Source of the DNA: Bacillota bacterium | GTDB taxonomy: Bacteria; Bacillota; Limnochordia; DTU087 | Length of the DNA stretch: 56,969 nucleotides | Direction of reading: 5' to 3' | Assembly (NCBI GenBank): GCA_012798695.1 | Contig: JAAZMR010000068.1 | Location: 1 to 56,969, forward strand | In this document: piece after piece, positions 1 to 56,969 of the stretch | Layout: each line of letters starts with the position of its first letter | Numbering within the stretch: position 1 is the stretch's first letter | Position numbers and translations under genes: made by a program | Notes under the pieces: generated by a model | What the model was told of the DNA's origin: nothing | Databases searched by the model: none | The model's input: the letters and a program-made list of their open reading frames with translations, nothing else

Positions 1-96
1 CATAGGGGCTTCATTGTATCCGTGAGCAACAGCAGACAACGAGAGAACGACCAATGCTACGAGCAGCCCGCAAAATACCCTTTTACTTCTGGCCAT
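1..96 (-). CDS. ABC transporter solute-binding protein, N-terminal fragment
   Basis: These are the first 32 codons of a gene that runs off the left edge. The ATG start at 96 is preceded by GAGGAGG at a 7-base gap. The peptide has a Lys/Arg-containing start, a hydrophobic core of about 15 residues and an Ala-X-Ala-like end (AVAHG), so it is a Sec signal peptide. The only Cys lies before the core and is not in a lipobox. The first mature residues (YNEAPM) resemble the start of family 5 (oligopeptide/sugar type) binding proteins. That family call is an inference from a few residues; the secreted nature is clear. Confidence 0.6.
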   Translation of the reverse strand, partial: MARSKRVFCGLLVALVVLSLSAVAHGYNEAPM

Positions 97-421
97 TTTT
101 GATCCTCCTCTTGATTGTTCCCATGCCAACGGTGTCCGTTTATTTGTCTAGCTAAATCACCTCCGTATTCTGTCTAAGCCCACTGATCTGTTTTCTGTAC
201 TATTGACTGATCTCGCCTTGTGTTGTCATATATTCTCTACTTTATCTTAAATCCCTTCTTTTCGATATATGTGTGCTTATTGGTCTGTACTCACTGATAA
301 CATCATTTTCTACAACTTTTCTTTTGAAAAGAAGGAACCTTGTCTTTTATAGTGAAATCTGTAGATGGGATCAATTGAACCAGATCCTGGCACCATATAT
401 CTATTAAGAGGAGGAGCGCCC
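97..421. other. Divergent intergenic region between binding protein and dehydrogenase
   Basis: This AT-rich gap separates two divergent genes and should hold promoters for both. A plus-strand sigma-A type promoter is visible (own entry). A second possible -35, TTGACT, occurs near 205, but its -10 is not clear. No minus-strand promoter stands out, and I see no reading frame with a ribosome site. Confidence 0.5.
324..353 (+). promoter_or_regulatory. Sigma-A type promoter with overlapping palindrome
   Basis: TTGAAA (324-329) and TATAGT (348-353) are separated by 18 bases, about 70 bases before the dehydrogenase start. An inverted repeat CTTTTC-TTTT-GAAAAG (316-331) overlaps the -35 box and could be a repressor operator. 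The promoter is a sequence match; the operator role is inference. Confidence 0.5.
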
Positions 422-1396
422 ATGACTGTTAAAGTAGGGATGGTCGGCTGTGGTGGTATTGCAAACTGGCATGCCAGCCATCTGGAGCAAATGGATGATG
501 TGAAAGTTATTGCCACCTGTGACATTATTCCTGAAAGAGCGGAAGCAATGGCAAAACGTTTTGGAGCCACACCCTATGAGGCTCATTTGCCAATGTATGA
601 GAAGGAGGATCTAGACGCGGTTTTCATCTGTATTCCTCCGGGAGCCCATACCAATACAGAGACTGCGGCTGCGGAAAAGGGCATCCACATCTTTGTGGAA
701 AAACCGATGACGATCTGCATAAATCAAGCCCGGGAGGTCGCTCAAGCTGTTGAGAAGGCTGGTATCGTCTCCGCGGTTGGGTTTCAGGATAGGTATCTAG
801 ATATTATTGACAACCTGCGTACCTTCCTAGAGGGCAAGAAGATCGGTCTGTTTACCGGTGCTTGGGTCGGCGGCATGCCTACGGTTCCATGGTGGAGAGT
901 AAAGGCAGAATCAGGTGGTCAGATTGTAGAACAGACTATCCATCTCTATGATTTGGCCCGTCTCCTGTTTGGTGAAGTTGATACCGTCTATGCACAAGCC
1001 GGTAAAGGCATCATGGTAGGCATTGAAAACTATGATGTTGAAGACTATTCTTCGGTAGTGCTCACCTTCAAGAACGGGATAATTGGCAACATCATCACCG
1101 GTGACTATTTGAAAGAGGCCGTGCCTCGGAATGGTATTGAAATCTACTGTCAAGACGAGCGCGTCGAATATGATCTGCGTTCTGCCGTACGTTATCATTC
1201 CCGTTATCTCGTACGGGAGGAAAAACGAGCCATTGATCAAGGAATGCGCAGTGATCGCACTTTCATAGATGCTGTTAAAGCCAAAGACCCGACAATGGTA
1301 CGTTCCCCCTATAGTGATGCACTAAAGAGCCTGGCTGTAACCTTGGCTGCCAATGAGTCTTTCGAAACCAACAAACCGATTAAGGTAGAATACTAG
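422..1396 (+). CDS. Gfo/Idh/MocA family NAD(P)-dependent oxidoreductase
   Basis: This 324-residue protein matches the usual length of the family, which oxidises or reduces sugars, inositols and their derivatives in the cytoplasm. The N-terminal Rossmann fold shows GMVGCGGIA, and the VEKPMT segment near residue 94 carries the family's conserved EKP lysine. The C-terminal half has the family's His-X-X-Asp region (IHLYD). The frame could open at 365, but ATG 422 follows AGAGGAGG at a 7-base gap and begins directly with the dinucleotide-binding strand, so I start there. Neighbours are a divergent binding protein, an epimerase and a hydroxypyruvate-isomerase-like gene, which suggests catabolism of an imported sugar or sugar acid. 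The substrate cannot be read from sequence. Confidence 0.9.
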   Translation: MTVKVGMVGCGGIANWHASHLEQMDDVKVIATCDIIPERAEAMAKRFGATPYEAHLPMYEKEDLDAVFICIPPGAHTNTETAAAEKGIHIFVEKPMTICINQAREVAQAVEKAGIVSAVGFQDRYLDIIDNLRTFLEGKKIGLFTGAWVGGMPTVPWWRVKAESGGQIVEQTIHLYDLARLLFGEVDTVYAQAGKGIMVGIENYDVEDYSSVVLTFKNGIIGNIITGDYLKEAVPRNGIEIYCQDERVEYDLRSAVRYHSRYLVREEKRAIDQGMRSDRTFIDAVKAKDPTMVRSPYSDALKSLAVTLAANESFETNKPIKVEY

Positions 1397-1407
1397 GCTA
1401 ACCCAAA

Positions 1408-1430
1408 GGAGCGGTGATATTCACCGCTCC
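1408..1430. terminator. Hairpin between convergent genes
   Basis: GGAGCGGTGA and TCACCGCTCC form a perfect 10-bp stem with a 3-base loop. It lies just after the dehydrogenase stop and overlaps the last codons of the facing epimerase gene. Neither side has a strong T run, so it may be a weak bidirectional terminator or a transcript-end stabiliser. Confidence 0.5.
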
Positions 1431-2140
1431 GCCGCCTCTCTCAGCCTCTGCATTGCAGCAGCAAAATCAGTGCCATCTCTTAGGAAAATCCCAGAGGTTC
1501 CCCCCACAAAGAATGATGCCCCCCGCTTGGCTGCTTGGCTCACTGCTTCTATGTCCATCGCCCCATCTACTCCAATGGCGAAATCTAGATTGTGTTTTGC
1601 TCGCAGGGTGGCTAACTCGGCTATCTTGTCTAAGGTGAAACCCAATAATCTCTGTCCTGCGAAACCCGGTTCTACGGTCATCACCAACACCATCTGAAGC
1701 TGTGGGACTAGTAACCTAACTGCTTCTACGGAAGTCGCAGGATTGATAGCTATACCAACCGCTGCACCGCTAGTGTGGACCTTTTGTATAGCTCGTAAAG
1801 GAAACCGACTAGCCTCCATGTGGAAAATGCAAAGATCGGCACCGGCGGCCAGTACCCGTTCCATGTAAGCCTCGGGATTGTCGACCATCAAATGCACATC
1901 AATGGGTAGATTGGTTATGCTCCGCACCTGTTTGAGAATATCGAAGTTCAGGGCCAAGTTATCCACGAAATGGCCATCCATAATGTCTACATGAAAAGCA
2001 TCCGCCCCAGCAGCCTCCAGGCGGTGGACATCATCGCCTATGTGTAATAGATCAGCACACATTAGGGATGGTGCAATGATCGGGTACTGCCTCAACCATT
2101 CCCATCTTTGCCTATTACCCTCACTGTTAGAATGCCCCAT
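1421..2140 (-). CDS. Ribulose-phosphate 3-epimerase family protein
   Basis: This 239-residue TIM-barrel protein belongs to the Rpe family, which inverts C3 of ketose phosphates. The family landmarks are present in order: IAPSLMCADL, FHVDIMDGHFVDN (metal-binding His and Asp), DVHLMV, MTVEPGFAGQ and, near the end, GVDGAMD and FVGGTSGIF. Family members use the second-half Asp (VDGA) as a catalytic acid/base. The 20-residue leader before IAPSL is longer than usual. The start at 2140 has AGGAGG about 12 bases upstream. Because it lies among sugar genes rather than in a pentose-phosphate or ribosome-assembly cluster, it may act on a special sugar such as allulose 6-phosphate. That is inference. Confidence 0.85.
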   Translation of the reverse strand: MGHSNSEGNRQRWEWLRQYPIIAPSLMCADLLHIGDDVHRLEAAGADAFHVDIMDGHFVDNLALNFDILKQVRSITNLPIDVHLMVDNPEAYMERVLAAGADLCIFHMEASRFPLRAIQKVHTSGAAVGIAINPATSVEAVRLLVPQLQMVLVMTVEPGFAGQRLLGFTLDKIAELATLRAKHNLDFAIGVDGAMDIEAVSQAAKRGASFFVGGTSGIFLRDGTDFAAAMQRLREAAER

Positions 2141-2446
2141 GGTATGATCGGCCTCCTATGCTTATTATCCTTCACTCACAGCACATCAAATAGATGGGCT
2201 CTCCAGCTGCCCAGGATGCAAATATCCCTTTACCATTGTCACAGTCGGCTGCATCCGATCTCATAGTATCACGAGGATACCAGCAAAGAAACCGAGAGGT
2301 CGAATAGAGCAAAGACCGATCGGAGACCTTGACTTGGCGAACCATACGCCTAGTATGCAGAAAAGAGGAAATATACTTTCCCTATAGAAAGATACATTGA
2401 TGTCGTTCGAATGAAGCTAAACCAATGCATCAAAGGAGGGTTTCAC
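2141..2446. other. Divergent intergenic region between epimerase and isomerase genes
   Basis: This 306-base gap lies between divergent genes. The plus-strand promoter is listed separately. On the minus strand a TACTAT box near 2265 could be a -10, but no good -35 is visible at the right distance. I see no coding frame here. Confidence 0.45.
2329..2356 (+). promoter_or_regulatory. Sigma-A type promoter for the isomerase-like gene
   Basis: TTGACT (2329-2334) and TAGTAT (2351-2356) are separated by 16 bases. The distance to the GTG start at 2447 leaves a leader of about 80 bases. Confidence 0.5.
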
Positions 2447-3211
2447 GTGCGGTTTTCACCTTGTATTGAAATGCTTTTCCGAGAAGAAAGCATTCCTCAA
2501 CGCCTGCAGCACGTAAAGGAGCTGGGCTTTAGCGGATTTGAGTTTTGGGGGTGGGAAGGCAAGAATATTGATGAGCTGATCAAGGTTTCAACAGAACTAG
2601 ACCTTACCGTAACCACTTTCTGTACAGCCTTTGTTTCACTGGTCGATGCTAAGCGGCGAGAGGAGTATGTTGAAGGACTCAAGCGCTCCATCGATGTTGC
2701 TAGAAGACTCGGGTGCCAACAGTTAATCACGCAAACAGGGGCGGAGCTTAGCACGGTACCTAGAGAGGATCAGTTGCTTTCACTCATCGACGGGCTCAAT
2801 GCCTGTGTTCCTCTGTTGGAGGCCAACAGGATCACTTTGCTGGTAGAGCCTCTGAACATACTCGTCGACCATAAGGGATATTTCCTCAGCCGTTCTGCCG
2901 AAGCCTTTGATGTTGTTCGTGCAGTCAACAGCCCTTACGTTAAAGTACTATATGACATATACCATCAGCAGATAACTGAGGGCAACTTGATTCCCACGAT
3001 CCGACAGAATATCGATTTAATCGGCCATTTCCATGTCGCCGATCATCCGGGGCGACATGAACCTGGCACAGGTGAGATCAACTATCATAATGTACTTAAG
3101 GCCATCAAGGATACTGGGTATGATGGCTGGATCGGCTTAGAGTACCGACCCAGCTCAGATTCGCGCACAACTCTGGAAAACTTGCTGGACTTGGCAGAGG
3201 GCGTAAAATAG
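2447..3211 (+). CDS. Hydroxypyruvate isomerase-like TIM-barrel sugar isomerase/epimerase
   Basis: This 254-residue protein belongs to the xylose-isomerase-like AP-endonuclease-2 superfamily and most resembles Hyi-type proteins, which interconvert hydroxypyruvate and tartronate semialdehyde or related ketoses. Landmarks are FSPCIEMLF at the start, LVEPLN (metal-binding Glu), YDIYHQQ (metal-binding Asp and His), HFHVADHPGRHEPGTGEINY and GLEYRPS (final Glu). The frame is open from an ATG at 2411, but GTG 2447 follows AAAGGAGGG at 6 bases and matches the usual family start, so I prefer it. With the neighbouring oxidoreductase and epimerase it suggests a sugar-acid or keto-sugar route. The exact substrate is unknown. 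Confidence 0.87.
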   Translation: MRFSPCIEMLFREESIPQRLQHVKELGFSGFEFWGWEGKNIDELIKVSTELDLTVTTFCTAFVSLVDAKRREEYVEGLKRSIDVARRLGCQQLITQTGAELSTVPREDQLLSLIDGLNACVPLLEANRITLLVEPLNILVDHKGYFLSRSAEAFDVVRAVNSPYVKVLYDIYHQQITEGNLIPTIRQNIDLIGHFHVADHPGRHEPGTGEINYHNVLKAIKDTGYDGWIGLEYRPSSDSRTTLENLLDLAEGVK

Positions 3212-3232
3212 CTGCCTAAAGTCTAAGGGGAT

Positions 3233-4144
3233 TCAATATGAGACAAACTGGCAGCATGATTCCGGGGCAGCGCCACTGACGAGGTTTTTGTGATAGCGGG
3301 TCAGAGCAGCCAATGCTTCCTGACTACACCCCTGTACACAGCCAAAGGCCATGGGCATGGTATGAAAAGCTTCTCCTGGTTTCAGCTCCTTGCACCAGCC
3401 GTGATGACATCCATCCGGACCACCGGCCAGGAAGTAAAGCTGATTGTTCTGGTCCGCACCAATCTCCCAGTGCCAGCTGCCGAAATGCTCTATTTGCCAG
3501 TACCAAACGGTCTTAGTTTCTATATCCTCCAACATGGCCATTGGTAGATGCTGGTTATACCTAAGCCCAGAGCTTATCTGCCAGGCCCGGGAAATGCCAA
3601 GATATGGTGTGCGCCAAAGGCCCAACTCCTTTAACCCAAGCCTGTGCCACTGCCCCGCCTCATACCATTCGGCGTCATACCATAGGTGTACATAGGTTTT
3701 CTCATTCCAGGGACGCAGACCACCGATAGCCAGATTATAAAGGATAGCAGAGTAAACCCGCTCCAGTCTCACTGATCGATCACTATCATTTCTTACCCGC
3801 ACCCATGTCCTGATCGTCGGAGACTCTGAGCAAAGCAGATAATTGACCTCAGCCAGGACGCCGGTGACAGGATCTTTCATGATTATGATGATCAAGTCAC
3901 CGTGATAGCGTTCATCCTTAAGCATGGAAACGAACTGCATACGTTCTCCCGGTAATGACCTGATACCGCGAGCCTGGCTGTTGAGAGACTCAGCTTCACC
4001 ACTCAGCTGCATCTGTATGATACTGCCAGATTGTAGATCCTTTGTACGCCAGATGGTCTCTGTGAACAAACCCAAAAGCCGGATTGCGTCTGCGCTGCGT
4101 TCAAATACAAGATGGTTGCCATGATGTCGATAACTAATCTCCAT
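3233..4144 (-). CDS. GH36 alpha-galactosidase N-terminal domain without catalytic domain
   Basis: This 303-residue protein resembles the beta-sandwich N-terminal domain of family 36 glycoside hydrolases: SGEAESL early, VLAEVNYLLCSESPTIRTW in the middle, and LTRYHKNLV where the linker to the catalytic barrel normally starts. Complete GH36 enzymes have about 700 residues and carry both catalytic Asp residues in the barrel. Here the frame stops about 14 residues after that linker and is followed at once by an opposing gene, so no active site remains. The start at 4144 has AAGGAGA at 8 bases; the frame extends to 4180 without a site. It is either a decayed gene or a free-standing carbohydrate-binding domain. 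The intact frame and ribosome site leave the second option open. Confidence 0.65.
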   Translation of the reverse strand: MEISYRHHGNHLVFERSADAIRLLGLFTETIWRTKDLQSGSIIQMQLSGEAESLNSQARGIRSLPGERMQFVSMLKDERYHGDLIIIIMKDPVTGVLAEVNYLLCSESPTIRTWVRVRNDSDRSVRLERVYSAILYNLAIGGLRPWNEKTYVHLWYDAEWYEAGQWHRLGLKELGLWRTPYLGISRAWQISSGLRYNQHLPMAMLEDIETKTVWYWQIEHFGSWHWEIGADQNNQLYFLAGGPDGCHHGWCKELKPGEAFHTMPMAFGCVQGCSQEALAALTRYHKNLVSGAAPESCCQFVSY

Positions 4145-4300
4145 GTACCCATCTCCTTTCCAGAGTCCTGGTAAAATCATTCAACTTATGTACTACATAG
4201 ACCATTCTGCCTAATGATGAAGTACATTCACAAAATGTAATTCTCTTCCATGGTACATATTTCCTGGTCATTTCTTACTATTTTATAGATCCGCACCGGG

Positions 4301-4324
4301 AAAACCCCGGAATTCATTCCGGGG
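4301..4324 (-). terminator. Terminator-like hairpin upstream of the GH36 remnant
   Basis: CCCCGGAAT and ATTCCGGGG form a 9-bp stem with almost no loop. Read on the minus strand it is followed by TTTT, as in a factor-independent terminator. Since no minus-strand gene ends here, it would stop or attenuate transcription about 160 bases before the GH36 remnant. Attenuation is inference. Confidence 0.35.
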
Positions 4325-4354
4325 ATGAAAGGCGAACAAACTTGATAGAGCAGA

Positions 4355-4383
4355 TGGGCAAGACAAGTGATACATGGTATAAT
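4355..4383 (+). promoter_or_regulatory. Extended -10 promoter for the small membrane protein
   Basis: TGGTATAAT contains a perfect -10 box (4378-4383) with the TGn extension. TGGGCA (4355-4360) is a partial -35 at 17 bases. The coding start is about 65 bases downstream. Confidence 0.5.
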
Positions 4384-4446
4384 CGTACTAAAGGGGAAAA
4401 GTCTGTAAAGGTCAAATCTGGTGAAGATAGCATCACTGAGGAGTGA

Positions 4447-4947
4447 GTGAGCCAGGTGAGTAATATGAGAGTAGGAGGATGTCAATTGCGTTCGGCATGG
4501 CGGGTTGTGTTAACCATTGTGTTTGGCATAATATCGTGTGGGCTGTCACTGTTTGGGCTGATAGTTGCCAGAAGCGTCTGGCTGCTTCTCGGAAGATTGT
4601 ACCTACCCAATCACTACGTTTTCAACTTCCTGGACAAGGTCTTGGTGCTTATAGCCGGTATCGCTGCTCTAGTTGTGATCATCTACAATCTGGAGTCCTT
4701 AGCCGATACCGAAAAAATCGCTCGGCTCTGGCAGAAGTTTCTACGAGTCTCTGCTTACCAGATATGGTTCTTGGGTATTTGCCATACTATCCTGGGCGTG
4801 ACTGAAGCTGGAATCGGCTTTGCTGATTCATCGACATGGGTCCTACCCGCTGGGGAACTCCTGGTGGGGACCGCCCTTTACTTTCTACACCGTAGGCAGA
4901 TCAGAATCAATCTAACCGATACTCAGATGGCTGAAACTCACCTATAA
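4447..4947 (+). CDS. Small four-helix membrane protein of unknown function
   Basis: I do not recognise the family of this protein of up to 166 residues. It shows four hydrophobic segments, at about residues 18-45, 60-82, 100-120 and 130-148, and ends in a polar tail of about 15 residues. Ribosome-site evidence is modest: GGAG lies 3 bases before GTG 4447 and 12 bases before GTG 4456, so the shorter form (163 residues) is equally possible. A good extended -10 promoter lies just upstream. The 3' end overlaps the facing DUF1848 gene by 10 bases. It has no catalytic motif and resembles small integral membrane proteins of transport or stress units, but no function is assigned. Confidence 0.55.
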   Translation: MSQVSNMRVGGCQLRSAWRVVLTIVFGIISCGLSLFGLIVARSVWLLLGRLYLPNHYVFNFLDKVLVLIAGIAALVVIIYNLESLADTEKIARLWQKFLRVSAYQIWFLGICHTILGVTEAGIGFADSSTWVLPAGELLVGTALYFLHRRQIRINLTDTQMAETHL

Positions 4948-5837
4948 GCAAAGGAGGCCGCCAGGCAAGGGGCTTGTGGGTCATGATACCGATAACGTTC
5001 CCAGGCAAGATCCGGCCTGCCTACAGCGTAGCAGTATTGGCACCCCAATATACAGGTATCATAGGCCCCAATATCCTTACTGGCTATGCAGCCACACTCC
5101 GGACGCTGACCATGATCCTTCCTGAAGTCAAGTTCTAGGTCGAAAAGCTGCCTGATTAACTGATCATCGATACATTTTCCTCGGTCAATGCCATAACATT
5201 CCAGCTGGTGCTCAGCACAACTTGAGATCGTCATACCATGTTGACCTGCTATATCGATCAACGATGCACAGAACTCAGCCATTTCCTTTGGTCCGCACCG
5301 TTCTTCTCCCAGCGGGCCGGTTTCATTTTCCACTGCTCGCATCCGCCGCAAACTTTTCCGATAGGCATCCCAAAGACTGATCACAACTCGCTGAGTGGAT
5401 CCTTCCAAAGCCCGAGCTATATAGCGAAAGGACTCTACATGATATGACATCTGGGTAGCCTGAGAAAAGAAGATTGGGTCATAGCGCCAGATCACACGCG
5501 CCGAACCCAATCGCTTTGCCAGATCACAAAAAGCCTCTATCGCTTTGTCCAGACGGGGCACTCCCGGTTCGAGCCAGTGGGGGTACCCAGTCACAGTATA
5601 CTGAAAGTAGTAGTGGTATCCTCTTTGGTCAAGATAATCGAAATGGCCCATTAAGGGCCGGGGATCCTTGGTCCAAAAAACGATTACATCTACATCTTGA
5701 GGGGCCAGTGATACCAGGCTCTCTTGTTGGGGATTGAATGGATTGCGCACGATACAAAACCCGGCCTCTAGCCGATTGATCAGCCACTCACTATAAAGAG
5801 CAGGTATGTCTGTACGACGGCTGGCACTAATGATCAT
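4938..5837 (-). CDS. DUF1848 family protein with C-terminal radical-SAM-like Cys motif
   Basis: This 299-residue protein starts with ISASRRTDIPA and continues with VRNPFNP and VIVFWTKDPRPL, the hallmark order of DUF1848. Near the C-terminus it carries C-X3-C-X2-C in TCILGCQYCYA, the spacing of radical-SAM iron-sulfur ligands, preceded by ECGC. The motif is at the end rather than the start of the chain, which is typical of this family and unusual for classical radical-SAM enzymes. ATG 5837 has GGGAG at about 8 bases and matches the family start; an upstream ATG at 5852 lacks a site. The gene follows the ABC exporter by 24 bases, so they are probably cotranscribed. The function is unknown. Confidence 0.85.
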   Translation of the reverse strand: MIISASRRTDIPALYSEWLINRLEAGFCIVRNPFNPQQESLVSLAPQDVDVIVFWTKDPRPLMGHFDYLDQRGYHYYFQYTVTGYPHWLEPGVPRLDKAIEAFCDLAKRLGSARVIWRYDPIFFSQATQMSYHVESFRYIARALEGSTQRVVISLWDAYRKSLRRMRAVENETGPLGEERCGPKEMAEFCASLIDIAGQHGMTISSCAEHQLECYGIDRGKCIDDQLIRQLFDLELDFRKDHGQRPECGCIASKDIGAYDTCILGCQYCYAVGRPDLAWERYRYHDPQAPCLAASFAYR

Positions 5838-5861
5838 AAAGGCCACTCCCATTTGCCCAAA

Positions 5862-7604
5862 TCAAGCGACCACACCCGCTCCCTCTCTCTTGGTATTAGA
5901 TTTATGCAGCTCAGCATATACTCCGTTTTTCTCCAAGAGCTCCTCGTGGCTGCCCCGCTCCACAATCCGTCCCTCTTCGAGAACGATGATCTCATCCGCA
6001 TGTCTGATCGTTGACAGCCTGTGGGCTATGATCAGAGTAGTCCGACCTTCACTCAACCGATCTAGAGACTCTTGAATAATCAATTCGGTAGCATTATCCA
6101 AGGATGATGTCGCCTCATCTAAGATCAGGATGGGTGGATTCTTTAGGAAAGCTCGAGCGATAGAAATCCTCTGCTTCTGGCCACCAGAGAGCATCACACC
6201 CCGTTCTCCCACATAGGTATCGTATTGGTCAGGCAGAGTCATCACAAACTCATGGATGCCGGCACTCTTCGCAGCCTCAATCACAGCATCATCACTAGCT
6301 GTGGGATCACCATACAGAATATTATCCTTAATACTACCAGTAAACAGGAATACATCTTGCTGCACTAGCCCGATATTCTTGCGCAATGAATAGAGCTGTA
6401 TGTCCCGTACATCTTGTCCATCGACATAGATGCCACCTTGGGTGACATCATAGAAGCGTGGAATTAAATGACATAAGGTGGTCTTGCCCCCACCCGAGGG
6501 ACCGACCAAGGCTATAGTTTTTCCGGGCTCAATCTCCAAGTCTACATCATATAGCACAGGGGATTTCTCATGGTACTTAAAAGAAACATTTCTCAGTTCT
6601 ATACGTCCCTTAACATCCATAAGCTCTACCGCATCTGGTGAATCGACGATTTCTGGCTTCGTCTCCATCAGCTCCACGAAACGGCTGAAGCCTGACATTC
6701 CCTGCTGGTACTGCTGAGTAAACGCCGTCAAGCGTCTGATCGGCTGTAGAAAGAAACTAATGAACATCAGATAGGCGGTCAAGTCCGCTATATCGATGAT
6801 ACCATAGTACATATACAGACCACCGAATCCCAGGACTGCCACATTAAGTGTATTTGTGAGGAAATTGAGTCCAGATGTATATTCCGCCATGCGCTTGAAA
6901 GCTTCTTCTCTCGCTTCCTTGAAATTGACATTAGCGATATCAAACCTGTTCATCTCGAAATCCTCATTGGTATAGCTCTTGGCCACTCGCATACCAGAAA
7001 GGCTGTTTTCCAGATCGGCATTCACCTCGGCAATCCTTTCTCGTTCTTGCCGAAAAGCCTTACTCATCTTATTGCGCCGAGACATGGCAAACCACGCAAT
7101 GAAAGGCACAAATATGAAGACTATCAAAGTGAGCTGTAGGTTAATGTTGACTAAATACAAAAAAGAACCAATTAACATCAAGGAAGCAATGAACACATCT
7201 TCCGGCCCATGGTGAGCCAACTCGGAAACATCCCGCAGGTCATTGACTATCCTGGACATGAGATGACCTACCCTTGTATTATCGAAGAATCTAAAATCCA
7301 TCGTCTGCAGATGGGAAAATAAGTCCTTGCGCATGCGGTACTCCATACGGACTCCTACCACGTGACCCCAGTAATCGACGATATACTGTAAAACCAAACG
7401 TACAGCATACATCAAGAGAAGTGCCCCTACATATATCACCATCAGACGCAGCTGACGATTAGGTATGAGATCCTTCATAAATACCCGTGTGATCATGGGG
7501 AACACCAAATCCATGACAGCAATCAGACAGGCACAGACCATATCCAGTAGGAATAGCTTCCATTCATAGCGGTAATAGCTAACAAATCGTCTTAAATTTG
7601 ACAC
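5862..7604 (-). CDS. ABC exporter, fused permease and ATPase
   Basis: This 580-residue half-transporter has an N-terminal six-helix ABC exporter domain (about residues 15-320) and a C-terminal ATPase with Walker A GPSGGGKTT, signature LSGGQKQR, Walker B ILILDEATSSLD and the switch His in IAHRLST. It should work as a homodimer in the inner membrane and export a hydrophobic compound, lipid or peptide. The length and layout match BmrA/MsbA-type exporters. The GTG start at 7604 has AAAGGGGG at 8 bases. It lies in a probable operon with the DUF1848 gene and away from the lipid A cluster, so multidrug or peptide export is as likely as lipid flipping. A second exporter of this type is encoded at 49256-51067. 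Confidence 0.9.
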   Translation of the reverse strand: MSNLRRFVSYYRYEWKLFLLDMVCACLIAVMDLVFPMITRVFMKDLIPNRQLRLMVIYVGALLLMYAVRLVLQYIVDYWGHVVGVRMEYRMRKDLFSHLQTMDFRFFDNTRVGHLMSRIVNDLRDVSELAHHGPEDVFIASLMLIGSFLYLVNINLQLTLIVFIFVPFIAWFAMSRRNKMSKAFRQERERIAEVNADLENSLSGMRVAKSYTNEDFEMNRFDIANVNFKEAREEAFKRMAEYTSGLNFLTNTLNVAVLGFGGLYMYYGIIDIADLTAYLMFISFFLQPIRRLTAFTQQYQQGMSGFSRFVELMETKPEIVDSPDAVELMDVKGRIELRNVSFKYHEKSPVLYDVDLEIEPGKTIALVGPSGGGKTTLCHLIPRFYDVTQGGIYVDGQDVRDIQLYSLRKNIGLVQQDVFLFTGSIKDNILYGDPTASDDAVIEAAKSAGIHEFVMTLPDQYDTYVGERGVMLSGGQKQRISIARAFLKNPPILILDEATSSLDNATELIIQESLDRLSEGRTTLIIAHRLSTIRHADEIIVLEEGRIVERGSHEELLEKNGVYAELHKSNTKREGAGVVA

Positions 7605-8035
7605 TCACGTGCCCCCTTTACAACCATGGTACTCGATACCGGCATACTATGCGGTACCAATTATAGGATATTCAATAGTAAGATTACGATTTCCTGCTCA
7701 TCCTACTAACCTCCAGGTATGACACAGCCCCGTGACAGCATGCTTATGCAACTTTTGCCTGTCCTTACATGTCTATACATGCTATAATGATAGCGGTTCC
7801 CTACTAGCTAGTCTCAATATGTCATTATCGGTGTTTTCTTACTCCCTGCCTCCAAATTTCCTGCGGAATCAGGGGGGCCCACCCATGCATTATCTCGGAA
7901 ATGGGCTAAATCGTCGGGTCGATCTTGCTCTTTTGCAGCTACACAAATAGCGTTACCTAAGACATTATACTGCATAATAAGGGGTATACCGAAGATGATC
8001 ATCTAACCCACCCTGAAATGAGAGGAGGAACCACA
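7605..8035 (+). promoter_or_regulatory. Promoter and long leader upstream of mgtE
   Basis: A perfect extended -10, TGCTATAAT, has its core at 7783-7788; TTGCCT at 7755 is too far for a normal -35. This predicts a 5' leader of about 240 bases before the mgtE ATG. The leader contains short inverted repeats, such as CCTG/CAGG at 7860-7873 and CCCAT/ATGGG at 7882-7905, but I cannot match it to the M-box consensus. An open frame at 7732-7950 has no ribosome site and is rejected. Magnesium control of this leader is inference from gene type and leader length. Confidence 0.45.
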
Positions 8036-9379
8036 ATGCTGGATACAATCCAAGACCTGAGGTCAATCCTATTTGGACCAAATAGTCAGCAGCTGCTGAT
8101 GGACAGTGTAAGTCATCTCCAACCCTACGACCTAGCTCAGATACTGCTAGCACTAGAGTATAATGAACAGCAGCAGCTAGTAGAAATTTTGCCCTTAGAT
8201 CTGGCTACAGAGGTGCTAGAATATCTTGAACCCGAGGTTCAGTACCGCCTCCTGCATCATGCTAGCCCAGAGCGGGCCATGGCCTTGCTGCGTACTCTAC
8301 CTAGTGATACGGCTGTTGACTTATTCTTGGCGATTCACCCTCGCCAAGCCGAGCTACTGATGGGATGGCTGCCTGACGAATACCGCGAGCGCATCAATAC
8401 ACTGATGACATTCCCGGAAGATACTGCCGGGAGTCTGGCCACTGTCGATTATATCGCAGCTCGGGAAGGTTGGACCATCGAAAAGACCTTGGCCCATATT
8501 CGCAAAGTAGGCCGTAAAGCCGAAGTCATATCCTATATCTATGTGGTCAATGCCCGTGGACAGCTAATTGATGTTGTCTCTTTGAAAGAGATGATCTTGG
8601 CTTCACCACAGACTTTGCTTTCGGAAATTGTGTCCAATAGCCCGATCGTGGTCAGAGCTGATAGTGACCAGGAAGAAGCAGCTCGCCTACTATCCCAATA
8701 CGACTTTCTAGCTATTCCCGTAGTCGATGCCAGCAATCGGTTGGTTGGAATCATTAGTGTCGACGATCTTGTCGATGTCATACAGGCTGAAGCTACTGAG
8801 GATATTCAAAAGCTAGGTGGTAGTGAACCACTCATAGAGTCTTACCTAAAGACTCCCGTGCTTACTCTTTTCCAGAAGCGCGTATGGTGGCTTTTGGTCC
8901 TGTTTTTCGCGGAGGCCATTACCGGTAACATCATGCGACACTATCAGGATGCACTCACAGAAGTGATTGCTCTATCCTTTTTCATCCCCTTGCTCATCGA
9001 CGCCGGCGGTAATACTGGCTCACAGACAGTTACTACTCTGGTACGTGCGTTAGCCTTGGGAGAGATCGACATAGAGGATACCTGGCAAGCTGTCAAGAAA
9101 GAAATGGCAACCGGCTTGCTGTTAGGGGCAGTGATCGGGTCGGCGGCTTTTGTGCGAGCTGAGTTCATGGGTGTTGCCACAAACCTAGGCAGCGTGGTAG
9201 GGATTAGTGCCTTTTTCATTATAGCCTGGGCCTCTACAGTGGCAGCGATATTGCCCATGGTGCTCCACCGACTCAAGGTCGATCCGGCTGTAGTATCTGG
9301 ACCATTGATCACTACATTGGTTGATGGTGTAGGGATTCTAGTCTACTTTAATGTAGCAAAACTACTGCTCGGCATTTGA
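8036..9379 (+). CDS. mgtE: Magnesium transporter MgtE
   Basis: This 447-residue protein has the full MgtE layout: an N-terminal superhelical domain (about 1-130), a paired CBS module (about 135-255, with FPEDTAGSL before it and VVSLKEM and ISVDDLVDV within) and a five-helix pore domain (about 270-447) containing LLIDAGGNTGSQ, the conserved pore motif. Family members are dimeric inner-membrane Mg2+ channels whose cytoplasmic domains close the pore when magnesium is high. ATG 8036 follows AGAGGAGG; the frame is open from 8018 but without a site. A strong terminator follows, so the gene is probably transcribed alone from the long-leader promoter. Confidence 0.95.
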   Translation: MLDTIQDLRSILFGPNSQQLLMDSVSHLQPYDLAQILLALEYNEQQQLVEILPLDLATEVLEYLEPEVQYRLLHHASPERAMALLRTLPSDTAVDLFLAIHPRQAELLMGWLPDEYRERINTLMTFPEDTAGSLATVDYIAAREGWTIEKTLAHIRKVGRKAEVISYIYVVNARGQLIDVVSLKEMILASPQTLLSEIVSNSPIVVRADSDQEEAARLLSQYDFLAIPVVDASNRLVGIISVDDLVDVIQAEATEDIQKLGGSEPLIESYLKTPVLTLFQKRVWWLLVLFFAEAITGNIMRHYQDALTEVIALSFFIPLLIDAGGNTGSQTVTTLVRALALGEIDIEDTWQAVKKEMATGLLLGAVIGSAAFVRAEFMGVATNLGSVVGISAFFIIAWASTVAAILPMVLHRLKVDPAVVSGPLITTLVDGVGILVYFNVAKLLLGI

Positions 9380-9431
9380 TCCGAACCTGAGCATCTGATC
9401 GAGTAAAATCAGAGCAGAAGTCATACATTCT

Positions 9432-9467
9432 ACCCAGGGCTTTGAGGCCCTGGGTGGTGTATTTCTA
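9432..9467 (+). terminator. Factor-independent terminator after mgtE
   Basis: ACCCAGGGC and GCCCTGGGT form a 9-bp stem with a TTTGAG loop, followed by a T-rich stretch. It sits about 50 bases after the mgtE stop and just before the next ribosome site. Confidence 0.75.
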
Positions 9468-9482
9468 TTCTAAGAGGAGGGC

Positions 9483-10598
9483 ATGACCTTGCTAAGACGA
9501 ACTATCGGGCCGCCGTTATACCAGCGTGGATATGATACGCTCCCCTTGGTAGGAAAGATCACGGCTGCCCTAGGCCAAAGCGTACTGCTCGCGGGGGGCA
9601 AGACGGCTCTATCCGTCACCCGCGCCCGTCTACTTGCTTCCCTAGAGGAAGCAGGGCTGGAGATAGTTGGCGTGGAATGGTATGGCGGTGCCTGTACCTG
9701 GAAGAATATTCACGACTTGAGTGACAAAGCCAAATCGGCACAGGCCGAGTGCCTGGTAGCCGTAGGCGGCGGCCGGGCCCTGGATACCATCAAAGCTGCG
9801 GCCTTTGCTTGCCAACTGCCACTAATCACTGTGCCAACCATTGCTGCCACCTGCGCAGCCTGGACACCTCTGGCCGCTATCTACGATGAAGGCGGTGAGT
9901 ATCTAGAATTCTCCCGTAAGGCCGCTTTGCCCTCAGCCGTAATCGTCGATACGAAGATCATCGCCGAAGCACCGGTACGCTATCTGGTTTCTGGTTTAGG
10001 AGATACCCTAGCCAAATGGTATGAGTTGGCCGCCTCTACACGTGGCCGTAAACTGGCCGCACCAGTGCAAGCTGGCCTCCGATTAGGCAAGCTGTGCAAG
10101 GACCTAATCGTCGCAGAAGGACCGACGGCTTACCAGTCAGTCGGGGAACAGCAAGCATCCGAGTCACTGGACCAAGTGGTAGATGCGATCATCGCTATCG
10201 CCGGCTGTGTCAGTGGTCTGGGCGGTGATGAGGCGCGCACAGCGGCAGCTCATGCCATCTATTCCGGCCTCACTACCATGGAGCCGGTACATCACATGGT
10301 GCATGGCGAGATAGTTGGGTTTGGCATTTTGGCACAGTTGGCCCTGGAAGATAGGCCAGAAGAAGAGGTACAGGAGTTCGTCGCCCTTGCTCATCAAATT
10401 GGTTTACCGATCAGCCTTAACCAACTAGGCATAGAGCAATTGTCTGATGCGGACTGGCAGCGGATCGCCGACTTGTCCTTACAAGTGGAAGACATGGCAG
10501 CTATGCCTTTCCCAGTTACGGATGTGATGGTCATACAGGCGATTAGACAAGCGGACGCCTGGGGTCAGGCTTTTCTTCAGACAGTGAATTTGGCATGA
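9483..10598 (+). CDS. Iron-containing alcohol dehydrogenase / hydroxycarboxylate dehydrogenase-like
   Basis: This 371-residue protein belongs to the glycerol-dehydrogenase-like branch of Fe/Zn alcohol dehydrogenases. The dinucleotide site appears as VGGGRALDTIKAAA near residue 93 and TVPTIAATCAAWTPLA near 118. Metal ligands are expected in SGLGDTLAKWYE (Asp), MEPVHHMVHGE and the preceding AAAHAIY region (His). It resembles E. coli HcxA/YbdH, which reduces 2-oxo acids to 2-hydroxy acids, more than true glycerol dehydrogenase, though this is from memory of motifs. ATG 9483 has AGAGGAGG close upstream. An aminotransferase starts 16 bases after the stop and a NitT/TauT transporter follows. Together they suggest interconversion of a hydroxy, oxo and amino acid trio. 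Confidence 0.85.
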   Translation: MTLLRRTIGPPLYQRGYDTLPLVGKITAALGQSVLLAGGKTALSVTRARLLASLEEAGLEIVGVEWYGGACTWKNIHDLSDKAKSAQAECLVAVGGGRALDTIKAAAFACQLPLITVPTIAATCAAWTPLAAIYDEGGEYLEFSRKAALPSAVIVDTKIIAEAPVRYLVSGLGDTLAKWYELAASTRGRKLAAPVQAGLRLGKLCKDLIVAEGPTAYQSVGEQQASESLDQVVDAIIAIAGCVSGLGGDEARTAAAHAIYSGLTTMEPVHHMVHGEIVGFGILAQLALEDRPEEEVQEFVALAHQIGLPISLNQLGIEQLSDADWQRIADLSLQVEDMAAMPFPVTDVMVIQAIRQADAWGQAFLQTVNLA

Positions 10599-10614
10599 GA
10601 TGGGAGGAATAACC

Positions 10615-11745
10615 ATGGAGACGGATATGCGGCGTTTACCGGAAGCAATGTGGCTGCAGCTGGCTAGACCCAGCCTGGCCCATCTGCATCCTTTTCAAGC
10701 AGACTTACCCGATTTGCCTGTAGAAGCCATCCGCCAGAGGTTAGGAAAAGATCATATAGTGAAACTATCATTTAATGAAAATCCTTATGGACCCTCACCT
10801 CGGGCCATGGAGGCAATGCAAGCCCAGCTGCATTGGCTGCACCTATATCAGGATGCTACCGGTGACGCTTTGCGCAGGGCTCTGGCCACCGATCTCGGTG
10901 TAGAGCCAGACCAAATTATCTTGACTAACGGGGCCGATGAGTTGATTCTGCTTTTAACTCTAGCGTTTCTCGATCCGTGTGATGAGGTAATCATACCCTC
11001 TCCTACTTTTGGCCAGTACCAGGCATCTAGTATAGCTATGGGGGCTCAGCCTGTTTTGGTACCCCTGGTGGATTATCACATTGATATGCAGAACATCCTC
11101 AAGGCGTTGTCCCCCAAGACCAAGATGGTATTTCTCTGCAACCCCAACAATCCTACCGGCACCATTGTGGTCGGTGAAGAACTAAGGTACCTGATAGAGC
11201 AGTTACCAGAGAACGTATTATTGGTGGTTGATGAAGCTTATATAGATTACGTAACCGATTCCAACTATGCATCGGCCCTAGACTATCTCAGCCAGAGGGC
11301 CAATTTAATCGTGATTCGCACTTTCTCCAAACTACATGCCTTAGCAGCAGCCAGAGTAGGCTTCGGTATCAGCCATTCCCCCTTAATCAACCTCCTGCAC
11401 CGGGTCAGGCCCCCATTTAATGTGAACAGGATCGGCCAAGCCGGGGCCTTGGCTAGCTGGCAGGATATCGCTTATCAAGCAAGAATGCGTGAACTCAATA
11501 CCACCAACCGCGAGTATCTTTATAATCTGTTGACCGCCGCTGATATGCCTCCTATTCCTTCACAAGCGAATTTCGTTCTGGTAGATACCAAACAGGAAGC
11601 CGCCACTGTATATAAGAAGCTGGAGGCAGAGGGCATCATCGTCCGTGATGCAGCAGGCTTCGGACTGCCCCGCCACTTGCGCATTACGGTGGGACGTCAG
11701 GAGGATTTGTCCCGACTGGGGCAGGTCTTACAGGCAGACCGATAG
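10615..11745 (+). CDS. Histidinol-phosphate aminotransferase-like class I/II aminotransferase
   Basis: This 376-residue PLP enzyme has the fold-I aminotransferase motifs in order: KLSFNENPYGPS (substrate entry), LTNGADELI, CNPNNPTGT, VVDEAYIDY and the PLP lysine in RTFSKLHALAAARVG. The pattern is that of HisC-like proteins, but no other histidine gene is nearby. The context (hydroxyacid-dehydrogenase-like gene upstream, ABC transporter downstream) argues for a catabolic or salvage aminotransferase on an aromatic or related amino acid. ATG 10615 follows GGGAGGAA; an in-frame start at 10600 is less well placed. It is probably cotranscribed with 9483-10598. Confidence 0.87.
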   Translation: METDMRRLPEAMWLQLARPSLAHLHPFQADLPDLPVEAIRQRLGKDHIVKLSFNENPYGPSPRAMEAMQAQLHWLHLYQDATGDALRRALATDLGVEPDQIILTNGADELILLLTLAFLDPCDEVIIPSPTFGQYQASSIAMGAQPVLVPLVDYHIDMQNILKALSPKTKMVFLCNPNNPTGTIVVGEELRYLIEQLPENVLLVVDEAYIDYVTDSNYASALDYLSQRANLIVIRTFSKLHALAAARVGFGISHSPLINLLHRVRPPFNVNRIGQAGALASWQDIAYQARMRELNTTNREYLYNLLTAADMPPIPSQANFVLVDTKQEAATVYKKLEAEGIIVRDAAGFGLPRHLRITVGRQEDLSRLGQVLQADR

Positions 11746-11794
11746 TGCTATGCAAAAAAGGTGAATAAAATATCAAAAACTATCCCCTTCCCTC

Positions 11795-11824
11795 TTGCAT
11801 ACTTACATGCGCTTAGTGTATAAT
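11795..11824 (+). promoter_or_regulatory. Sigma-A type promoter for the NitT/TauT transporter operon
   Basis: TTGCAT (11795-11800) and TATAAT (11819-11824) are separated by 18 bases. The spacer holds GCAT-ACTTAC-ATGC, a small inverted repeat that could be an operator. The TTG start of the binding protein is about 45 bases downstream. Confidence 0.65.
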
Positions 11825-11868
11825 GATGCACATAGAAGAACACACGCAAATATGGGAAGGGGATTCCA

Positions 11869-12855
11869 TTGAAAAAACTTAGTCTGATGATGTTGGTAAC
11901 CTTGTTGTTCTTTCTCAGCCTAGCCGGTGTAAGCAGCCCCATAGTGGCAGCCGACAAGCCCATGATCATTTCACTGCCCACCTGGAGCGGTTATGCACCC
12001 CTGTTTCTAGCGCAGGACAAAGGGTTCTTTGCCAAGCACGGCCTGGATGTAGAGCTATCCGTCACCCAGGATCTCAGTGCCCGGAAACAAGCTTTTGCTG
12101 GCAAACGAGTAGATGCCCTAGCCACAGCTCACGATGTCCAGGTACAAGTGGCAGCCGCCGGTGTACCACTCAAGATCGTATGGGCCTTTGATGATTCCTT
12201 CGGTGGGGATGGGATCTTGGCCAAATCTGAGATTGAAACGATAGCTGATCTGAAGGGCAAACAGGTAGCATTCATGCGCGGCTCAACCAGTCACTTCCTC
12301 TTACTTACCGCTCTTGACAGTGTAGGGTTGACTGAGAAGGATATCGTAACTGTAAATATGACCGCCGGTGATGCGGGCGCCGCTTTCGTAGCCGGTCGTG
12401 TCAATGCTGCAGTAACTTGGGAACCCTGGCTGACACAAGGCAGCGGCTCGGGGGGCCATGTATTGACAGATACCAAAGCATTCCCCGGAGTAATCGGGGA
12501 CTCTCTCAGTTTCCATGCTGATTATGTGAAGAAGAATCCCGAGGCTGTCCAGGCATTTGTCAATGCCATGAAAGATGCCATGGACTACTGGCATGCCCAT
12601 CAGGATGAGAGCAATCAGATCATGGCTGCAGGCATGGGAATCACCCTGGAGGAGTTTGTGGCTACTCTAGGCGGCCTGCAACTCATGGACTACCAGGATA
12701 ACATCTCGTTCTTTGGCACAGAATCCGAACCAGGTGCCTTGTATACAACTCTGCAGAATGCCACTGATTTCTATTATGACCTGAAGATTATTCCAGCCAA
12801 AAAAGATATCCATGAGTTAGTGGCTGCAGAGTTTCTGCTGAACGCAAACCAGTAG
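11869..12855 (+). CDS. NitT/TauT-type ABC transporter substrate-binding protein
   Basis: This 328-residue secreted protein has a signal peptide of about 28 residues ending in VAA-D, with no lipobox Cys. The mature chain shows the NMT1/SsuA-like pattern: SLPTWSGYAPLFLAQDKGFF, RKQAFAGKRVDALAT, the DLKGKQVAFMRGST ligand region, AAFVAGRVNAAVTWEPW and DSLSFHADYVKKNPEAVQAF. Family members bind nitrate, sulfonates, thiamine precursors, aromatic or other small organic acids, and WEPW is typical of the organic-ligand group. The TTG start at 11869 has AAGGGG upstream. It is the first gene of a three-gene importer with its own promoter. The ligand is unknown; the two upstream enzymes suggest an amino-, oxo- or hydroxy-acid. 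Confidence 0.9.
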   Translation: MKKLSLMMLVTLLFFLSLAGVSSPIVAADKPMIISLPTWSGYAPLFLAQDKGFFAKHGLDVELSVTQDLSARKQAFAGKRVDALATAHDVQVQVAAAGVPLKIVWAFDDSFGGDGILAKSEIETIADLKGKQVAFMRGSTSHFLLLTALDSVGLTEKDIVTVNMTAGDAGAAFVAGRVNAAVTWEPWLTQGSGSGGHVLTDTKAFPGVIGDSLSFHADYVKKNPEAVQAFVNAMKDAMDYWHAHQDESNQIMAAGMGITLEEFVATLGGLQLMDYQDNISFFGTESEPGALYTTLQNATDFYYDLKIIPAKKDIHELVAAEFLLNANQ

Positions 12856-12865
12856 GAGCCGAGGT

Positions 12866-12978
12866 GCTATCTCTGGTCGATAACCAGAAGCCTTTGCTCG
12901 ATGTCAGAGATAGCATTCAAAGTATGGTCCGGAGAATATACAACAGTAACGGGGGATCTCCTGTAATGGGAGCTCCCC
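12866..12978 (+). promoter_or_regulatory. Two RNA hairpins between binding-protein and permease genes
   Basis: The 149-base gap holds a perfect 10-bp inverted repeat (GCTATCTCTG at 12866-12875, CAGAGATAGC at 12905-12914) enclosing CTGGT/ACCAG, and a GC-rich stem of 10 bp with one mismatch at 12952-12961/12969-12978. No T run follows, so these are not classical terminators. They probably protect the upstream binding-protein message or slow read-through, making more binding protein than permease. The role is inference; the repeats are visible. Confidence 0.55.
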
Positions 12979-13004
12979 ATTCCCGTGATTACGAGGTGTT
13001 ATTT

Positions 13005-13808
13005 ATGCAATTCAAGCAGTATCTCAAACTCAAGGAAAACATTCCCTCCCATATGTACATAGGCCTGGGTATTTTCTCCTTTGCAGTCCTTTTCGCAATA
13101 TGGTGCATCCTTACCTATGGAGGTTTTGTTCCACCGTTATTCTTGCCCTCTCCCTCTGACATTTTGATTCAGTTCTACCGCATGCTCACTGAGCTGAACC
13201 TGATGGGGGATATTTTGGCCAGTCTCTACCGAGTCATGGCGGGATTCCTGTTGGCATCCATAATCGGAGTGCCCTTAGGATTGCTCATGGGCTCATTCAA
13301 GCTGGCAGAAGGGTTGGTTGAGCCCATCGTAGGCTTTGTGCGTTATATGCCGGCTTCCGCCTTTATCCCTCTCCTGATTCTTTGGATAGGCATAGGTGAT
13401 CTGCAGAAAATCGCGGTGATATTTATCGGTACATTCTTTCAGCAGGTGCTGATGGTAAGAGATGTAGCCAAAAACGTATCCCATGAATTGATCAATACCT
13501 CATATACACTGGGGGCTGACCAAAAAGCCGCCTTCCTTAAGGTGGTCTTACCCGCTGCCCTACCTGGTATTATGGACACCCTGCGGATCACCCTGGGATG
13601 GGCCTGGACCTATCTGGTAGTCGCCGAATTGGTTGCTGCTAGCTCAGGCCTTGGATACATGATCATGGAAGCTCAGCGGTTTCTGCGAACGTCGGGTATC
13701 ATAGTTGGCATCCTGGTGATTGGCCTGCTGGGCTTGCTGAGCGATACATTGTTCAAAACAGCCTACCAGCGAATGTTTCCCTGGTTAGAAGGGAGGTCAG
13801 AATCATGA
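13005..13808 (+). CDS. NitT/TauT-type ABC transporter permease
   Basis: This 267-residue inner-membrane protein has about six helices and the BPD_transp_1 cytoplasmic loop with TLGADQKAAFLKVVLPAALPGI, the EAA-type motif that contacts the ATPase. The frame is open back to a GTG at 12864, but that stretch is occupied by two hairpins. ATG 13005 has GAGGTG at 6 bases and gives the normal family length (about 250-270), so I start there. The stop overlaps the ATPase start by ATGA. It forms the membrane channel for the substrate delivered by the protein at 11869. Confidence 0.88.
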   Translation: MQFKQYLKLKENIPSHMYIGLGIFSFAVLFAIWCILTYGGFVPPLFLPSPSDILIQFYRMLTELNLMGDILASLYRVMAGFLLASIIGVPLGLLMGSFKLAEGLVEPIVGFVRYMPASAFIPLLILWIGIGDLQKIAVIFIGTFFQQVLMVRDVAKNVSHELINTSYTLGADQKAAFLKVVLPAALPGIMDTLRITLGWAWTYLVVAELVAASSGLGYMIMEAQRFLRTSGIIVGILVIGLLGLLSDTLFKTAYQRMFPWLEGRSES

Positions 13809-14647
13809 CTGCTATGCCTATGCGATATTTGAATAGGGATACCGATCTACAGCCACTGAAGCGTGAACCTAAGTTGAGAGTACATCATGTATCAAAGGTC
13901 TTTGCCCAGAAAGATCAGCAAGTCACGGCTCTGGAAGATACGAATTTCGATGTCCGAGAAGGAGAATTTGTGACCATTCTCGGGCCATCAGGCTGCGGTA
14001 AATCGACTATTCTCAAGGTCATCGCCGGACTCACCGAACCATCTTCTGGTTATGTGATGCTCAACAATCAACGGATTAACGGCCCCGGAGCTGATCGAGG
14101 CATGGTATTTCAAGCCTACACCCTCTTCCCGTGGTTAACTGTAGAACAGAATATCGGTTTTGGACTACAGCTAAAGGGAATGCCCAAAGCACAGCGCCAA
14201 GAGATTGTAGACCACTATTTGGAGTTAATCGGGCTGGATGGATTTGGGGCTATGTATCCCAACAACTTATCCGGTGGCATGAAACAGCGGGTAGCTATCG
14301 CTCGAGCTCTAGCCAATGATCCGGAAGTACTCTTGATGGATGAGCCTTTTGGTGCACTTGATGCGCAAACCCGAACAGTAATGCAGGAGCTTCTGCTGAG
14401 AGTTTGGGAGGAGTCCCACAAGACAATTCTCTTCGTTACCCACGATATCGATGAAGCCATATTTATGGGAGACCGGGTATATGTGATGACGGCCCGCCCC
14501 GGACGCCTAAAGGCGGAAATATCGATTCCCCTATCTAGGCCCCGAGAATTCTCAGTGAAGACTTCTCCTGAGTTTATGAAGTTGAAAGGGGAAATCCTAG
14601 AGCTGATCCGTGAGGAAAGTTGGAAGGCCGCCAGCGAAGTCGGCTAG
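13805..14647 (+). CDS. NitT/TauT-type ABC transporter ATP-binding protein
   Basis: This 280-residue ATPase is of the SsuB/TauB type. It has Walker A GPSGCGKST, Q-loop MVFQAYTLFPWLTV, signature LSGGMKQR, Walker B EVLLMDEPFGALD, the D-loop and a switch His in FVTHDIDEA. It energises uptake together with the upstream permease, whose stop it overlaps (ATGA), so the two are translationally coupled. GGGAGG lies 8 bases before the ATG. About 25 residues precede the usual family start. A bidirectional terminator follows. Confidence 0.93.
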   Translation: MTAMPMRYLNRDTDLQPLKREPKLRVHHVSKVFAQKDQQVTALEDTNFDVREGEFVTILGPSGCGKSTILKVIAGLTEPSSGYVMLNNQRINGPGADRGMVFQAYTLFPWLTVEQNIGFGLQLKGMPKAQRQEIVDHYLELIGLDGFGAMYPNNLSGGMKQRVAIARALANDPEVLLMDEPFGALDAQTRTVMQELLLRVWEESHKTILFVTHDIDEAIFMGDRVYVMTARPGRLKAEISIPLSRPREFSVKTSPEFMKLKGEILELIREESWKAASEVG

Positions 14648-14731
14648 AGCATACGAGCCAGACATAAAGCGAACAGGCCGCTGGCCACTCTCTATGCAGG
14701 CCCGCGTCTAGCTCTGCACAAACCATACAAA

Positions 14732-14774
14732 AAGAGGCTGATAAGGTGGTGCAGTACCACCCGATCAGCCTCTT
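14732..14774. terminator. Bidirectional terminator between ABC operon and PFOR
   Basis: An 11-bp outer stem (14732-14742 with 14764-14774) encloses a GGTGGT/ACCACC inner stem. A-rich sequence on the left and T-containing sequence on the right suit termination in both directions, as needed between the convergent genes. Confidence 0.75.
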
Positions 14775-14795
14775 CCTGCTATTCCTGTATTTGTG

Positions 14796-18613
<3,818 letters not shown>

Positions 18614-19441
18614 ATGGATTTCTTTCAACTCTTTTGGGTGTTTTTCCTGCTTATTTCATTTATACCCATGTGGCGCCAACAGCGCATACATCGCTTGCGC
18701 TTAAGTAGTATCCACAAAATCGAAAAGCTGCGGGGCACCCGAGTCATTACCCTCATCCATCGACAGGAGGCTTTGAGTTTTCTGGGACTACCCTTCCGGC
18801 GCTTCATTAATATAGAGGATTCGGAGGCGGTATTGCGAGCCATCCGGTATACACCGCCACAAATGCCCATTGACATTATTCTGCATACGCCTGGTGGTCT
18901 GGTACTGGCTGCAGAACAAATTGCCAGAGCGATCAAGAAACATCCTGGGAAAGTCACTGCCTTTGTGCCTCACTACGCCATGTCAGGTGGTACCTTAATA
19001 GCCTTGGCAGCTGATGAGATCCATCTAGATGAAAATGCTGTTCTCGGGCCGATTGATCCCCAGCTCGGTAACTATCCTGCCGCCTCTATCCTAAAGGCTG
19101 TTGAACAAAAACCGGTAAAGGATATAGAAGATCAAACCCTCATCTTAGCGGATATGGCCCGCAAAGCCTTGGCACAGGTGGAGGCCGTAGTCTATCAGAC
19201 CATCAGTGACAGGATGGCTGCAGAGGCCGCCCGGGATGTCGCCAAAGCCCTTACCCAAGGGCGTTGGACCCATGATTACCCTCTCACTTGTGATCAGCTG
19301 TCTCAACTAGGCCTGACCATCCAATGCGGTCTCCCTCGCGAAATCTATGCATTAATGGAGCTCTACCCGCAGCCAGCCCAAAGACGTCCTTCAGTCCAAT
19401 ATGTACCACTTCCCTATGATCCAGAGGCTGAGGAGTCGTAA
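18614..19441 (+). CDS. Membrane-anchored ClpP-fold serine protease (SDH proteinase family)
   Basis: This 275-residue protein has one N-terminal membrane helix (about residues 3-19) and then a ClpP/crotonase-like domain of the serine dehydrogenase proteinase family. The motif ILHTPGGLVLAAEQIA forms the substrate strand, AMSGGTLIALAADEI near residue 122 carries the nucleophilic Ser, and the LDENAVLGPIDPQLG segment follows with Asp and Pro typical of the family. Such proteins may degrade membrane or periplasmic substrates, but substrates are rarely known. ATG 18614 has AAAGAGG at 6 bases. The end overlaps the facing URO-D gene by 28 bases, so the two transcripts are antisense at their tips. Confidence 0.87.
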   Translation: MDFFQLFWVFFLLISFIPMWRQQRIHRLRLSSIHKIEKLRGTRVITLIHRQEALSFLGLPFRRFINIEDSEAVLRAIRYTPPQMPIDIILHTPGGLVLAAEQIARAIKKHPGKVTAFVPHYAMSGGTLIALAADEIHLDENAVLGPIDPQLGNYPAASILKAVEQKPVKDIEDQTLILADMARKALAQVEAVVYQTISDRMAAEAARDVAKALTQGRWTHDYPLTCDQLSQLGLTIQCGLPREIYALMELYPQPAQRRPSVQYVPLPYDPEAEES

Positions 19442-20385
19442 TCTTTTGCCTGACCATAATCCCTTCGCTTTTGCCAAATCCGGTGTACCTTAAGGTAGTT
19501 GTCTAGAGGTAAGCCTTCAAAGACACAGTTGCTCGTAGAAAAAATATAGCCTCCACCTGGCTTGCCATGATCCAGACAATAATTGGCGCTATTTTCCATT
19601 TGATCTGGGGTACCGGTTTGCAGTAAGGCACAATTCACATTGCCGATCAAGCAGACCTTGTCACCATATAACCGCTTGATTTCAGCAATATCGATCCCAG
19701 CCATCGGGTCCAGGGAGTGGAGCCCATGGGGTTCACATTCAATCAGCTGATCAATAATGGGCATCATGTCTCCATCAGTATGCTTGATCACCCAAGCCCC
19801 CATTTCCTTTATCTCGCGGATGTTTTCGGCTAGATAGGGTGTGACATATTCCCGAAACATGGTTGGAGACATGAAGGGCCCCTGGTTAAAGCAGTAATCT
19901 GCACAGAGAATAAAGCAATCTACTCCCGCATCAAACAGCCGAGCAGCCCGTTCTACGGCTGCATCCACTCTCTTTTGGGCTGCTGCATGTACTTCAGTGG
20001 GTTTGTCAACTAACCAATAGGCAAATTCCATCATATGTTCACCATCGGGAATAGCAAAAGTGCCATCGGCATGAGCCCAGATCATGTATTTGTCGCCAAT
20101 GAGGCTGCGCATATGCCGTGCCATGGTGATCAGAGCATCTAGATCTGCTATCGACTGTAACGGAATAATGGAGTAATCCAATCGCTCCGCCACTTCCACG
20201 AAGAGTTCAGCATTCTCCTTAAGTCGACGCTCTCGCTCAGTACCAGTCATTTGCTCCAAATCTGCTTGTTTCAAGTAATCCCTACCTAAAAGCTCCTTGG
20301 TCAGTTGAAACTCTAGTTCAAAGGTGGGTACTTGATCCGGTATTTGTAAACTCAATGCTTTAACCGCTCGCTCTTTGGGTGTCAA
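19414..20385 (-). CDS. Uroporphyrinogen decarboxylase family protein, possible corrinoid methyltransferase
   Basis: This 323-residue TIM-barrel protein belongs to the URO-D superfamily. KERAVKALSLQIPDQVPTFE at the start, DCFILCADYCFNQGPFMSP in the middle and KHTDGDMMPIIDQLIE are typical of the branch that includes methylcobalamin:CoM and O-/N-methyl transferases, while true HemE has a different N-terminus and Arg pattern. Many anaerobes encode such proteins of unknown substrate, often with corrinoid proteins, but none is adjacent here. The TTG start at 20385 has AAGGAGAT at about 6 bases. The gene overlaps the facing protease gene by 28 bases. The methyltransfer role is inference. Confidence 0.85.
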   Translation of the reverse strand: MTPKERAVKALSLQIPDQVPTFELEFQLTKELLGRDYLKQADLEQMTGTERERRLKENAELFVEVAERLDYSIIPLQSIADLDALITMARHMRSLIGDKYMIWAHADGTFAIPDGEHMMEFAYWLVDKPTEVHAAAQKRVDAAVERAARLFDAGVDCFILCADYCFNQGPFMSPTMFREYVTPYLAENIREIKEMGAWVIKHTDGDMMPIIDQLIECEPHGLHSLDPMAGIDIAEIKRLYGDKVCLIGNVNCALLQTGTPDQMENSANYCLDHGKPGGGYIFSTSNCVFEGLPLDNYLKVHRIWQKRRDYGQAKDYDSSASGS

Positions 20386-20650
20386 GATCGATCTCCTTTC
20401 CTACCCTCTCCCATAAACGCCCAATTGGCACTTACTGCTCATGCCTCTCTAGGATAGTTCGGCAAACACGCTTGGGCTCCCTGCGCAATGAGCAAGATAT
20501 CAAAAGAGGCGGCTCTCGGTATGCTGCCTTCCATAGAAGTCAGAGACGGAACCAGTTCAAATACACAACAGCAGGAACTCCTATAGCAGAGTAGAAGCCT
20601 TCTATAGGAATTTAGCAAGGTTTGCCAAGTAAGTAGAAAGGGGACTAACC
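20386..20650. other. Divergent intergenic region with inverted repeat
   Basis: TCCTATAG (20579-20586) and CTATAGGA (20602-20609) form a perfect 8-bp inverted repeat with a 15-base gap, 42 bases before the NIF3-like start. It could be an operator or part of the leader. No clear promoter boxes were found for either flanking gene. Confidence 0.35.
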
Positions 20651-21604
20651 ATGCGTCTAGAACAACTGTACGAATTGGCTATTACCATGGGAATGGAAGC
20701 CGACCCCCGTGGAAAGGCGGCAGTGGAAAAGATACTGGAGAAAACTAGAGAAGATTACGCAAAACTGGAACCAGACGAAAAACAGGAGTTTGACCACGAG
20801 AAGCTCCGCAATCCCTATGCCGATACCCGCATTTCCTACGGAGATGCCGACTTGGAGATCAAGCGACTGATTACCGGTGTCGATGTCGATGTTGCTGACC
20901 TATTGCTAGCCGATCATTTGCGCCGCAACGGCAATCCCATCGATCTGGTTATCTCCCACCATCCATCGGGACTGGGCTCTGTGTATTTTTCAGAAGTAAT
21001 GTATATGCAAGCTGACATGATGCAGGCAGTAGGCATACCGATCAATGTAGCAGAAGGAATCCTCCAGGATAGAATAGGCGAGGTACGCCGACGAGGGTTG
21101 CCTGCCAACCACTATCGAGTAGTTGATGCTGCCAGGCTACTGGACATGCCCTTAATGTCTATGCACACCCCTGCCGATAACAATGTCCAGAAGCTGGTGC
21201 AAGCCCATATCGACTCTCGAGGTCCCGAAACCCTAGAGGAGCTGATCAAGGTCCTCAAGGAAATCCCCGAATACAAAGAGGCTGCAAAGCGAGGCTCGGG
21301 TCCCGTCATACTGGTGGGTAAAGACACAGGCCGCTGTGGGAAAATCGCAGTCTCCATGACCGGCGGCACCGGGGGGCCGAAAGCCGATATTGAGGAATTC
21401 GTCAAAGCCGGTGTCGGGACAGTAGTGGAGATGCACATGTCAGAGGAGAAGCTAGAAGAAGCCAAGAAGCACCATCTCAATGTGGTGATCGCCGGACATA
21501 TGGCAAGTGACTCTATCGGCATGAACATTATTCTCGATGAATTTGAGCGGAAGGGCGTAGAAATAGTCTCTTTCTCCGGTCTAATTCGCCACCGACGCTT
21601 CTAG
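20651..21604 (+). CDS. NIF3 family (DUF34) metal-binding protein
   Basis: This 317-residue cytoplasmic protein carries the NIF3 signature LVISHHPSGLG, whose His pair binds a di-metal centre, and, toward the end, IAGHMASDSIGMNI, the second metal-site region. NIF3 proteins are nearly universal and have been proposed to act as metal-dependent hydrolases or metal chaperones, with no settled function. The length is on the short side, without the large PII-like insert of Bacillus YqfO; instead an N-terminal helical extension of about 60 residues rich in Glu and Lys is present. ATG 20651 has AAAGGGG upstream. It is transcribed alone and divergently from the URO-D gene. Confidence 0.88.
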   Translation: MRLEQLYELAITMGMEADPRGKAAVEKILEKTREDYAKLEPDEKQEFDHEKLRNPYADTRISYGDADLEIKRLITGVDVDVADLLLADHLRRNGNPIDLVISHHPSGLGSVYFSEVMYMQADMMQAVGIPINVAEGILQDRIGEVRRRGLPANHYRVVDAARLLDMPLMSMHTPADNNVQKLVQAHIDSRGPETLEELIKVLKEIPEYKEAAKRGSGPVILVGKDTGRCGKIAVSMTGGTGGPKADIEEFVKAGVGTVVEMHMSEEKLEEAKKHHLNVVIAGHMASDSIGMNIILDEFERKGVEIVSFSGLIRHRRF

Positions 21605-21644
21605 AAGCAACGCAGCAAGTGAGAGCAACTCTGAGGTCAAGTCC

Positions 21645-21679
21645 ATGCCCCAACCATGTATTATACTTGGTTGGGGCAT
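21645..21679. terminator. Hairpin between convergent NIF3 and MFS genes
   Basis: ATGCCCCAACCA and TGGTTGGGGCAT form a perfect 12-bp stem with an 11-base loop. The T run is weak on both sides. The position between two convergent stops supports a bidirectional terminator. Confidence 0.65.
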
Positions 21680-21758
21680 ATCGTTACCATACTAGCTCGA
21701 AAATGCAAAGTGATTGGATGACTTGGCATCAATTCACCTTCGAACCCGGCTCACACAA

Positions 21759-22955
21759 TCAGGTGCCTATATGAGCCGAGGTCTCGGTTCTTACCTGTCG
21801 CCTCTGCAAGCCGGCGGCCAGGATCAGCTGCACGATACCAAAGAATGGTGCACCTAGCATGCCCAGGCCCAGTCCGACCGCATCTGATAAGGCTCCGACT
21901 AGGAAGGGCAGCACCATACCACCTAAGGAAGCAGCAGTGATCAGGTAGCCAGAGACGGTCCCTGTCATTTGGGAGAATAAGCTGGTGCCATAGGCTACAG
22001 CTGTAGGGAACAGGCCGGCCAGGAAAAACCCCGTCAGCAAAAAGGATACGGCAATCCACCATAGCTGTCGGCCAAGGACCGCGGAGGTTACAAACACTAA
22101 CCCACCAATCGCGCACGCCAAGAGGGTGCGAGGATAACTAATCCGTTCAGATATACCGCCCCACGTCATCCGTCCCACAATAATACCCACATTATATAAG
22201 GCTAATACAAACGAGGCCGCCAGCAAGGTAATTGTGAGTTCATTGGACAAGTAAGTGTTTACCCAACCAATGATAATGCCTCCCATTCCACTGTAGGTAA
22301 ACATGATTCCACTAAGCAACCAGAACTCGGGAGAAGTCAAAATCGTCTTTCTCGCCTTAGTCACCTGCCCCTTGTCACCACCATTGGGATTACTAACTTC
22401 GGGAAATGGTTGGCTAGAAGTAAAGATGGCGTGGACTCCGGCCAAGGCAGCTATGACCGCAAAGAGCAGGCGCCAAGAATGCAATACACTCAGAAAAAAT
22501 GCAGCTACCAGAGGACCTATCAAAGATCCCACGCCAAAGAAAACATGCAGCCGGTTGAGAGCCAAACCACGTCTCTCTGTATACAAGTCAGAGACCAAAG
22601 CATTAGCGGCTCCATCCAGCATCCCTAAGCCGGCACCTAAGAGCGTAGCACTGAGAATATGTCCCATCCAAGCTCGGCTTGCCCCATAGCCAATAGCGCC
22701 GATGACTATCAGGATACCACCAAGGCGCAGCACTGGTTTACGGCCCACCCGATCAGACCAACTGCTAGTAGAAAGTACTGCCACCAACTTACCCAATCCC
22801 TGGGCAGTAAATACCATTCCGGCAATAGCTAGCGATAATCCATATTCCCCGATCACACTAGGCATCACTGGCCCCATCACATTACCGATGAGGCCGATCA
22901 GGACTAAGCTAATGTTGGCAATCCACGTCAACGATTCTCGATTCAATGATTTCAA
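21759..22955 (-). CDS. MFS transporter
   Basis: This 398-residue protein has twelve hydrophobic segments. The A-type MFS loop appears as WSDRVGRKPVLRLGG between helices 2 and 3, and a second-half equivalent as WGGISERISYPRTLL. The first cytoplasmic half resembles FucP/sugar or multidrug MFS proteins, but no substrate motif is decisive. The TTG start at 22955 has GAGAGGCGG about 9 bases upstream. Another MFS gene lies 93 bases upstream in the same direction, and the two may be cotranscribed. Confidence 0.87.
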   Translation of the reverse strand: MKSLNRESLTWIANISLVLIGLIGNVMGPVMPSVIGEYGLSLAIAGMVFTAQGLGKLVAVLSTSSWSDRVGRKPVLRLGGILIVIGAIGYGASRAWMGHILSATLLGAGLGMLDGAANALVSDLYTERRGLALNRLHVFFGVGSLIGPLVAAFFLSVLHSWRLLFAVIAALAGVHAIFTSSQPFPEVSNPNGGDKGQVTKARKTILTSPEFWLLSGIMFTYSGMGGIIIGWVNTYLSNELTITLLAASFVLALYNVGIIVGRMTWGGISERISYPRTLLACAIGGLVFVTSAVLGRQLWWIAVSFLLTGFFLAGLFPTAVAYGTSLFSQMTGTVSGYLITAASLGGMVLPFLVGALSDAVGLGLGMLGAPFFGIVQLILAAGLQRRQVRTETSAHIGT

Positions 22956-23048
22956 TGATTTTACCCGCCTCTCTATCCCGTTTCGGGGAAGTCATGAATC
23001 ATGCTATGGTATCAATGATCTACTACCCGATCGTTCGTTTGATCACTG

Positions 23049-24251
23049 CTACGAATCACTTAGGTGCTGTGAGCCAGCAGACTTCTTGCTTCCCCTCAAA
23101 GATAGCATTAGGGGCCAGATAGAGATCAACATTACTAGAAGAGTAGCTGCCATCAAACCATAGCCACGATTAGTCTTGCGTATGAGAAGACCAGTGATTG
23201 TGGGAAATACAACCGTCCCCACTTGAAACATGACTACCACCGCAGCAATATGCTCGGCCAGATTCTCCTCCGAGGCATGCTCACTAGCTTCAGTGTTGCC
23301 TGCTGGTGCCGTTAGGCCGAGGGCAAACCCTTCAACAGCTACCACCACAAGCAAGACAGGCAGGGTCGGATAAGCAAACCCCACCAAAAGCGCAGCCCCC
23401 GCGATCAGGGGGACTAGACTCAGGATCATCTGATTGCTTATATGCCGCCTCATATTCGCATACATGGCCCGGGAAATGGTACCAAACAGCTCTCGCAATG
23501 ATAGCATCAGACTGGCTAACATGGCTGTATAACCTACATCCTGCAGAAATAAGATGAAAAAGGCCCCTCCAATTGAAATGACAAAAGCAGCTGCCAACAA
23601 TTGGGAGAGCATGGCAATCACCAGCTTGGTGTTGTGACACATGGAGGGGATCATCTGTAGGGAGCGAGCTATGGCTGACCCCAGCCGTTCCTCTTGGGCT
23701 CGCACCGGCAGTGGTTGGAGATATCTGACCAATCCCAAATTAGCAAGAGCACAGGCAAGCCAGGCCCACAGGGCCCCTTGATATCCCGTTCTTTGAGCTA
23801 GAATCCCGGCAACAATCGGTCCCAAGACGAGACCTACTCCTTGGGCGGCCGTATTGGCCGCTTGGGCCTGACTGACAGCTCCGGGTTCCGCTACCTCACA
23901 TGAATAAGCCAAATTGGATGGCCAGAAGAATGCATTGGACGCCCCGAATACGATTTGAGCAGCCAGCAGATGCTGAAATGATCTGGCAGTCAAGAATAAC
24001 GCAGCTGCCACAACACTGGTCGAAGTGCTGAAAAGCATTACTCGTCGACGGCCCAAGCGATTAGAAATCGGGGCTGAAGGAAGCATGAGCAGCATCGCCA
24101 AGATACCAGGGGCTGCCACCAACAGGCCTACCTGTGCATCTGTGGCCCCCAGCATATCAGTGCTAAAGGTTGGTACCAAAAATACTCCGATGTTCAGTGC
24201 AAATGCAAATAAACCGGCAATTAATGATGCCATCCATACATTACGGTTCAA
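23049..24251 (-). CDS. MFS transporter
   Basis: This 400-residue protein has twelve membrane helices and the A-loop APISNRLGRRRVMLF. It is only distantly similar to the neighbour at 21759. Its substrate is unknown; the Ala/Leu-rich layout and lack of charged pore residues recall drug or metabolite exporters. The TTG start at 24251 has AGGAGA at 8 bases. It starts about 175 bases downstream of the sugar ABC operon terminator and therefore should have its own promoter, which I could not identify. Confidence 0.87.
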   Translation of the reverse strand: MNRNVWMASLIAGLFAFALNIGVFLVPTFSTDMLGATDAQVGLLVAAPGILAMLLMLPSAPISNRLGRRRVMLFSTSTSVVAAALFLTARSFQHLLAAQIVFGASNAFFWPSNLAYSCEVAEPGAVSQAQAANTAAQGVGLVLGPIVAGILAQRTGYQGALWAWLACALANLGLVRYLQPLPVRAQEERLGSAIARSLQMIPSMCHNTKLVIAMLSQLLAAAFVISIGGAFFILFLQDVGYTAMLASLMLSLRELFGTISRAMYANMRRHISNQMILSLVPLIAGAALLVGFAYPTLPVLLVVVAVEGFALGLTAPAGNTEASEHASEENLAEHIAAVVVMFQVGTVVFPTITGLLIRKTNRGYGLMAATLLVMLISIWPLMLSLRGSKKSAGSQHLSDS

Positions 24252-24425
24252 TCAGATTCTCCTATCAATATCCAACGCGTTACCGAAGTAAGTGCTAAAT
24301 CAACTCCACCCAGGGTCTCTGAATGGAATATCACCTGATTCGATATTCTACTGTTACCTAGGTGTTCCTGCCCGATGGTCGCATCAGATTGACAGACTCA
24401 TCCATCAGAGCATCCTACTTGATGA

Positions 24426-24453
24426 TCAAAAAGGTTCCGTCATAAACGGAACC
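24426..24453 (-). terminator. Factor-independent terminator of the sugar ABC operon
   Basis: GGTTCCGT and ACGGAACC form a perfect 8-bp stem with a 5-base loop. Read on the minus strand it ends in TTTTT. It lies about 45 bases after the stop of the second sugar permease gene. Confidence 0.85.
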
Positions 24454-24499
24454 ATGAGTATAACCAGCACCATCGTGCCCTTATTGCATGAGTCTCATT

Positions 24500-25354
24500 T
24501 TAGCCCTTTATCCCAGTAATAGCAATACCTTCAATGAAAGTCCTTTGGGCAAAGAAGAATAAGACCAGTATGGGAATCACCACCAGAGTAGAGGCAGCCA
24601 TTAAGAGCTCCCACTCTACATAGTTGGTGGTCCGATACATTTGCAGGCCGATGGCCAGAGTATATTTTTCATTGGAGTGCAGATAGATGAGTGGGCCCAA
24701 GAAGTCATTCCAGGCGCCAAGAAACTGAAAAAGAGCCACAACAGCCAGTACAGGCCGAGAAAGCGGGAGGATAATCCGCCAGAAAATGCCTAACTCCGAA
24801 GCACCATCTATGCGGGCTGCATCAGAAAGCTCTGCTGGTATGGTCATGAAGAACTGACGTAGTAGGAATATGTAGAACGCGTTTCCCAAAAACGATGGTA
24901 CGATTAGCGGCTTAAAGGTATTGATCCACCCGAGCTTACCAAAGGTGATAAACAGAGGAATCATGGTGACTGGAAAAGGTAACATCATGGTACTCAAGAT
25001 GAGCAGCAGCAAACCATTGCGACCAGGCCAGGGGATCTTTGCCAAACTGTAAGCCACCAGGGTACTGGAGATCAGTGTTCCTATAATTGTGAAAACACAG
25101 ATTGTCACAGTGTTGCGGAGGTATAGCAGGAAGGGGATGGCCTTAACGGCTATCTCATAATTATCCCATTTGGGGGGCCAGGGAAACCAAATGGGCGGAT
25201 AAGCCATCACCTGTGATGAATCTTTCAAGGATGTGGTAAACATCCACAAGATGGGTAGCAAGAACACCACACTCATCGAAATGAGCAAAATGCGCCCGAC
25301 GATCTGGGAACGCAGTTCCTGCCTGCTTTTTGATGCATACACTCTTCTAGCCAC
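24500..25354 (-). CDS. Carbohydrate ABC transporter permease (MalG type)
   Basis: This 284-residue inner-membrane protein has six helices and the EAA loop as ELSDAARIDGASELGIFWRI followed by LPLSRPVL, which docks the ATPase. It forms a heterodimer with the permease encoded just upstream. The GTG start at 25354 has GGAGAG upstream and only 3 bases separate it from the upstream stop, so the two are translationally linked. No ATPase gene lies in the operon, so a shared MsmK/UgpC-type ATPase elsewhere is likely, as is common for sugar importers in this phylum. Confidence 0.93.
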   Translation of the reverse strand: MARRVYASKSRQELRSQIVGRILLISMSVVFLLPILWMFTTSLKDSSQVMAYPPIWFPWPPKWDNYEIAVKAIPFLLYLRNTVTICVFTIIGTLISSTLVAYSLAKIPWPGRNGLLLLILSTMMLPFPVTMIPLFITFGKLGWINTFKPLIVPSFLGNAFYIFLLRQFFMTIPAELSDAARIDGASELGIFWRIILPLSRPVLAVVALFQFLGAWNDFLGPLIYLHSNEKYTLAIGLQMYRTTNYVEWELLMAASTLVVIPILVLFFFAQRTFIEGIAITGIKG

Positions 25355-25357
25355 CTG

Positions 25358-26254
25358 CTATCTCTCCTCTCCGGAGTAATAGACAAATCTTGCCGAGGTC
25401 CTCAGCACAATCAATGTGGTGATTAGGGCCAAAATAAACAGCAACCACGCCATGGCTGATGCATAACCCATTTTGCCGTAGTTGAATGCATTACGGTATA
25501 AATACAACACGTAGAAAAGAGTGGAGTTGGCCGGGCCCCCAGCAGTCATGATATAGGCGGGCGTGAAAACTTGAAATGCCCCGAACAGGGCCATAATCAC
25601 ATGAAAGAGAATCACAGGGGATATCATTGGTAAAGTAATGAAGCGAAACTTGGTCCACCAACTAGCTCCATCAAGATCAGCCACTTCATAGAGACTCCTC
25701 GGTACATCCTGTAAGGAGGCGAGAAAGATCATGGCTGACCCTCCTGCCCCCCATTGTGCCATCAATACAATGGATGCCTTGGACCACCGAGGATCACTGA
25801 TCCAGCCTGGTCCCCAAATCCCGAACTGTTCCAAGACCAGATTAACTAATCCAAATTCCGGGTTCAGCATCCAAAGCCAGATAAAGGATGAGGCAAAGGC
25901 CGGTACAATGTTAGGAATATATACACAAGTTCTGTAAAAAGATACTTCCTTGATCCTGAGGTTGAGGAGCAATGCTAAGGCCAAACCTACTACCAAGCCC
26001 AATGGAACTGCCAATGATAAGTAGTAAAGTGTATTGTACAGCGATTTATGGAACAACTCATCTTTGGCAATCATGTCTATGTAGTTGCCAAACCCTACAA
26101 AGGCTGTGATATCCAAACCCGTAAATTCCGTAAAGCTGTAGTATAAAGAAGCGGCAATCGGGTAGGCAATAAACAAGACAAACCCGATTAGCCAAGGTGA
26201 TGCAAAAGCGAGACCCATTAGGATGGTACGGATTTCCTTTTTTGTTTTTCTCAA
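25358..26254 (-). CDS. Carbohydrate ABC transporter permease (MalF/UgpA type)
   Basis: This 298-residue protein has six membrane helices with a long first periplasmic loop and the EAA loop as SLYEVADLDGASWWTKFRFI and TLPMISPVI. It pairs with the MalG-type permease to import a sugar or oligosaccharide. The TTG start at 26254 has GGGGAGG at about 9 bases. It is separated from the binding-protein gene by about 146 bases that contain a strong palindrome, so its level may be set below that of the binding protein. Confidence 0.93.
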   Translation of the reverse strand: MRKTKKEIRTILMGLAFASPWLIGFVLFIAYPIAASLYYSFTEFTGLDITAFVGFGNYIDMIAKDELFHKSLYNTLYYLSLAVPLGLVVGLALALLLNLRIKEVSFYRTCVYIPNIVPAFASSFIWLWMLNPEFGLVNLVLEQFGIWGPGWISDPRWSKASIVLMAQWGAGGSAMIFLASLQDVPRSLYEVADLDGASWWTKFRFITLPMISPVILFHVIMALFGAFQVFTPAYIMTAGGPANSTLFYVLYLYRNAFNYGKMGYASAMAWLLFILALITTLIVLRTSARFVYYSGEER

Positions 26255-26341
26255 AGCATCCTACCTCCCCATCAAAACTGATGCTACCTGCTCTGCGATG
26301 GTCTTTGTGATGTAAGTCCATTCATTCTCAGCCTGGCTAGC

Positions 26342-26371
26342 ATATGGTGGGAGGAGATCCTCCCACCATAT
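26342..26371 (-). promoter_or_regulatory. Perfect 30-base palindrome between sugar-binding protein and permease genes
   Basis: ATATGGTGGGAGGA is followed after two bases by its exact complement, giving a 14-bp stem. It lies about 30 bases after the binding-protein stop with no T run. The position suits a 3'-end stabiliser of the abundant binding-protein transcript or a partial terminator. Confidence 0.6.
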
Positions 26372-26400
26372 TCCATCATACTGCTCTATACGGTCAGGCT

Positions 26401-27681
26401 CTAGAAATGCTTCTCCAGTTCTTCCTGTACCCTTTCTACCACATCATCTAGTGCCTTCTGAGGTGTCTTATCTCCATTAATCGCATAGTCCCTAGCCGAT
26501 GTGAGCTCATCCCACAAGAGAGCCCCTACCGGCAGAGCAGGACGAGATCGGGCAAATGGGAGCATCTGTAGGAATATGTCATGCATTGAATCGGCAAATA
26601 GATCGGTACGATCCACCATGGTTTTGAGGGTGGGTAGGTGCACTGTGTCACGTGTATAGATCTCCTGCCCCACAGGACCCGCAGCAAAGCGAGCAAACTC
26701 AAAACCGCCATCGGGGCTCTTCGCACCTCTGGGGACAGCCATGGCCCAGCCGCCGGCCCAAGTGGTAGGGCCAACCCCGGCCTTGACTGGAATATTGCCT
26801 ACACCGTATTCGACATCAGGGCCAAACCGCTGCAATCCCGCGATCTTCCAGTCCCCGTCGATAATCATGCTGATCTTGCCGGCAATAAACGGATCCTGTG
26901 CTTCTGAACCGAAAGCACTGGCAAACCCTTGAATCGCCGCAATACTATACTCTTCAGCAAATGCTTGCTGCCAGGCAAAGGCCTCGACTATGGCTGGGTG
27001 ATTGCAGGTAAGCTGTCGTGTGGCATGATCATAGAATTCGCCACCAAAAGCCCAACCCCAGGTATAATGCCAACCCTGCCCTAACCAAGGAATCAAGCCA
27101 AACCGCTCAAAGCGGCGATCGGTAATTCGCTTGGTCAGCTTGGCAGCAGCTTGATCCAACTCCTCGATGGTTGCTGGAGGTAGTTCCGGATCCAGCCCTG
27201 CCTCCCGGAAATCAGCCTTTCGGTAGTATAGGCCGCGGGTATCTGTATCAAAAGGAAGTGAGTATATTTTTCCTGCCCAGGTGGACTCCTCAATGGCAAA
27301 CTCCAGGTAGTCGTCTTGAGGCTTCCAACCAGCTCGCTCTATAAAGGGTGTAAGGTCGGTCAAGGCACCTGCTACAGCCCTTTGGGCAGTAGTGAAACGG
27401 TCAACTAAGTAAACATCCGGTCCCGTCCCAGCGGCTACAGCTGTCATCAATTTGGCGACATCTGTCTCACTGCCCGGCACAATGGTAACCTCAACTTCGT
27501 ATTTGGTTTGACTCTCATTGAATTTGGTGGCAATTAACTCTAGCGCTTCTCGGTCTACCTTGCCACTGTGACTGGTCCAGAACGTAACTTTCTCCCTGGC
27601 CACAGCCACACCGGCCAACGCCAGGAGCATGATTGCTGCCAAGCATAACGCCACTAACCTGACTCGCAGATGGGTTTTCAT
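26401..27681 (-). CDS. Carbohydrate ABC transporter substrate-binding protein (family 1)
   Basis: This 426-residue secreted protein has a signal peptide of about 28 residues ending AVA-REK; the position where a lipobox Cys would stand holds Val, so it should be a soluble periplasmic protein. The mature chain has the family 1 layout: VTFWTSHSG, LMTAVAAGTGPDVYLVDR, KIYSLPFDTDTRGLYYRKADF, IIDGDWKIAG and GGWAMAVPRGAKSPDGGFEFARF. The ligand is a sugar of unknown type. ATG 27681 has GGGAGGT at 9 bases. It heads a three-gene importer operon that ends in a terminator at 24426. Confidence 0.94.
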   Translation of the reverse strand: MKTHLRVRLVALCLAAIMLLALAGVAVAREKVTFWTSHSGKVDREALELIATKFNESQTKYEVEVTIVPGSETDVAKLMTAVAAGTGPDVYLVDRFTTAQRAVAGALTDLTPFIERAGWKPQDDYLEFAIEESTWAGKIYSLPFDTDTRGLYYRKADFREAGLDPELPPATIEELDQAAAKLTKRITDRRFERFGLIPWLGQGWHYTWGWAFGGEFYDHATRQLTCNHPAIVEAFAWQQAFAEEYSIAAIQGFASAFGSEAQDPFIAGKISMIIDGDWKIAGLQRFGPDVEYGVGNIPVKAGVGPTTWAGGWAMAVPRGAKSPDGGFEFARFAAGPVGQEIYTRDTVHLPTLKTMVDRTDLFADSMHDIFLQMLPFARSRPALPVGALLWDELTSARDYAINGDKTPQKALDDVVERVQEELEKHF

Positions 27682-28092
27682 TAGTAAAGACCTCCCTTAT
27701 TTGAAATACCATCAGCTGTTCTCGCGAGAGCCAACAACAACCGACCTGTTATGCCACCTCCCCCCTTCTGGTAATGTTTTCAATTCATGTCCATCCCTTA
27801 ATACAATTCAATGTTCACATGTGTATTCCTTCTTTTTGGCACATTGATCCGGTTTATCTGATCCGCGCGCCTTTTGCTTGCTATTCAGTTAATTCATCAG
27901 ATAATAATGGTGGGAGGAGCTCATTCGTCTTAAACGAGCTTACTTGCACTCTGTTTCTGCCTTACGTCAGTCCTCTACAGTTTGGCAGCAGTTTTAGAGG
28001 CCTAATGCAGTGTGATTAGTTGAAAGACCTTCTTGTAATGCCAGGGGGGAAGAGAGATCATAGAGTGAACAACTCAAGTCGGGGGCGACATG
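27682..28092. other. Intergenic region upstream of the sugar importer
   Basis: This 411-base gap should hold the promoter of the sugar operon and the end of the MATE transcript. I see weak inverted repeats at about 27920-27942 (AGCTC/GAGCT ends) and 27974-28000 (CCTCTA/TAGAGG on the minus strand), but no convincing -35/-10 pair and no LacI-type palindrome. Open frames here lack ribosome sites. Confidence 0.35.
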
Positions 28093-29457
28093 TCAGGACA
28101 ACTCGGCTAGATTATTGACCCATTTGCCACTGCGTAATCGTCTAACACCCAGTATACCTTTGTAAATCTGCTCAGAGAAAATTACAATGGGATATACAAA
28201 TATGATGGACCAATGCATTGCCAAACCCAAGATGTAGCCTACCGGCACTCCGATACACCAGACTGCCGTAGCATCGATAAACAGGCTAAACCGGGTATCG
28301 CCTCCACCACGGAGTACACCGACGATATTAATCCAATTGAATGTCCTCACCGGCATCACCAAGGCAGCCGCAATCAGTACCGCTTGAGCATCGGTCCGCA
28401 CCAAGTCAGATACTCGAAATAACGAGATAATCCGGCCGGAAAAGCCAACGACGACGAGCCCAGCTGCCAAAGCGGTAACCGGCCCCACCACTGCCAGCTT
28501 CTTGGCATAACTGACAGCGGCTTCTTCCCTGCCGGCCCCTATGGCGTTGCCCACCATGAAAGCACAAGCATGGCTCATGCCGATAAAGAACACCATAGCC
28601 ATCCGCTCTACCGTAGCCGCGATATTCACAGCAGCCACGACACCGGTGCCCATATGAGCAAAAATTATTGAATAGGTGGTCACACCTAAGGCCCATAGGC
28701 CCTCATTGAGTATGACGGGGAGGGTAGTATTAAAGAACTGCTTCACGAAGCTGGCGGGAATATCCACTAGGTCTCTTAACCGAGCAGCGGCTGGGAGGTC
28801 ATACCTGTAGACAACCAGTAGTACCAAACAGAGTTCCAGGGTTCGAGCAAGTAATGTCGCCAAGGCCGCTCCCCTTACTCCCAAAGCTGGAAAACCCATC
28901 TTGCCAAAGATAAGTAGATAATTGAAGATAGCATTCGTAAGTACCGCAATGGCACTGAGGATCATGGGGACTTTCGGCTGAGCTGTATTGCGCAGAGCAA
29001 AGGAATAGGCGTAAGTTACTGCCGTCATTACATAGCTTAGACCCACGATACTGAGATAGCTGCCGCCCAGCTTAACCACAGTCAGATCCCGGGTAAACAC
29101 TCCGAGCGCCTGCTCTGGTAATGCTAAAGCCACAAAAGTAAAAACGCCGGCCACCCCAAACCCGCAAAGCAAGCTGAGGCCCATGACCCGGCGGATATTC
29201 TTAATATCTCCTTTGCCCCAAAATTGGGCGACAAAAATACCCGTACCACTGCAAATACCGAATAGGAAGAGATTCAGCAAGAAGAATATCTCATTAGCTA
29301 GGCCAACAGCTGCAATCTCATGTTCCCCCAGCTGTCCAATCATCAGAGTATCAATCATATTGAGGGACGCAGAGATGAAATTCTGTAAAGCTATAGGAAT
29401 GGTGATCTTCAGTAAAGTACTGTAAAAGGCCTTATCTTTCTTCCAGAACGGTGTCAC
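28093..29457 (-). CDS. MATE family efflux transporter
   Basis: This 454-residue protein has twelve hydrophobic segments in two related halves, a typical MATE length. The start, KITIPIALQNFISASLNMID followed by TLMIGQLGEHEIAAVGLA, is the family signature, and the repeat in the second half begins near VILNEGLWALGVTTY. MATE proteins use Na+ or H+ gradients to export cationic compounds. The GTG start at 29457 has AAGGAGAA at about 6 bases. The gene lies 130 bases downstream of the P-loop kinase-like gene in the same direction; joint transcription is possible but not shown. Confidence 0.92.
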   Translation of the reverse strand: MTPFWKKDKAFYSTLLKITIPIALQNFISASLNMIDTLMIGQLGEHEIAAVGLANEIFFLLNLFLFGICSGTGIFVAQFWGKGDIKNIRRVMGLSLLCGFGVAGVFTFVALALPEQALGVFTRDLTVVKLGGSYLSIVGLSYVMTAVTYAYSFALRNTAQPKVPMILSAIAVLTNAIFNYLLIFGKMGFPALGVRGAALATLLARTLELCLVLLVVYRYDLPAAARLRDLVDIPASFVKQFFNTTLPVILNEGLWALGVTTYSIIFAHMGTGVVAAVNIAATVERMAMVFFIGMSHACAFMVGNAIGAGREEAAVSYAKKLAVVGPVTALAAGLVVVGFSGRIISLFRVSDLVRTDAQAVLIAAALVMPVRTFNWINIVGVLRGGGDTRFSLFIDATAVWCIGVPVGYILGLAMHWSIIFVYPIVIFSEQIYKGILGVRRLRSGKWVNNLAELS

Positions 29458-29587
29458 GGCGGCTTCTCCTTCTTTAATATGCTACAGCTGTTGAGATCTG
29501 GGTATCTGCTATTTTGCTCTCTTCCCGGATACTACTCCATGCCCACTAGCTTGTCAAGACACCAGGGATATGCCAGAAGATTCTCAA

Positions 29588-31360
29588 TCAGTCCAAGTAA
29601 CCCCGAATAGCTCCTAATAGGGCCTTGGCGGCGAGCTCAGGACCGGCTACTTCAAACCCCTTAATACCCAACTGTGTCCGTAACTGGCCCACTTTCACAC
29701 CCTGAGCCATCATTGCCTCTAGGTACTGTCGCGCCAACTGATGATGCTGCTCACGCTTCTGTGGTGCACCAAAGGGGTTAGCGAAATACGTATAGACCAA
29801 TCCCTCTTCACTGGTGGTACCCTTAGATATCCTGGCACCCTGACTGCACACTTCTAAAGCCTGATCAGTATCACCAAAGAACTGCAAGTATGGTTCTCTT
29901 CTGGTAACCCGCTCATAATTGTTGGCATACAAAAAGATATCTACCGGCCAACCGGCGACAACCTTACCATAGGAGGTAATCGGTATTACTATACGCGCAT
30001 TCGTTTTGTGTGGATTCATAAATATACTTCGCTCTACCTCTGCATAGGCATAGCCTGGCTGCAGATCATCCAGGCGAACGAAAGCACCAATTTCGGTACC
30101 AACGCCGACTACCCGATCGCCCCGAAACTGTAGTGAACCCATATCATCAAAAACGACGGTCAAATCTCTCAGATGCTCATCTGCGAGAATACGCAAGGCC
30201 TCTAAAGATTCAGACTTACCTGCCCCACTATCGCCCATTAGAACCACATTGGCACCATGTCCGTCCCTGAGGACGATATGGGCCATGGCCCCATGAACGG
30301 GCAAATTGCCCCTTTCAATTTGAATCAGATTGTGCAGTGTCAGAGCCATCTTTTTCAGGTAGCCAAAGTAGTCGACTCGCTCTGACCGCCCGATTACCCC
30401 GAGCATTAGTCCGTTAGCTTCATCCTCATAGTACACGGTCTGATCATTGCCCAGCATTTCCGGGTCAACCCCGAAGAGCAGTATAGCATCAGGCTTCTTA
30501 CCTTCAATCTCATCTGCTTCTGCCATTTCCAATAGGTTCGAAAGGCTGGTACCGAGGCTCATAAACCGTTTATGGAAATAGATAAACATCAAGAGGCCAC
30601 CGACTTTAGCGGGGTAGCAGACCCATTCCTCTGGATCAAAAGCAGCTCCCTGCAATGGGTTTTCAGAAACAGCATTGAATATCCCAGAACGGTAGTTGCG
30701 TTGTGGGTAGTATACCAAAGGTGGTACGATAACCAATAACTGAATAAAGGGTATCTCTTGTAAGGCCGCATATACCGGATCCGGTATCTCCCAATCCAGC
30801 CGGGAAGTCAGTATGCCAACACCGGCTCCAGCCGGAAGCTGTCGGTACACCATAGGCACTCTACCGGTGAGATTGGCACATACATTCCTGTAAGCCTCCA
30901 GCACCAGATCCTTCATTAGTTCATTGACTTGGATGAAATGTTGATGCCTAGTATAGGTATCGGTCCTCGGGCCATAGGCGTCCTCATAGATCAAGTATCG
31001 CTCATGACCTCTCCAGAAATCGTAGAATTCCTCCACCCAATCATACAGCTCCCAACGCAACTCCACCACTGGAGCTAAGATCGGCATAGCTTCAATAACC
31101 TCTTCTAGGGGCTGCATGGATAAGAACATCATAAACTTGGTGAGAAGCTCGATATCGTATGGGAAGGCAGAGTCGCCATCTTCCTCATCATCTTGGCGAA
31201 AATCCACAATGGCCTCCAATAGAGGCGAATCATGCCGAATAAGCCGTTTAACGAATTGTTTTAGCACCCTGTGAAATATATCACTCTTAAAGAGGTCGGC
31301 TGGGACCCGACAAGGTGTTCTACCAATCACTATCCGATTCTCATTTACTTCGGATATCAT
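29588..31360 (-). CDS. HPr-kinase/PEPCK-like P-loop protein of unknown function
   Basis: This 590-residue cytoplasmic protein has two parts. The N-terminal ~350 residues contain no motif I recognise and are rich in aromatic and acidic residues. The C-terminal part carries the P-loop GDSGAGKSES (residues 376-385), preceded by PVHGAMAHIVL and followed by VVFDDMGSL, an order very like the HPr kinase core (His, P-loop, then paired Asp). Farther on, ARIVIPI and PVDIFLYANNYE recall the PEP carboxykinase fold, to which HPr kinase is related. The ATG at 31360 has GAGGAGG at about 9 bases. It has a TATACT box about 30 bases upstream and is a single or first gene. Protein kinase, small-molecule kinase and PEPCK-like activities all remain possible. 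Confidence 0.7.
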   Translation of the reverse strand: MISEVNENRIVIGRTPCRVPADLFKSDIFHRVLKQFVKRLIRHDSPLLEAIVDFRQDDEEDGDSAFPYDIELLTKFMMFLSMQPLEEVIEAMPILAPVVELRWELYDWVEEFYDFWRGHERYLIYEDAYGPRTDTYTRHQHFIQVNELMKDLVLEAYRNVCANLTGRVPMVYRQLPAGAGVGILTSRLDWEIPDPVYAALQEIPFIQLLVIVPPLVYYPQRNYRSGIFNAVSENPLQGAAFDPEEWVCYPAKVGGLLMFIYFHKRFMSLGTSLSNLLEMAEADEIEGKKPDAILLFGVDPEMLGNDQTVYYEDEANGLMLGVIGRSERVDYFGYLKKMALTLHNLIQIERGNLPVHGAMAHIVLRDGHGANVVLMGDSGAGKSESLEALRILADEHLRDLTVVFDDMGSLQFRGDRVVGVGTEIGAFVRLDDLQPGYAYAEVERSIFMNPHKTNARIVIPITSYGKVVAGWPVDIFLYANNYERVTRREPYLQFFGDTDQALEVCSQGARISKGTTSEEGLVYTYFANPFGAPQKREQHHQLARQYLEAMMAQGVKVGQLRTQLGIKGFEVAGPELAAKALLGAIRGYLD

Positions 31361-31411
31361 AATGTTGTGACCTCCTCAATTGCATACACAGTATACACAG
31401 GGCTATTATGC

Positions 31412-31453
31412 CAAAACTCCGACTGATCTGCAGCCCGCAGAACGAGTCGGAGT
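31412..31453 (-). terminator. Terminator after the TtcA-like gene
   Basis: ACTCCGACT (31416-31424) and AGTCGGAGT (31445-31453) form a 9-bp stem with an inner CTGC/GCAG stem. Read on the minus strand, TTTT follows. It lies about 65 bases after the TtcA-like stop. Confidence 0.7.
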
Positions 31454-31517
31454 ATGCGATAGGCCTACCCCAATTGTATCTGCTTCATCGTAGCACTATT
31501 GTGGATAAAAGTCAAAC

Positions 31518-32351
31518 CTATTGCCGCCCCCGAGGCTCATTCGCGCTGCATTTTTCCTCTGCTGCGGCCGGACGCGGCCGCATGATATGCAGGTGTTTCT
31601 GGCGCAGCTCTTCCCGACTGGGAAGGGGTGGCCACAGCTCAACTACTCCGTCCCTCCGCATGGCTGCTGCCAGATTAGTATACACAAAGCGATTCTCTCG
31701 AGTAAGATCTCGAATAAGTGTTTTTACTTTCCACCTATGTGTCTTGCCCTGTAGAGGACAGCGACTGGGCATCGGCATAAAGGATAGAGACTTGATCAGT
31801 TGTGCGATCTCAGCCTCCCGCAGGTAAACTAAGGGACGGATGACCGTAAGACCACTCTGATCCAGATGCGATTTGGGCAAGAATGTCTGCAATTTACCGG
31901 AATACAGTAGGCTCATGAGAAACGTCTCTACGGCATCATCATGATGATGGGCTAAAGCCACTTTGTTATACCCTTGGGTAACGGCAGTCTGGTTTATCAC
32001 GGCTCGCCGGAAGTAAGCACAGCTTGAACAAGGGTTTTCCGTTCTCTCTTCAAACGCGACTTGGGCAATCTGCGTCTTCTCTAGATATAGAGGTATCCCC
32101 AGTTGATGGCCATACTCCTCTAGAAGTTGATCATCAGACGGCTCCTCAAATCCAAGGTCTACATGTATTGCTCCTAATTCAAAACCGAAAGGTGCGGTTT
32201 CCTGCAAAACACGCAGTGCATACAACAAAAATGAGCTATCCTTGCCGCCGGAGAATCCTACCAGTACCCGATCCCCCTCCGACAGAAGCTCAAACTCGAT
32301 AATTGTCCGCCACAGTCTCTTGACGTACTTGCGGGGCAATGCTAATCGCAA
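31518..32351 (-). CDS. TtcA-like tRNA 2-thiolation protein (PP-loop ATPase)
   Basis: This 277-residue protein has the PP-loop SGGKDS at about residue 34, which activates the tRNA base with ATP. Like E. coli TtcA, which thiolates cytidine 32 of tRNA and holds a [4Fe-4S] cluster on three Cys, it has CSSC (about residue 109) and a later Cys in SRCPLQGKT (about 199). The AHHHDDAVETFLM segment is the conserved metal/ATP region. The TTG start at 32351 follows AGGAGGAAA. The C-terminal tail of about 20 residues is Arg-, Pro- and Glu-rich and not part of the core fold. It lies 72 bases after gmhA. The exact modified base cannot be told from sequence. Confidence 0.85.
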   Translation of the reverse strand: MRLALPRKYVKRLWRTIIEFELLSEGDRVLVGFSGGKDSSFLLYALRVLQETAPFGFELGAIHVDLGFEEPSDDQLLEEYGHQLGIPLYLEKTQIAQVAFEERTENPCSSCAYFRRAVINQTAVTQGYNKVALAHHHDDAVETFLMSLLYSGKLQTFLPKSHLDQSGLTVIRPLVYLREAEIAQLIKSLSFMPMPSRCPLQGKTHRWKVKTLIRDLTRENRFVYTNLAAAMRRDGVVELWPPLPSREELRQKHLHIMRPRPAAAEEKCSANEPRGRQ

Positions 32352-32423
32352 ACCGTTTCCTCCTATGATCTAAGCACATCTCAATATCTCAACCTATTCA
32401 TGACCCAAAAGGATAGCCACTAC

Positions 32424-33068
32424 TCACTTAGCAAAAAACTGCTCCTCTAACATAGCACAAAGAGTGTGGTAAATAGGTAGATGGGCCTCTTGGATCAAAT
32501 GAGTTTCTGAATAGGGAACATTTAGCAAAACATCAGCATAGGACCTGAGGGCTCCCCCGCTTTGGCCGGTAAGTCCCACGACTCTCATATCACGGGCTTG
32601 GGCAACGATGGCAGCAGCCACTACATTGCGGGAGTTGCCAGATGTGGACAGGGCCCAGAGCACATCTCCCTCTTGACCTAGGGCATTCACCTGCTGGGCG
32701 AAGATCATGTCACCACTGATATCATTGATTATGGCTGTACCAAGAGCTGTCTGGGAGACTAAAGATATGGCAGGCATCCCTTGCTGCAAAAGGCTTCCGA
32801 TCGTCTCACCTGCCAAGCCTCCGACCTCCGCCAAACGCTTCTGAAGAGCATGCTCCACAGTGCGCTTCTTTAGGAAACCCTTCATTAGCTCACCGGCAAT
32901 GTGTTCAGCATCACTGGCACTACCACCATTACCACACAGCAGCAGTTTCCCACCTGATGCATAAGCCGCCTCGGTCTCCACATAGGCTGACCAAATAGAA
33001 TCAGCCAAACCACCAAGCTCGGGGCGACGATCTAATAGATCCTCTAGATGGGCTCGGGGATTACTCAT
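32424..33068 (-). CDS. gmhA: Phosphoheptose isomerase (D-sedoheptulose-7-phosphate isomerase)
   Basis: This SIS-domain protein of 214 residues starts ADP-heptose synthesis for the LPS core by converting sedoheptulose 7-phosphate to D-glycero-manno-heptose 7-phosphate. The signature LLLCGNGGSASDAEHIAGEL is complete, SLVSQTALGTAIINDISGD follows, and ALSTSGNSRNV marks the second phosphate-binding loop; QEAHLPIYHTLC holds the late His region. The frame is open back to 33158, but an extended -10 box at 33163-33171 puts the transcript start near 33156, so that start is unlikely. ATG 33068 gives the best family length yet has no ribosome site of its own; it appears coupled to the 15-codon ORF upstream. 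GTG 33098 is an alternative. Confidence 0.83.
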   Translation of the reverse strand: MSNPRAHLEDLLDRRPELGGLADSIWSAYVETEAAYASGGKLLLCGNGGSASDAEHIAGELMKGFLKKRTVEHALQKRLAEVGGLAGETIGSLLQQGMPAISLVSQTALGTAIINDISGDMIFAQQVNALGQEGDVLWALSTSGNSRNVVAAAIVAQARDMRVVGLTGQSGGALRSYADVLLNVPYSETHLIQEAHLPIYHTLCAMLEEQFFAK

Positions 33069-33108
33069 CTGCAAGGCGCGAGCTGCTGGTTTTTTCACCA
33101 GAGCACAC
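33061..33108 (-). CDS. Short upstream ORF overlapping the gmhA start
   Basis: GTG 33108 stands 8 bases after a perfect AGGAGG (33122-33117), the ideal gap. The frame runs 15 codons and its TAA stop (33063-33061) overlaps the first codons of gmhA (ATG at 33068). The peptide (MCSGEKTSSSRLADE) has no recognised feature. The layout is that of a coupling or leader ORF: ribosomes load here and reinitiate at gmhA. This is inferred from spacing only. Confidence 0.45.
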   Translation of the reverse strand: MCSGEKTSSSRLADE

Positions 33109-33162
33109 GCGCCATCCCTCCTCTCAAGGCTCTGCAGGTTGCGGTACATTCCTATCACAATC

Positions 33163-33171
33163 AGTATACCA
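33163..33171 (-). promoter_or_regulatory. Extended -10 promoter of gmhA
   Basis: Read on the minus strand, TGGTATACT is an extended -10 element. No good -35 box lies at 17 bases. The predicted start of the RNA is near 33156, which excludes the longest possible gmhA start. Confidence 0.45.
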
Positions 33172-33251
33172 CATATACAACAGTGCTAACTGTGGCAACA
33201 CGCCATTTAGACATTGTATGCATCCACGCCTGCAAAGCCCCACTCAGCAAG

Positions 33252-33276
33252 AGAGCCGGAGTTTTGCTCCGACTCT
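33252..33276. terminator. Hairpin after pepV
   Basis: AGAGCCGGAG and CTCCGACTCT form a 10-bp stem (one wobble pair) with a TTTTG loop. It lies about 60 bases after the pepV stop and upstream of the gmhA promoter. No strong T run follows, so it is a probable but weak terminator. Confidence 0.45.
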
Positions 33277-33333
33277 TAGTGGTGGTTTATGCGTCTCCAC
33301 ATTCGACCCGTGGGTCGGCTGGTCCTCTCTAGT

Positions 33334-34764
33334 TTACTTGCCAGCCAATAGACTAATCGCATCAGCGAAAATCACTGTATTGCGGACCAAATCGGTAATC
33401 GTCGTGAATTCATCTTCTCTGTGGATATTGCGTTGCTCCCCGGGCATAGCCGGCCCGAAGGCCACTGCATTATCCAGAGCGCGAGCATAGGTACCCCCAC
33501 CCATGCTCAGTGGTTTGGCCTTCTGAGTGGTATGCTTTTCATAGACACTGAGAAGCTGTTGGACCAAGAAGCTATCCTCAGGCACATGCAAACTGCGATT
33601 GGTGTGGCCCAATTCTACCTGAATACCATACGCCTTGGCTGCCTGCCTGATGGGATCGACAATCTCGGCCAACTCCTTAGTCACCGGGTAGCGGATATCA
33701 AAGTCGACATATGCCTGCCCAGCTTCATAGCGAAGCACTCCCATACTCAGAGTCAGTTCTCCGGATACCTCATCACAGTACCCGATACCCAGTGATTGCC
33801 CGTTAGTCTCCAGCCCCACCTGGGTTTTTAGAAACTCCAATAGCTGCGCCACTGCCGGAGAATCAAAGCTATACCCAGCCTCAGTGATCCGGTGGAGTAC
33901 CTGGATCATGTGGGCGATCGCATTCACTCCAGATGCAGGCGTTGAGCCATGTCCGGCTAGACCTGTAACAGTCAAAACCAGCGTGCCATCTTCTATGCAT
34001 GCCTGAACTCCTGGATAGGGGTCTTTCTGCAGTGTTTGAGCTATCTTGGCTGCTTCCTGCAGAACCTGCGGATCACCCGCTAACCGGCATGTACAAGTCG
34101 CTGGGATCATGTTAGCCCGGTGCCCGCCCTGCAGCTCCAAAACTTGCAGAGCAGTAGACTCATCGGAGGTAGGCTGATCCCCATTGCCGGCATGGGTTAG
34201 ACGCAAGTGTGCTATTCCCTTCTCTACATTGATCACCGGATATTGAGCATCGGGAACGAAAGCCATGGTAGGCATCTCATCATGACGGCAATAGTACTCA
34301 ATTCCTCGCCACCCCGATTCTTCATTAGTGCCAAAGATCAAGCGCACCCGGCGCTGTAACGGGATCTGCGCTTCCTGAACTGCCTTCAAAGCATAGATCG
34401 CACTGATCGCGGGACCTTTGTTGTCGGTAGTGCCTCGACCAAAAAGCTTGTCCCCCTCTATTACGCCATCAAAGGGGGGCCTTGTCCAGCCTTCGCCGGC
34501 GGGTACTATGTCCAAATGACAGAGAATACCCAGTATTTCATCACCTGTACCACATTCGGCATAGCCGGCATAGCCTTCGAGGTTCTTGGTCTGAAAACCC
34601 AGCTCCCGGCAGGTCGCTAGTACATAGTCCAGGGCCTTGCCCACATTTTCCCCCATGGGCATCCCCTCACGGGGCTCTCCTTCGATACTGGGTATGCGGA
34701 TCAGCTCCTGTGTTCTGCGCACAATCTCATCTCGGTATTTTTCTGCAAGAACTGCAAAATTCAT
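33334..34764 (-). CDS. pepV: Dipeptidase PepV-like M20 metallopeptidase
   Basis: This 476-residue zinc peptidase matches PepV of lactic acid bacteria in length and motif order. Zinc ligands are expected in LCHLDIVPAGEGW (His), GRGTTDNKGP (bridging Asp), GTNEESGWRG (catalytic and ligand Glu) and VPDAQYPVINVEKG (Asp), with a late site in GGGTYARAL. The large insert between residues about 190 and 380 is the lid/dimer-mimic domain of PepV, which makes it active as a monomer on dipeptides. ATG 34764 follows AAAGGAAG; the frame is open to 34803 but without a site. It starts 54 bases after the thyX stop and is probably cotranscribed. Peptides from wall turnover or food are likely substrates. Confidence 0.9.
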   Translation of the reverse strand: MNFAVLAEKYRDEIVRRTQELIRIPSIEGEPREGMPMGENVGKALDYVLATCRELGFQTKNLEGYAGYAECGTGDEILGILCHLDIVPAGEGWTRPPFDGVIEGDKLFGRGTTDNKGPAISAIYALKAVQEAQIPLQRRVRLIFGTNEESGWRGIEYYCRHDEMPTMAFVPDAQYPVINVEKGIAHLRLTHAGNGDQPTSDESTALQVLELQGGHRANMIPATCTCRLAGDPQVLQEAAKIAQTLQKDPYPGVQACIEDGTLVLTVTGLAGHGSTPASGVNAIAHMIQVLHRITEAGYSFDSPAVAQLLEFLKTQVGLETNGQSLGIGYCDEVSGELTLSMGVLRYEAGQAYVDFDIRYPVTKELAEIVDPIRQAAKAYGIQVELGHTNRSLHVPEDSFLVQQLLSVYEKHTTQKAKPLSMGGGTYARALDNAVAFGPAMPGEQRNIHREDEFTTITDLVRNTVIFADAISLLAGK

Positions 34765-34818
34765 GTAATCTTCCTTTCCGCCAGAGGCCAGTTCCTGGAT
34801 CAAATCTAGTCTTCACTC

Positions 34819-35451
34819 TCACAATCCAGATTGATCTTTCGTGGCCACCATCTTGTCCTCATCGATGATGAAGTCGGAAAACACCGTGGGCACCGCTTCC
34901 TGAAGAAGCTCTAACATCTGTATACAGATCATACGGATTTCCCACTGCGCTTGGGGTTCACACCGTACGCTGAAGATGTGACGCCATTCCCGTAGATTAG
35001 CCGATATGACGATCTCACTGGTTATGGCATTGGGCAACACAAAACGGGCATCTTGTTTAGGAATCCCTAGATCCTGCAATTCACGATAGGCCTTCCTAAT
35101 CTCCTCCATCAGTTCGCCATAACGCTGATGGGCCTCGGGGTAATCTCGAACTGTAGGGGGTTCGACATAATCGAAATCCTGCTCGGAAACGTAACGCTGT
35201 GATTGCTGGGAAAACGAAGCTAGGCGATGACGTACTATCTGATGGGTAAAAGAGCGGGAACCACCCTTCACCCGAAAGGTAGCATAGGCATGCTCCAATA
35301 CAGACAAGTGCCCATGCCGCAGCAGCATGCGAATGAATTTCTGCTCACTGCCAGGTTGACTGCGATCATGGGATAGATAGCAGGTCCGCCCCGCCAGCTC
35401 AATCAGCTGCTCAGCATTGGGGGTAATGGCCAAAAGCTCTACTTCTACCAC
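34819..35451 (-). CDS. thyX: Flavin-dependent thymidylate synthase ThyX
   Basis: This 210-residue FAD enzyme makes dTMP from dUMP with methylene-tetrahydrofolate and NAD(P)H. The ThyX motif RHR-X7-S is intact in RHRLASFSQQSQR (about residue 74). Further family marks are the early Cys-Tyr in AGRTCYLS, SVLEHAYATFRV and, near the end, NLREWRHIFSVRCEPQAQWE. The length is slightly shorter than the usual 220-260. The GTG start at 35451 has AAAGGAGGGG upstream. ThyX instead of ThyA is common in anaerobes and thermophiles. The gene is followed by pepV in the same transcription unit. Confidence 0.95.
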   Translation of the reverse strand: MVEVELLAITPNAEQLIELAGRTCYLSHDRSQPGSEQKFIRMLLRHGHLSVLEHAYATFRVKGGSRSFTHQIVRHRLASFSQQSQRYVSEQDFDYVEPPTVRDYPEAHQRYGELMEEIRKAYRELQDLGIPKQDARFVLPNAITSEIVISANLREWRHIFSVRCEPQAQWEIRMICIQMLELLQEAVPTVFSDFIIDEDKMVATKDQSGL

Positions 35452-35618
35452 TTCCTACCCCTCCTTTCTTCAATATGAGCCATCTCTCATTAGTCTTAGC
35501 TCATGTGCTCGAGCCGTACTGCTCTTCGGGATCTATCATGCTTACATTATTCCACACTTTCCATCCATATCCTACAACTACACGTATGCAGTCTGCTGCC
35601 CCGCATACCCTACTTGGC

Positions 35619-35665
35619 AAAAATGAAGGCACAGCCGAGGGCCTATTACCCTCCAGCTGTGCCTT
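35619..35665 (-). terminator. Factor-independent terminator of the surface-protein unit
   Basis: AAGGCACAGC (35626-35635) and GCTGTGCCTT (35656-35665) form a 10-bp stem with an inner AGGG/CCCT stem. Read on the minus strand it ends in ATTTTTG. It lies about 40 bases after the stop of the gene at 35704. Confidence 0.85.
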
Positions 35666-35703
35666 AGATAAGCGATCTGAAGATTACGCCAAACCACCGT
35701 CAT

Positions 35704-36627
35704 CTATAGGGCAGGCGTCATGGAAAGCCCCGATACTCTTGCATCTCGCATAACTTCCACATAGAATTCGGTGCCCATCGGGATCACTACATCTTTCCCC
35801 TTAACGAACCAGGCTCCGGCTAGCCCAATCGGTCCCAAGAGAATGACTCCCGCCATACCGGCACCAGCAGCCAGTTCCAGGGATTTATTCTTTTCAGTAG
35901 CCTTTTCTTCCATAATCAATGATACAGAGCTGCCATCAATGGCCGGTAGTGTGCCAAAGTCCACCAATAGTCTTCCATCTACTCCTAGGCGCTTAGCAGT
36001 ATTGACCTCTTGCACCGTGCCTACACTCTCAGTACCAGCGATAATGACCAACCGATCTTTGATCATGACATCGTCCAAAACCCGATAACGGACCTTGTCA
36101 CCCACTTTGTTCTTGGAGCTATCTAGGTCATTAAGCAGTTTGATCTTCACTAAGGTCTCTTTCGGCACTGTGACAACATCGATATTCAGCTTATCTGAAG
36201 CCCACACCATCTTTAGGAGGTTATCCGCTCGCTCGATAACTGAACCTTCCTGAGCGGCACCATACATAGCACCCTCCAGCCGATCCAGGCGCGTATAAAG
36301 TGGATCCCCCATACTTGCTTCCTGGTATACCATCCATTCGACTGCATTGAGTTTGAGCTGTAGGGAGTTTTCACTACCGATTCCACTCATTAGGTAAGTA
36401 TTCAAATTCTCAATCCGAACCAGGATCGGGCCTGTCTTGGTTTCCCCAAATACATCATTCTCCAACTGGTCGAGTCGCTCGATGAGGGCACCTACTTTGG
36501 CCTTACCGTATAACATGATCTCGATCTGTCTGAGACTCTCCAATGGTGTACCAGAGTCTGCCCAAACCGGTGAAGCCATGACAAACAGCAAACAAATAAC
36601 CAGACCAAAAGCTACCGTTTTTCTCAT
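35704..36627 (-). CDS. Secreted protein with YG-type helical repeats, unknown function
   Basis: I do not recognise a named family. The 307-residue protein has a signal peptide (about 1-24, ending VWA-DSG). Residues about 28-150 carry repeats of the form LDxLExxxYGxxxxGxLxxR: MLYGKAKVGALIERLDQLE, VFGETKTGPILVRIENLN, and RLDRLEGAMYGAAQEGSVIE. A beta-rich domain follows (about 165-255: VPKETLVKIKLLNDL, VGDKVRYRVLDDV, IIAGTESVGTVQEV, DGSSVSLIM), then a Gly-rich hydrophobic hairpin (about 262-285). ATG 36627 has AAGGAGAG; the frame is open to 36702. It ends the unit led by SLH outer-membrane proteins, so a periplasmic or envelope-associated role is likely. That role is inference from context and signal peptide. 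Confidence 0.65.
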   Translation of the reverse strand: MRKTVAFGLVICLLFVMASPVWADSGTPLESLRQIEIMLYGKAKVGALIERLDQLENDVFGETKTGPILVRIENLNTYLMSGIGSENSLQLKLNAVEWMVYQEASMGDPLYTRLDRLEGAMYGAAQEGSVIERADNLLKMVWASDKLNIDVVTVPKETLVKIKLLNDLDSSKNKVGDKVRYRVLDDVMIKDRLVIIAGTESVGTVQEVNTAKRLGVDGRLLVDFGTLPAIDGSSVSLIMEEKATEKNKSLELAAGAGMAGVILLGPIGLAGAWFVKGKDVVIPMGTEFYVEVMRDARVSGLSMTPAL

Positions 36628-36726
36628 ATACCCAACTCTCCTTCCCCACACGTTACTCCCACTATCCGGTGCAACTCTCTTGTGCCCCATACCACCCGCC
36701 ACCCAACTGCAGGCAAGTGCCGCCTT

Positions 36727-38223
36727 CTAAAACCTGATTGACAGCTCAGCAGTGGCCACATTTTCTGGTTCATCAAGCTCCTCCGATTCAGTGAAGTCAA
36801 TCAGTTTATATCCAAAGACTAGAGTTGCCTCCTTCCGATAGTTATATCCCAAGCTGAGGCTAGTCCTTTTTTTATTTTGATCCATATCCTCCAAAGCCAC
36901 ACCTGCTTGCAGCACGGATTCGGAGTCCCAAGGCACTCTATGGGCCACATCAGCACTGGCGCCTCTTGTCGAAAGACGCCCGGAGGCCGCTTCTTGCTCA
37001 TATACTAAACCCAGACTCACACTGCCCTTGGGTACAGTCACTCCCACTCCTACAGTGCTCCGTCGTGTACTGCTTGGATCTTCACCATCCACAAGTTCAT
37101 CTATGTCTACATACCGATAGTCAGCACGCAAAACCAAATCCTCACTCAGGCCATATTGCAGGCCCACCGAGGTAACCGTCTCTGGTTCTTTGCCAATTTC
37201 ACCAGTCGGTTTTTGTGTCTCTCTACCGGTACTCAGTACCACATCTCTATACTGCAGCGAAACCTCGTAACCGGTTGCCTCTTTACCTTCGCCACCACTT
37301 TTGATCAGAGGATCGAATTGGGGCCGCACACTCTTATAGCTAGCGCCGACTTCTACGTCCCCCACCTTCATCTGCGCGCCTACCTTCATGGAGCTCGCGT
37401 CATCTGTATCCGATACTTCCGGGTTAGTCGCATATTCCCCTGATACCTTAACACCCGGCGTTACCTGGAGTTTACCTTCCAGAGCCGTCATCGACTTTGG
37501 CCTGCTTACCGCATCAGCATCAAAGGGATCATAACCTTCATCATAATCTCTACCCAAAAGCTTGCTAACCGTAGCTCCTAGTTCCCACCCATCCGACTTC
37601 CATACAGTGCTATCAGAGCTAATTACACTCCGCCATCCACTCAGACGGAAGGGCTCATCATTTTCCTCTTCATCCCTGGAAATCCCGTCGATTCCCTGCA
37701 AACGGGTCACACTGGGATCAAACATTAAGTCAAACTCCGCTGCACTTGGTGCAGGCCTAATTAGCCCTAGAGCGCGCAATTCGTCATTGAAGCCTTCTAT
37801 GAGGCGCTTTATCAGCTCCAGATGTTCATCGCCTAGAGTGCCCTTGCCAGGATTCGATTGCTTAGCTGCCGCAAACAGCTCATCAACCAGTTCCTGTTCC
37901 AACCCAGCTGACAGCAAAGCACTGCTCTCTTCTTCTAACCCGGGATTCCCGAGGTCGTCTAACCTTCTCAAAATCTTTGCCACTAATAAGGCCATCTCAT
38001 AGCGAGTTATGGAGTTCTGGCTATCAAAAAGTACATCAGACTGCGCTACCAGCGGAGTTTCTGCTAGCCTCTTTACCGCGGCATAGCTCCAGTGTCCCAA
38101 GGGTATGTCCATACTGTCTGGTTCGGAGGCATATGCAGGCGTGCTAAAACAGACCAGGCCCACAATTGTGACCATGATCACACTGATCAGCCTTAGTCTC
38201 TGTACTTGTAGGGCTCCGCGCAT
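36727..38223 (-). CDS. SLH-domain outer-membrane beta-barrel protein (porin-like)
   Basis: This 498-residue protein has a signal peptide (about 1-33), one SLH domain (about 39-88, with IPLGHWSYAAVKRLAE and SITRYEMALLVAKIL), a helical stretch (about 95-155) and then about 300 residues of alternating polar/hydrophobic strands broken by acidic turns. It ends in AELSIRF, whose final aromatic Phe is the beta-signal read by the BAM machinery. SLH-porins of this plan are known in Negativicutes, Cyanobacteria and Deinococcus-Thermus, where the SLH part binds wall polymers. ATG 38223 has AGGAGG at about 7 bases; the longer frame to 38316 lacks a site. It precedes the secreted repeat protein. The pore function is inferred. 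Confidence 0.82.
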   Translation of the reverse strand: MRGALQVQRLRLISVIMVTIVGLVCFSTPAYASEPDSMDIPLGHWSYAAVKRLAETPLVAQSDVLFDSQNSITRYEMALLVAKILRRLDDLGNPGLEEESSALLSAGLEQELVDELFAAAKQSNPGKGTLGDEHLELIKRLIEGFNDELRALGLIRPAPSAAEFDLMFDPSVTRLQGIDGISRDEEENDEPFRLSGWRSVISSDSTVWKSDGWELGATVSKLLGRDYDEGYDPFDADAVSRPKSMTALEGKLQVTPGVKVSGEYATNPEVSDTDDASSMKVGAQMKVGDVEVGASYKSVRPQFDPLIKSGGEGKEATGYEVSLQYRDVVLSTGRETQKPTGEIGKEPETVTSVGLQYGLSEDLVLRADYRYVDIDELVDGEDPSSTRRSTVGVGVTVPKGSVSLGLVYEQEAASGRLSTRGASADVAHRVPWDSESVLQAGVALEDMDQNKKRTSLSLGYNYRKEATLVFGYKLIDFTESEELDEPENVATAELSIRF

Positions 38224-38409
38224 TGGTGTCCCTCCTGTAATGCCCATAAAAGGCCACCCATCTCCCCGAACCAAATCATGCCCCAGAAGTCGTGATACCC
38301 TAGGATCTTTCTCCACTCTTACCAGTAAACCCTTTTTTGGCCTAGCGAGTATACTATTGGCAATATGTGGCTAACTCTGACCACGGCACCAGGCTTTAGT
38401 CACAATTCC

Positions 38410-38841
38410 CTACAAACCCAAGTAGCGTCTAGCTAAGATGACGGCTACATAGTCATCATATGGCTGATCTGGAACTTGCATACCCAAAGGAATGATTCGA
38501 TACAGCCATGATCCTGCTCTCCGCCGCTCTTCGAGGTAATACCGACGAGCTTCTTGGCTGGTCAGGTGCTCATCTATCGCCTCAACCCCTGCAACCAGCT
38601 CTGCTATGCCCTCTTGCTCGACCAGCTCCATGAACCTTTCGGCCCCGGTCCGATCTCCTACAACTACTAGTGCCGGGCTATAGTGCCTCGCTACTCCTCT
38701 CACCCTGCCCAGCAAGTCCTTTTCACGGACTATTTCTTGTAGGCGTATCTCACCATCTATGCTTACGACTGCTAATCCACATTTCTCGGTACCAGGATCA
38801 ATGGCGATGATGTACTTAAATTCTCTCTTCGCCTTATCCAT
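38410..38841 (-). CDS. YqgF/RuvX-like RNase H-fold nuclease
   Basis: This 143-residue protein has the YqgF/RuvX layout: IIAIDPGTEKCGLAVV (first catalytic Asp), VVVGDRTGAERF, EAIDEHLTSQEARRYY (acidic middle site) and YDDYVAVILARRYL (last Asp) at the end. The endings LPxGxxxPxxPxDD and KCG near the start resemble the cyanobacterial branch of YqgF more than Bacillus YrrK. YqgF proteins act in 16S rRNA 5' maturation and are structurally related to RuvC resolvases. The start at 38841 has AAGGATG about 14 bases upstream, a weak site. It sits between two outer-membrane protein genes, after a strong terminator, which is an unusual place for an rRNA-processing gene. Confidence 0.75.
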   Translation of the reverse strand: MDKAKREFKYIIAIDPGTEKCGLAVVSIDGEIRLQEIVREKDLLGRVRGVARHYSPALVVVGDRTGAERFMELVEQEGIAELVAGVEAIDEHLTSQEARRYYLEERRRAGSWLYRIIPLGMQVPDQPYDDYVAVILARRYLGL

Positions 38842-38882
38842 AGTTATTCCGACACATCCTTATTGGTCCCTAGATAGACAAC

Positions 38883-38907
38883 ACCCCCGGGAGGCACTCC
38901 CGGGGGT
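38883..38907 (-). terminator. Strong terminator after the OmpM-like gene
   Basis: ACCCCCGGGAG and CTCCCGGGGGT form a perfect 11-bp GC-rich stem with a 3-base loop, 30 bases after the stop. Only a short T-rich tail follows (TGTTGTCT). Confidence 0.75.
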
Positions 38908-38936
38908 TGTAAATCGCTAGTTCAGTCTAGATAGCT

Positions 38937-41900
38937 CTAGAACTCGAACTTGAGACCAGCATTGAGTTCGGTGGCCGTGTAATCGAAGGCTCGATCGTAA
39001 GCCTCGACATCGACATGACGGTAACCCAATTCTAGGTCTGCCACATCGTCGATGACCGGATAGGTCAACTTGACCTCAGCGATCTTATCGATCTCGGGGT
39101 CAGAACCTCCCCAGGCTCCCTCATCCTCGTCATACTTGGTCTTCTGTAGGTTGTTTGGTCCACCGGTCCTATACTGGTAGCTTGCATAGAGATTCGCAGT
39201 ACCGAAGTCTCGATCAGCACTGATTCTATAGGTCATGAGCGGATCTTCATACTCTCGACCATGCCTATCCATGTCAGAGGTGCGGTTCTCATAACCGACG
39301 AACCCGGTGATCGTGGTATCCCAAATCTCCACAGGATACTCAGCACTGAGCTTGAGTGTCTGCTCGGGAACGGCTTCACCCCAAGCTACTTCATCAGGTT
39401 CAGTGGTCTTGCTCTTGGTCTCTACCCAATCGCTCGGAGCGTCGAAGTCACTATCGATAGCATTGGTGGTGTACTCGTAGCTAGCAGCCAGCCCCAACTT
39501 ACCGAAGGTCGGCTCATAGGCTACCCGTCCCAAGAGACTGCTACCATCTTTGACTGCCGCATTCTCGATGTTAGCATACTCTGCACCAACGGTCAGCGGA
39601 ATCCCAAAGAGATCCTTCTTCTCGGCGGTGAACTTCATGGCGGTTACATCGGTCTTATCCTTAGTTGCGTTCCCGTCCTTAGTCACATACGCTCCGCCCA
39701 AAGTCAGTCCCAAAAGGTCGAAGTTGTCAGCCGTTAGCTTGAGATTGGATGTGTAGTCATCGATGCTTTTAGCAGTCAAGAACTTCGTATATCCATCGTC
39801 AACTGCCTTGTAAGTTACTTTCCACTGTGGCCGAGTGTCATCTTCACCTTCCTCGGGCTCAGGGCCGTATTTCTTACCGACAACGATCTTGTATCCAGAC
39901 TTCTCAGCATTGTTCGCTGCATAGGCTACTTCATAATCGGCAAAGTTCAACTTACCGTTTAGACCTAGGCTGTAGGCCCAATCTTGGATTGGGGCTTCCA
40001 TACCCGTGTTAGCATCCTCATCAAACCACATTCTGCCATACTGCAAATCAATGACGAAAGCATCACTTAGCTTATAGGCAGTATTGACCAGGGCGCCATA
40101 GTTGGCCAACTTGTACTGCAGTTCTTCGGGGTTCTCCTCTTCCTCACCTTTATCAGGCTCCGTATTCGGATTCCAGGGCCGGAAAAGCTGAACTTCAGTA
40201 TCAAGGTTGCCCAGTACTACATTGGCCGCCACTGCTTCCATGTCGTCCAAATCTTCATCATCATCCATGATGAACTCATTGTAGCGAGCGGCAATGTCAG
40301 GCCTTGTTCGCTGACCGGCAAAGAACCAGCGCAGTGCCTTATCTGTGTTGACTTCCAACTTGACGTCTTCTAATCCGAGCTCACCATCATCATCGATATC
40401 ACCAAAAATATCTGCAGTGCTAGCTAAGCCGGCCTTCACCGATACACCTTCAGCCGGAGTGGCTTCCAGGTTAAGTTCGAATTTCTGCTCTAGCTTAGCG
40501 GTGCGCTCATAGATCTCATCATCATCTTCGTCTCGGGGATCCTTGTAGACACCCTTGCGTTTTTCGACTTCCTTGTCACCAACTAAATACTGGTCATCAA
40601 TATCAATACCCACATTCTTAAACACGGTCTCAGTCGAGCCGGAAAGCTTTACTTTCTCATGCTCTTCTTTGAAGGTAGCGAAATCAGCTGCCGTAGTCTT
40701 CTGCTCTTCATCTACTACAGTCAACTTAGCAGCAGTTTCTGCGTGCTCATCTTCTAGAGCAGACAGGTCCTCTTCCAGCACCTGGTCAGCAGCTCTTAGA
40801 TCAGATATATCAGTAGCGGTAGTTCCCATCTCATCATCGAGCTTGGCAACTTGCCACTCTAAGAGATCGATGCGGGCAGTATTATCTTCAACAATATTCT
40901 CTAGATCGGCTACACGCACACCGAGGGAAGCTAGCTCAGCGCCAAATTCCTCGCTCAGAGCTGCGATTTCGGACTCCATAGCCTTAGTCGTGCTCTCCAG
41001 TAAGGCTGCTAAAGCGTCTACATCGCCTTCCAGAGCGGCTACCGTAATAGCCAAGCTGCGGACTTCCTGAGTCGCGGCTTCAGCTGCGGCTGCGGCTGCA
41101 TCAGCTTTTTCAGCTGCTGCGGCAGCGGCTGCGCCGGCATCTTCAGCACCCTTCAAGGCTGCTAAGGCTTGCTCAGTGGCCGTGGTGGCCAATGCTTTTG
41201 CCTCAGCGGCACCGGACTTGGCTTCATCAGCTTCAGCTAAGGCCATGTCAGCCTTCTTGTCAGCTACGGCAAGAATGGCGTCATTGACCTCCAGCCCGAA
41301 AGCAACCTCATCGATCAGCTTTCTGGCCTTAGCTACATCTTCCTGCAGCTCGGCAATATCCTCTGCATTTAGATCGGCGGTCGTCTGCGCGTTGGCTACA
41401 GCGGCCAGCAACCCCTGCAGATCCCTAGCTGTGAGTTCCGGCTCGATCTCAACTAGTTTTTCCACAACTTGTGGCTCCAGCTTAGATACATTCTCAGCCA
41501 CTGCGTCAGCTGCAACCTTGGCAATAACTGCTTTGGCCTCATCGGTGAGCTCGAATGGCTGGACAACCTCGACTGGCTTCTCCACGACCACGCGCTCGAC
41601 AACTTTAGCCTCAGGCAGCTCTACGCCGGCCAGTTCCGCTTCAATGGTGGCGGTCAGGTCAGCTTTAACCTTGGCCATTTCTTCGACCAGAGCTTGGGCT
41701 ACTTTGTTGTAGATGTCATCAGACATGCCCTCTACCTCAGCGCCAACTTCCGCAGCAATGAGGGTATCCAGGCGACCCAGTACTCGTGCAAATACCATGG
41801 CCATCTCATACCGTGTAAACTGTCTTTCTCCCTTAAAAGTTCCATCCGGATAGCCGATGATCAGACCTGAAGCAGCCAACTCGGCTACACTATCATAGGC

Positions 41901-42011
41901 CCAGTGATCCTTTGGTACGTCGGCAAAGGGCATACCTGCTGCAAATGCCGGCATCACCAAAGTAGCTACCATGATTATCGCTACTACTAACGCTAAACCC
42001 TTTCTATTCAT
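38937..42011 (-). CDS. OmpM-like SLH / coiled-coil / beta-barrel outer-membrane tether
   Basis: This 1024-residue protein is built in four parts. A signal peptide (1-25) is followed by an SLH domain (29-80: FADVPKDHWAYDSV, GYPDGTFKGERQFTRYEMAM). A helical region (about 105-450) is rich in Ala, Glu and heptad-spaced Leu/Val, with a poly-Ala stretch near 290-315, and is expected to form a long coiled coil. A beta-barrel (about 454-1024) has acidic turns and ends in NAGLKFEF with C-terminal Phe. OmpM proteins of Negativicutes share this plan and hold the outer membrane to wall-linked polyamines or polymers through SLH. ATG 42011 has AAAGGGGG; the frame to 42110 has no site. It has a long leader and its own terminator, and is probably highly expressed. 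Confidence 0.88.
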   Translation of the reverse strand: MNRKGLALVVAIIMVATLVMPAFAAGMPFADVPKDHWAYDSVAELAASGLIIGYPDGTFKGERQFTRYEMAMVFARVLGRLDTLIAAEVGAEVEGMSDDIYNKVAQALVEEMAKVKADLTATIEAELAGVELPEAKVVERVVVEKPVEVVQPFELTDEAKAVIAKVAADAVAENVSKLEPQVVEKLVEIEPELTARDLQGLLAAVANAQTTADLNAEDIAELQEDVAKARKLIDEVAFGLEVNDAILAVADKKADMALAEADEAKSGAAEAKALATTATEQALAALKGAEDAGAAAAAAAEKADAAAAAAEAATQEVRSLAITVAALEGDVDALAALLESTTKAMESEIAALSEEFGAELASLGVRVADLENIVEDNTARIDLLEWQVAKLDDEMGTTATDISDLRAADQVLEEDLSALEDEHAETAAKLTVVDEEQKTTAADFATFKEEHEKVKLSGSTETVFKNVGIDIDDQYLVGDKEVEKRKGVYKDPRDEDDDEIYERTAKLEQKFELNLEATPAEGVSVKAGLASTADIFGDIDDDGELGLEDVKLEVNTDKALRWFFAGQRTRPDIAARYNEFIMDDDEDLDDMEAVAANVVLGNLDTEVQLFRPWNPNTEPDKGEEEENPEELQYKLANYGALVNTAYKLSDAFVIDLQYGRMWFDEDANTGMEAPIQDWAYSLGLNGKLNFADYEVAYAANNAEKSGYKIVVGKKYGPEPEEGEDDTRPQWKVTYKAVDDGYTKFLTAKSIDDYTSNLKLTADNFDLLGLTLGGAYVTKDGNATKDKTDVTAMKFTAEKKDLFGIPLTVGAEYANIENAAVKDGSSLLGRVAYEPTFGKLGLAASYEYTTNAIDSDFDAPSDWVETKSKTTEPDEVAWGEAVPEQTLKLSAEYPVEIWDTTITGFVGYENRTSDMDRHGREYEDPLMTYRISADRDFGTANLYASYQYRTGGPNNLQKTKYDEDEGAWGGSDPEIDKIAEVKLTYPVIDDVADLELGYRHVDVEAYDRAFDYTATELNAGLKFEF

Positions 42012-42501
42012 CCAGTTTAACCCCCTTTTGATCTCGCTTCTCCTTATCACCGGAGTCCCGGACCAAATCCAGGGTTCGAAGAGTGAGTGACCTTGTTTCC
42101 TCACAGACAACCTTGGATTATGTAACGGAACTCCCTTATGCCCATCAGTGTAAGCAGTCGTGTCTTCTTCGGGGGTGCACCTCCTTCCCTGCCACCTGCT
42201 TTAGATAGGCATAACTAGGCATAGTTTACCTGTATTACTAGTATTTCGTGGAGAGTAGGAAAAATCCTTCCCGAACGTCCATAAAATACTTGGGTTTTTC
42301 TGGAACGAAGCCATGAATTCTATGAATCAACGAGAAGTTCCTAATCAGTGATGCGACTTGTGGATAGTCAAGTGAGAGAAGCTTTCTGCTTTCTTCAATA
42401 TATTACTACGATGCGAAAACTATAATCCCTTCCCATGTTATGGATCAGTGATGTTAAATTAACATAACCCCAGCCTCGGTCTGATCAAGCATAGGGTTAG
42501 C
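42012..42501 (-). promoter_or_regulatory. Long leader/promoter region of the OmpM-like gene
   Basis: This 490-base gap separates the barrel-less SLH gene from the OmpM-like gene. It contains a perfect 15-base palindrome, ATGTTAA-A-TTAACAT (42451-42465), an 8-base direct repeat TAGGCATA spaced by 10 (about 42217-42234), and several -10-like boxes on the minus strand (for example TATAGT near 42417), but no convincing full promoter. The palindrome looks like an operator. No coding frame with a ribosome site was found. Confidence 0.4.
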
Positions 42502-43461
42502 TCAATCAGTGGTTCTACCTAGGAAGTAGGATGTCAAAAGCCCTGCCGGCCTTCTATTGGTCATGTCCGGCTGTAGCTTCAGGCTTTCCCCCTTGAGAGT
42601 AGCAGCCGCATCCAACGGCGCTTGCAGCATTTCACCTTGCTTCTCAAGAGGCTGATCATATAGAGCAGTTACTTCCACCGGTGCATAGATCTCTCTTGGC
42701 TCCTGCCGGTTCGCCGCGATCATACTCCCCCACTGCATTGCTTGCTGCTCTTGAGTCTGCACTGTATCACTATGAGCATGCCATATGCTGGCCCTGAGTG
42801 GCCGCACCTCAACTGCTAAGCTATTAGATAGAGTGAATCCGTTCGTACTGACCGATACGGGAAGAGTAATCTCCAACAGTTGTGTAACACCTAAACATGC
42901 CAGTATCTCTTGTTCTAGGCTATGGCTGTTGATTGAGCCCTGCCCCCCATTCCCCCTTCTAGCATCTACATTACTTTCTGATGCTGTAATCGAGGGAACA
43001 TTAGCTGCAAGTTCTGCTTGAACAATCCCCAATGCATCAAGCTCACTGCTAAATTCTTCTGCTAGGCGGGTCAAAGCCCGAGAGGCGCCTTCTGAATCCC
43101 GGCGAGCCCGGGCCACAGTCTGAGGGGAAAGGCTGACCTTGTCACTCTTGGCTCTGGCCTCTAGGATCTCCCACATCAGCTTATCTGCAGATATGGCTAC
43201 CTGTTCATAATCTTCCTCGTCTAGGGTCATCACCTCGCCTACTAGAAGAGCTACCTCGTATCTAGTAAGGGGAAAAACCTTGGCTAGCTCTTCTGCGCCA
43301 TCATATTCCCTAAACAGATGGGCATCAGCTAAGAGGGTCAAATCTTCATATGCCCAATGGCCCTTGAGCAACAGATCAAAAGAGGCAGCAGTCACCGACG
43401 GGATTGCCGTCATGATCATCAGGCAGCATGCTAATATACTATATATTGCCGGCCGTTTCAT
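42502..43461 (-). CDS. Secreted SLH-domain protein lacking a beta-barrel
   Basis: This 319-residue protein has a signal peptide (about 1-26) and an SLH-like domain (about 30-78: LLLKGHWAYEDLTLLADA, FPLTRYEVALLVGEVM). A helical stretch (about 80-150) ends in EEFSSELDALGI, closely matching NDELRALGLI in the SLH-porin at 36727, so the two share N-terminal modules. After a Gly/Asn/Ser linker (about 160-185) the rest is Gln/Glu-rich with a few possible strands and ends in FLGRTTD, without the C-terminal aromatic of a barrel. The ATG at 43461 has AAGGTGG upstream. It may be a degenerate porin or a periplasmic wall-bound partner of the OmpM-like protein encoded next. Confidence 0.7.
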   Translation of the reverse strand: MKRPAIYSILACCLMIMTAIPSVTAASFDLLLKGHWAYEDLTLLADAHLFREYDGAEELAKVFPLTRYEVALLVGEVMTLDEEDYEQVAISADKLMWEILEARAKSDKVSLSPQTVARARRDSEGASRALTRLAEEFSSELDALGIVQAELAANVPSITASESNVDARRGNGGQGSINSHSLEQEILACLGVTQLLEITLPVSVSTNGFTLSNSLAVEVRPLRASIWHAHSDTVQTQEQQAMQWGSMIAANRQEPREIYAPVEVTALYDQPLEKQGEMLQAPLDAAATLKGESLKLQPDMTNRRPAGLLTSYFLGRTTD

Positions 43462-43582
43462 CGAGACCCCACCTTATGCGCTATCTTATGTCTGTCTTTC
43501 GTGAGATGTGGTGTGATCCCTACCAGACGGTTGGCTGTAACTTTCGGTAGAGCAACAACATCTTTCCTACTCTAGAGGCATC

Positions 43583-43609
43583 AAAAAACCCCCGGGAGTA
43601 ACCGGGGGT
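43583..43609 (-). terminator. Factor-independent terminator after the lpt/DUF3084 operon
   Basis: ACCCCCGG and CCGGGGGT form an 8-bp stem; on the minus strand TTTTTT follows. It lies about 20 bases after the DUF3084 stop and closes the LPS operon. Confidence 0.88.
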
Positions 43610-43628
43610 ATGGGGTCAATTCATTCAC

Positions 43629-45032
43629 CTACTGGGTAGAATCGGCTGGTGCTGGTTCTACCACCAACCTGACCTTCAAAGGACCAACTGCAGTCCAAAT
43701 ATTGGTATCAGCCACAGCACTCACCAGTGCCGGTCCCGATAAGCGACGTACTGCTGCCATCGCATTGAGAAATTCATCGACACTGACATCTCCAACCGAA
43801 CCATCGGCTTTGGTGACCATGCCTTTTTCCAGTCCAGTAATGCTGAGATTCTGCAATAGGCCAAGTAATGCAGCTTCAATATCTGCCGGATTCTTCGTAG
43901 TCACAACAGTGGAACTCACCACTTCCCCTTTGCGGTAAATTAACTGATTGGGGTAATACATGAGTCTGACAACCACTGGATCGCCCACTAGAGTATTACT
44001 AATGGATACAGCCCTGACTACGAAGCGATCGTGTTCAGAGGCCAATATTTGCACTACCTGATTGAAATGCTCCTCAGATTGCACCTTCACTGCACTGGTC
44101 TTACCATCAATACTGGCGCCTCGGGACAAGGCCAACCGATCCACTTGCCTCAAGAAGACCAGCAATTCATCTCGGGCCTGTTCCGGTGAGATACCGCCAT
44201 CGATGATCGTCGCCAAGAGAATCTCACCACTTTGAAAAGCGAAATCTCCGTGCTGAATCTCCTGCAATCGCTTGGTCGCCTCAGTAATGATATCCTCCTG
44301 CCGGCGGATATAGGTTTCATACTCCTCCGATAGTAGTGCCATCTGTTCACGCATACGTTTCTCTGTTTCTTGCTGTTCTTTAATCCGGGCATCTAATCGC
44401 TCATTGATCTGCTTCATATTATCATAGCGCTTTTCCTCTCGAGCCAATTGAGTAATGGCTTCATTGAGCTGTGCCCTGGTAGCGTTCAAATCAGATTTGG
44501 CTTTCTCCAGATCTGATGTTGCCTGCTCGTACTGCTGTTTGGCAGCTTCATACCGTTCGCTGATCCCCTGTAACGCGTTCCGAGCATCATCCAGCTCTTG
44601 CTGTACAGCATCACGCTGAACTACAACCATTTGCAGCTGCTGATCAAGTTCTTCATACTTTCGTGTTTTTTCTTGGATCTGCATGGTCAGCTCTGCTGCT
44701 TGCTTTTCTTGTGCAACCAGTTGGATCTCCACTTCATCCAGCTGCGTTTTCGTAGTCTTGTACAAAGCCTCACTTGTGGCTAGGGCTTCCTTAATCTCTT
44801 TCATATGAAACAAAGCTGTTCGCACATCTTGAGAGGCAATGGTGAGGGTCGCTATAGAAGCCCCGGCAATGATTATCCCAGTACAGATGGTAATGATCAC
44901 GGATGTATGTTTGGGGCGCAACCCAAATAAGCTGAGACGACTGCGGCCTACCTTCATCCCGATCTTGTCACCTAGGTAGGCAATAATACCACCAACCAAG
45001 ACGAGCACAGCTATCAGAGTAATCCCATACAT
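43629..45032 (-). CDS. DUF3084 membrane coiled-coil protein
   Basis: This 467-residue protein opens with two membrane helices (about 3-22 and 46-68) flanking the diagnostic block GRSRLSLFGLRPKHTS. A coiled coil of about 170 residues (85-255) follows, rich in Gln, Glu and Ala, then a globular domain (about 270-450). This is the plan of DUF3084 proteins, best known from Cyanobacteria and a few diderm Firmicutes. ATG 45032 has AAAGGTGG; the frame is open to 45068. It follows the LptG-like gene by 60 bases and precedes the operon terminator. A long coil anchored in the inner membrane could reach across the periplasm, so a helper role in LPS transport or envelope spacing is plausible, but untested. 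Confidence 0.85.
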   Translation of the reverse strand: MYGITLIAVLVLVGGIIAYLGDKIGMKVGRSRLSLFGLRPKHTSVIITICTGIIIAGASIATLTIASQDVRTALFHMKEIKEALATSEALYKTTKTQLDEVEIQLVAQEKQAAELTMQIQEKTRKYEELDQQLQMVVVQRDAVQQELDDARNALQGISERYEAAKQQYEQATSDLEKAKSDLNATRAQLNEAITQLAREEKRYDNMKQINERLDARIKEQQETEKRMREQMALLSEEYETYIRRQEDIITEATKRLQEIQHGDFAFQSGEILLATIIDGGISPEQARDELLVFLRQVDRLALSRGASIDGKTSAVKVQSEEHFNQVVQILASEHDRFVVRAVSISNTLVGDPVVVRLMYYPNQLIYRKGEVVSSTVVTTKNPADIEAALLGLLQNLSITGLEKGMVTKADGSVGDVSVDEFLNAMAAVRRLSGPALVSAVADTNIWTAVGPLKVRLVVEPAPADSTQ

Positions 45033-45092
45033 CCTTTCACCACCTTTCTGTGCCAACAAAACTCCCATAACAATTTACTAAGCTCTGAAAAC

Positions 45093-46181
45093 TTAGTATC
45101 TACCAGCTCGCCTCATCAGGCCGATACCCATTACCCCCAAGATGATGTTCTGTGACCAAGCCCCTAGGATAGGAGGTAAATACCCACCTTGAGCCAAAGC
45201 ACAACCAGCAGTCATAATCACATAGTAAATAAAAATAACGATAATACTGAGTCCAAAACCAACTGAAGAAGCGGACCGATGTGACTGAAGACCCAAGGGA
45301 GCGCCTACTAGAGCAAAGACTATACTCGCCACAGGAATGGCCCATTTCAGGTGCCATTCTACCTCCAGTTTCTGGGTTTCCTTTCCCTGAGACCTGAGAA
45401 TCGCCATATGCCGGGAAAGCTCCCTGATATTCATCTCATCCGGGGATTTCTGTGATGCCATGATTTCTCTTGGTTTCTGCCCGATATCTACAGGTTGTCT
45501 GCCTCCTGCAAAGCGCATGGTAACGGTCTCACCGGCATCATCATAGAAATGTGTAATCCCATTCTCCATAAACCAGCCTGCTTCATCCCACACAATCTTG
45601 GGAGCATATGTGGTCTCTTGGGGCCTGCCGTTTTCCAGGCTAACCATGGTCACATCTTCCATGACCTGTGATTGGCTGTCGAATCTAGCGGCATACAGAA
45701 ACCACTGTAAGAGACTACCCCTATACTTCTTAAGAATAACATTCTTCGTTACCCTCGGCAAGGTTTGCCCCCGCATCTCTGCTTCGGTCAACTTATATGC
45801 AGCATTAGCCGCTGGGACCACGGCTTCATTGATTATCAATGTAACACCCGTCATCAAAACACCGATCAAGAGTGCGGGGATCGCTATCCTATAGAAGCTT
45901 ATTCCCCCGGTTTTCATGGCCACAATTTCACTGTTGGCCGATAGCCGACTCAGTGATAAGAGCACGGAGAGCAATACCGCCATAGGAAATGTCCATACGA
46001 TGATCTGGGGTAGTTTTAAGACAAAGAGTTTAGCAATGACAGATAAGGGTGCACCTAAGTTCATGGCAATGGTAACTAGACGCAGCAAATCCGTCCCTAC
46101 AAACAGGCTGGTAAAAGCACAAATGCCAAAAACCATCGGCATGGCCATCTCTCTTGCCACATAGCGATCGAGAATTCTCAT
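45093..46181 (-). CDS. lptG: LptF/LptG family LPS export permease
   Basis: This 362-residue protein belongs to the YjgP/YjgQ family. Three N-terminal helices follow [11 protein letters not shown], the block [16 protein letters not shown] is the conserved coupling region that contacts LptB, a periplasmic beta-jellyroll spans about residues 130-265, and three helices close the protein. LptF and LptG usually form a heterodimer with an LptB dimer to pull LPS from the inner membrane. Only one copy lies in this operon, so it may be a homodimer, as suspected in other phyla with one gene, or a partner lies elsewhere. It overlaps lptB by ATGA. I cannot tell LptF from LptG. Confidence 0.88.
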
Positions 46182-46897
46182 AGACTGAACCGCTCTCCCA
46201 GGTAAAACTTACGGGCTATCTCATTATTGGCGATATCTGTCGAGGTACCGGCAACCAAGATGCGGCCTTCATGCATTATATAAGCTCGATCAGTTATGGC
46301 CAAAGTCTCTCTTACATTATGATCGGTGATCAGTATCCCCAGCTCCTGGCTTTTTAGGTGAGCAATAATCGCCTGCAAATCGGCCACAGCAATGGGATCC
46401 ACACCGGCAAAAGGCTCATCCAGAAGCAAAACCGCAGGTTCGGTAGCCAAAGCCCGGGCAATCTCAGTGCGCCGGCGCTCGCCTCCAGACAACATGAATG
46501 CCTTGTTATGCCGCACACGATTTAGGTCAAATTCATCGAGCAACTCTTCCAGTCGGTGCTGCTGCTCTGTTTGTGTCAAGTCCATCAACTGCAAAATCGC
46601 TCTGATGTTATCCTCCACCGTCAGTTTGCGAAAAACCGAAGCTTCCTGCGGCAAATATCCGAGCCCCTGTTGAGCGCGAAGGTGCATCGGTAATGAAGTA
46701 ATATCTTCACCATTCAGGTAAATTCGGCCTGCCTCGGGTCGCTCCAAACCGACGATCATGTAGAAGGTGGTAGTCTTGCCCGCACCATTAGGACCCAAAA
46801 GGCCCACTACTTCACCCTGGTTGACCTCTAAGCTGACATCATCTACCACTTTGCGGCCATGGTATGCCTTGGCCAGATTGGTTGCTTTTATGGCCAT
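46178..46897 (-). CDS. lptB: LPS export ABC transporter ATP-binding protein LptB
   Basis: This 239-residue ATPase is of standard LptB length and sequence: Walker [13 protein letters not shown]-loop [20 protein letters not shown], signature LSGGERRR, Walker [18 protein letters not shown] and switch [10 protein letters not shown]. The run [12 protein letters not shown] is typical of LptB and differs from amino-acid importers of the LivF type. It powers LPS extraction by the LptF/G-like permease whose gene it overlaps (ATGA). The start at 46897 has AAGGTGG upstream. It lies downstream of the UDP-sugar epimerase gene by 70 bases. Confidence 0.95.
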
Positions 46898-46967
46898 ATT
46901 TCCACCTTCTTTGCCAGGAACTTTCCACTCACTAAGGTGGCAAGACCCCTGCCAATGGATTCGCCAG

Positions 46968-47915
46968 TCACCGACAGACTCCCTTTGGGGGGTTCATGAC
47001 AGATTTGCCAACTTCCTCTACTGTCGCCTTTAGGCCTGTAACCAGATCTACTTCCTGCTTCCAATTCAGTATCTTGCCCAGCTGTCGATTACATAAGATG
47101 CTGCGCCTGATCTCTCCCGGTCGCTCGTCTTGGTAGAGTACCTGGCCCTGATACCCCGTCTCAGCCTGCAAAAGTCCCAGTAATTCACCGATAGAGGTTT
47201 CGGTGCCACTGCTCACGTTGAGGATATGGCCACCACCCACTGTAAGTGCTAAGACATTGGCTAGAGCTACATCCTTGACATACACAAAATCTCGGGTTTG
47301 CTCACCATCACCATAGACAATCGGTGACCTGCCTTCCAGCAGACGATCAGCAAAAATCGCCACTACCCCTCCCTCACCACTAGCATCCTGCCTGGGTCCA
47401 TATACATTGGCATATCTTAAAACCACATAATCCAGGTCATACAATTCTCGATAGATGTAAAGATAATGCTCCACTGTATGTTTGCTGATCCCATAGGGAG
47501 AGATCGGGCGCAGGGGATGGGTCTCATCTACCGGCAAATACTCGGGATTACCATAAACAGCTGCAGAAGAGGAGTAGACAACTCGCCGACAGCCATAGCA
47601 GCGCGCCAATTCTAAGACATTTAAGCTGCCCAAAATATTGGTCTGGGCATCAATATCCGGCTTCTCCAAGGATGTGCCAACATGCACCTGGGCAGCGGCA
47701 TGCACTATGTATTCGGGCTGAAATGCCGCAAATACTGCCGCCAATTCAGCTGAGCAGATATCACACCGGTAGAAATCGACACCGGATGGTACATGTTCTC
47801 TCTTTCCCGTTGAAAGATTATCAACTACTGCTACTTGGCACCCCTTAGACAGCAAGGCTTCAACTATGTGGGACCCGATGAACCCAGCTCCACCAGTTAC
47901 AAGTACCCTGTTCAT
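46968..47915 (-). CDS. NAD-dependent UDP-sugar epimerase/dehydratase (GalE-like)
   Basis: This 315-residue extended short-chain dehydrogenase has the Rossmann motif [11 protein letters not shown], a VDNLSTG loop, [16 protein letters not shown] with the active-site Ser region, and the catalytic Tyr-X3-Lys in [15 protein letters not shown] near residue 210 is typical of UDP-glucose 4-epimerase-like enzymes. It probably makes a nucleotide sugar (such as UDP-galactose or a uronate) for the LPS core or surface glycan. ATG 47915 has GGGGAG about 5 bases upstream; the frame to 47933 has no site. It lies between an LpxB-related gene and lptB, so the context supports an LPS role. Confidence 0.87.
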
Positions 47916-47963
47916 TCTACTCCCCTTTTCCAAACTGCCATACTTGATTTACAACATCTCGCT

Positions 47964-49187
47964 TCAACAATCCCACAGGCGGCTAATCTCGGTGGCCATG
48001 CGGTCAGCACCCCCGGGCCCCCCCATCCGCTGGCGGCCACAGGCAGCCATCGCTGCATACCTATCCGTATCAGCGAGTATCTCCAAGACCGCTCGCCCAG
48101 CCGCCTCAGGCCCTTCAGCGGCTGCTAAGGCATCACCGAGCAGCCGCTTTTGAGCTGCCAAGAACTTCGCGGTAAACTGTGAGCCGGGCCCCGGAAAAGC
48201 CACTACCGGCCGGCCGAGTCCAGCGGCCTGCTCGTTAGCAGTACCGGCCATTCCCAGACAAACACAGCTGGCTTCGAGAACATCACCAAAGCGCCCTTGT
48301 GCGACAAGCAGCCGAGCACCGCCCTTGACTAGATAGGTTTCCCGTCTGGCAACCCCTTCCGATAATGAGTCAGCCAGGTTATCGTGGGATGCCTGCCAGC
48401 CTTCCTGCTCCAGGATACTGACAACTCTCGTTACTGATAGGGTGCCGGCTATGGCCATGGCAAACACCAAATCAGATTGCCCTTGAGCGATGACGTCCAT
48501 AGCAGTTGATATTAAGGGCAAATTCATGTAGACCTCGTCCCTACTTCCAGGCAGGATCCCAATCACGATCTCATCTGGGGAAATGCCCTGCAAACGTTGG
48601 CCGGAAGCAAAGATCGAGTCCATCATCAAATTGCCCACATACTTGGCCGGTATCCCACTCCGCCTCAGATTCCCCGCGGTGAGTTCATCCCGAGGCAAGA
48701 CTAACTGACAGTGTTTCCTCATCAGGTATTTCTCTATAGCCAAATGCCCTCTGATATAATCTGACTTGGCTGTAGGCACAAAGACTAGGGGTTTGGCTAG
48801 ATGCCGATAGGCGAGGTATAGTGCATAGATATCTCCCACTGCCACCACATAGGAGATATGACTGCGCAGAGCTCTCAAAGCTTGCCACTGCTGCCAAGTT
48901 AGTTTAAGGAGTCCAGCCTTGATATCTTCCCTGAATGCTTGCCAACTCTGACGCAAAAATCCACCAGATGGCATTACTGCCTGAACACCGACAATACTCA
49001 CCGGAAACCTCTTGTAGCCCTGTCCTGCTCCCACTATGGGAAAAGCCCACAGCTCCAGTTCGCGACACCGTCGTTCAAGGGCCTGGGCCAATACTCCCGC
49101 CAGAAGATCTTCTCCGTGTCCATTGCTAATTAACAGAACGCGGCGGCTGTCTGCCCCGCTGCTTTCCTTAAAGATAGTACCCACCAC
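47964..49187 (-). CDS. LpxB-related glycosyltransferase-fold protein, paralog 2
   Basis: This 407-residue protein resembles the 'lipid-A-disaccharide synthase-related' family best known from Cyanobacteria. LLISNGHGEDLLAG replaces the AGEASGD of true LpxB, LVFVPTAKSDYIRG replaces the LSPSAWAW loop, GILPGSRDEVYMNLP is the nucleotide-binding PGSR motif, and LGMAGTANEQAAGLGRPVVA fits the C-terminal donor site with FPGPGSQFTAKF after it. The fold and donor site appear intact, so it is probably a GT-B glycosyltransferase, but acceptor and donor are unknown. The GTG start at 49187 has a weak AAGAGAAG site. It follows msbA by 68 bases. Confidence 0.8.
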   Translation of the reverse strand: MVGTIFKESSGADSRRVLLISNGHGEDLLAGVLAQALERRCRELELWAFPIVGAGQGYKRFPVSIVGVQAVMPSGGFLRQSWQAFREDIKAGLLKLTWQQWQALRALRSHISYVVAVGDIYALYLAYRHLAKPLVFVPTAKSDYIRGHLAIEKYLMRKHCQLVLPRDELTAGNLRRSGIPAKYVGNLMMDSIFASGQRLQGISPDEIVIGILPGSRDEVYMNLPLISTAMDVIAQGQSDLVFAMAIAGTLSVTRVVSILEQEGWQASHDNLADSLSEGVARRETYLVKGGARLLVAQGRFGDVLEASCVCLGMAGTANEQAAGLGRPVVAFPGPGSQFTAKFLAAQKRLLGDALAAAEGPEAAGRAVLEILADTDRYAAMAACGRQRMGGPGGADRMATEISRLWDC

Positions 49188-49255
49188 CGCTTCTCTTGCC
49201 CCATTTCATGATTGGGGAGCTGATCTGCCTCGAAGCCGCCAGCTCTCCAATGCCG

Positions 49256-51067
49256 CTAGCCCAGCAAGCTGCTGCTTCTCGTAGAAGCTAGGGTATCTTC
49301 CCTATGAAATTGAGCATCATATAATCGTCGATAGAGCCCATCTTGTTTCATCAAGTCCGTATGAGACCCGCTCTCCACGATTCTGCCATCATCCAGTACC
49401 AATATGCGATGTGCATTGCGAATAGTAGAAAGCCGGTGGGCTATAACAAAAGTAGTTCGTCCCAACATTAAACGGCTGAGAGCTTCCTGTACCAGCAGCT
49501 CTGACTCGGTATCTAATGCGGAGGTCGCTTCATCAAGAATAAGCAAACGAGGAGAACGAAGTACAGCCCTAGCTATGGCCAGCCGCTGCCGCTGACCACC
49601 GGAAAGGCTGGCACCCCGCTCGCCCACCAGAGTATCATAACCATCTGGCAGTGCAGCAATGAAATCATGGGCATTGGCGACACGGGCTGCTGCCTCAACT
49701 TCTTGAGCCGAGGCATCCGGCCGCCCATAGAGGATATTCTCTCGCACAGATACTCCAAAAAGAATAGTCTCCTGAGGCACCAAGCCAATGTGTTTTCTCA
49801 AATCACGCAATGATAGTTCCTTGAGATCGATTCCATCCAGTCGTACTACCCCACTGGTTGGGTCATAGAACCTAGGCAGCAAGTTAACCATACTGGTCTT
49901 GCCGGCACCGCTCGGTCCCACTAAGGCTACTATTTCACCGGACTCTACTGTTAAATTGATATCCTCGAGTACAGGATGATCCGGCTCATAGGCAAAACTT
50001 ACATTTTCATAGGTTACTCGTCCCTCAACTCGGTCCAAAGTTCGGGGATGTAATGGTCCTTTGACCGAACAGTCTGTATCCAGCAGCTCAAAAATGCGGT
50101 CAGCAGCACCCAAAGCCTGCTGCCAGGAACCGAAGGCTCTAGTCAATGAGTTAATCGGTTGGGATATCATGCCGATATACCCAAGGAATCCCACTAATTC
50201 ACCCGGGGTCAAGCGCCCACTCATTACTTCTCGACTACCATACCAGACTACGACCAGCATACCACTAACCAAGAGCACCTCGGCTATCGGCCAGACTGTA
50301 GCCATGAGTTTGGCGGATCTCATCCCCGCGGCAAAACTCCGCTCATTTTCCTGAGCAAACCGATCCTGTTCATGCTCCTCCATGGTAAAGGCCTGAATAA
50401 CCCGGATTCCCGCCAGGGATTCCTGCAAAATAGCACTAAGGTTGGCGACTCGCTCCTGTACAGTTCTACTTAAGCGACGCAACCGGCTGCCGTAGAGATT
50501 GGCAGTATACATGAGTATAGGAAAGGTCACCATGGTGACTAGGGCTAGCTTCCAATGCAGGGAAAGCAGCATAATGATAATGCCACCGGTAATAATGCCA
50601 TCCCGCCAGAGATCGGGCAGGCTGTTGGCAAAACTGTTTTGAATTAGACTTACATCACTGGTGACACGGCTAACCGCCTCGCCCGTACGCTTTTCCTGAT
50701 GATATGCCAAAGTCAGCCGGTGCAGCCGCTCCACGATTTGATTCCTCAGCTCTACCACTATCCGCTGAGAGACGAAGGCCATACAGTAAACCGCAGTATA
50801 CGTGAAAATACCTTTGAGGACAAACAACAATAAGATGAGAACAGCAAAATAGTTGAGATACTGCAGTGATCCTTCCACGGCCCCTTCACCAATCAGCAGC
50901 CGATCAAACAGCCCACGGCCCAGGATCAAAGGTAGTGCTATCTGCACTGCTGCCAAGATCAAAATACTGAACAAACCTGCCGCCAACTGCAGTTTGTGAG
51001 GCTTCACATAGCTCAATAAGCGTCGACTGGTATTGACTTTCGCATTCTGTGCGGAATCGTCCATCAT
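49256..51067 (-). CDS. msbA: MsbA-like lipid A / lipid flippase ABC transporter
   Basis: This 603-residue fused ABC exporter has six helices (about 25-310) and an ATPase with Walker A GPSGAGKTS, signature LSGGQRQR, Walker B LLILDEATSALD and switch IAHRLST. It acts as a homodimer. General exporter sequence alone does not prove MsbA, but the gene lies between two LpxB-like genes inside the lipid A/LPS operon, 31 bases after the upstream stop, so flipping of the lipid A core across the inner membrane is the likely job. ATG 51067 follows AGAGAGGAA; the frame is open to 51106. The other exporter, at 5862, lacks this context. Confidence 0.85.
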   Translation of the reverse strand: MMDDSAQNAKVNTSRRLLSYVKPHKLQLAAGLFSILILAAVQIALPLILGRGLFDRLLIGEGAVEGSLQYLNYFAVLILLLFVLKGIFTYTAVYCMAFVSQRIVVELRNQIVERLHRLTLAYHQEKRTGEAVSRVTSDVSLIQNSFANSLPDLWRDGIITGGIIIMLLSLHWKLALVTMVTFPILMYTANLYGSRLRRLSRTVQERVANLSAILQESLAGIRVIQAFTMEEHEQDRFAQENERSFAAGMRSAKLMATVWPIAEVLLVSGMLVVVWYGSREVMSGRLTPGELVGFLGYIGMISQPINSLTRAFGSWQQALGAADRIFELLDTDCSVKGPLHPRTLDRVEGRVTYENVSFAYEPDHPVLEDINLTVESGEIVALVGPSGAGKTSMVNLLPRFYDPTSGVVRLDGIDLKELSLRDLRKHIGLVPQETILFGVSVRENILYGRPDASAQEVEAAARVANAHDFIAALPDGYDTLVGERGASLSGGQRQRLAIARAVLRSPRLLILDEATSALDTESELLVQEALSRLMLGRTTFVIAHRLSTIRNAHRILVLDDGRIVESGSHTDLMKQDGLYRRLYDAQFHREDTLASTRSSSLLG

Positions 51068-51098
51068 GCCTGTTCCTCTCTTTTTGAAGAAACAGCTG

Positions 51099-52394
51099 TT
51101 AAGCATCCAAGACAGCAGCCAATGTTTCGGCGATCATATAGGCCGCACCGCTAGGACCCATTACCTGTTTCAGTCTATCCGAGATTCCCTTCAATTTCTC
51201 CGGGTGACGCATCAGATGGCCAACTGCAATGGCCAGATCCTCTGGACGCAGCTCCCCCTTGATCTCGGGTACTAGTTCCTCTTGTGCTTTCTGATTTGGC
51301 AATGCGGTGAATTGAATACGCTGGGCAGCCGAGAGTACAGCTCTGCGTTTGATGTAGGGTCCGATCAAGGGAATGCTTCCCACTAGGCCGGGCAACCCTT
51401 GCAGGGGGATAACCTCTGGTTTGTTCAAAGGTATGGCTACCACCATGGGTACCCCTAGAGCCGCCAACTCGGCAGTATTGCTGCCTGGTATGGTGATTCC
51501 TAGAGCAGCTAAACCCATGGTATCATACTGCCAACCCTGGACAGCCGGCAAAGATAGGCCGCCCCATGTCTTGATCTGCCAGATATGGCCGAGGGCCGAC
51601 GGAGCACATGCCCTAGATAAGGCAACCGACTCGATCTCATCGGAAGCCAAAATCTGTCCCCCGGTACCCTCCAGAACTCCACTGGGATGAGTTAGGGCAT
51701 CTCGTAAAAAGTCTTCTGTCACAAAAGGCGAGACACTGAGGACAAACTGGATGGCTCTGAGGTCACGACTGATGATCTCTGCACTGCGCAAGAGCAAAGG
51801 CAGCATATAGCGAAACTCGTAGGGCCGACTCCCCGGAAACAGAGCAATAACGCTTCTGTGTGCATCTAGCTGCAGGGCTCGATAAAGGTCAGCCCGCTCC
51901 CAGTGCAGCTCAATTGCATCTAGCATAAGATCCCCAACCACATATAGCTTGTCAGGGGGAGCCCCGGACTGTAATGCCTTTATTCTGGCCTGATCATCGG
52001 GTAGCAAAAACCCCGCGAACTGATTGATCCACTGTGCTCTACCTTCTGTATATGCGAAAGCTGGATAGCCCAATCGGCGAGCCAGCAGTGTAGCATAGAT
52101 CAGGTCTCCGCCTAGAAAGAGAACGACCCCATGGGGGCCGGGCTCGAAATCGGGCAATGGCCTCCCTGCAAAGATAAAGGAAAACAGTTGACGCCCATTG
52201 AAGGTCCTTTTTACTTCCGGAAAGGCTGCTGCTACCGCAGCTTCCCGTCCACTGGCAAACGTACAAGGTGGAATAAATACAGTGATTTCCGCCTCGGGCA
52301 GCCGCTCTCCCAGAGCTCTGACTGCCGGCATGAGCCAGGTTGCCACCTCTCCGGGGCTATTAGCTGTAATGATTATATCCTTCTTGTTTCCCAT
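51099..52394 (-). CDS. LpxB-like glycosyltransferase-fold protein, paralog 1
   Basis: This protein of about 431 residues keeps the GT-B outline of LpxB, but with changed active-site loops. IITANSPGEVATWLMP stands for the N-terminal AGE motif, FLGGDLIYATLLARRLGYPAFAYTEG forms the middle, ALFPGSRPYEFRYMLPL is the PGSR donor motif, and IPGSNTAELAALGVPMVVAIP matches the SGTATLEAALLGVP of true LpxB. It then carries an insert with LNKPEVIPLQGL. An ATG at 52394 follows an alternative TTG at 52397; AAGGGG lies about 13 bases upstream. It starts 63 bases after canonical lpxB and is followed by msbA. A sugar transferase acting on lipid A or core is a reasonable guess. Confidence 0.75.
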   Translation of the reverse strand: MGNKKDIIITANSPGEVATWLMPAVRALGERLPEAEITVFIPPCTFASGREAAVAAAFPEVKRTFNGRQLFSFIFAGRPLPDFEPGPHGVVLFLGGDLIYATLLARRLGYPAFAYTEGRAQWINQFAGFLLPDDQARIKALQSGAPPDKLYVVGDLMLDAIELHWERADLYRALQLDAHRSVIALFPGSRPYEFRYMLPLLLRSAEIISRDLRAIQFVLSVSPFVTEDFLRDALTHPSGVLEGTGGQILASDEIESVALSRACAPSALGHIWQIKTWGGLSLPAVQGWQYDTMGLAALGITIPGSNTAELAALGVPMVVAIPLNKPEVIPLQGLPGLVGSIPLIGPYIKRRAVLSAAQRIQFTALPNQKAQEELVPEIKGELRPEDLAIAVGHLMRHPEKLKGISDRLKQVMGPSGAAYMIAETLAAVLDA

Positions 52395-52457
52395 CAATGT
52401 GTGGTTTGGCCCCTTCTAGATAACCGCTTGTTCAATCCTCAACTAGGCGATTAGTGC

Positions 52458-53618
52458 TTATGCTTTCTGATCATCCGCTTCCCGTCTAGCCACATCCAAT
52501 ACTATCCCAGCAGCTCGGGAGATGGCACCTTTCTCACCCAACAGCCGCCTGACTTCCTCATACCCTGCTTGTACCGCGCAGCGTTCTTCCTCCTGCCATA
52601 GCTTCCCCAAGTGTGCCGCTATATTGCCAGGAGATGCTTCGTTTTGCAGAAGTTCAGGGACGACCTCCCTGCCAGCCACAATATTTGGTAAAGCCACATA
52701 TGGTATCCTAACCAACAGCTTGGCTATGAAGTACGTCGAGGACGCCAGCCGGTAGACGACCACTTGGGGAACACCCAAAAGCGCCGCCTCCAATGTGGCG
52801 GTACCACTGGCGACAATGGCCAAATCAACGGCACTCAGTACAGTATGGGTCTGCCCTTGGATGATTCTGGGATGTTTACTGCAATCGCTGCTTATCTGTT
52901 GGATATCCTCTTGGGCAGTGACATGCGCAGCTGAAACGATTGGTTCTATACCAGGAATCTTTTCTTGTAGGATTTCTACTGCTCTGAGCATAATCGGCAG
53001 CAGTCCTCTGATCTCCTGGCGGCGGCTGCCTGGCAACAAACCAATGAGTGGGTGATCCCCGGATATCCCCAGCACAGCTCGGGCTTTGGCGGAGGGCATC
53101 TTCTCTGGCACAATATCCAGCAAGGGGTGGCCTACGAACTCTACATCAGCACCCGCTTCCTTATAGACATCGTACTCAAAGGGAAAGACAGCTACAACCT
53201 TAGTGGCGGTTTCCGCTACCTTGTCCGCCCGGCTGCGTCCCCAAGCCCAAGCCGATGGACTGAGATAGTAGACACAAGCAATACCTTTCCGTTTGAGAAT
53301 CTCCGCAAAACGCATGTTGAATCCGGGAAAATCGATGAGCACTACTGCATCTGGCTGTTGTCGCTCCACTATCTCCCCAAAACGCAGCAGCACTCGCCTC
53401 AATACCTGGGCACTGCGCAATGCCTCCAGGAATCCAATACTGCTGATAGAGGTGGGGTTAAACAAGAGCCGTACTCCGGCGTCTTTCATCAGGTTCCCAC
53501 CCATGCCAAATAAACGGGTATTTGGCCATTGCCGCAGAATCTCCTGAGCTAGGTAAGACCCATGCAGATCTCCAGAAGCCTCGCCTGCTACCAGCATTAC
53601 CTTGAGATCATGCATCAT
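52458..53618 (-). CDS. lpxB: Lipid-A-disaccharide synthase LpxB
   Basis: This 386-residue GT19 enzyme joins UDP-2,3-diacylglucosamine and lipid X to make the beta-1,6 lipid A disaccharide at the inner membrane. All landmarks are canonical: LVAGEASGDLHG at the start, GMGG, LIDFPGFNMR, YYLSPSAWAWGRSR, GLLPGSRRQEI and VASGTATLEAALLGVPQVV. The length is standard. The start at 53618 has GGAGGGAG at 6-7 bases (two ATGs in tandem). lpxI precedes it by 18 bases, so the two are cotranscribed and successive in the pathway. Confidence 0.96.
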   Translation of the reverse strand: MMHDLKVMLVAGEASGDLHGSYLAQEILRQWPNTRLFGMGGNLMKDAGVRLLFNPTSISSIGFLEALRSAQVLRRVLLRFGEIVERQQPDAVVLIDFPGFNMRFAEILKRKGIACVYYLSPSAWAWGRSRADKVAETATKVVAVFPFEYDVYKEAGADVEFVGHPLLDIVPEKMPSAKARAVLGISGDHPLIGLLPGSRRQEIRGLLPIMLRAVEILQEKIPGIEPIVSAAHVTAQEDIQQISSDCSKHPRIIQGQTHTVLSAVDLAIVASGTATLEAALLGVPQVVVYRLASSTYFIAKLLVRIPYVALPNIVAGREVVPELLQNEASPGNIAAHLGKLWQEEERCAVQAGYEEVRRLLGEKGAISRAAGIVLDVARREADDQKA

Positions 53619-53636
53619 CTGTCACTCCCTCCGGCT

Positions 53637-54461
53637 CTAACTAGCGGCTACATCCTGGTAATCCACCAAGACAATACAAATGCCTGCTGCATCAGCCCGC
53701 TGAATCAGGGTATCTGAGTCAATCACTAGGGTCTTACCGGCTTCCAATGCTATCACCCGCAGGCCTGCATCAATGACGGTCTCTAAAGTACTCGGACCAA
53801 TCGTGGGAAGGTCATACCGTATATCCTGTGATGGTTTAGCAACCTTGACGGCTACCCCGCCCCCCTGGGCTAAAGCTCCACCCCGGGCAATGGTTGCATC
53901 AGTACCATCAATGGCTTCCAATGCCAGTACTGCGCCATCTTTCACCACCACAGTTTGACCGATATCTAACCCGGCAAGGGCCTTGGCTACCCGCCAACCA
54001 TAATAAATATCTGCCCAGTCACTCTCATCTGGTTGCATTGACGTTAGGACTCCGGGGCCGGGCATAATATCCTCAAGCAGATCACACTGTGGCCTCACTA
54101 TCAGTCCTTCCCGGGCCAGATCGGCGACAAAGGCTTCGATAATCGCATTGTCATTCTTCTCTTTCAGGTTCCCGATAAGCCGTTGCACCCGTTCATCGAG
54201 TTGGATATTGCTAAAGAGCAGCCGTTTGGAGACCCCACCCAGTATATAGACATCTTCTATTTTTTCCTGTTTCAGTACATCAATTATTGACTGCCACTGC
54301 CCAAGCGGTATTGGATAAGCAGCATGTGCTGCTTGGGCAAGCTCAGGCATCACCTTACCAGAATAGCCCACAACCACAATACGATATCCATGAGCTACAG
54401 CCCGTTCAGCAAAAACCAATGGCAGATTGCCCTCGCCCGCTAAAATGCCCACGGTGGGCAT
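53637..54461 (-). CDS. lpxI: UDP-2,3-diacylglucosamine pyrophosphatase LpxI
   Basis: This 274-residue protein matches LpxI (DUF1009), which splits UDP-2,3-diacylglucosamine into lipid X and UMP and replaces LpxH in many phyla. The N-terminal domain starts with VGILAGEGNLPLVFA, the middle has YILGGVSKRLLF, and the C-terminal domain has VVVKDGAVLALEAIDGTDATI and AGKTLVIDSDTLIQRAD. ATG 54461 has GGGAGG about 9 bases upstream; the frame is open to 54485. A terminator lies upstream, so transcription may depend on read-through or on a promoter not recognised. It is followed at once by lpxB. Confidence 0.95.
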   Translation of the reverse strand: MPTVGILAGEGNLPLVFAERAVAHGYRIVVVGYSGKVMPELAQAAHAAYPIPLGQWQSIIDVLKQEKIEDVYILGGVSKRLLFSNIQLDERVQRLIGNLKEKNDNAIIEAFVADLAREGLIVRPQCDLLEDIMPGPGVLTSMQPDESDWADIYYGWRVAKALAGLDIGQTVVVKDGAVLALEAIDGTDATIARGGALAQGGGVAVKVAKPSQDIRYDLPTIGPSTLETVIDAGLRVIALEAGKTLVIDSDTLIQRADAAGICIVLVDYQDVAAS

Positions 54462-54494
54462 AGGCCCCGCCTCCCTTGCTCGCATGACTTCTGC

Positions 54495-54534
54495 ATAAAG
54501 AAAACCCCGCTACTCAAGTAAAAGCCAGCGGGAT
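54495..54534 (-). terminator. Terminator between the methyltransferase-like gene and lpxI
   Basis: An 8-bp stem (54504-54511 with 54527-54534, one wobble) has a 15-base loop and, on the minus strand, ends in TTTTCTTTAT. It may only reduce transcription into lpxI, since no promoter is evident between it and lpxI. Confidence 0.6.
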
Positions 54535-54540
54535 ACTACA

Positions 54541-55179
54541 CTAGAACAGCCACTGGACAACCATAGCCGCGATGACTCCGGCCAGAAACATGAGCATAGA
54601 ACCCTCTGCCAGCAAAGCTGCACGACCTTGAAAGTGCCGGGTAGCTGCCTGTGCCCTTTCCCGCCCTTCCCTCAACCATTTCTGTAAGTGTCGTCTACCG
54701 GGAAGGTAGCTGGGAACGGCCTGGCAATAGGCTGCATATGCTTGCCCAAACTCCTGTCTGAGTAGGGCCTCTTCTACTGGAATCACATATCGAATACCTA
54801 CTACAGCCAAACCGATGAGGAACAAATAGGCTGCCCACCATCGGGACATCACTGCAATACCCAGCCCTACCAAGAGAGTCCCCCAAGCTGATGGGTTGCG
54901 CACCAAGCCATATGGTCCCCAGGTCACAAGGCATGCTTCCCGAAGTGAAACCTGGAAGCCGCCAAGATACCCGGCACTCCATAAACGGATGAGCTCACCT
55001 GCCAGAAGACATATACCGCCTCGCCAAAGAGAAGCAGATGTGGGTTCAGACCAGAGAGCGATCAGCAAAACCAAAGGTACAGGCAAGAGAGTACGCAGGC
55101 GATAGATCAGACCTTTCCCCTCAATACCATGGGTGTCCACAAAGCCTCGAGATCTCAATGTTATACTCTTACGTGTCAT
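54541..55179 (-). CDS. ICMT/phospholipid-methyltransferase-like membrane protein
   Basis: This 212-residue protein has about five hydrophobic segments and the isoprenylcysteine carboxyl methyltransferase pattern: LVTWGPYGLVRNPSAWGTL (the cofactor and helix-turn region, usually GxYxxVRHPxY), followed later by EEALLRQEFGQAYAAYCQAV, the conserved Glu/Tyr C-terminal block (EExxLxxxFGxxYxxY). Bacterial homologs methylate lipids or quinone-like products, mostly undefined. ATG 55179 lies 7 bases after the lpxA stop with TAGGG upstream; a GTG at 55212 would overlap lpxA. Its place between lpxA and lpxI suggests it modifies lipid A or a lipid of the outer membrane. The extra C-terminal helix after residue 185 is unusual. 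Confidence 0.75.
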   Translation of the reverse strand: MTRKSITLRSRGFVDTHGIEGKGLIYRLRTLLPVPLVLLIALWSEPTSASLWRGGICLLAGELIRLWSAGYLGGFQVSLREACLVTWGPYGLVRNPSAWGTLLVGLGIAVMSRWWAAYLFLIGLAVVGIRYVIPVEEALLRQEFGQAYAAYCQAVPSYLPGRRHLQKWLREGRERAQAATRHFQGRAALLAEGSMLMFLAGVIAAMVVQWLF

Positions 55180-55186
55180 AATATCC

Positions 55187-56008
55187 CTACCTACAGATCC
55201 CCCTATCGGCACTGCGTAAGAACCTCAGCAAGTGATCAATCTCCTCATTGCCGGGGAGTTCTTGTTCCATCTGCTCGATGGCCTGTGCCACATTCAGATT
55301 AGATCGGTACAGGATTTTGTAGGCTCGCTTGATCTCCATCCGCAGCTCGGGACTGAGGCCATTCCGGCGTAAACCAACTATGTTGATACCATAAGGCTTA
55401 GCCGGGTTACCATCTACGATAATATAAGGGGGAACATCTTTTGTTACCATGGTATGCGCACCAATCATGGCCATGCGACCGATCTTTGTAAATTGGTGAA
55501 TCCCGACTAGGCCACCAATTACTACCCGATCTTCAATAGTTACATGCCCCGCAATACCACTGGCATGGGCCACAACTATGTTACTTCCCACCTGGCAATC
55601 ATGGGCCACATGCACATATGACATAATCAGATTATTATTGCCTATGCGGGTCTCGCCACCGCCACCCTTGGTGCCTCTACTGATGGTAGCATATTCGCGA
55701 ATAACATTATTATCACCGACAAACAGTCGGGTTTTCTCCCCCTTGAATTTCAAATCTTGGGGCTCATTACCGACTACGGCACCAGTGTATATTTTGTTAT
55801 TCTTCCCGATCGCTGTCCATCCTTCAATAGTCACTCTAGGACCAATCTTGGTGCCATCACCGATTTCCACATTGGGGCCTATGATGGTAAAGGGTCCTAT
55901 CTCAACATCTGTCCCGATTACGGCATCAGCATCTACAATAGCACTTGGATGAATTCTCCTTCGAATAGGGACTACCTTGCTTTCCCTCGACATCTCTGTC
56001 GGATTCAC
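55187..56008 (-). CDS. lpxA: UDP-N-acetylglucosamine acyltransferase LpxA
   Basis: This 273-residue left-handed beta-helix protein puts the first 3-hydroxyacyl chain on UDP-GlcNAc using acyl-ACP, starting lipid A synthesis. Hexapeptide repeats run from IHPSAIVDADAVIG onward. The catalytic His lies in SYVHVAHDCQVG, IHQFTKIG and MVTKDVPPYIIVDGNPA follow, and a helical C-terminal domain (about 195-273) completes it. The frame is open to 56116, but GTG 56008 has GAGGGGGAG at 5-6 bases and gives the usual size (about 255-275), so I prefer it. It follows fabZ by 82 bases. Confidence 0.95.
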   Translation of the reverse strand: MNPTEMSRESKVVPIRRRIHPSAIVDADAVIGTDVEIGPFTIIGPNVEIGDGTKIGPRVTIEGWTAIGKNNKIYTGAVVGNEPQDLKFKGEKTRLFVGDNNVIREYATISRGTKGGGGETRIGNNNLIMSYVHVAHDCQVGSNIVVAHASGIAGHVTIEDRVVIGGLVGIHQFTKIGRMAMIGAHTMVTKDVPPYIIVDGNPAKPYGINIVGLRRNGLSPELRMEIKRAYKILYRSNLNVAQAIEQMEQELPGNEEIDHLLRFLRSADRGICR

Positions 56009-56090
56009 TGCGTCTCCCCCTCTACGGTAGCCCGCCACCGGTCCCCCTCTATGTACCAAATCCCCATATGCAACCATGGTGGCCCTGTGA

Positions 56091-56534
56091 TCATTCTCCC
56101 GGGGATGTAATGACAAACATAAACTCCGCTTCTGCCACCCTTTCTTCGCCTACAAAAGCTACCCCTCGACATTTTCCGGTGGAACGGCGCAATTGCAGAA
56201 TATCCACTTCCAGGCGTAGTTGATCACCAGGTACCACTGGCTTGCGGAAGCGTGCCCTATCCACCCCAGCCAAAAGCGGCACTTTGCCCTCAGTGGCCTC
56301 ATCTTCGTCAGAAACCATCACGGCCAGCCCACCTACTTGAGCGAGGGCTTCCAGAATCATAACACCTGGCATGATCGGTCTCCCGGGGTAATGGCCAGTA
56401 AAGTGAGGCTCATTTACGGTAACGTTTTTGATAGCCACAGCCCGTTCACCCGGCTGCAGCTCCAGTACTCGATCCACCATAAGAAAAGGATATCGGTGTG
56501 GTAAACGTCCCTGTATAGCCACTATATCCAGCAT
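56091..56534 (-). CDS. fabZ: 3-hydroxyacyl-ACP dehydratase FabZ
   Basis: This 147-residue hot-dog-fold enzyme dehydrates 3-hydroxyacyl-ACP in fatty acid synthesis and competes with LpxA for the same substrate. The motif LPHRYPFLMVDRV opens the fold, the catalytic His is in HFTGHYPGRPIMPGV and the catalytic Glu in LEALAQVGG. The length is standard. The ATG at 56534 has GGGGGAGGGG at 3-4 bases. The fabZ-lpxA pair is conserved in lipid A operons of diderm bacteria and allows balance between membrane lipid and LPS. Confidence 0.96.
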   Translation of the reverse strand: MLDIVAIQGRLPHRYPFLMVDRVLELQPGERAVAIKNVTVNEPHFTGHYPGRPIMPGVMILEALAQVGGLAVMVSDEDEATEGKVPLLAGVDRARFRKPVVPGDQLRLEVDILQLRRSTGKCRGVAFVGEERVAEAEFMFVITSPGE

Positions 56535-56625
56535 AGACCCCTCCCCCTTTCACGTCTCCCATTGTACTGCCTGTCCCAAACCCTGTCAAGAAACCCACCA
56601 TCTGTCATTACCTTGCTCAGCCAAG

Positions 56626-56969
56626 CTACAATTCGGCTGTAATAATCTGGGATGAATCACCAATATTCAGACGGCTAAACCTTCCCTGGACGACGGCTTT
56701 GTCTCCAACCAGGGAGTGCTCCAGCAGGATATCGGCGACATAAGCCCCCTCGTTGACGATGCTGTCTCTGATCAGAGCATTGGAAATCTGAGCACCGGTG
56801 GCAATTGACACATAGGGGCCAATCAGGCAGTTCTCTAGAGTAGCAGCAGGATCAATATAGACAGGGGGTACGATAATCACATCGGAACGGTTGGCAAAAG
56901 GTGTATAGCCATTAGCCGCCAAAAGATAGCGGTTGGTAGCAAGCAATGTTTCGGGGTTTCCACAATCCA
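56626..56969 (-). CDS. Sugar-nucleotidyltransferase with C-terminal beta-helix, 3' part
   Basis: This frame stays open to the right edge, so only the last ~114 residues are seen. It begins DCGNPETLLATNRYLL, the block that follows the catalytic domain of glucose-1-phosphate nucleotidyltransferases (usually DxGTPExxxxAN), and continues with hexapeptide-like repeats (IIVPPVYIDPAATLENCLIG, YVSIATGAQISNALIRDSIV) and ends in NIGDSSQIITAEL. This is the plan of long RmlA-type or related NDP-sugar pyrophosphorylases, which supply activated sugars to LPS and other glycans. It lies 91 bases upstream of fabZ in the same direction. Confidence 0.75.
   Translation of the reverse strand, partial: DCGNPETLLATNRYLLAANGYTPFANRSDVIIVPPVYIDPAATLENCLIGPYVSIATGAQISNALIRDSIVNEGAYVADILLEHSLVGDKAVVQGRFSRLNIGDSSQIITAEL

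Follow-up and report, generated by a model that had tools for sequence, protein, structure and literature searches.

The locus among known OmpM systems

OmpM has been proposed as an ancestral outer-membrane (OM) tether, and its loss may have produced monoderm bacteria. OmpM proteins have been experimentally shown to act as tethers and porins in Veillonella (PMC10628300), and OM gene clusters that encode OmpM, with as many as three SLH proteins, have been on record since 2016 (PMC5007114). Veillonella parvula OmpM1 (8bym/8bys/8bz2; PMC10628300) is built from a signal peptide, one SLH domain, a helical stalk and a C-terminal barrel of 16 strands. SlpA of Deinococcus radiodurans (7zgx; PMC9388160) combines an SLH domain with a long coiled-coil stalk and a very large barrel of 30 strands, and Omp-alpha of Thermotoga maritima (PMC3387000) joins an SLH domain to a long coiled coil that ends in a transmembrane (TM) helix. 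At the RNA level, the 'SLH' riboswitch candidate (PMC6429828) is described as a structured RNA that precedes genes for SLH proteins in Firmicutes, Negativicutes among them; in the remaining cases it precedes genes for unknown proteins.

We analyzed a locus of this kind in a 56,969-nucleotide stretch of DNA from a Bacillota bacterium (hereafter the window). Its SLH gene set is a local version of the OmpM system known in diderm relatives of Clostridia, and is mostly known. As in the OM cluster of Halanaerobiales and Negativicutes (PMC5007114), several SLH/OmpM genes lie beside LPS and OM biogenesis genes. The window locus differs in belonging to a Limnochordia-like class, in having the DUF3084, RuvX-like and 332-aa protein genes as fixed members, and in including one SLH member without a predicted barrel. 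The genes and the terminator-like site are as follows.

35704..36702, minus strand: 332-aa protein, family unassigned, 3' of the SLH porin (conserved position; zero Pfam or NCBIfam matches)
36727..38223, minus strand: SLH-derived porin, 498 aa, ATG start
38410..38841, minus strand: RuvX-like nuclease-fold gene (synteny; Pfam RuvX 29.0 bits, just below the 29.2 cut-off)
38937..42011, minus strand: OmpM-type tether-porin, 1,024 aa, ATG start
42502..43461, minus strand: short SLH protein, 319 aa, ATG start
43588..43609, minus strand: terminator-like hairpin between the DUF3084 and 319-aa genes, an 8-pair GC-rich stem followed by TTTTT (overall, such matches are about as frequent as in shuffles)
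43629..45068, minus strand: DUF3084 coiled-coil protein, closing the Lpt gene block (Pfam DUF3084 105.6 bits)
45093..46181, minus strand: LptF/LptG permease (Pfam LptF_LptG 308 bits)
46178..46897, minus strand: LptB ATPase (TIGR04406 370.6 bits, over the cut-off)

The first-pass annotation gave the coordinates and lengths of the three SLH-type ORFs correctly, but placed them in a row, whereas the RuvX-like gene sits between the 1,024- and 498-aa genes and is kept there class-wide. Gene order at the locus is more than chance, as it recurs across the class, where it is common; the neighborhood with lptB, lptF/G and lpx genes is likewise conserved. The same genome also codes for Omp85, LptA/LptC-like proteins and a pyruvyl-transferase family protein. 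We consider it probable that the locus represents the OmpM portion of a diderm-Bacillota OM gene cluster, with one tether, a porin that is mainly a pore, an accessory protein and a structured leader of a shared type.

The 1,024-aa protein is a probable OmpM tether-porin

The 1,024-aa protein carries a single SLH stretch behind its signal peptide (Pfam SLH 44.8 bits; cut-off 20.8), in which the motifs HWAY, GYPDG and TRYE are all canonical. The profile of its family matched OmpM1 at 9e-30 and SlpA at 8e-21 in the PDB. In the AF2 model of the mature protein, residues 43-427 are helical, giving a stalk of about 385 residues, and residues 430-999 form strands; the stalk was folded as a monomer, and its confidence is moderate to low, with long low-confidence stretches. 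We used the AF2 boundaries because the stalk-length heuristic misjudged some proteins, including this one. For the C-terminal barrel, about 26 strands are predicted, most of them with high pLDDT, the last residue is F, and the model matched OM-barrel folds (Foldseek, VIA), as the barrel claimed in the first-pass annotation would lead one to expect. OmpM relatives were present in 60/61 genomes, with GYPDG in 29/33 and G58 in all 29 that were scored.

Homology, model and motifs thus all support the assignment of this protein as tether and pore, and as the only canonical tether among the three. Compared with OmpM1, with which it shares the SLH sequence family and a diderm Firmicutes host, its stalk is several times longer, and its barrel, which is 16-stranded in OmpM1, is predicted to comprise about 26 strands; SlpA, too, has a shorter stalk than the window protein (barrel from residue 254). 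Heptad periodicity in the stalk of the window protein was not above that of shuffles; it was clear in the giant stalks of family f11. A TM helix stands in place of the barrel at the C-terminus of family f6 and of a class-wide paralogue, as in Omp-alpha, whereas the window OmpM ends in a barrel. In such an arrangement, the barrel would lie in the outer membrane, the long helical stalk would span the periplasm, and the single SLH domain, present in three copies in the presumed trimer, would grip the wall.

A structured leader precedes ompM and other OM protein genes

The mRNA upstream of ompM contains a leader with the following elements.

42030..42250, minus strand: structured ompM mRNA leader, two domains (conserved non-coding blocks, consensus fold)
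42073..42114, minus strand: leader hairpin GUGAG-GAAACAnGGAnA-CUCAC, covariance model R1 (covariation)
42178..42186, minus strand: element A, AAGGAGGTG, complementary to the 3' tail of 16S rRNA (a start codon does not follow)

The non-coding blocks are kept in five family members, 16 of the 71 pairs in the consensus fold are altered on both sides, and the MFE z-score is -2.24. An Rfam search with the ompM leader gave no match at the gathering threshold or up to E 5. When 12 related loci were scanned, the sole match was to Cyano-1, at 30.3 bits against a cut-off of 41 (E 0.3); it overlapped one hairpin and may be due to chance. Across 87 distinct hairpins, R1 covariation was 0.502, against 0.182 in shuffled and at most 0.193 in slid controls; letters of the hairpin core are fixed in part owing to the pattern-based choice of seeds. 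The AAGGAGG of element A occurred in 59/79 leaders, 57-118 nt ahead of the hairpin, where shuffling predicts 1.7. A leader peptide behind element A was ruled out, a suitably spaced ATG being present in only 2/67 leaders.

To determine how widely the hairpin occurs, we searched the whole phylum with R1, which had been seeded solely from ompM leaders. Distinct matches lay upstream of signal-peptide ORFs in 104 of 107 places, and 74 of the 75 complete downstream ORFs ended in an aromatic residue; the control set for these targets is small and itself taken from OM loci. Among the best phylum-wide matches, all 19 testable ones preceded ORFs with both a signal peptide and an aromatic end. Negativicutes-like OmpM genes also bear the hairpin. 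For the tandem second loci, we set aside a reading as flagellin leaders, since the downstream ORFs there are signal-peptide proteins with aromatic C-termini. An SLH motif was found in 52/136 downstream ORFs; the other 84 do not count as independent cases, since most belong to one of two clusters of homologues (68 and 13), and the evidence that they are barrels consists of the signal peptide, the C-terminus and weak family matches.

Omp85 was present in 67/74 hairpin-bearing genomes, compared with 102/398 overall (Fisher p 2e-41, a value that overstates the evidence because the surveyed genomes are related). Matches retrieved from six of the seven Omp85-negative genomes were not followed by a signal-peptide/aromatic-end ORF. 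The matches in Omp85-negative genomes look like chance, except in G425, which is itself Omp85-negative, yet has family members that carry Omp85.

That the leader type is shared with other OM protein genes suggests a common OM control switch. We tentatively propose, at a little short of even confidence, that in diderm Bacillota (Limnochordia-like, Negativicutes-like and other classes) one ancestral leader on the mRNAs of the major OM proteins (OmpM and porins) senses the state of the envelope by way of an RNA-binding protein or ligand, sets OMP synthesis, co-regulates tethering and pores at the mRNA level, and vanishes with the outer membrane. In Omp85-bearing Bacillota, the leader would coordinate the synthesis of these proteins at the mRNA level: an RNA-binding protein, with CsrA as first candidate, or a small ligand would most likely bind it, and binding would alter ribosome access.

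One possibility, which we hold with some reserve, is that the hairpin is a CsrA/RsmA binding site and that ompM and the major porins belong to the CsrA regulon. Its loop, ACAnGGA, is similar to ANGGAX, a loop of high affinity (PMC4005645), csrA was found in the genome of the window and in most of the class, and a further GGA lies within element A. GGA occurs in 74/87 hairpin loops, but its third base is not A in the other 13/87, the loop is about 12 nt long rather than a hexaloop on a short stem closed by C-G/U-A, and the fixed AAC is left unexplained. Moreover, the hairpin lies upstream of OMP-like genes in the draft genomes G073 (99% complete), G111, G084 and G103, all without a full csrA match.

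The leader is probably the orphan 'SLH' candidate of 2019, matched by its described gene association and taxa rather than by its consensus, and reinterpreted here as an OMP-mRNA leader: the targets are recognized as OM proteins, and the element tracks Omp85. Besides this source (PMC6429828), we found no report in the literature on OMP leaders in Negativicutes. That the leader acts as a metabolite riboswitch, as the candidate of Stav et al. 2019 implies, is somewhat unlikely. The gene association and taxa described for the candidate are similar, and the two-domain structure would suit such a role; however, conservation across the phylum is confined to a small part, and the element lacks a known ligand.

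The 498-aa protein is an SLH-derived porin

The 498-aa protein matched Pfam Porin_4 at 38.3 bits (cut-off 27), ends in F and had zero Pfam SLH matches; its family profile matched the OmpM1 SLH at 1e-18, and relatives were present in 61/61 genomes. The first-pass annotation described it as an SLH porin. An SLH-derived domain, a predicted barrel and a role as pore are supported by its sequence. Wall attachment is doubtful because the GYPDG loop is missing in 35/35 porins, Gly58 is kept in only 7/35, and the stalk is short: a rough estimate puts it at about 45-100 residues in most porins, compared with several hundred in OmpM.

It is unlikely that this porin is a second real tether that binds the wall through the retained W34, Y36, R64 and Y65. 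W34 and Y36 are kept in 28/35 porins and R64 in 29/35, and Negativicutes OmpM likewise departs from the usual ligand (PMC10628300), but the loss of GYPDG and Gly58 and the short stalk argue against it. We favor a paralogous porin, whose SLH-derived head lacks the canonical ligand residues and which would be mainly a pore; if the OmpM stalk is fully extended, the short stalk of the porin would be out of reach of the wall at that distance.

The short SLH protein and the organization of the locus

The 319-aa protein comprises a signal peptide, a divergent SLH domain, a helical stalk piece ending in EFxxELxxLGI, and a low-confidence C-terminal half with the conserved end motif RPxGLLTSYFLxR. It had zero Pfam SLH matches, GYPDG was found in 0/9 short SLH proteins, and its family profile matched the OmpM1 SLH at 1.4e-12. 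The top Foldseek match was the OmpM1 SLH crystal structure 8bz2 (prob 1.00, but E 0.065). The AF2 model, built from 8 sequences, lacks a barrel, with residues 148-319 at pLDDT about 30, and the terminal F is absent. The earlier description as an SLH protein without a barrel is borne out for the SLH fold, although the domain is divergent, and agrees with a low-confidence model as regards the barrel. The absence of a predicted barrel fits a soluble role. The protein is nearer to the porin profile than to the OmpM profile and is probably an accessory offshoot closest to the porin; most genomes of the class lack it, as do some members of its own family (e.g. L042). The divergent SLH domains may bind another ligand rather than none.

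SLH ancestry is thus common to all three proteins by profile match, with OmpM1 and SlpA as the closest relatives of solved structure, but the 1,024-aa protein alone exceeds the Pfam SLH cut-off and keeps the canonical motifs. The proximity to the LPS transport genes is also real and conserved. Because of the terminator-like hairpin after DUF3084 and the long leader that ompM has of its own, separate transcripts are suggested, and the three SLH genes are probably not one operon. That they encode one co-expressed attachment set (tether, pore and soluble wall part) coupled to LPS delivery is very improbable: shared ancestry and the conserved lptB, lptF/G and lpx neighborhood speak for it, but the patchy short SLH protein, the interposed RuvX-like gene, the signs of separate transcripts and the restriction of canonical SLH motifs to OmpM speak against it.

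Implications

The locus and its relatives add variants to the known tethers: stalks of great length, a barrel predicted at 26 strands, and orthologues with a TM helix in place of the barrel. An RNA element that labels the mRNAs of OmpM and porins and, across Bacillota, goes together with the outer membrane would, if true, provide a handle on OM control. An orphan riboswitch candidate, so far linked to the wall by a vague guess, would thereby become a specific hypothesis of an OM-protein regulon, which is testable in the genetically tractable Veillonella parvula.

Gene order around the SLH genes

The window corresponds to contig C54, part of a genome of 2.68 Mb. Its minus strand carries a lipid A/LPS transport block (LpxA, LpxI, LpxB, an MsbA-type ABC transporter, LptB and LptF/G) and a DUF3084 gene, whose named close relatives are Bacillota MAGs, one of them labelled Clostridiales DTU087. 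From these relatives and the outer-membrane gene cluster we infer a Limnochordia-like affiliation. Downstream, in order of transcription, lie:

42502-43461 (-), 319-aa short SLH protein
42030-42250 (-), structured ompM leader, with element A at 42178-42186 and a hairpin at 42073-42114
38937-42011 (-), ompM, 1,024 aa
38410-38841 (-), RuvX-like protein
36727-38223 (-), 498-aa SLH porin
35704-36702 (-), 332-aa protein with no Pfam or NCBIfam match

The first-pass annotation had placed three SLH genes in a row beside the LPS transport genes. The adjacency is present and recurs across the class as LptB-(LptF/G)-DUF3084-[short SLH]-OmpM-RuvX-like-SLH porin-332-aa gene, but the row is interrupted by the RuvX-like gene between ompM and the porin gene. 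The SLH genes are unlikely to form one operon, because DUF3084 is followed, ahead of the 319-aa gene, by a terminator-like hairpin, and ompM is preceded by a separate leader of ~490 nt.

The RuvX-like and 332-aa genes are fixed in the OmpM cassette class-wide, and we know of no envelope role for either. The short SLH slot is patchy: within its own family the 319-aa protein has full-length relatives, genomes G011, G051 and perhaps G061 have looser ones, and the slot in family f12 holds a short SLH protein with a few strands at its end. Two short SLH proteins (L123:9464-10765(-) and L124:7374-8570(+)) have only about four C-terminal strands with an OMP-type end, and might share a trimeric barrel. 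In genome G007, ompM (L045:1271-4305) lies in two overlapping frames, reflecting a frameshift or an assembly error. A separate contig of the window's genome (L146, G000:C99:1-20000) groups LptA/LptC-like, second LptF/G, LpxD, OmpH-like and Omp85 genes, probably the remaining part of the outer-membrane (OM) cluster.

Architecture of the three proteins

The proposed SLH/coil/barrel build of OmpM is supported. Pfam detected one SLH domain (44.8 bits), and the family profile matched the solved structures of Veillonella parvula OmpM1 (9e-30) and Deinococcus radiodurans SlpA (8e-21). The AF2 model has helices at residues 43-427, then ~26 strands over 430 to 999; Foldseek matched it to OM barrels (E ~1e-9), and VIA aligned it with SlpA, the Mtr complex barrel and ushers over ~330-450 residues (Z 12-14). 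The 498-aa protein is likewise supported as an SLH porin, passing the Pfam Porin_4 cut-off and carrying an OmpM-type SLH domain (profile match to OmpM1, 1e-18).

The 319-aa protein had no Pfam SLH match; the SLH assignment nevertheless holds by its family profile, which matched the OmpM1 SLH domain at 1.4e-12. AF2 gave SLH-like helices at pLDDT ~80 and a low-confidence remainder, and the top Foldseek match was the OmpM1 SLH crystal structure (probability 1.00, E 0.065). In profile comparison it scored 146 against the porin, over 135 columns that take in the stalk end EFxxELxxLG, and 115 against OmpM, which places it closer to the porin.

Because an OM cluster encoding as many as three SLH proteins was reported in Halanaerobiales in 2016 (PMC5007114) and OmpM was noted in Limnochordia in 2022 (PMC9388160), the three-protein locus as first described is of a known kind.

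A conserved hairpin in the ompM leader

In the window, the stretch separating ompM from the 319-aa gene is a non-coding leader, and it is conserved across five family members, one of which (locus L042) lacks the 319-aa gene. Its consensus fold has two domains, with both sides changed in 16 of 71 pairs, and the window's leader RNA is more stable than shuffles (z -2.24). An Rfam search with the leader returned no match.

The hairpin, gUGAG-GAAACAnGGAnA-CUCAc, was found in OmpM-gene leaders of many families. Its seeds were picked by pattern, which accounts in part for the invariance of the core letters; the outer stem lies outside that pattern, and its pairs covary across 23 ompM leaders. The covariation score over 87 distinct hairpins was 0.502, against 0.182 ± 0.014 after shuffling and a maximum of 0.193 after sliding.

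Of 79 leaders, 59 have element A (AAGGAGG) 57-118 nt upstream of the hairpin, against 1.7 expected. It often reads GAAAGGAGGTG, complementary to the 3' tail of 16S rRNA. A start codon follows in only 2 of 67 leaders; element A may therefore serve for ribosome standby or as the site of a second regulator.

Hairpin targets and the link with Omp85

A covariance model trained on ompM leaders alone was searched in 151, then 398 genomes. Among fetched loci, an ORF with a signal peptide lay downstream of the hairpin at 104 of 107 distinct places, and 74 of 75 complete ORFs ended in an aromatic residue; both features were combined in 29 of 211 control ORFs from OM loci. Targets include OmpM of several classes, some homologous to VpOmpM1 across almost the full length, and two large homology clusters of proteins that lack SLH. 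In the window's genome the hairpin matched only at ompM and two genes of contig C17, with none at the SLH porin or 319-aa gene; the two non-SLH targets of this genome (L209) have weak barrel-family matches.

Across the 398 genomes, Omp85 was found in 102, the hairpin (E <= 1e-3) in 74 and both in 67 (Fisher 2e-41, relatedness ignored). For the hairpin matches fetched from six of the seven Omp85-negative genomes, no ORF with a signal peptide and aromatic end followed; the seventh, G425, has such an ORF, and other members of its family carry Omp85.

Stav et al. 2019 (PMC6429828) reported a riboswitch candidate, named 'SLH', from Synergistaceae, Clostridia and Negativicutes, ~60% of examples lying upstream of SLH proteins and the remainder before unknown proteins. 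Judged by that description, our hairpin is probably the same element. The OM target set, the Omp85 link and the Limnochordia-like members are new here. As a candidate reader of the hairpin, CsrA fits partly: the loop agrees in part with the CsrA binding loop (PMC4005645) and most genomes of the class have csrA, but several with the hairpin before OMP-like genes have no full csrA match.

Proposed tether and pore

SLH residues tied to ligand binding are W34, G58 and TRxE (PMC10628300). In the OmpM group, the GYPDG loop is present in 29 of 33 sequences, the exceptions being three f10 proteins and one 319-aa-family fragment sorted into the group, and G58 in all 29 scored. The porin family has GYPDG in 0 of 35 and G58 in 7 of the same 35, and short SLH proteins have GYPDG in 0 of 9. 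By rough estimates, OmpM stalks are long and variable (~235 to >1,150 residues, the longest in family f11) and porin stalks remain short. From these sequence features we infer that OmpM acts as tether and the 498-aa porin mainly as a pore. The porin's divergent SLH domain possibly binds another ligand. The window's genome has a single polysaccharide pyruvyl transferase family protein (L143, G000:C17:40349-41191; 132 bits), which might synthesise the SLH ligand.

Putative tethers vary among relatives. The f11 giants in the OmpM slot (L131:3259-8895(-), 1,878 aa; L132:7118-12631(-), 1,837 aa) have helical stalks that would exceed 170 nm if straight. A 530-aa protein of the window's own genome (G000:C15, L052:6517-8109(-)) combines SLH, a ~420-residue coil and a C-terminal TM helix, and has paralogues class-wide (e.g., L141). 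In family f6, the ompM position itself holds SLH and a coiled coil with a C-terminal TM helix in place of the barrel:

L051:8352-9410 (-), putative TM-helix tether
L058:6441-7526 (-), putative TM-helix tether
L060:8401-9636 (+), putative TM-helix tether
L061:8281-9402 (+), putative TM-helix tether

In their C-terminal TM helix these proteins resemble Thermotoga Omp-alpha, and the f6 arrangement represents a natural split of tether from pore.
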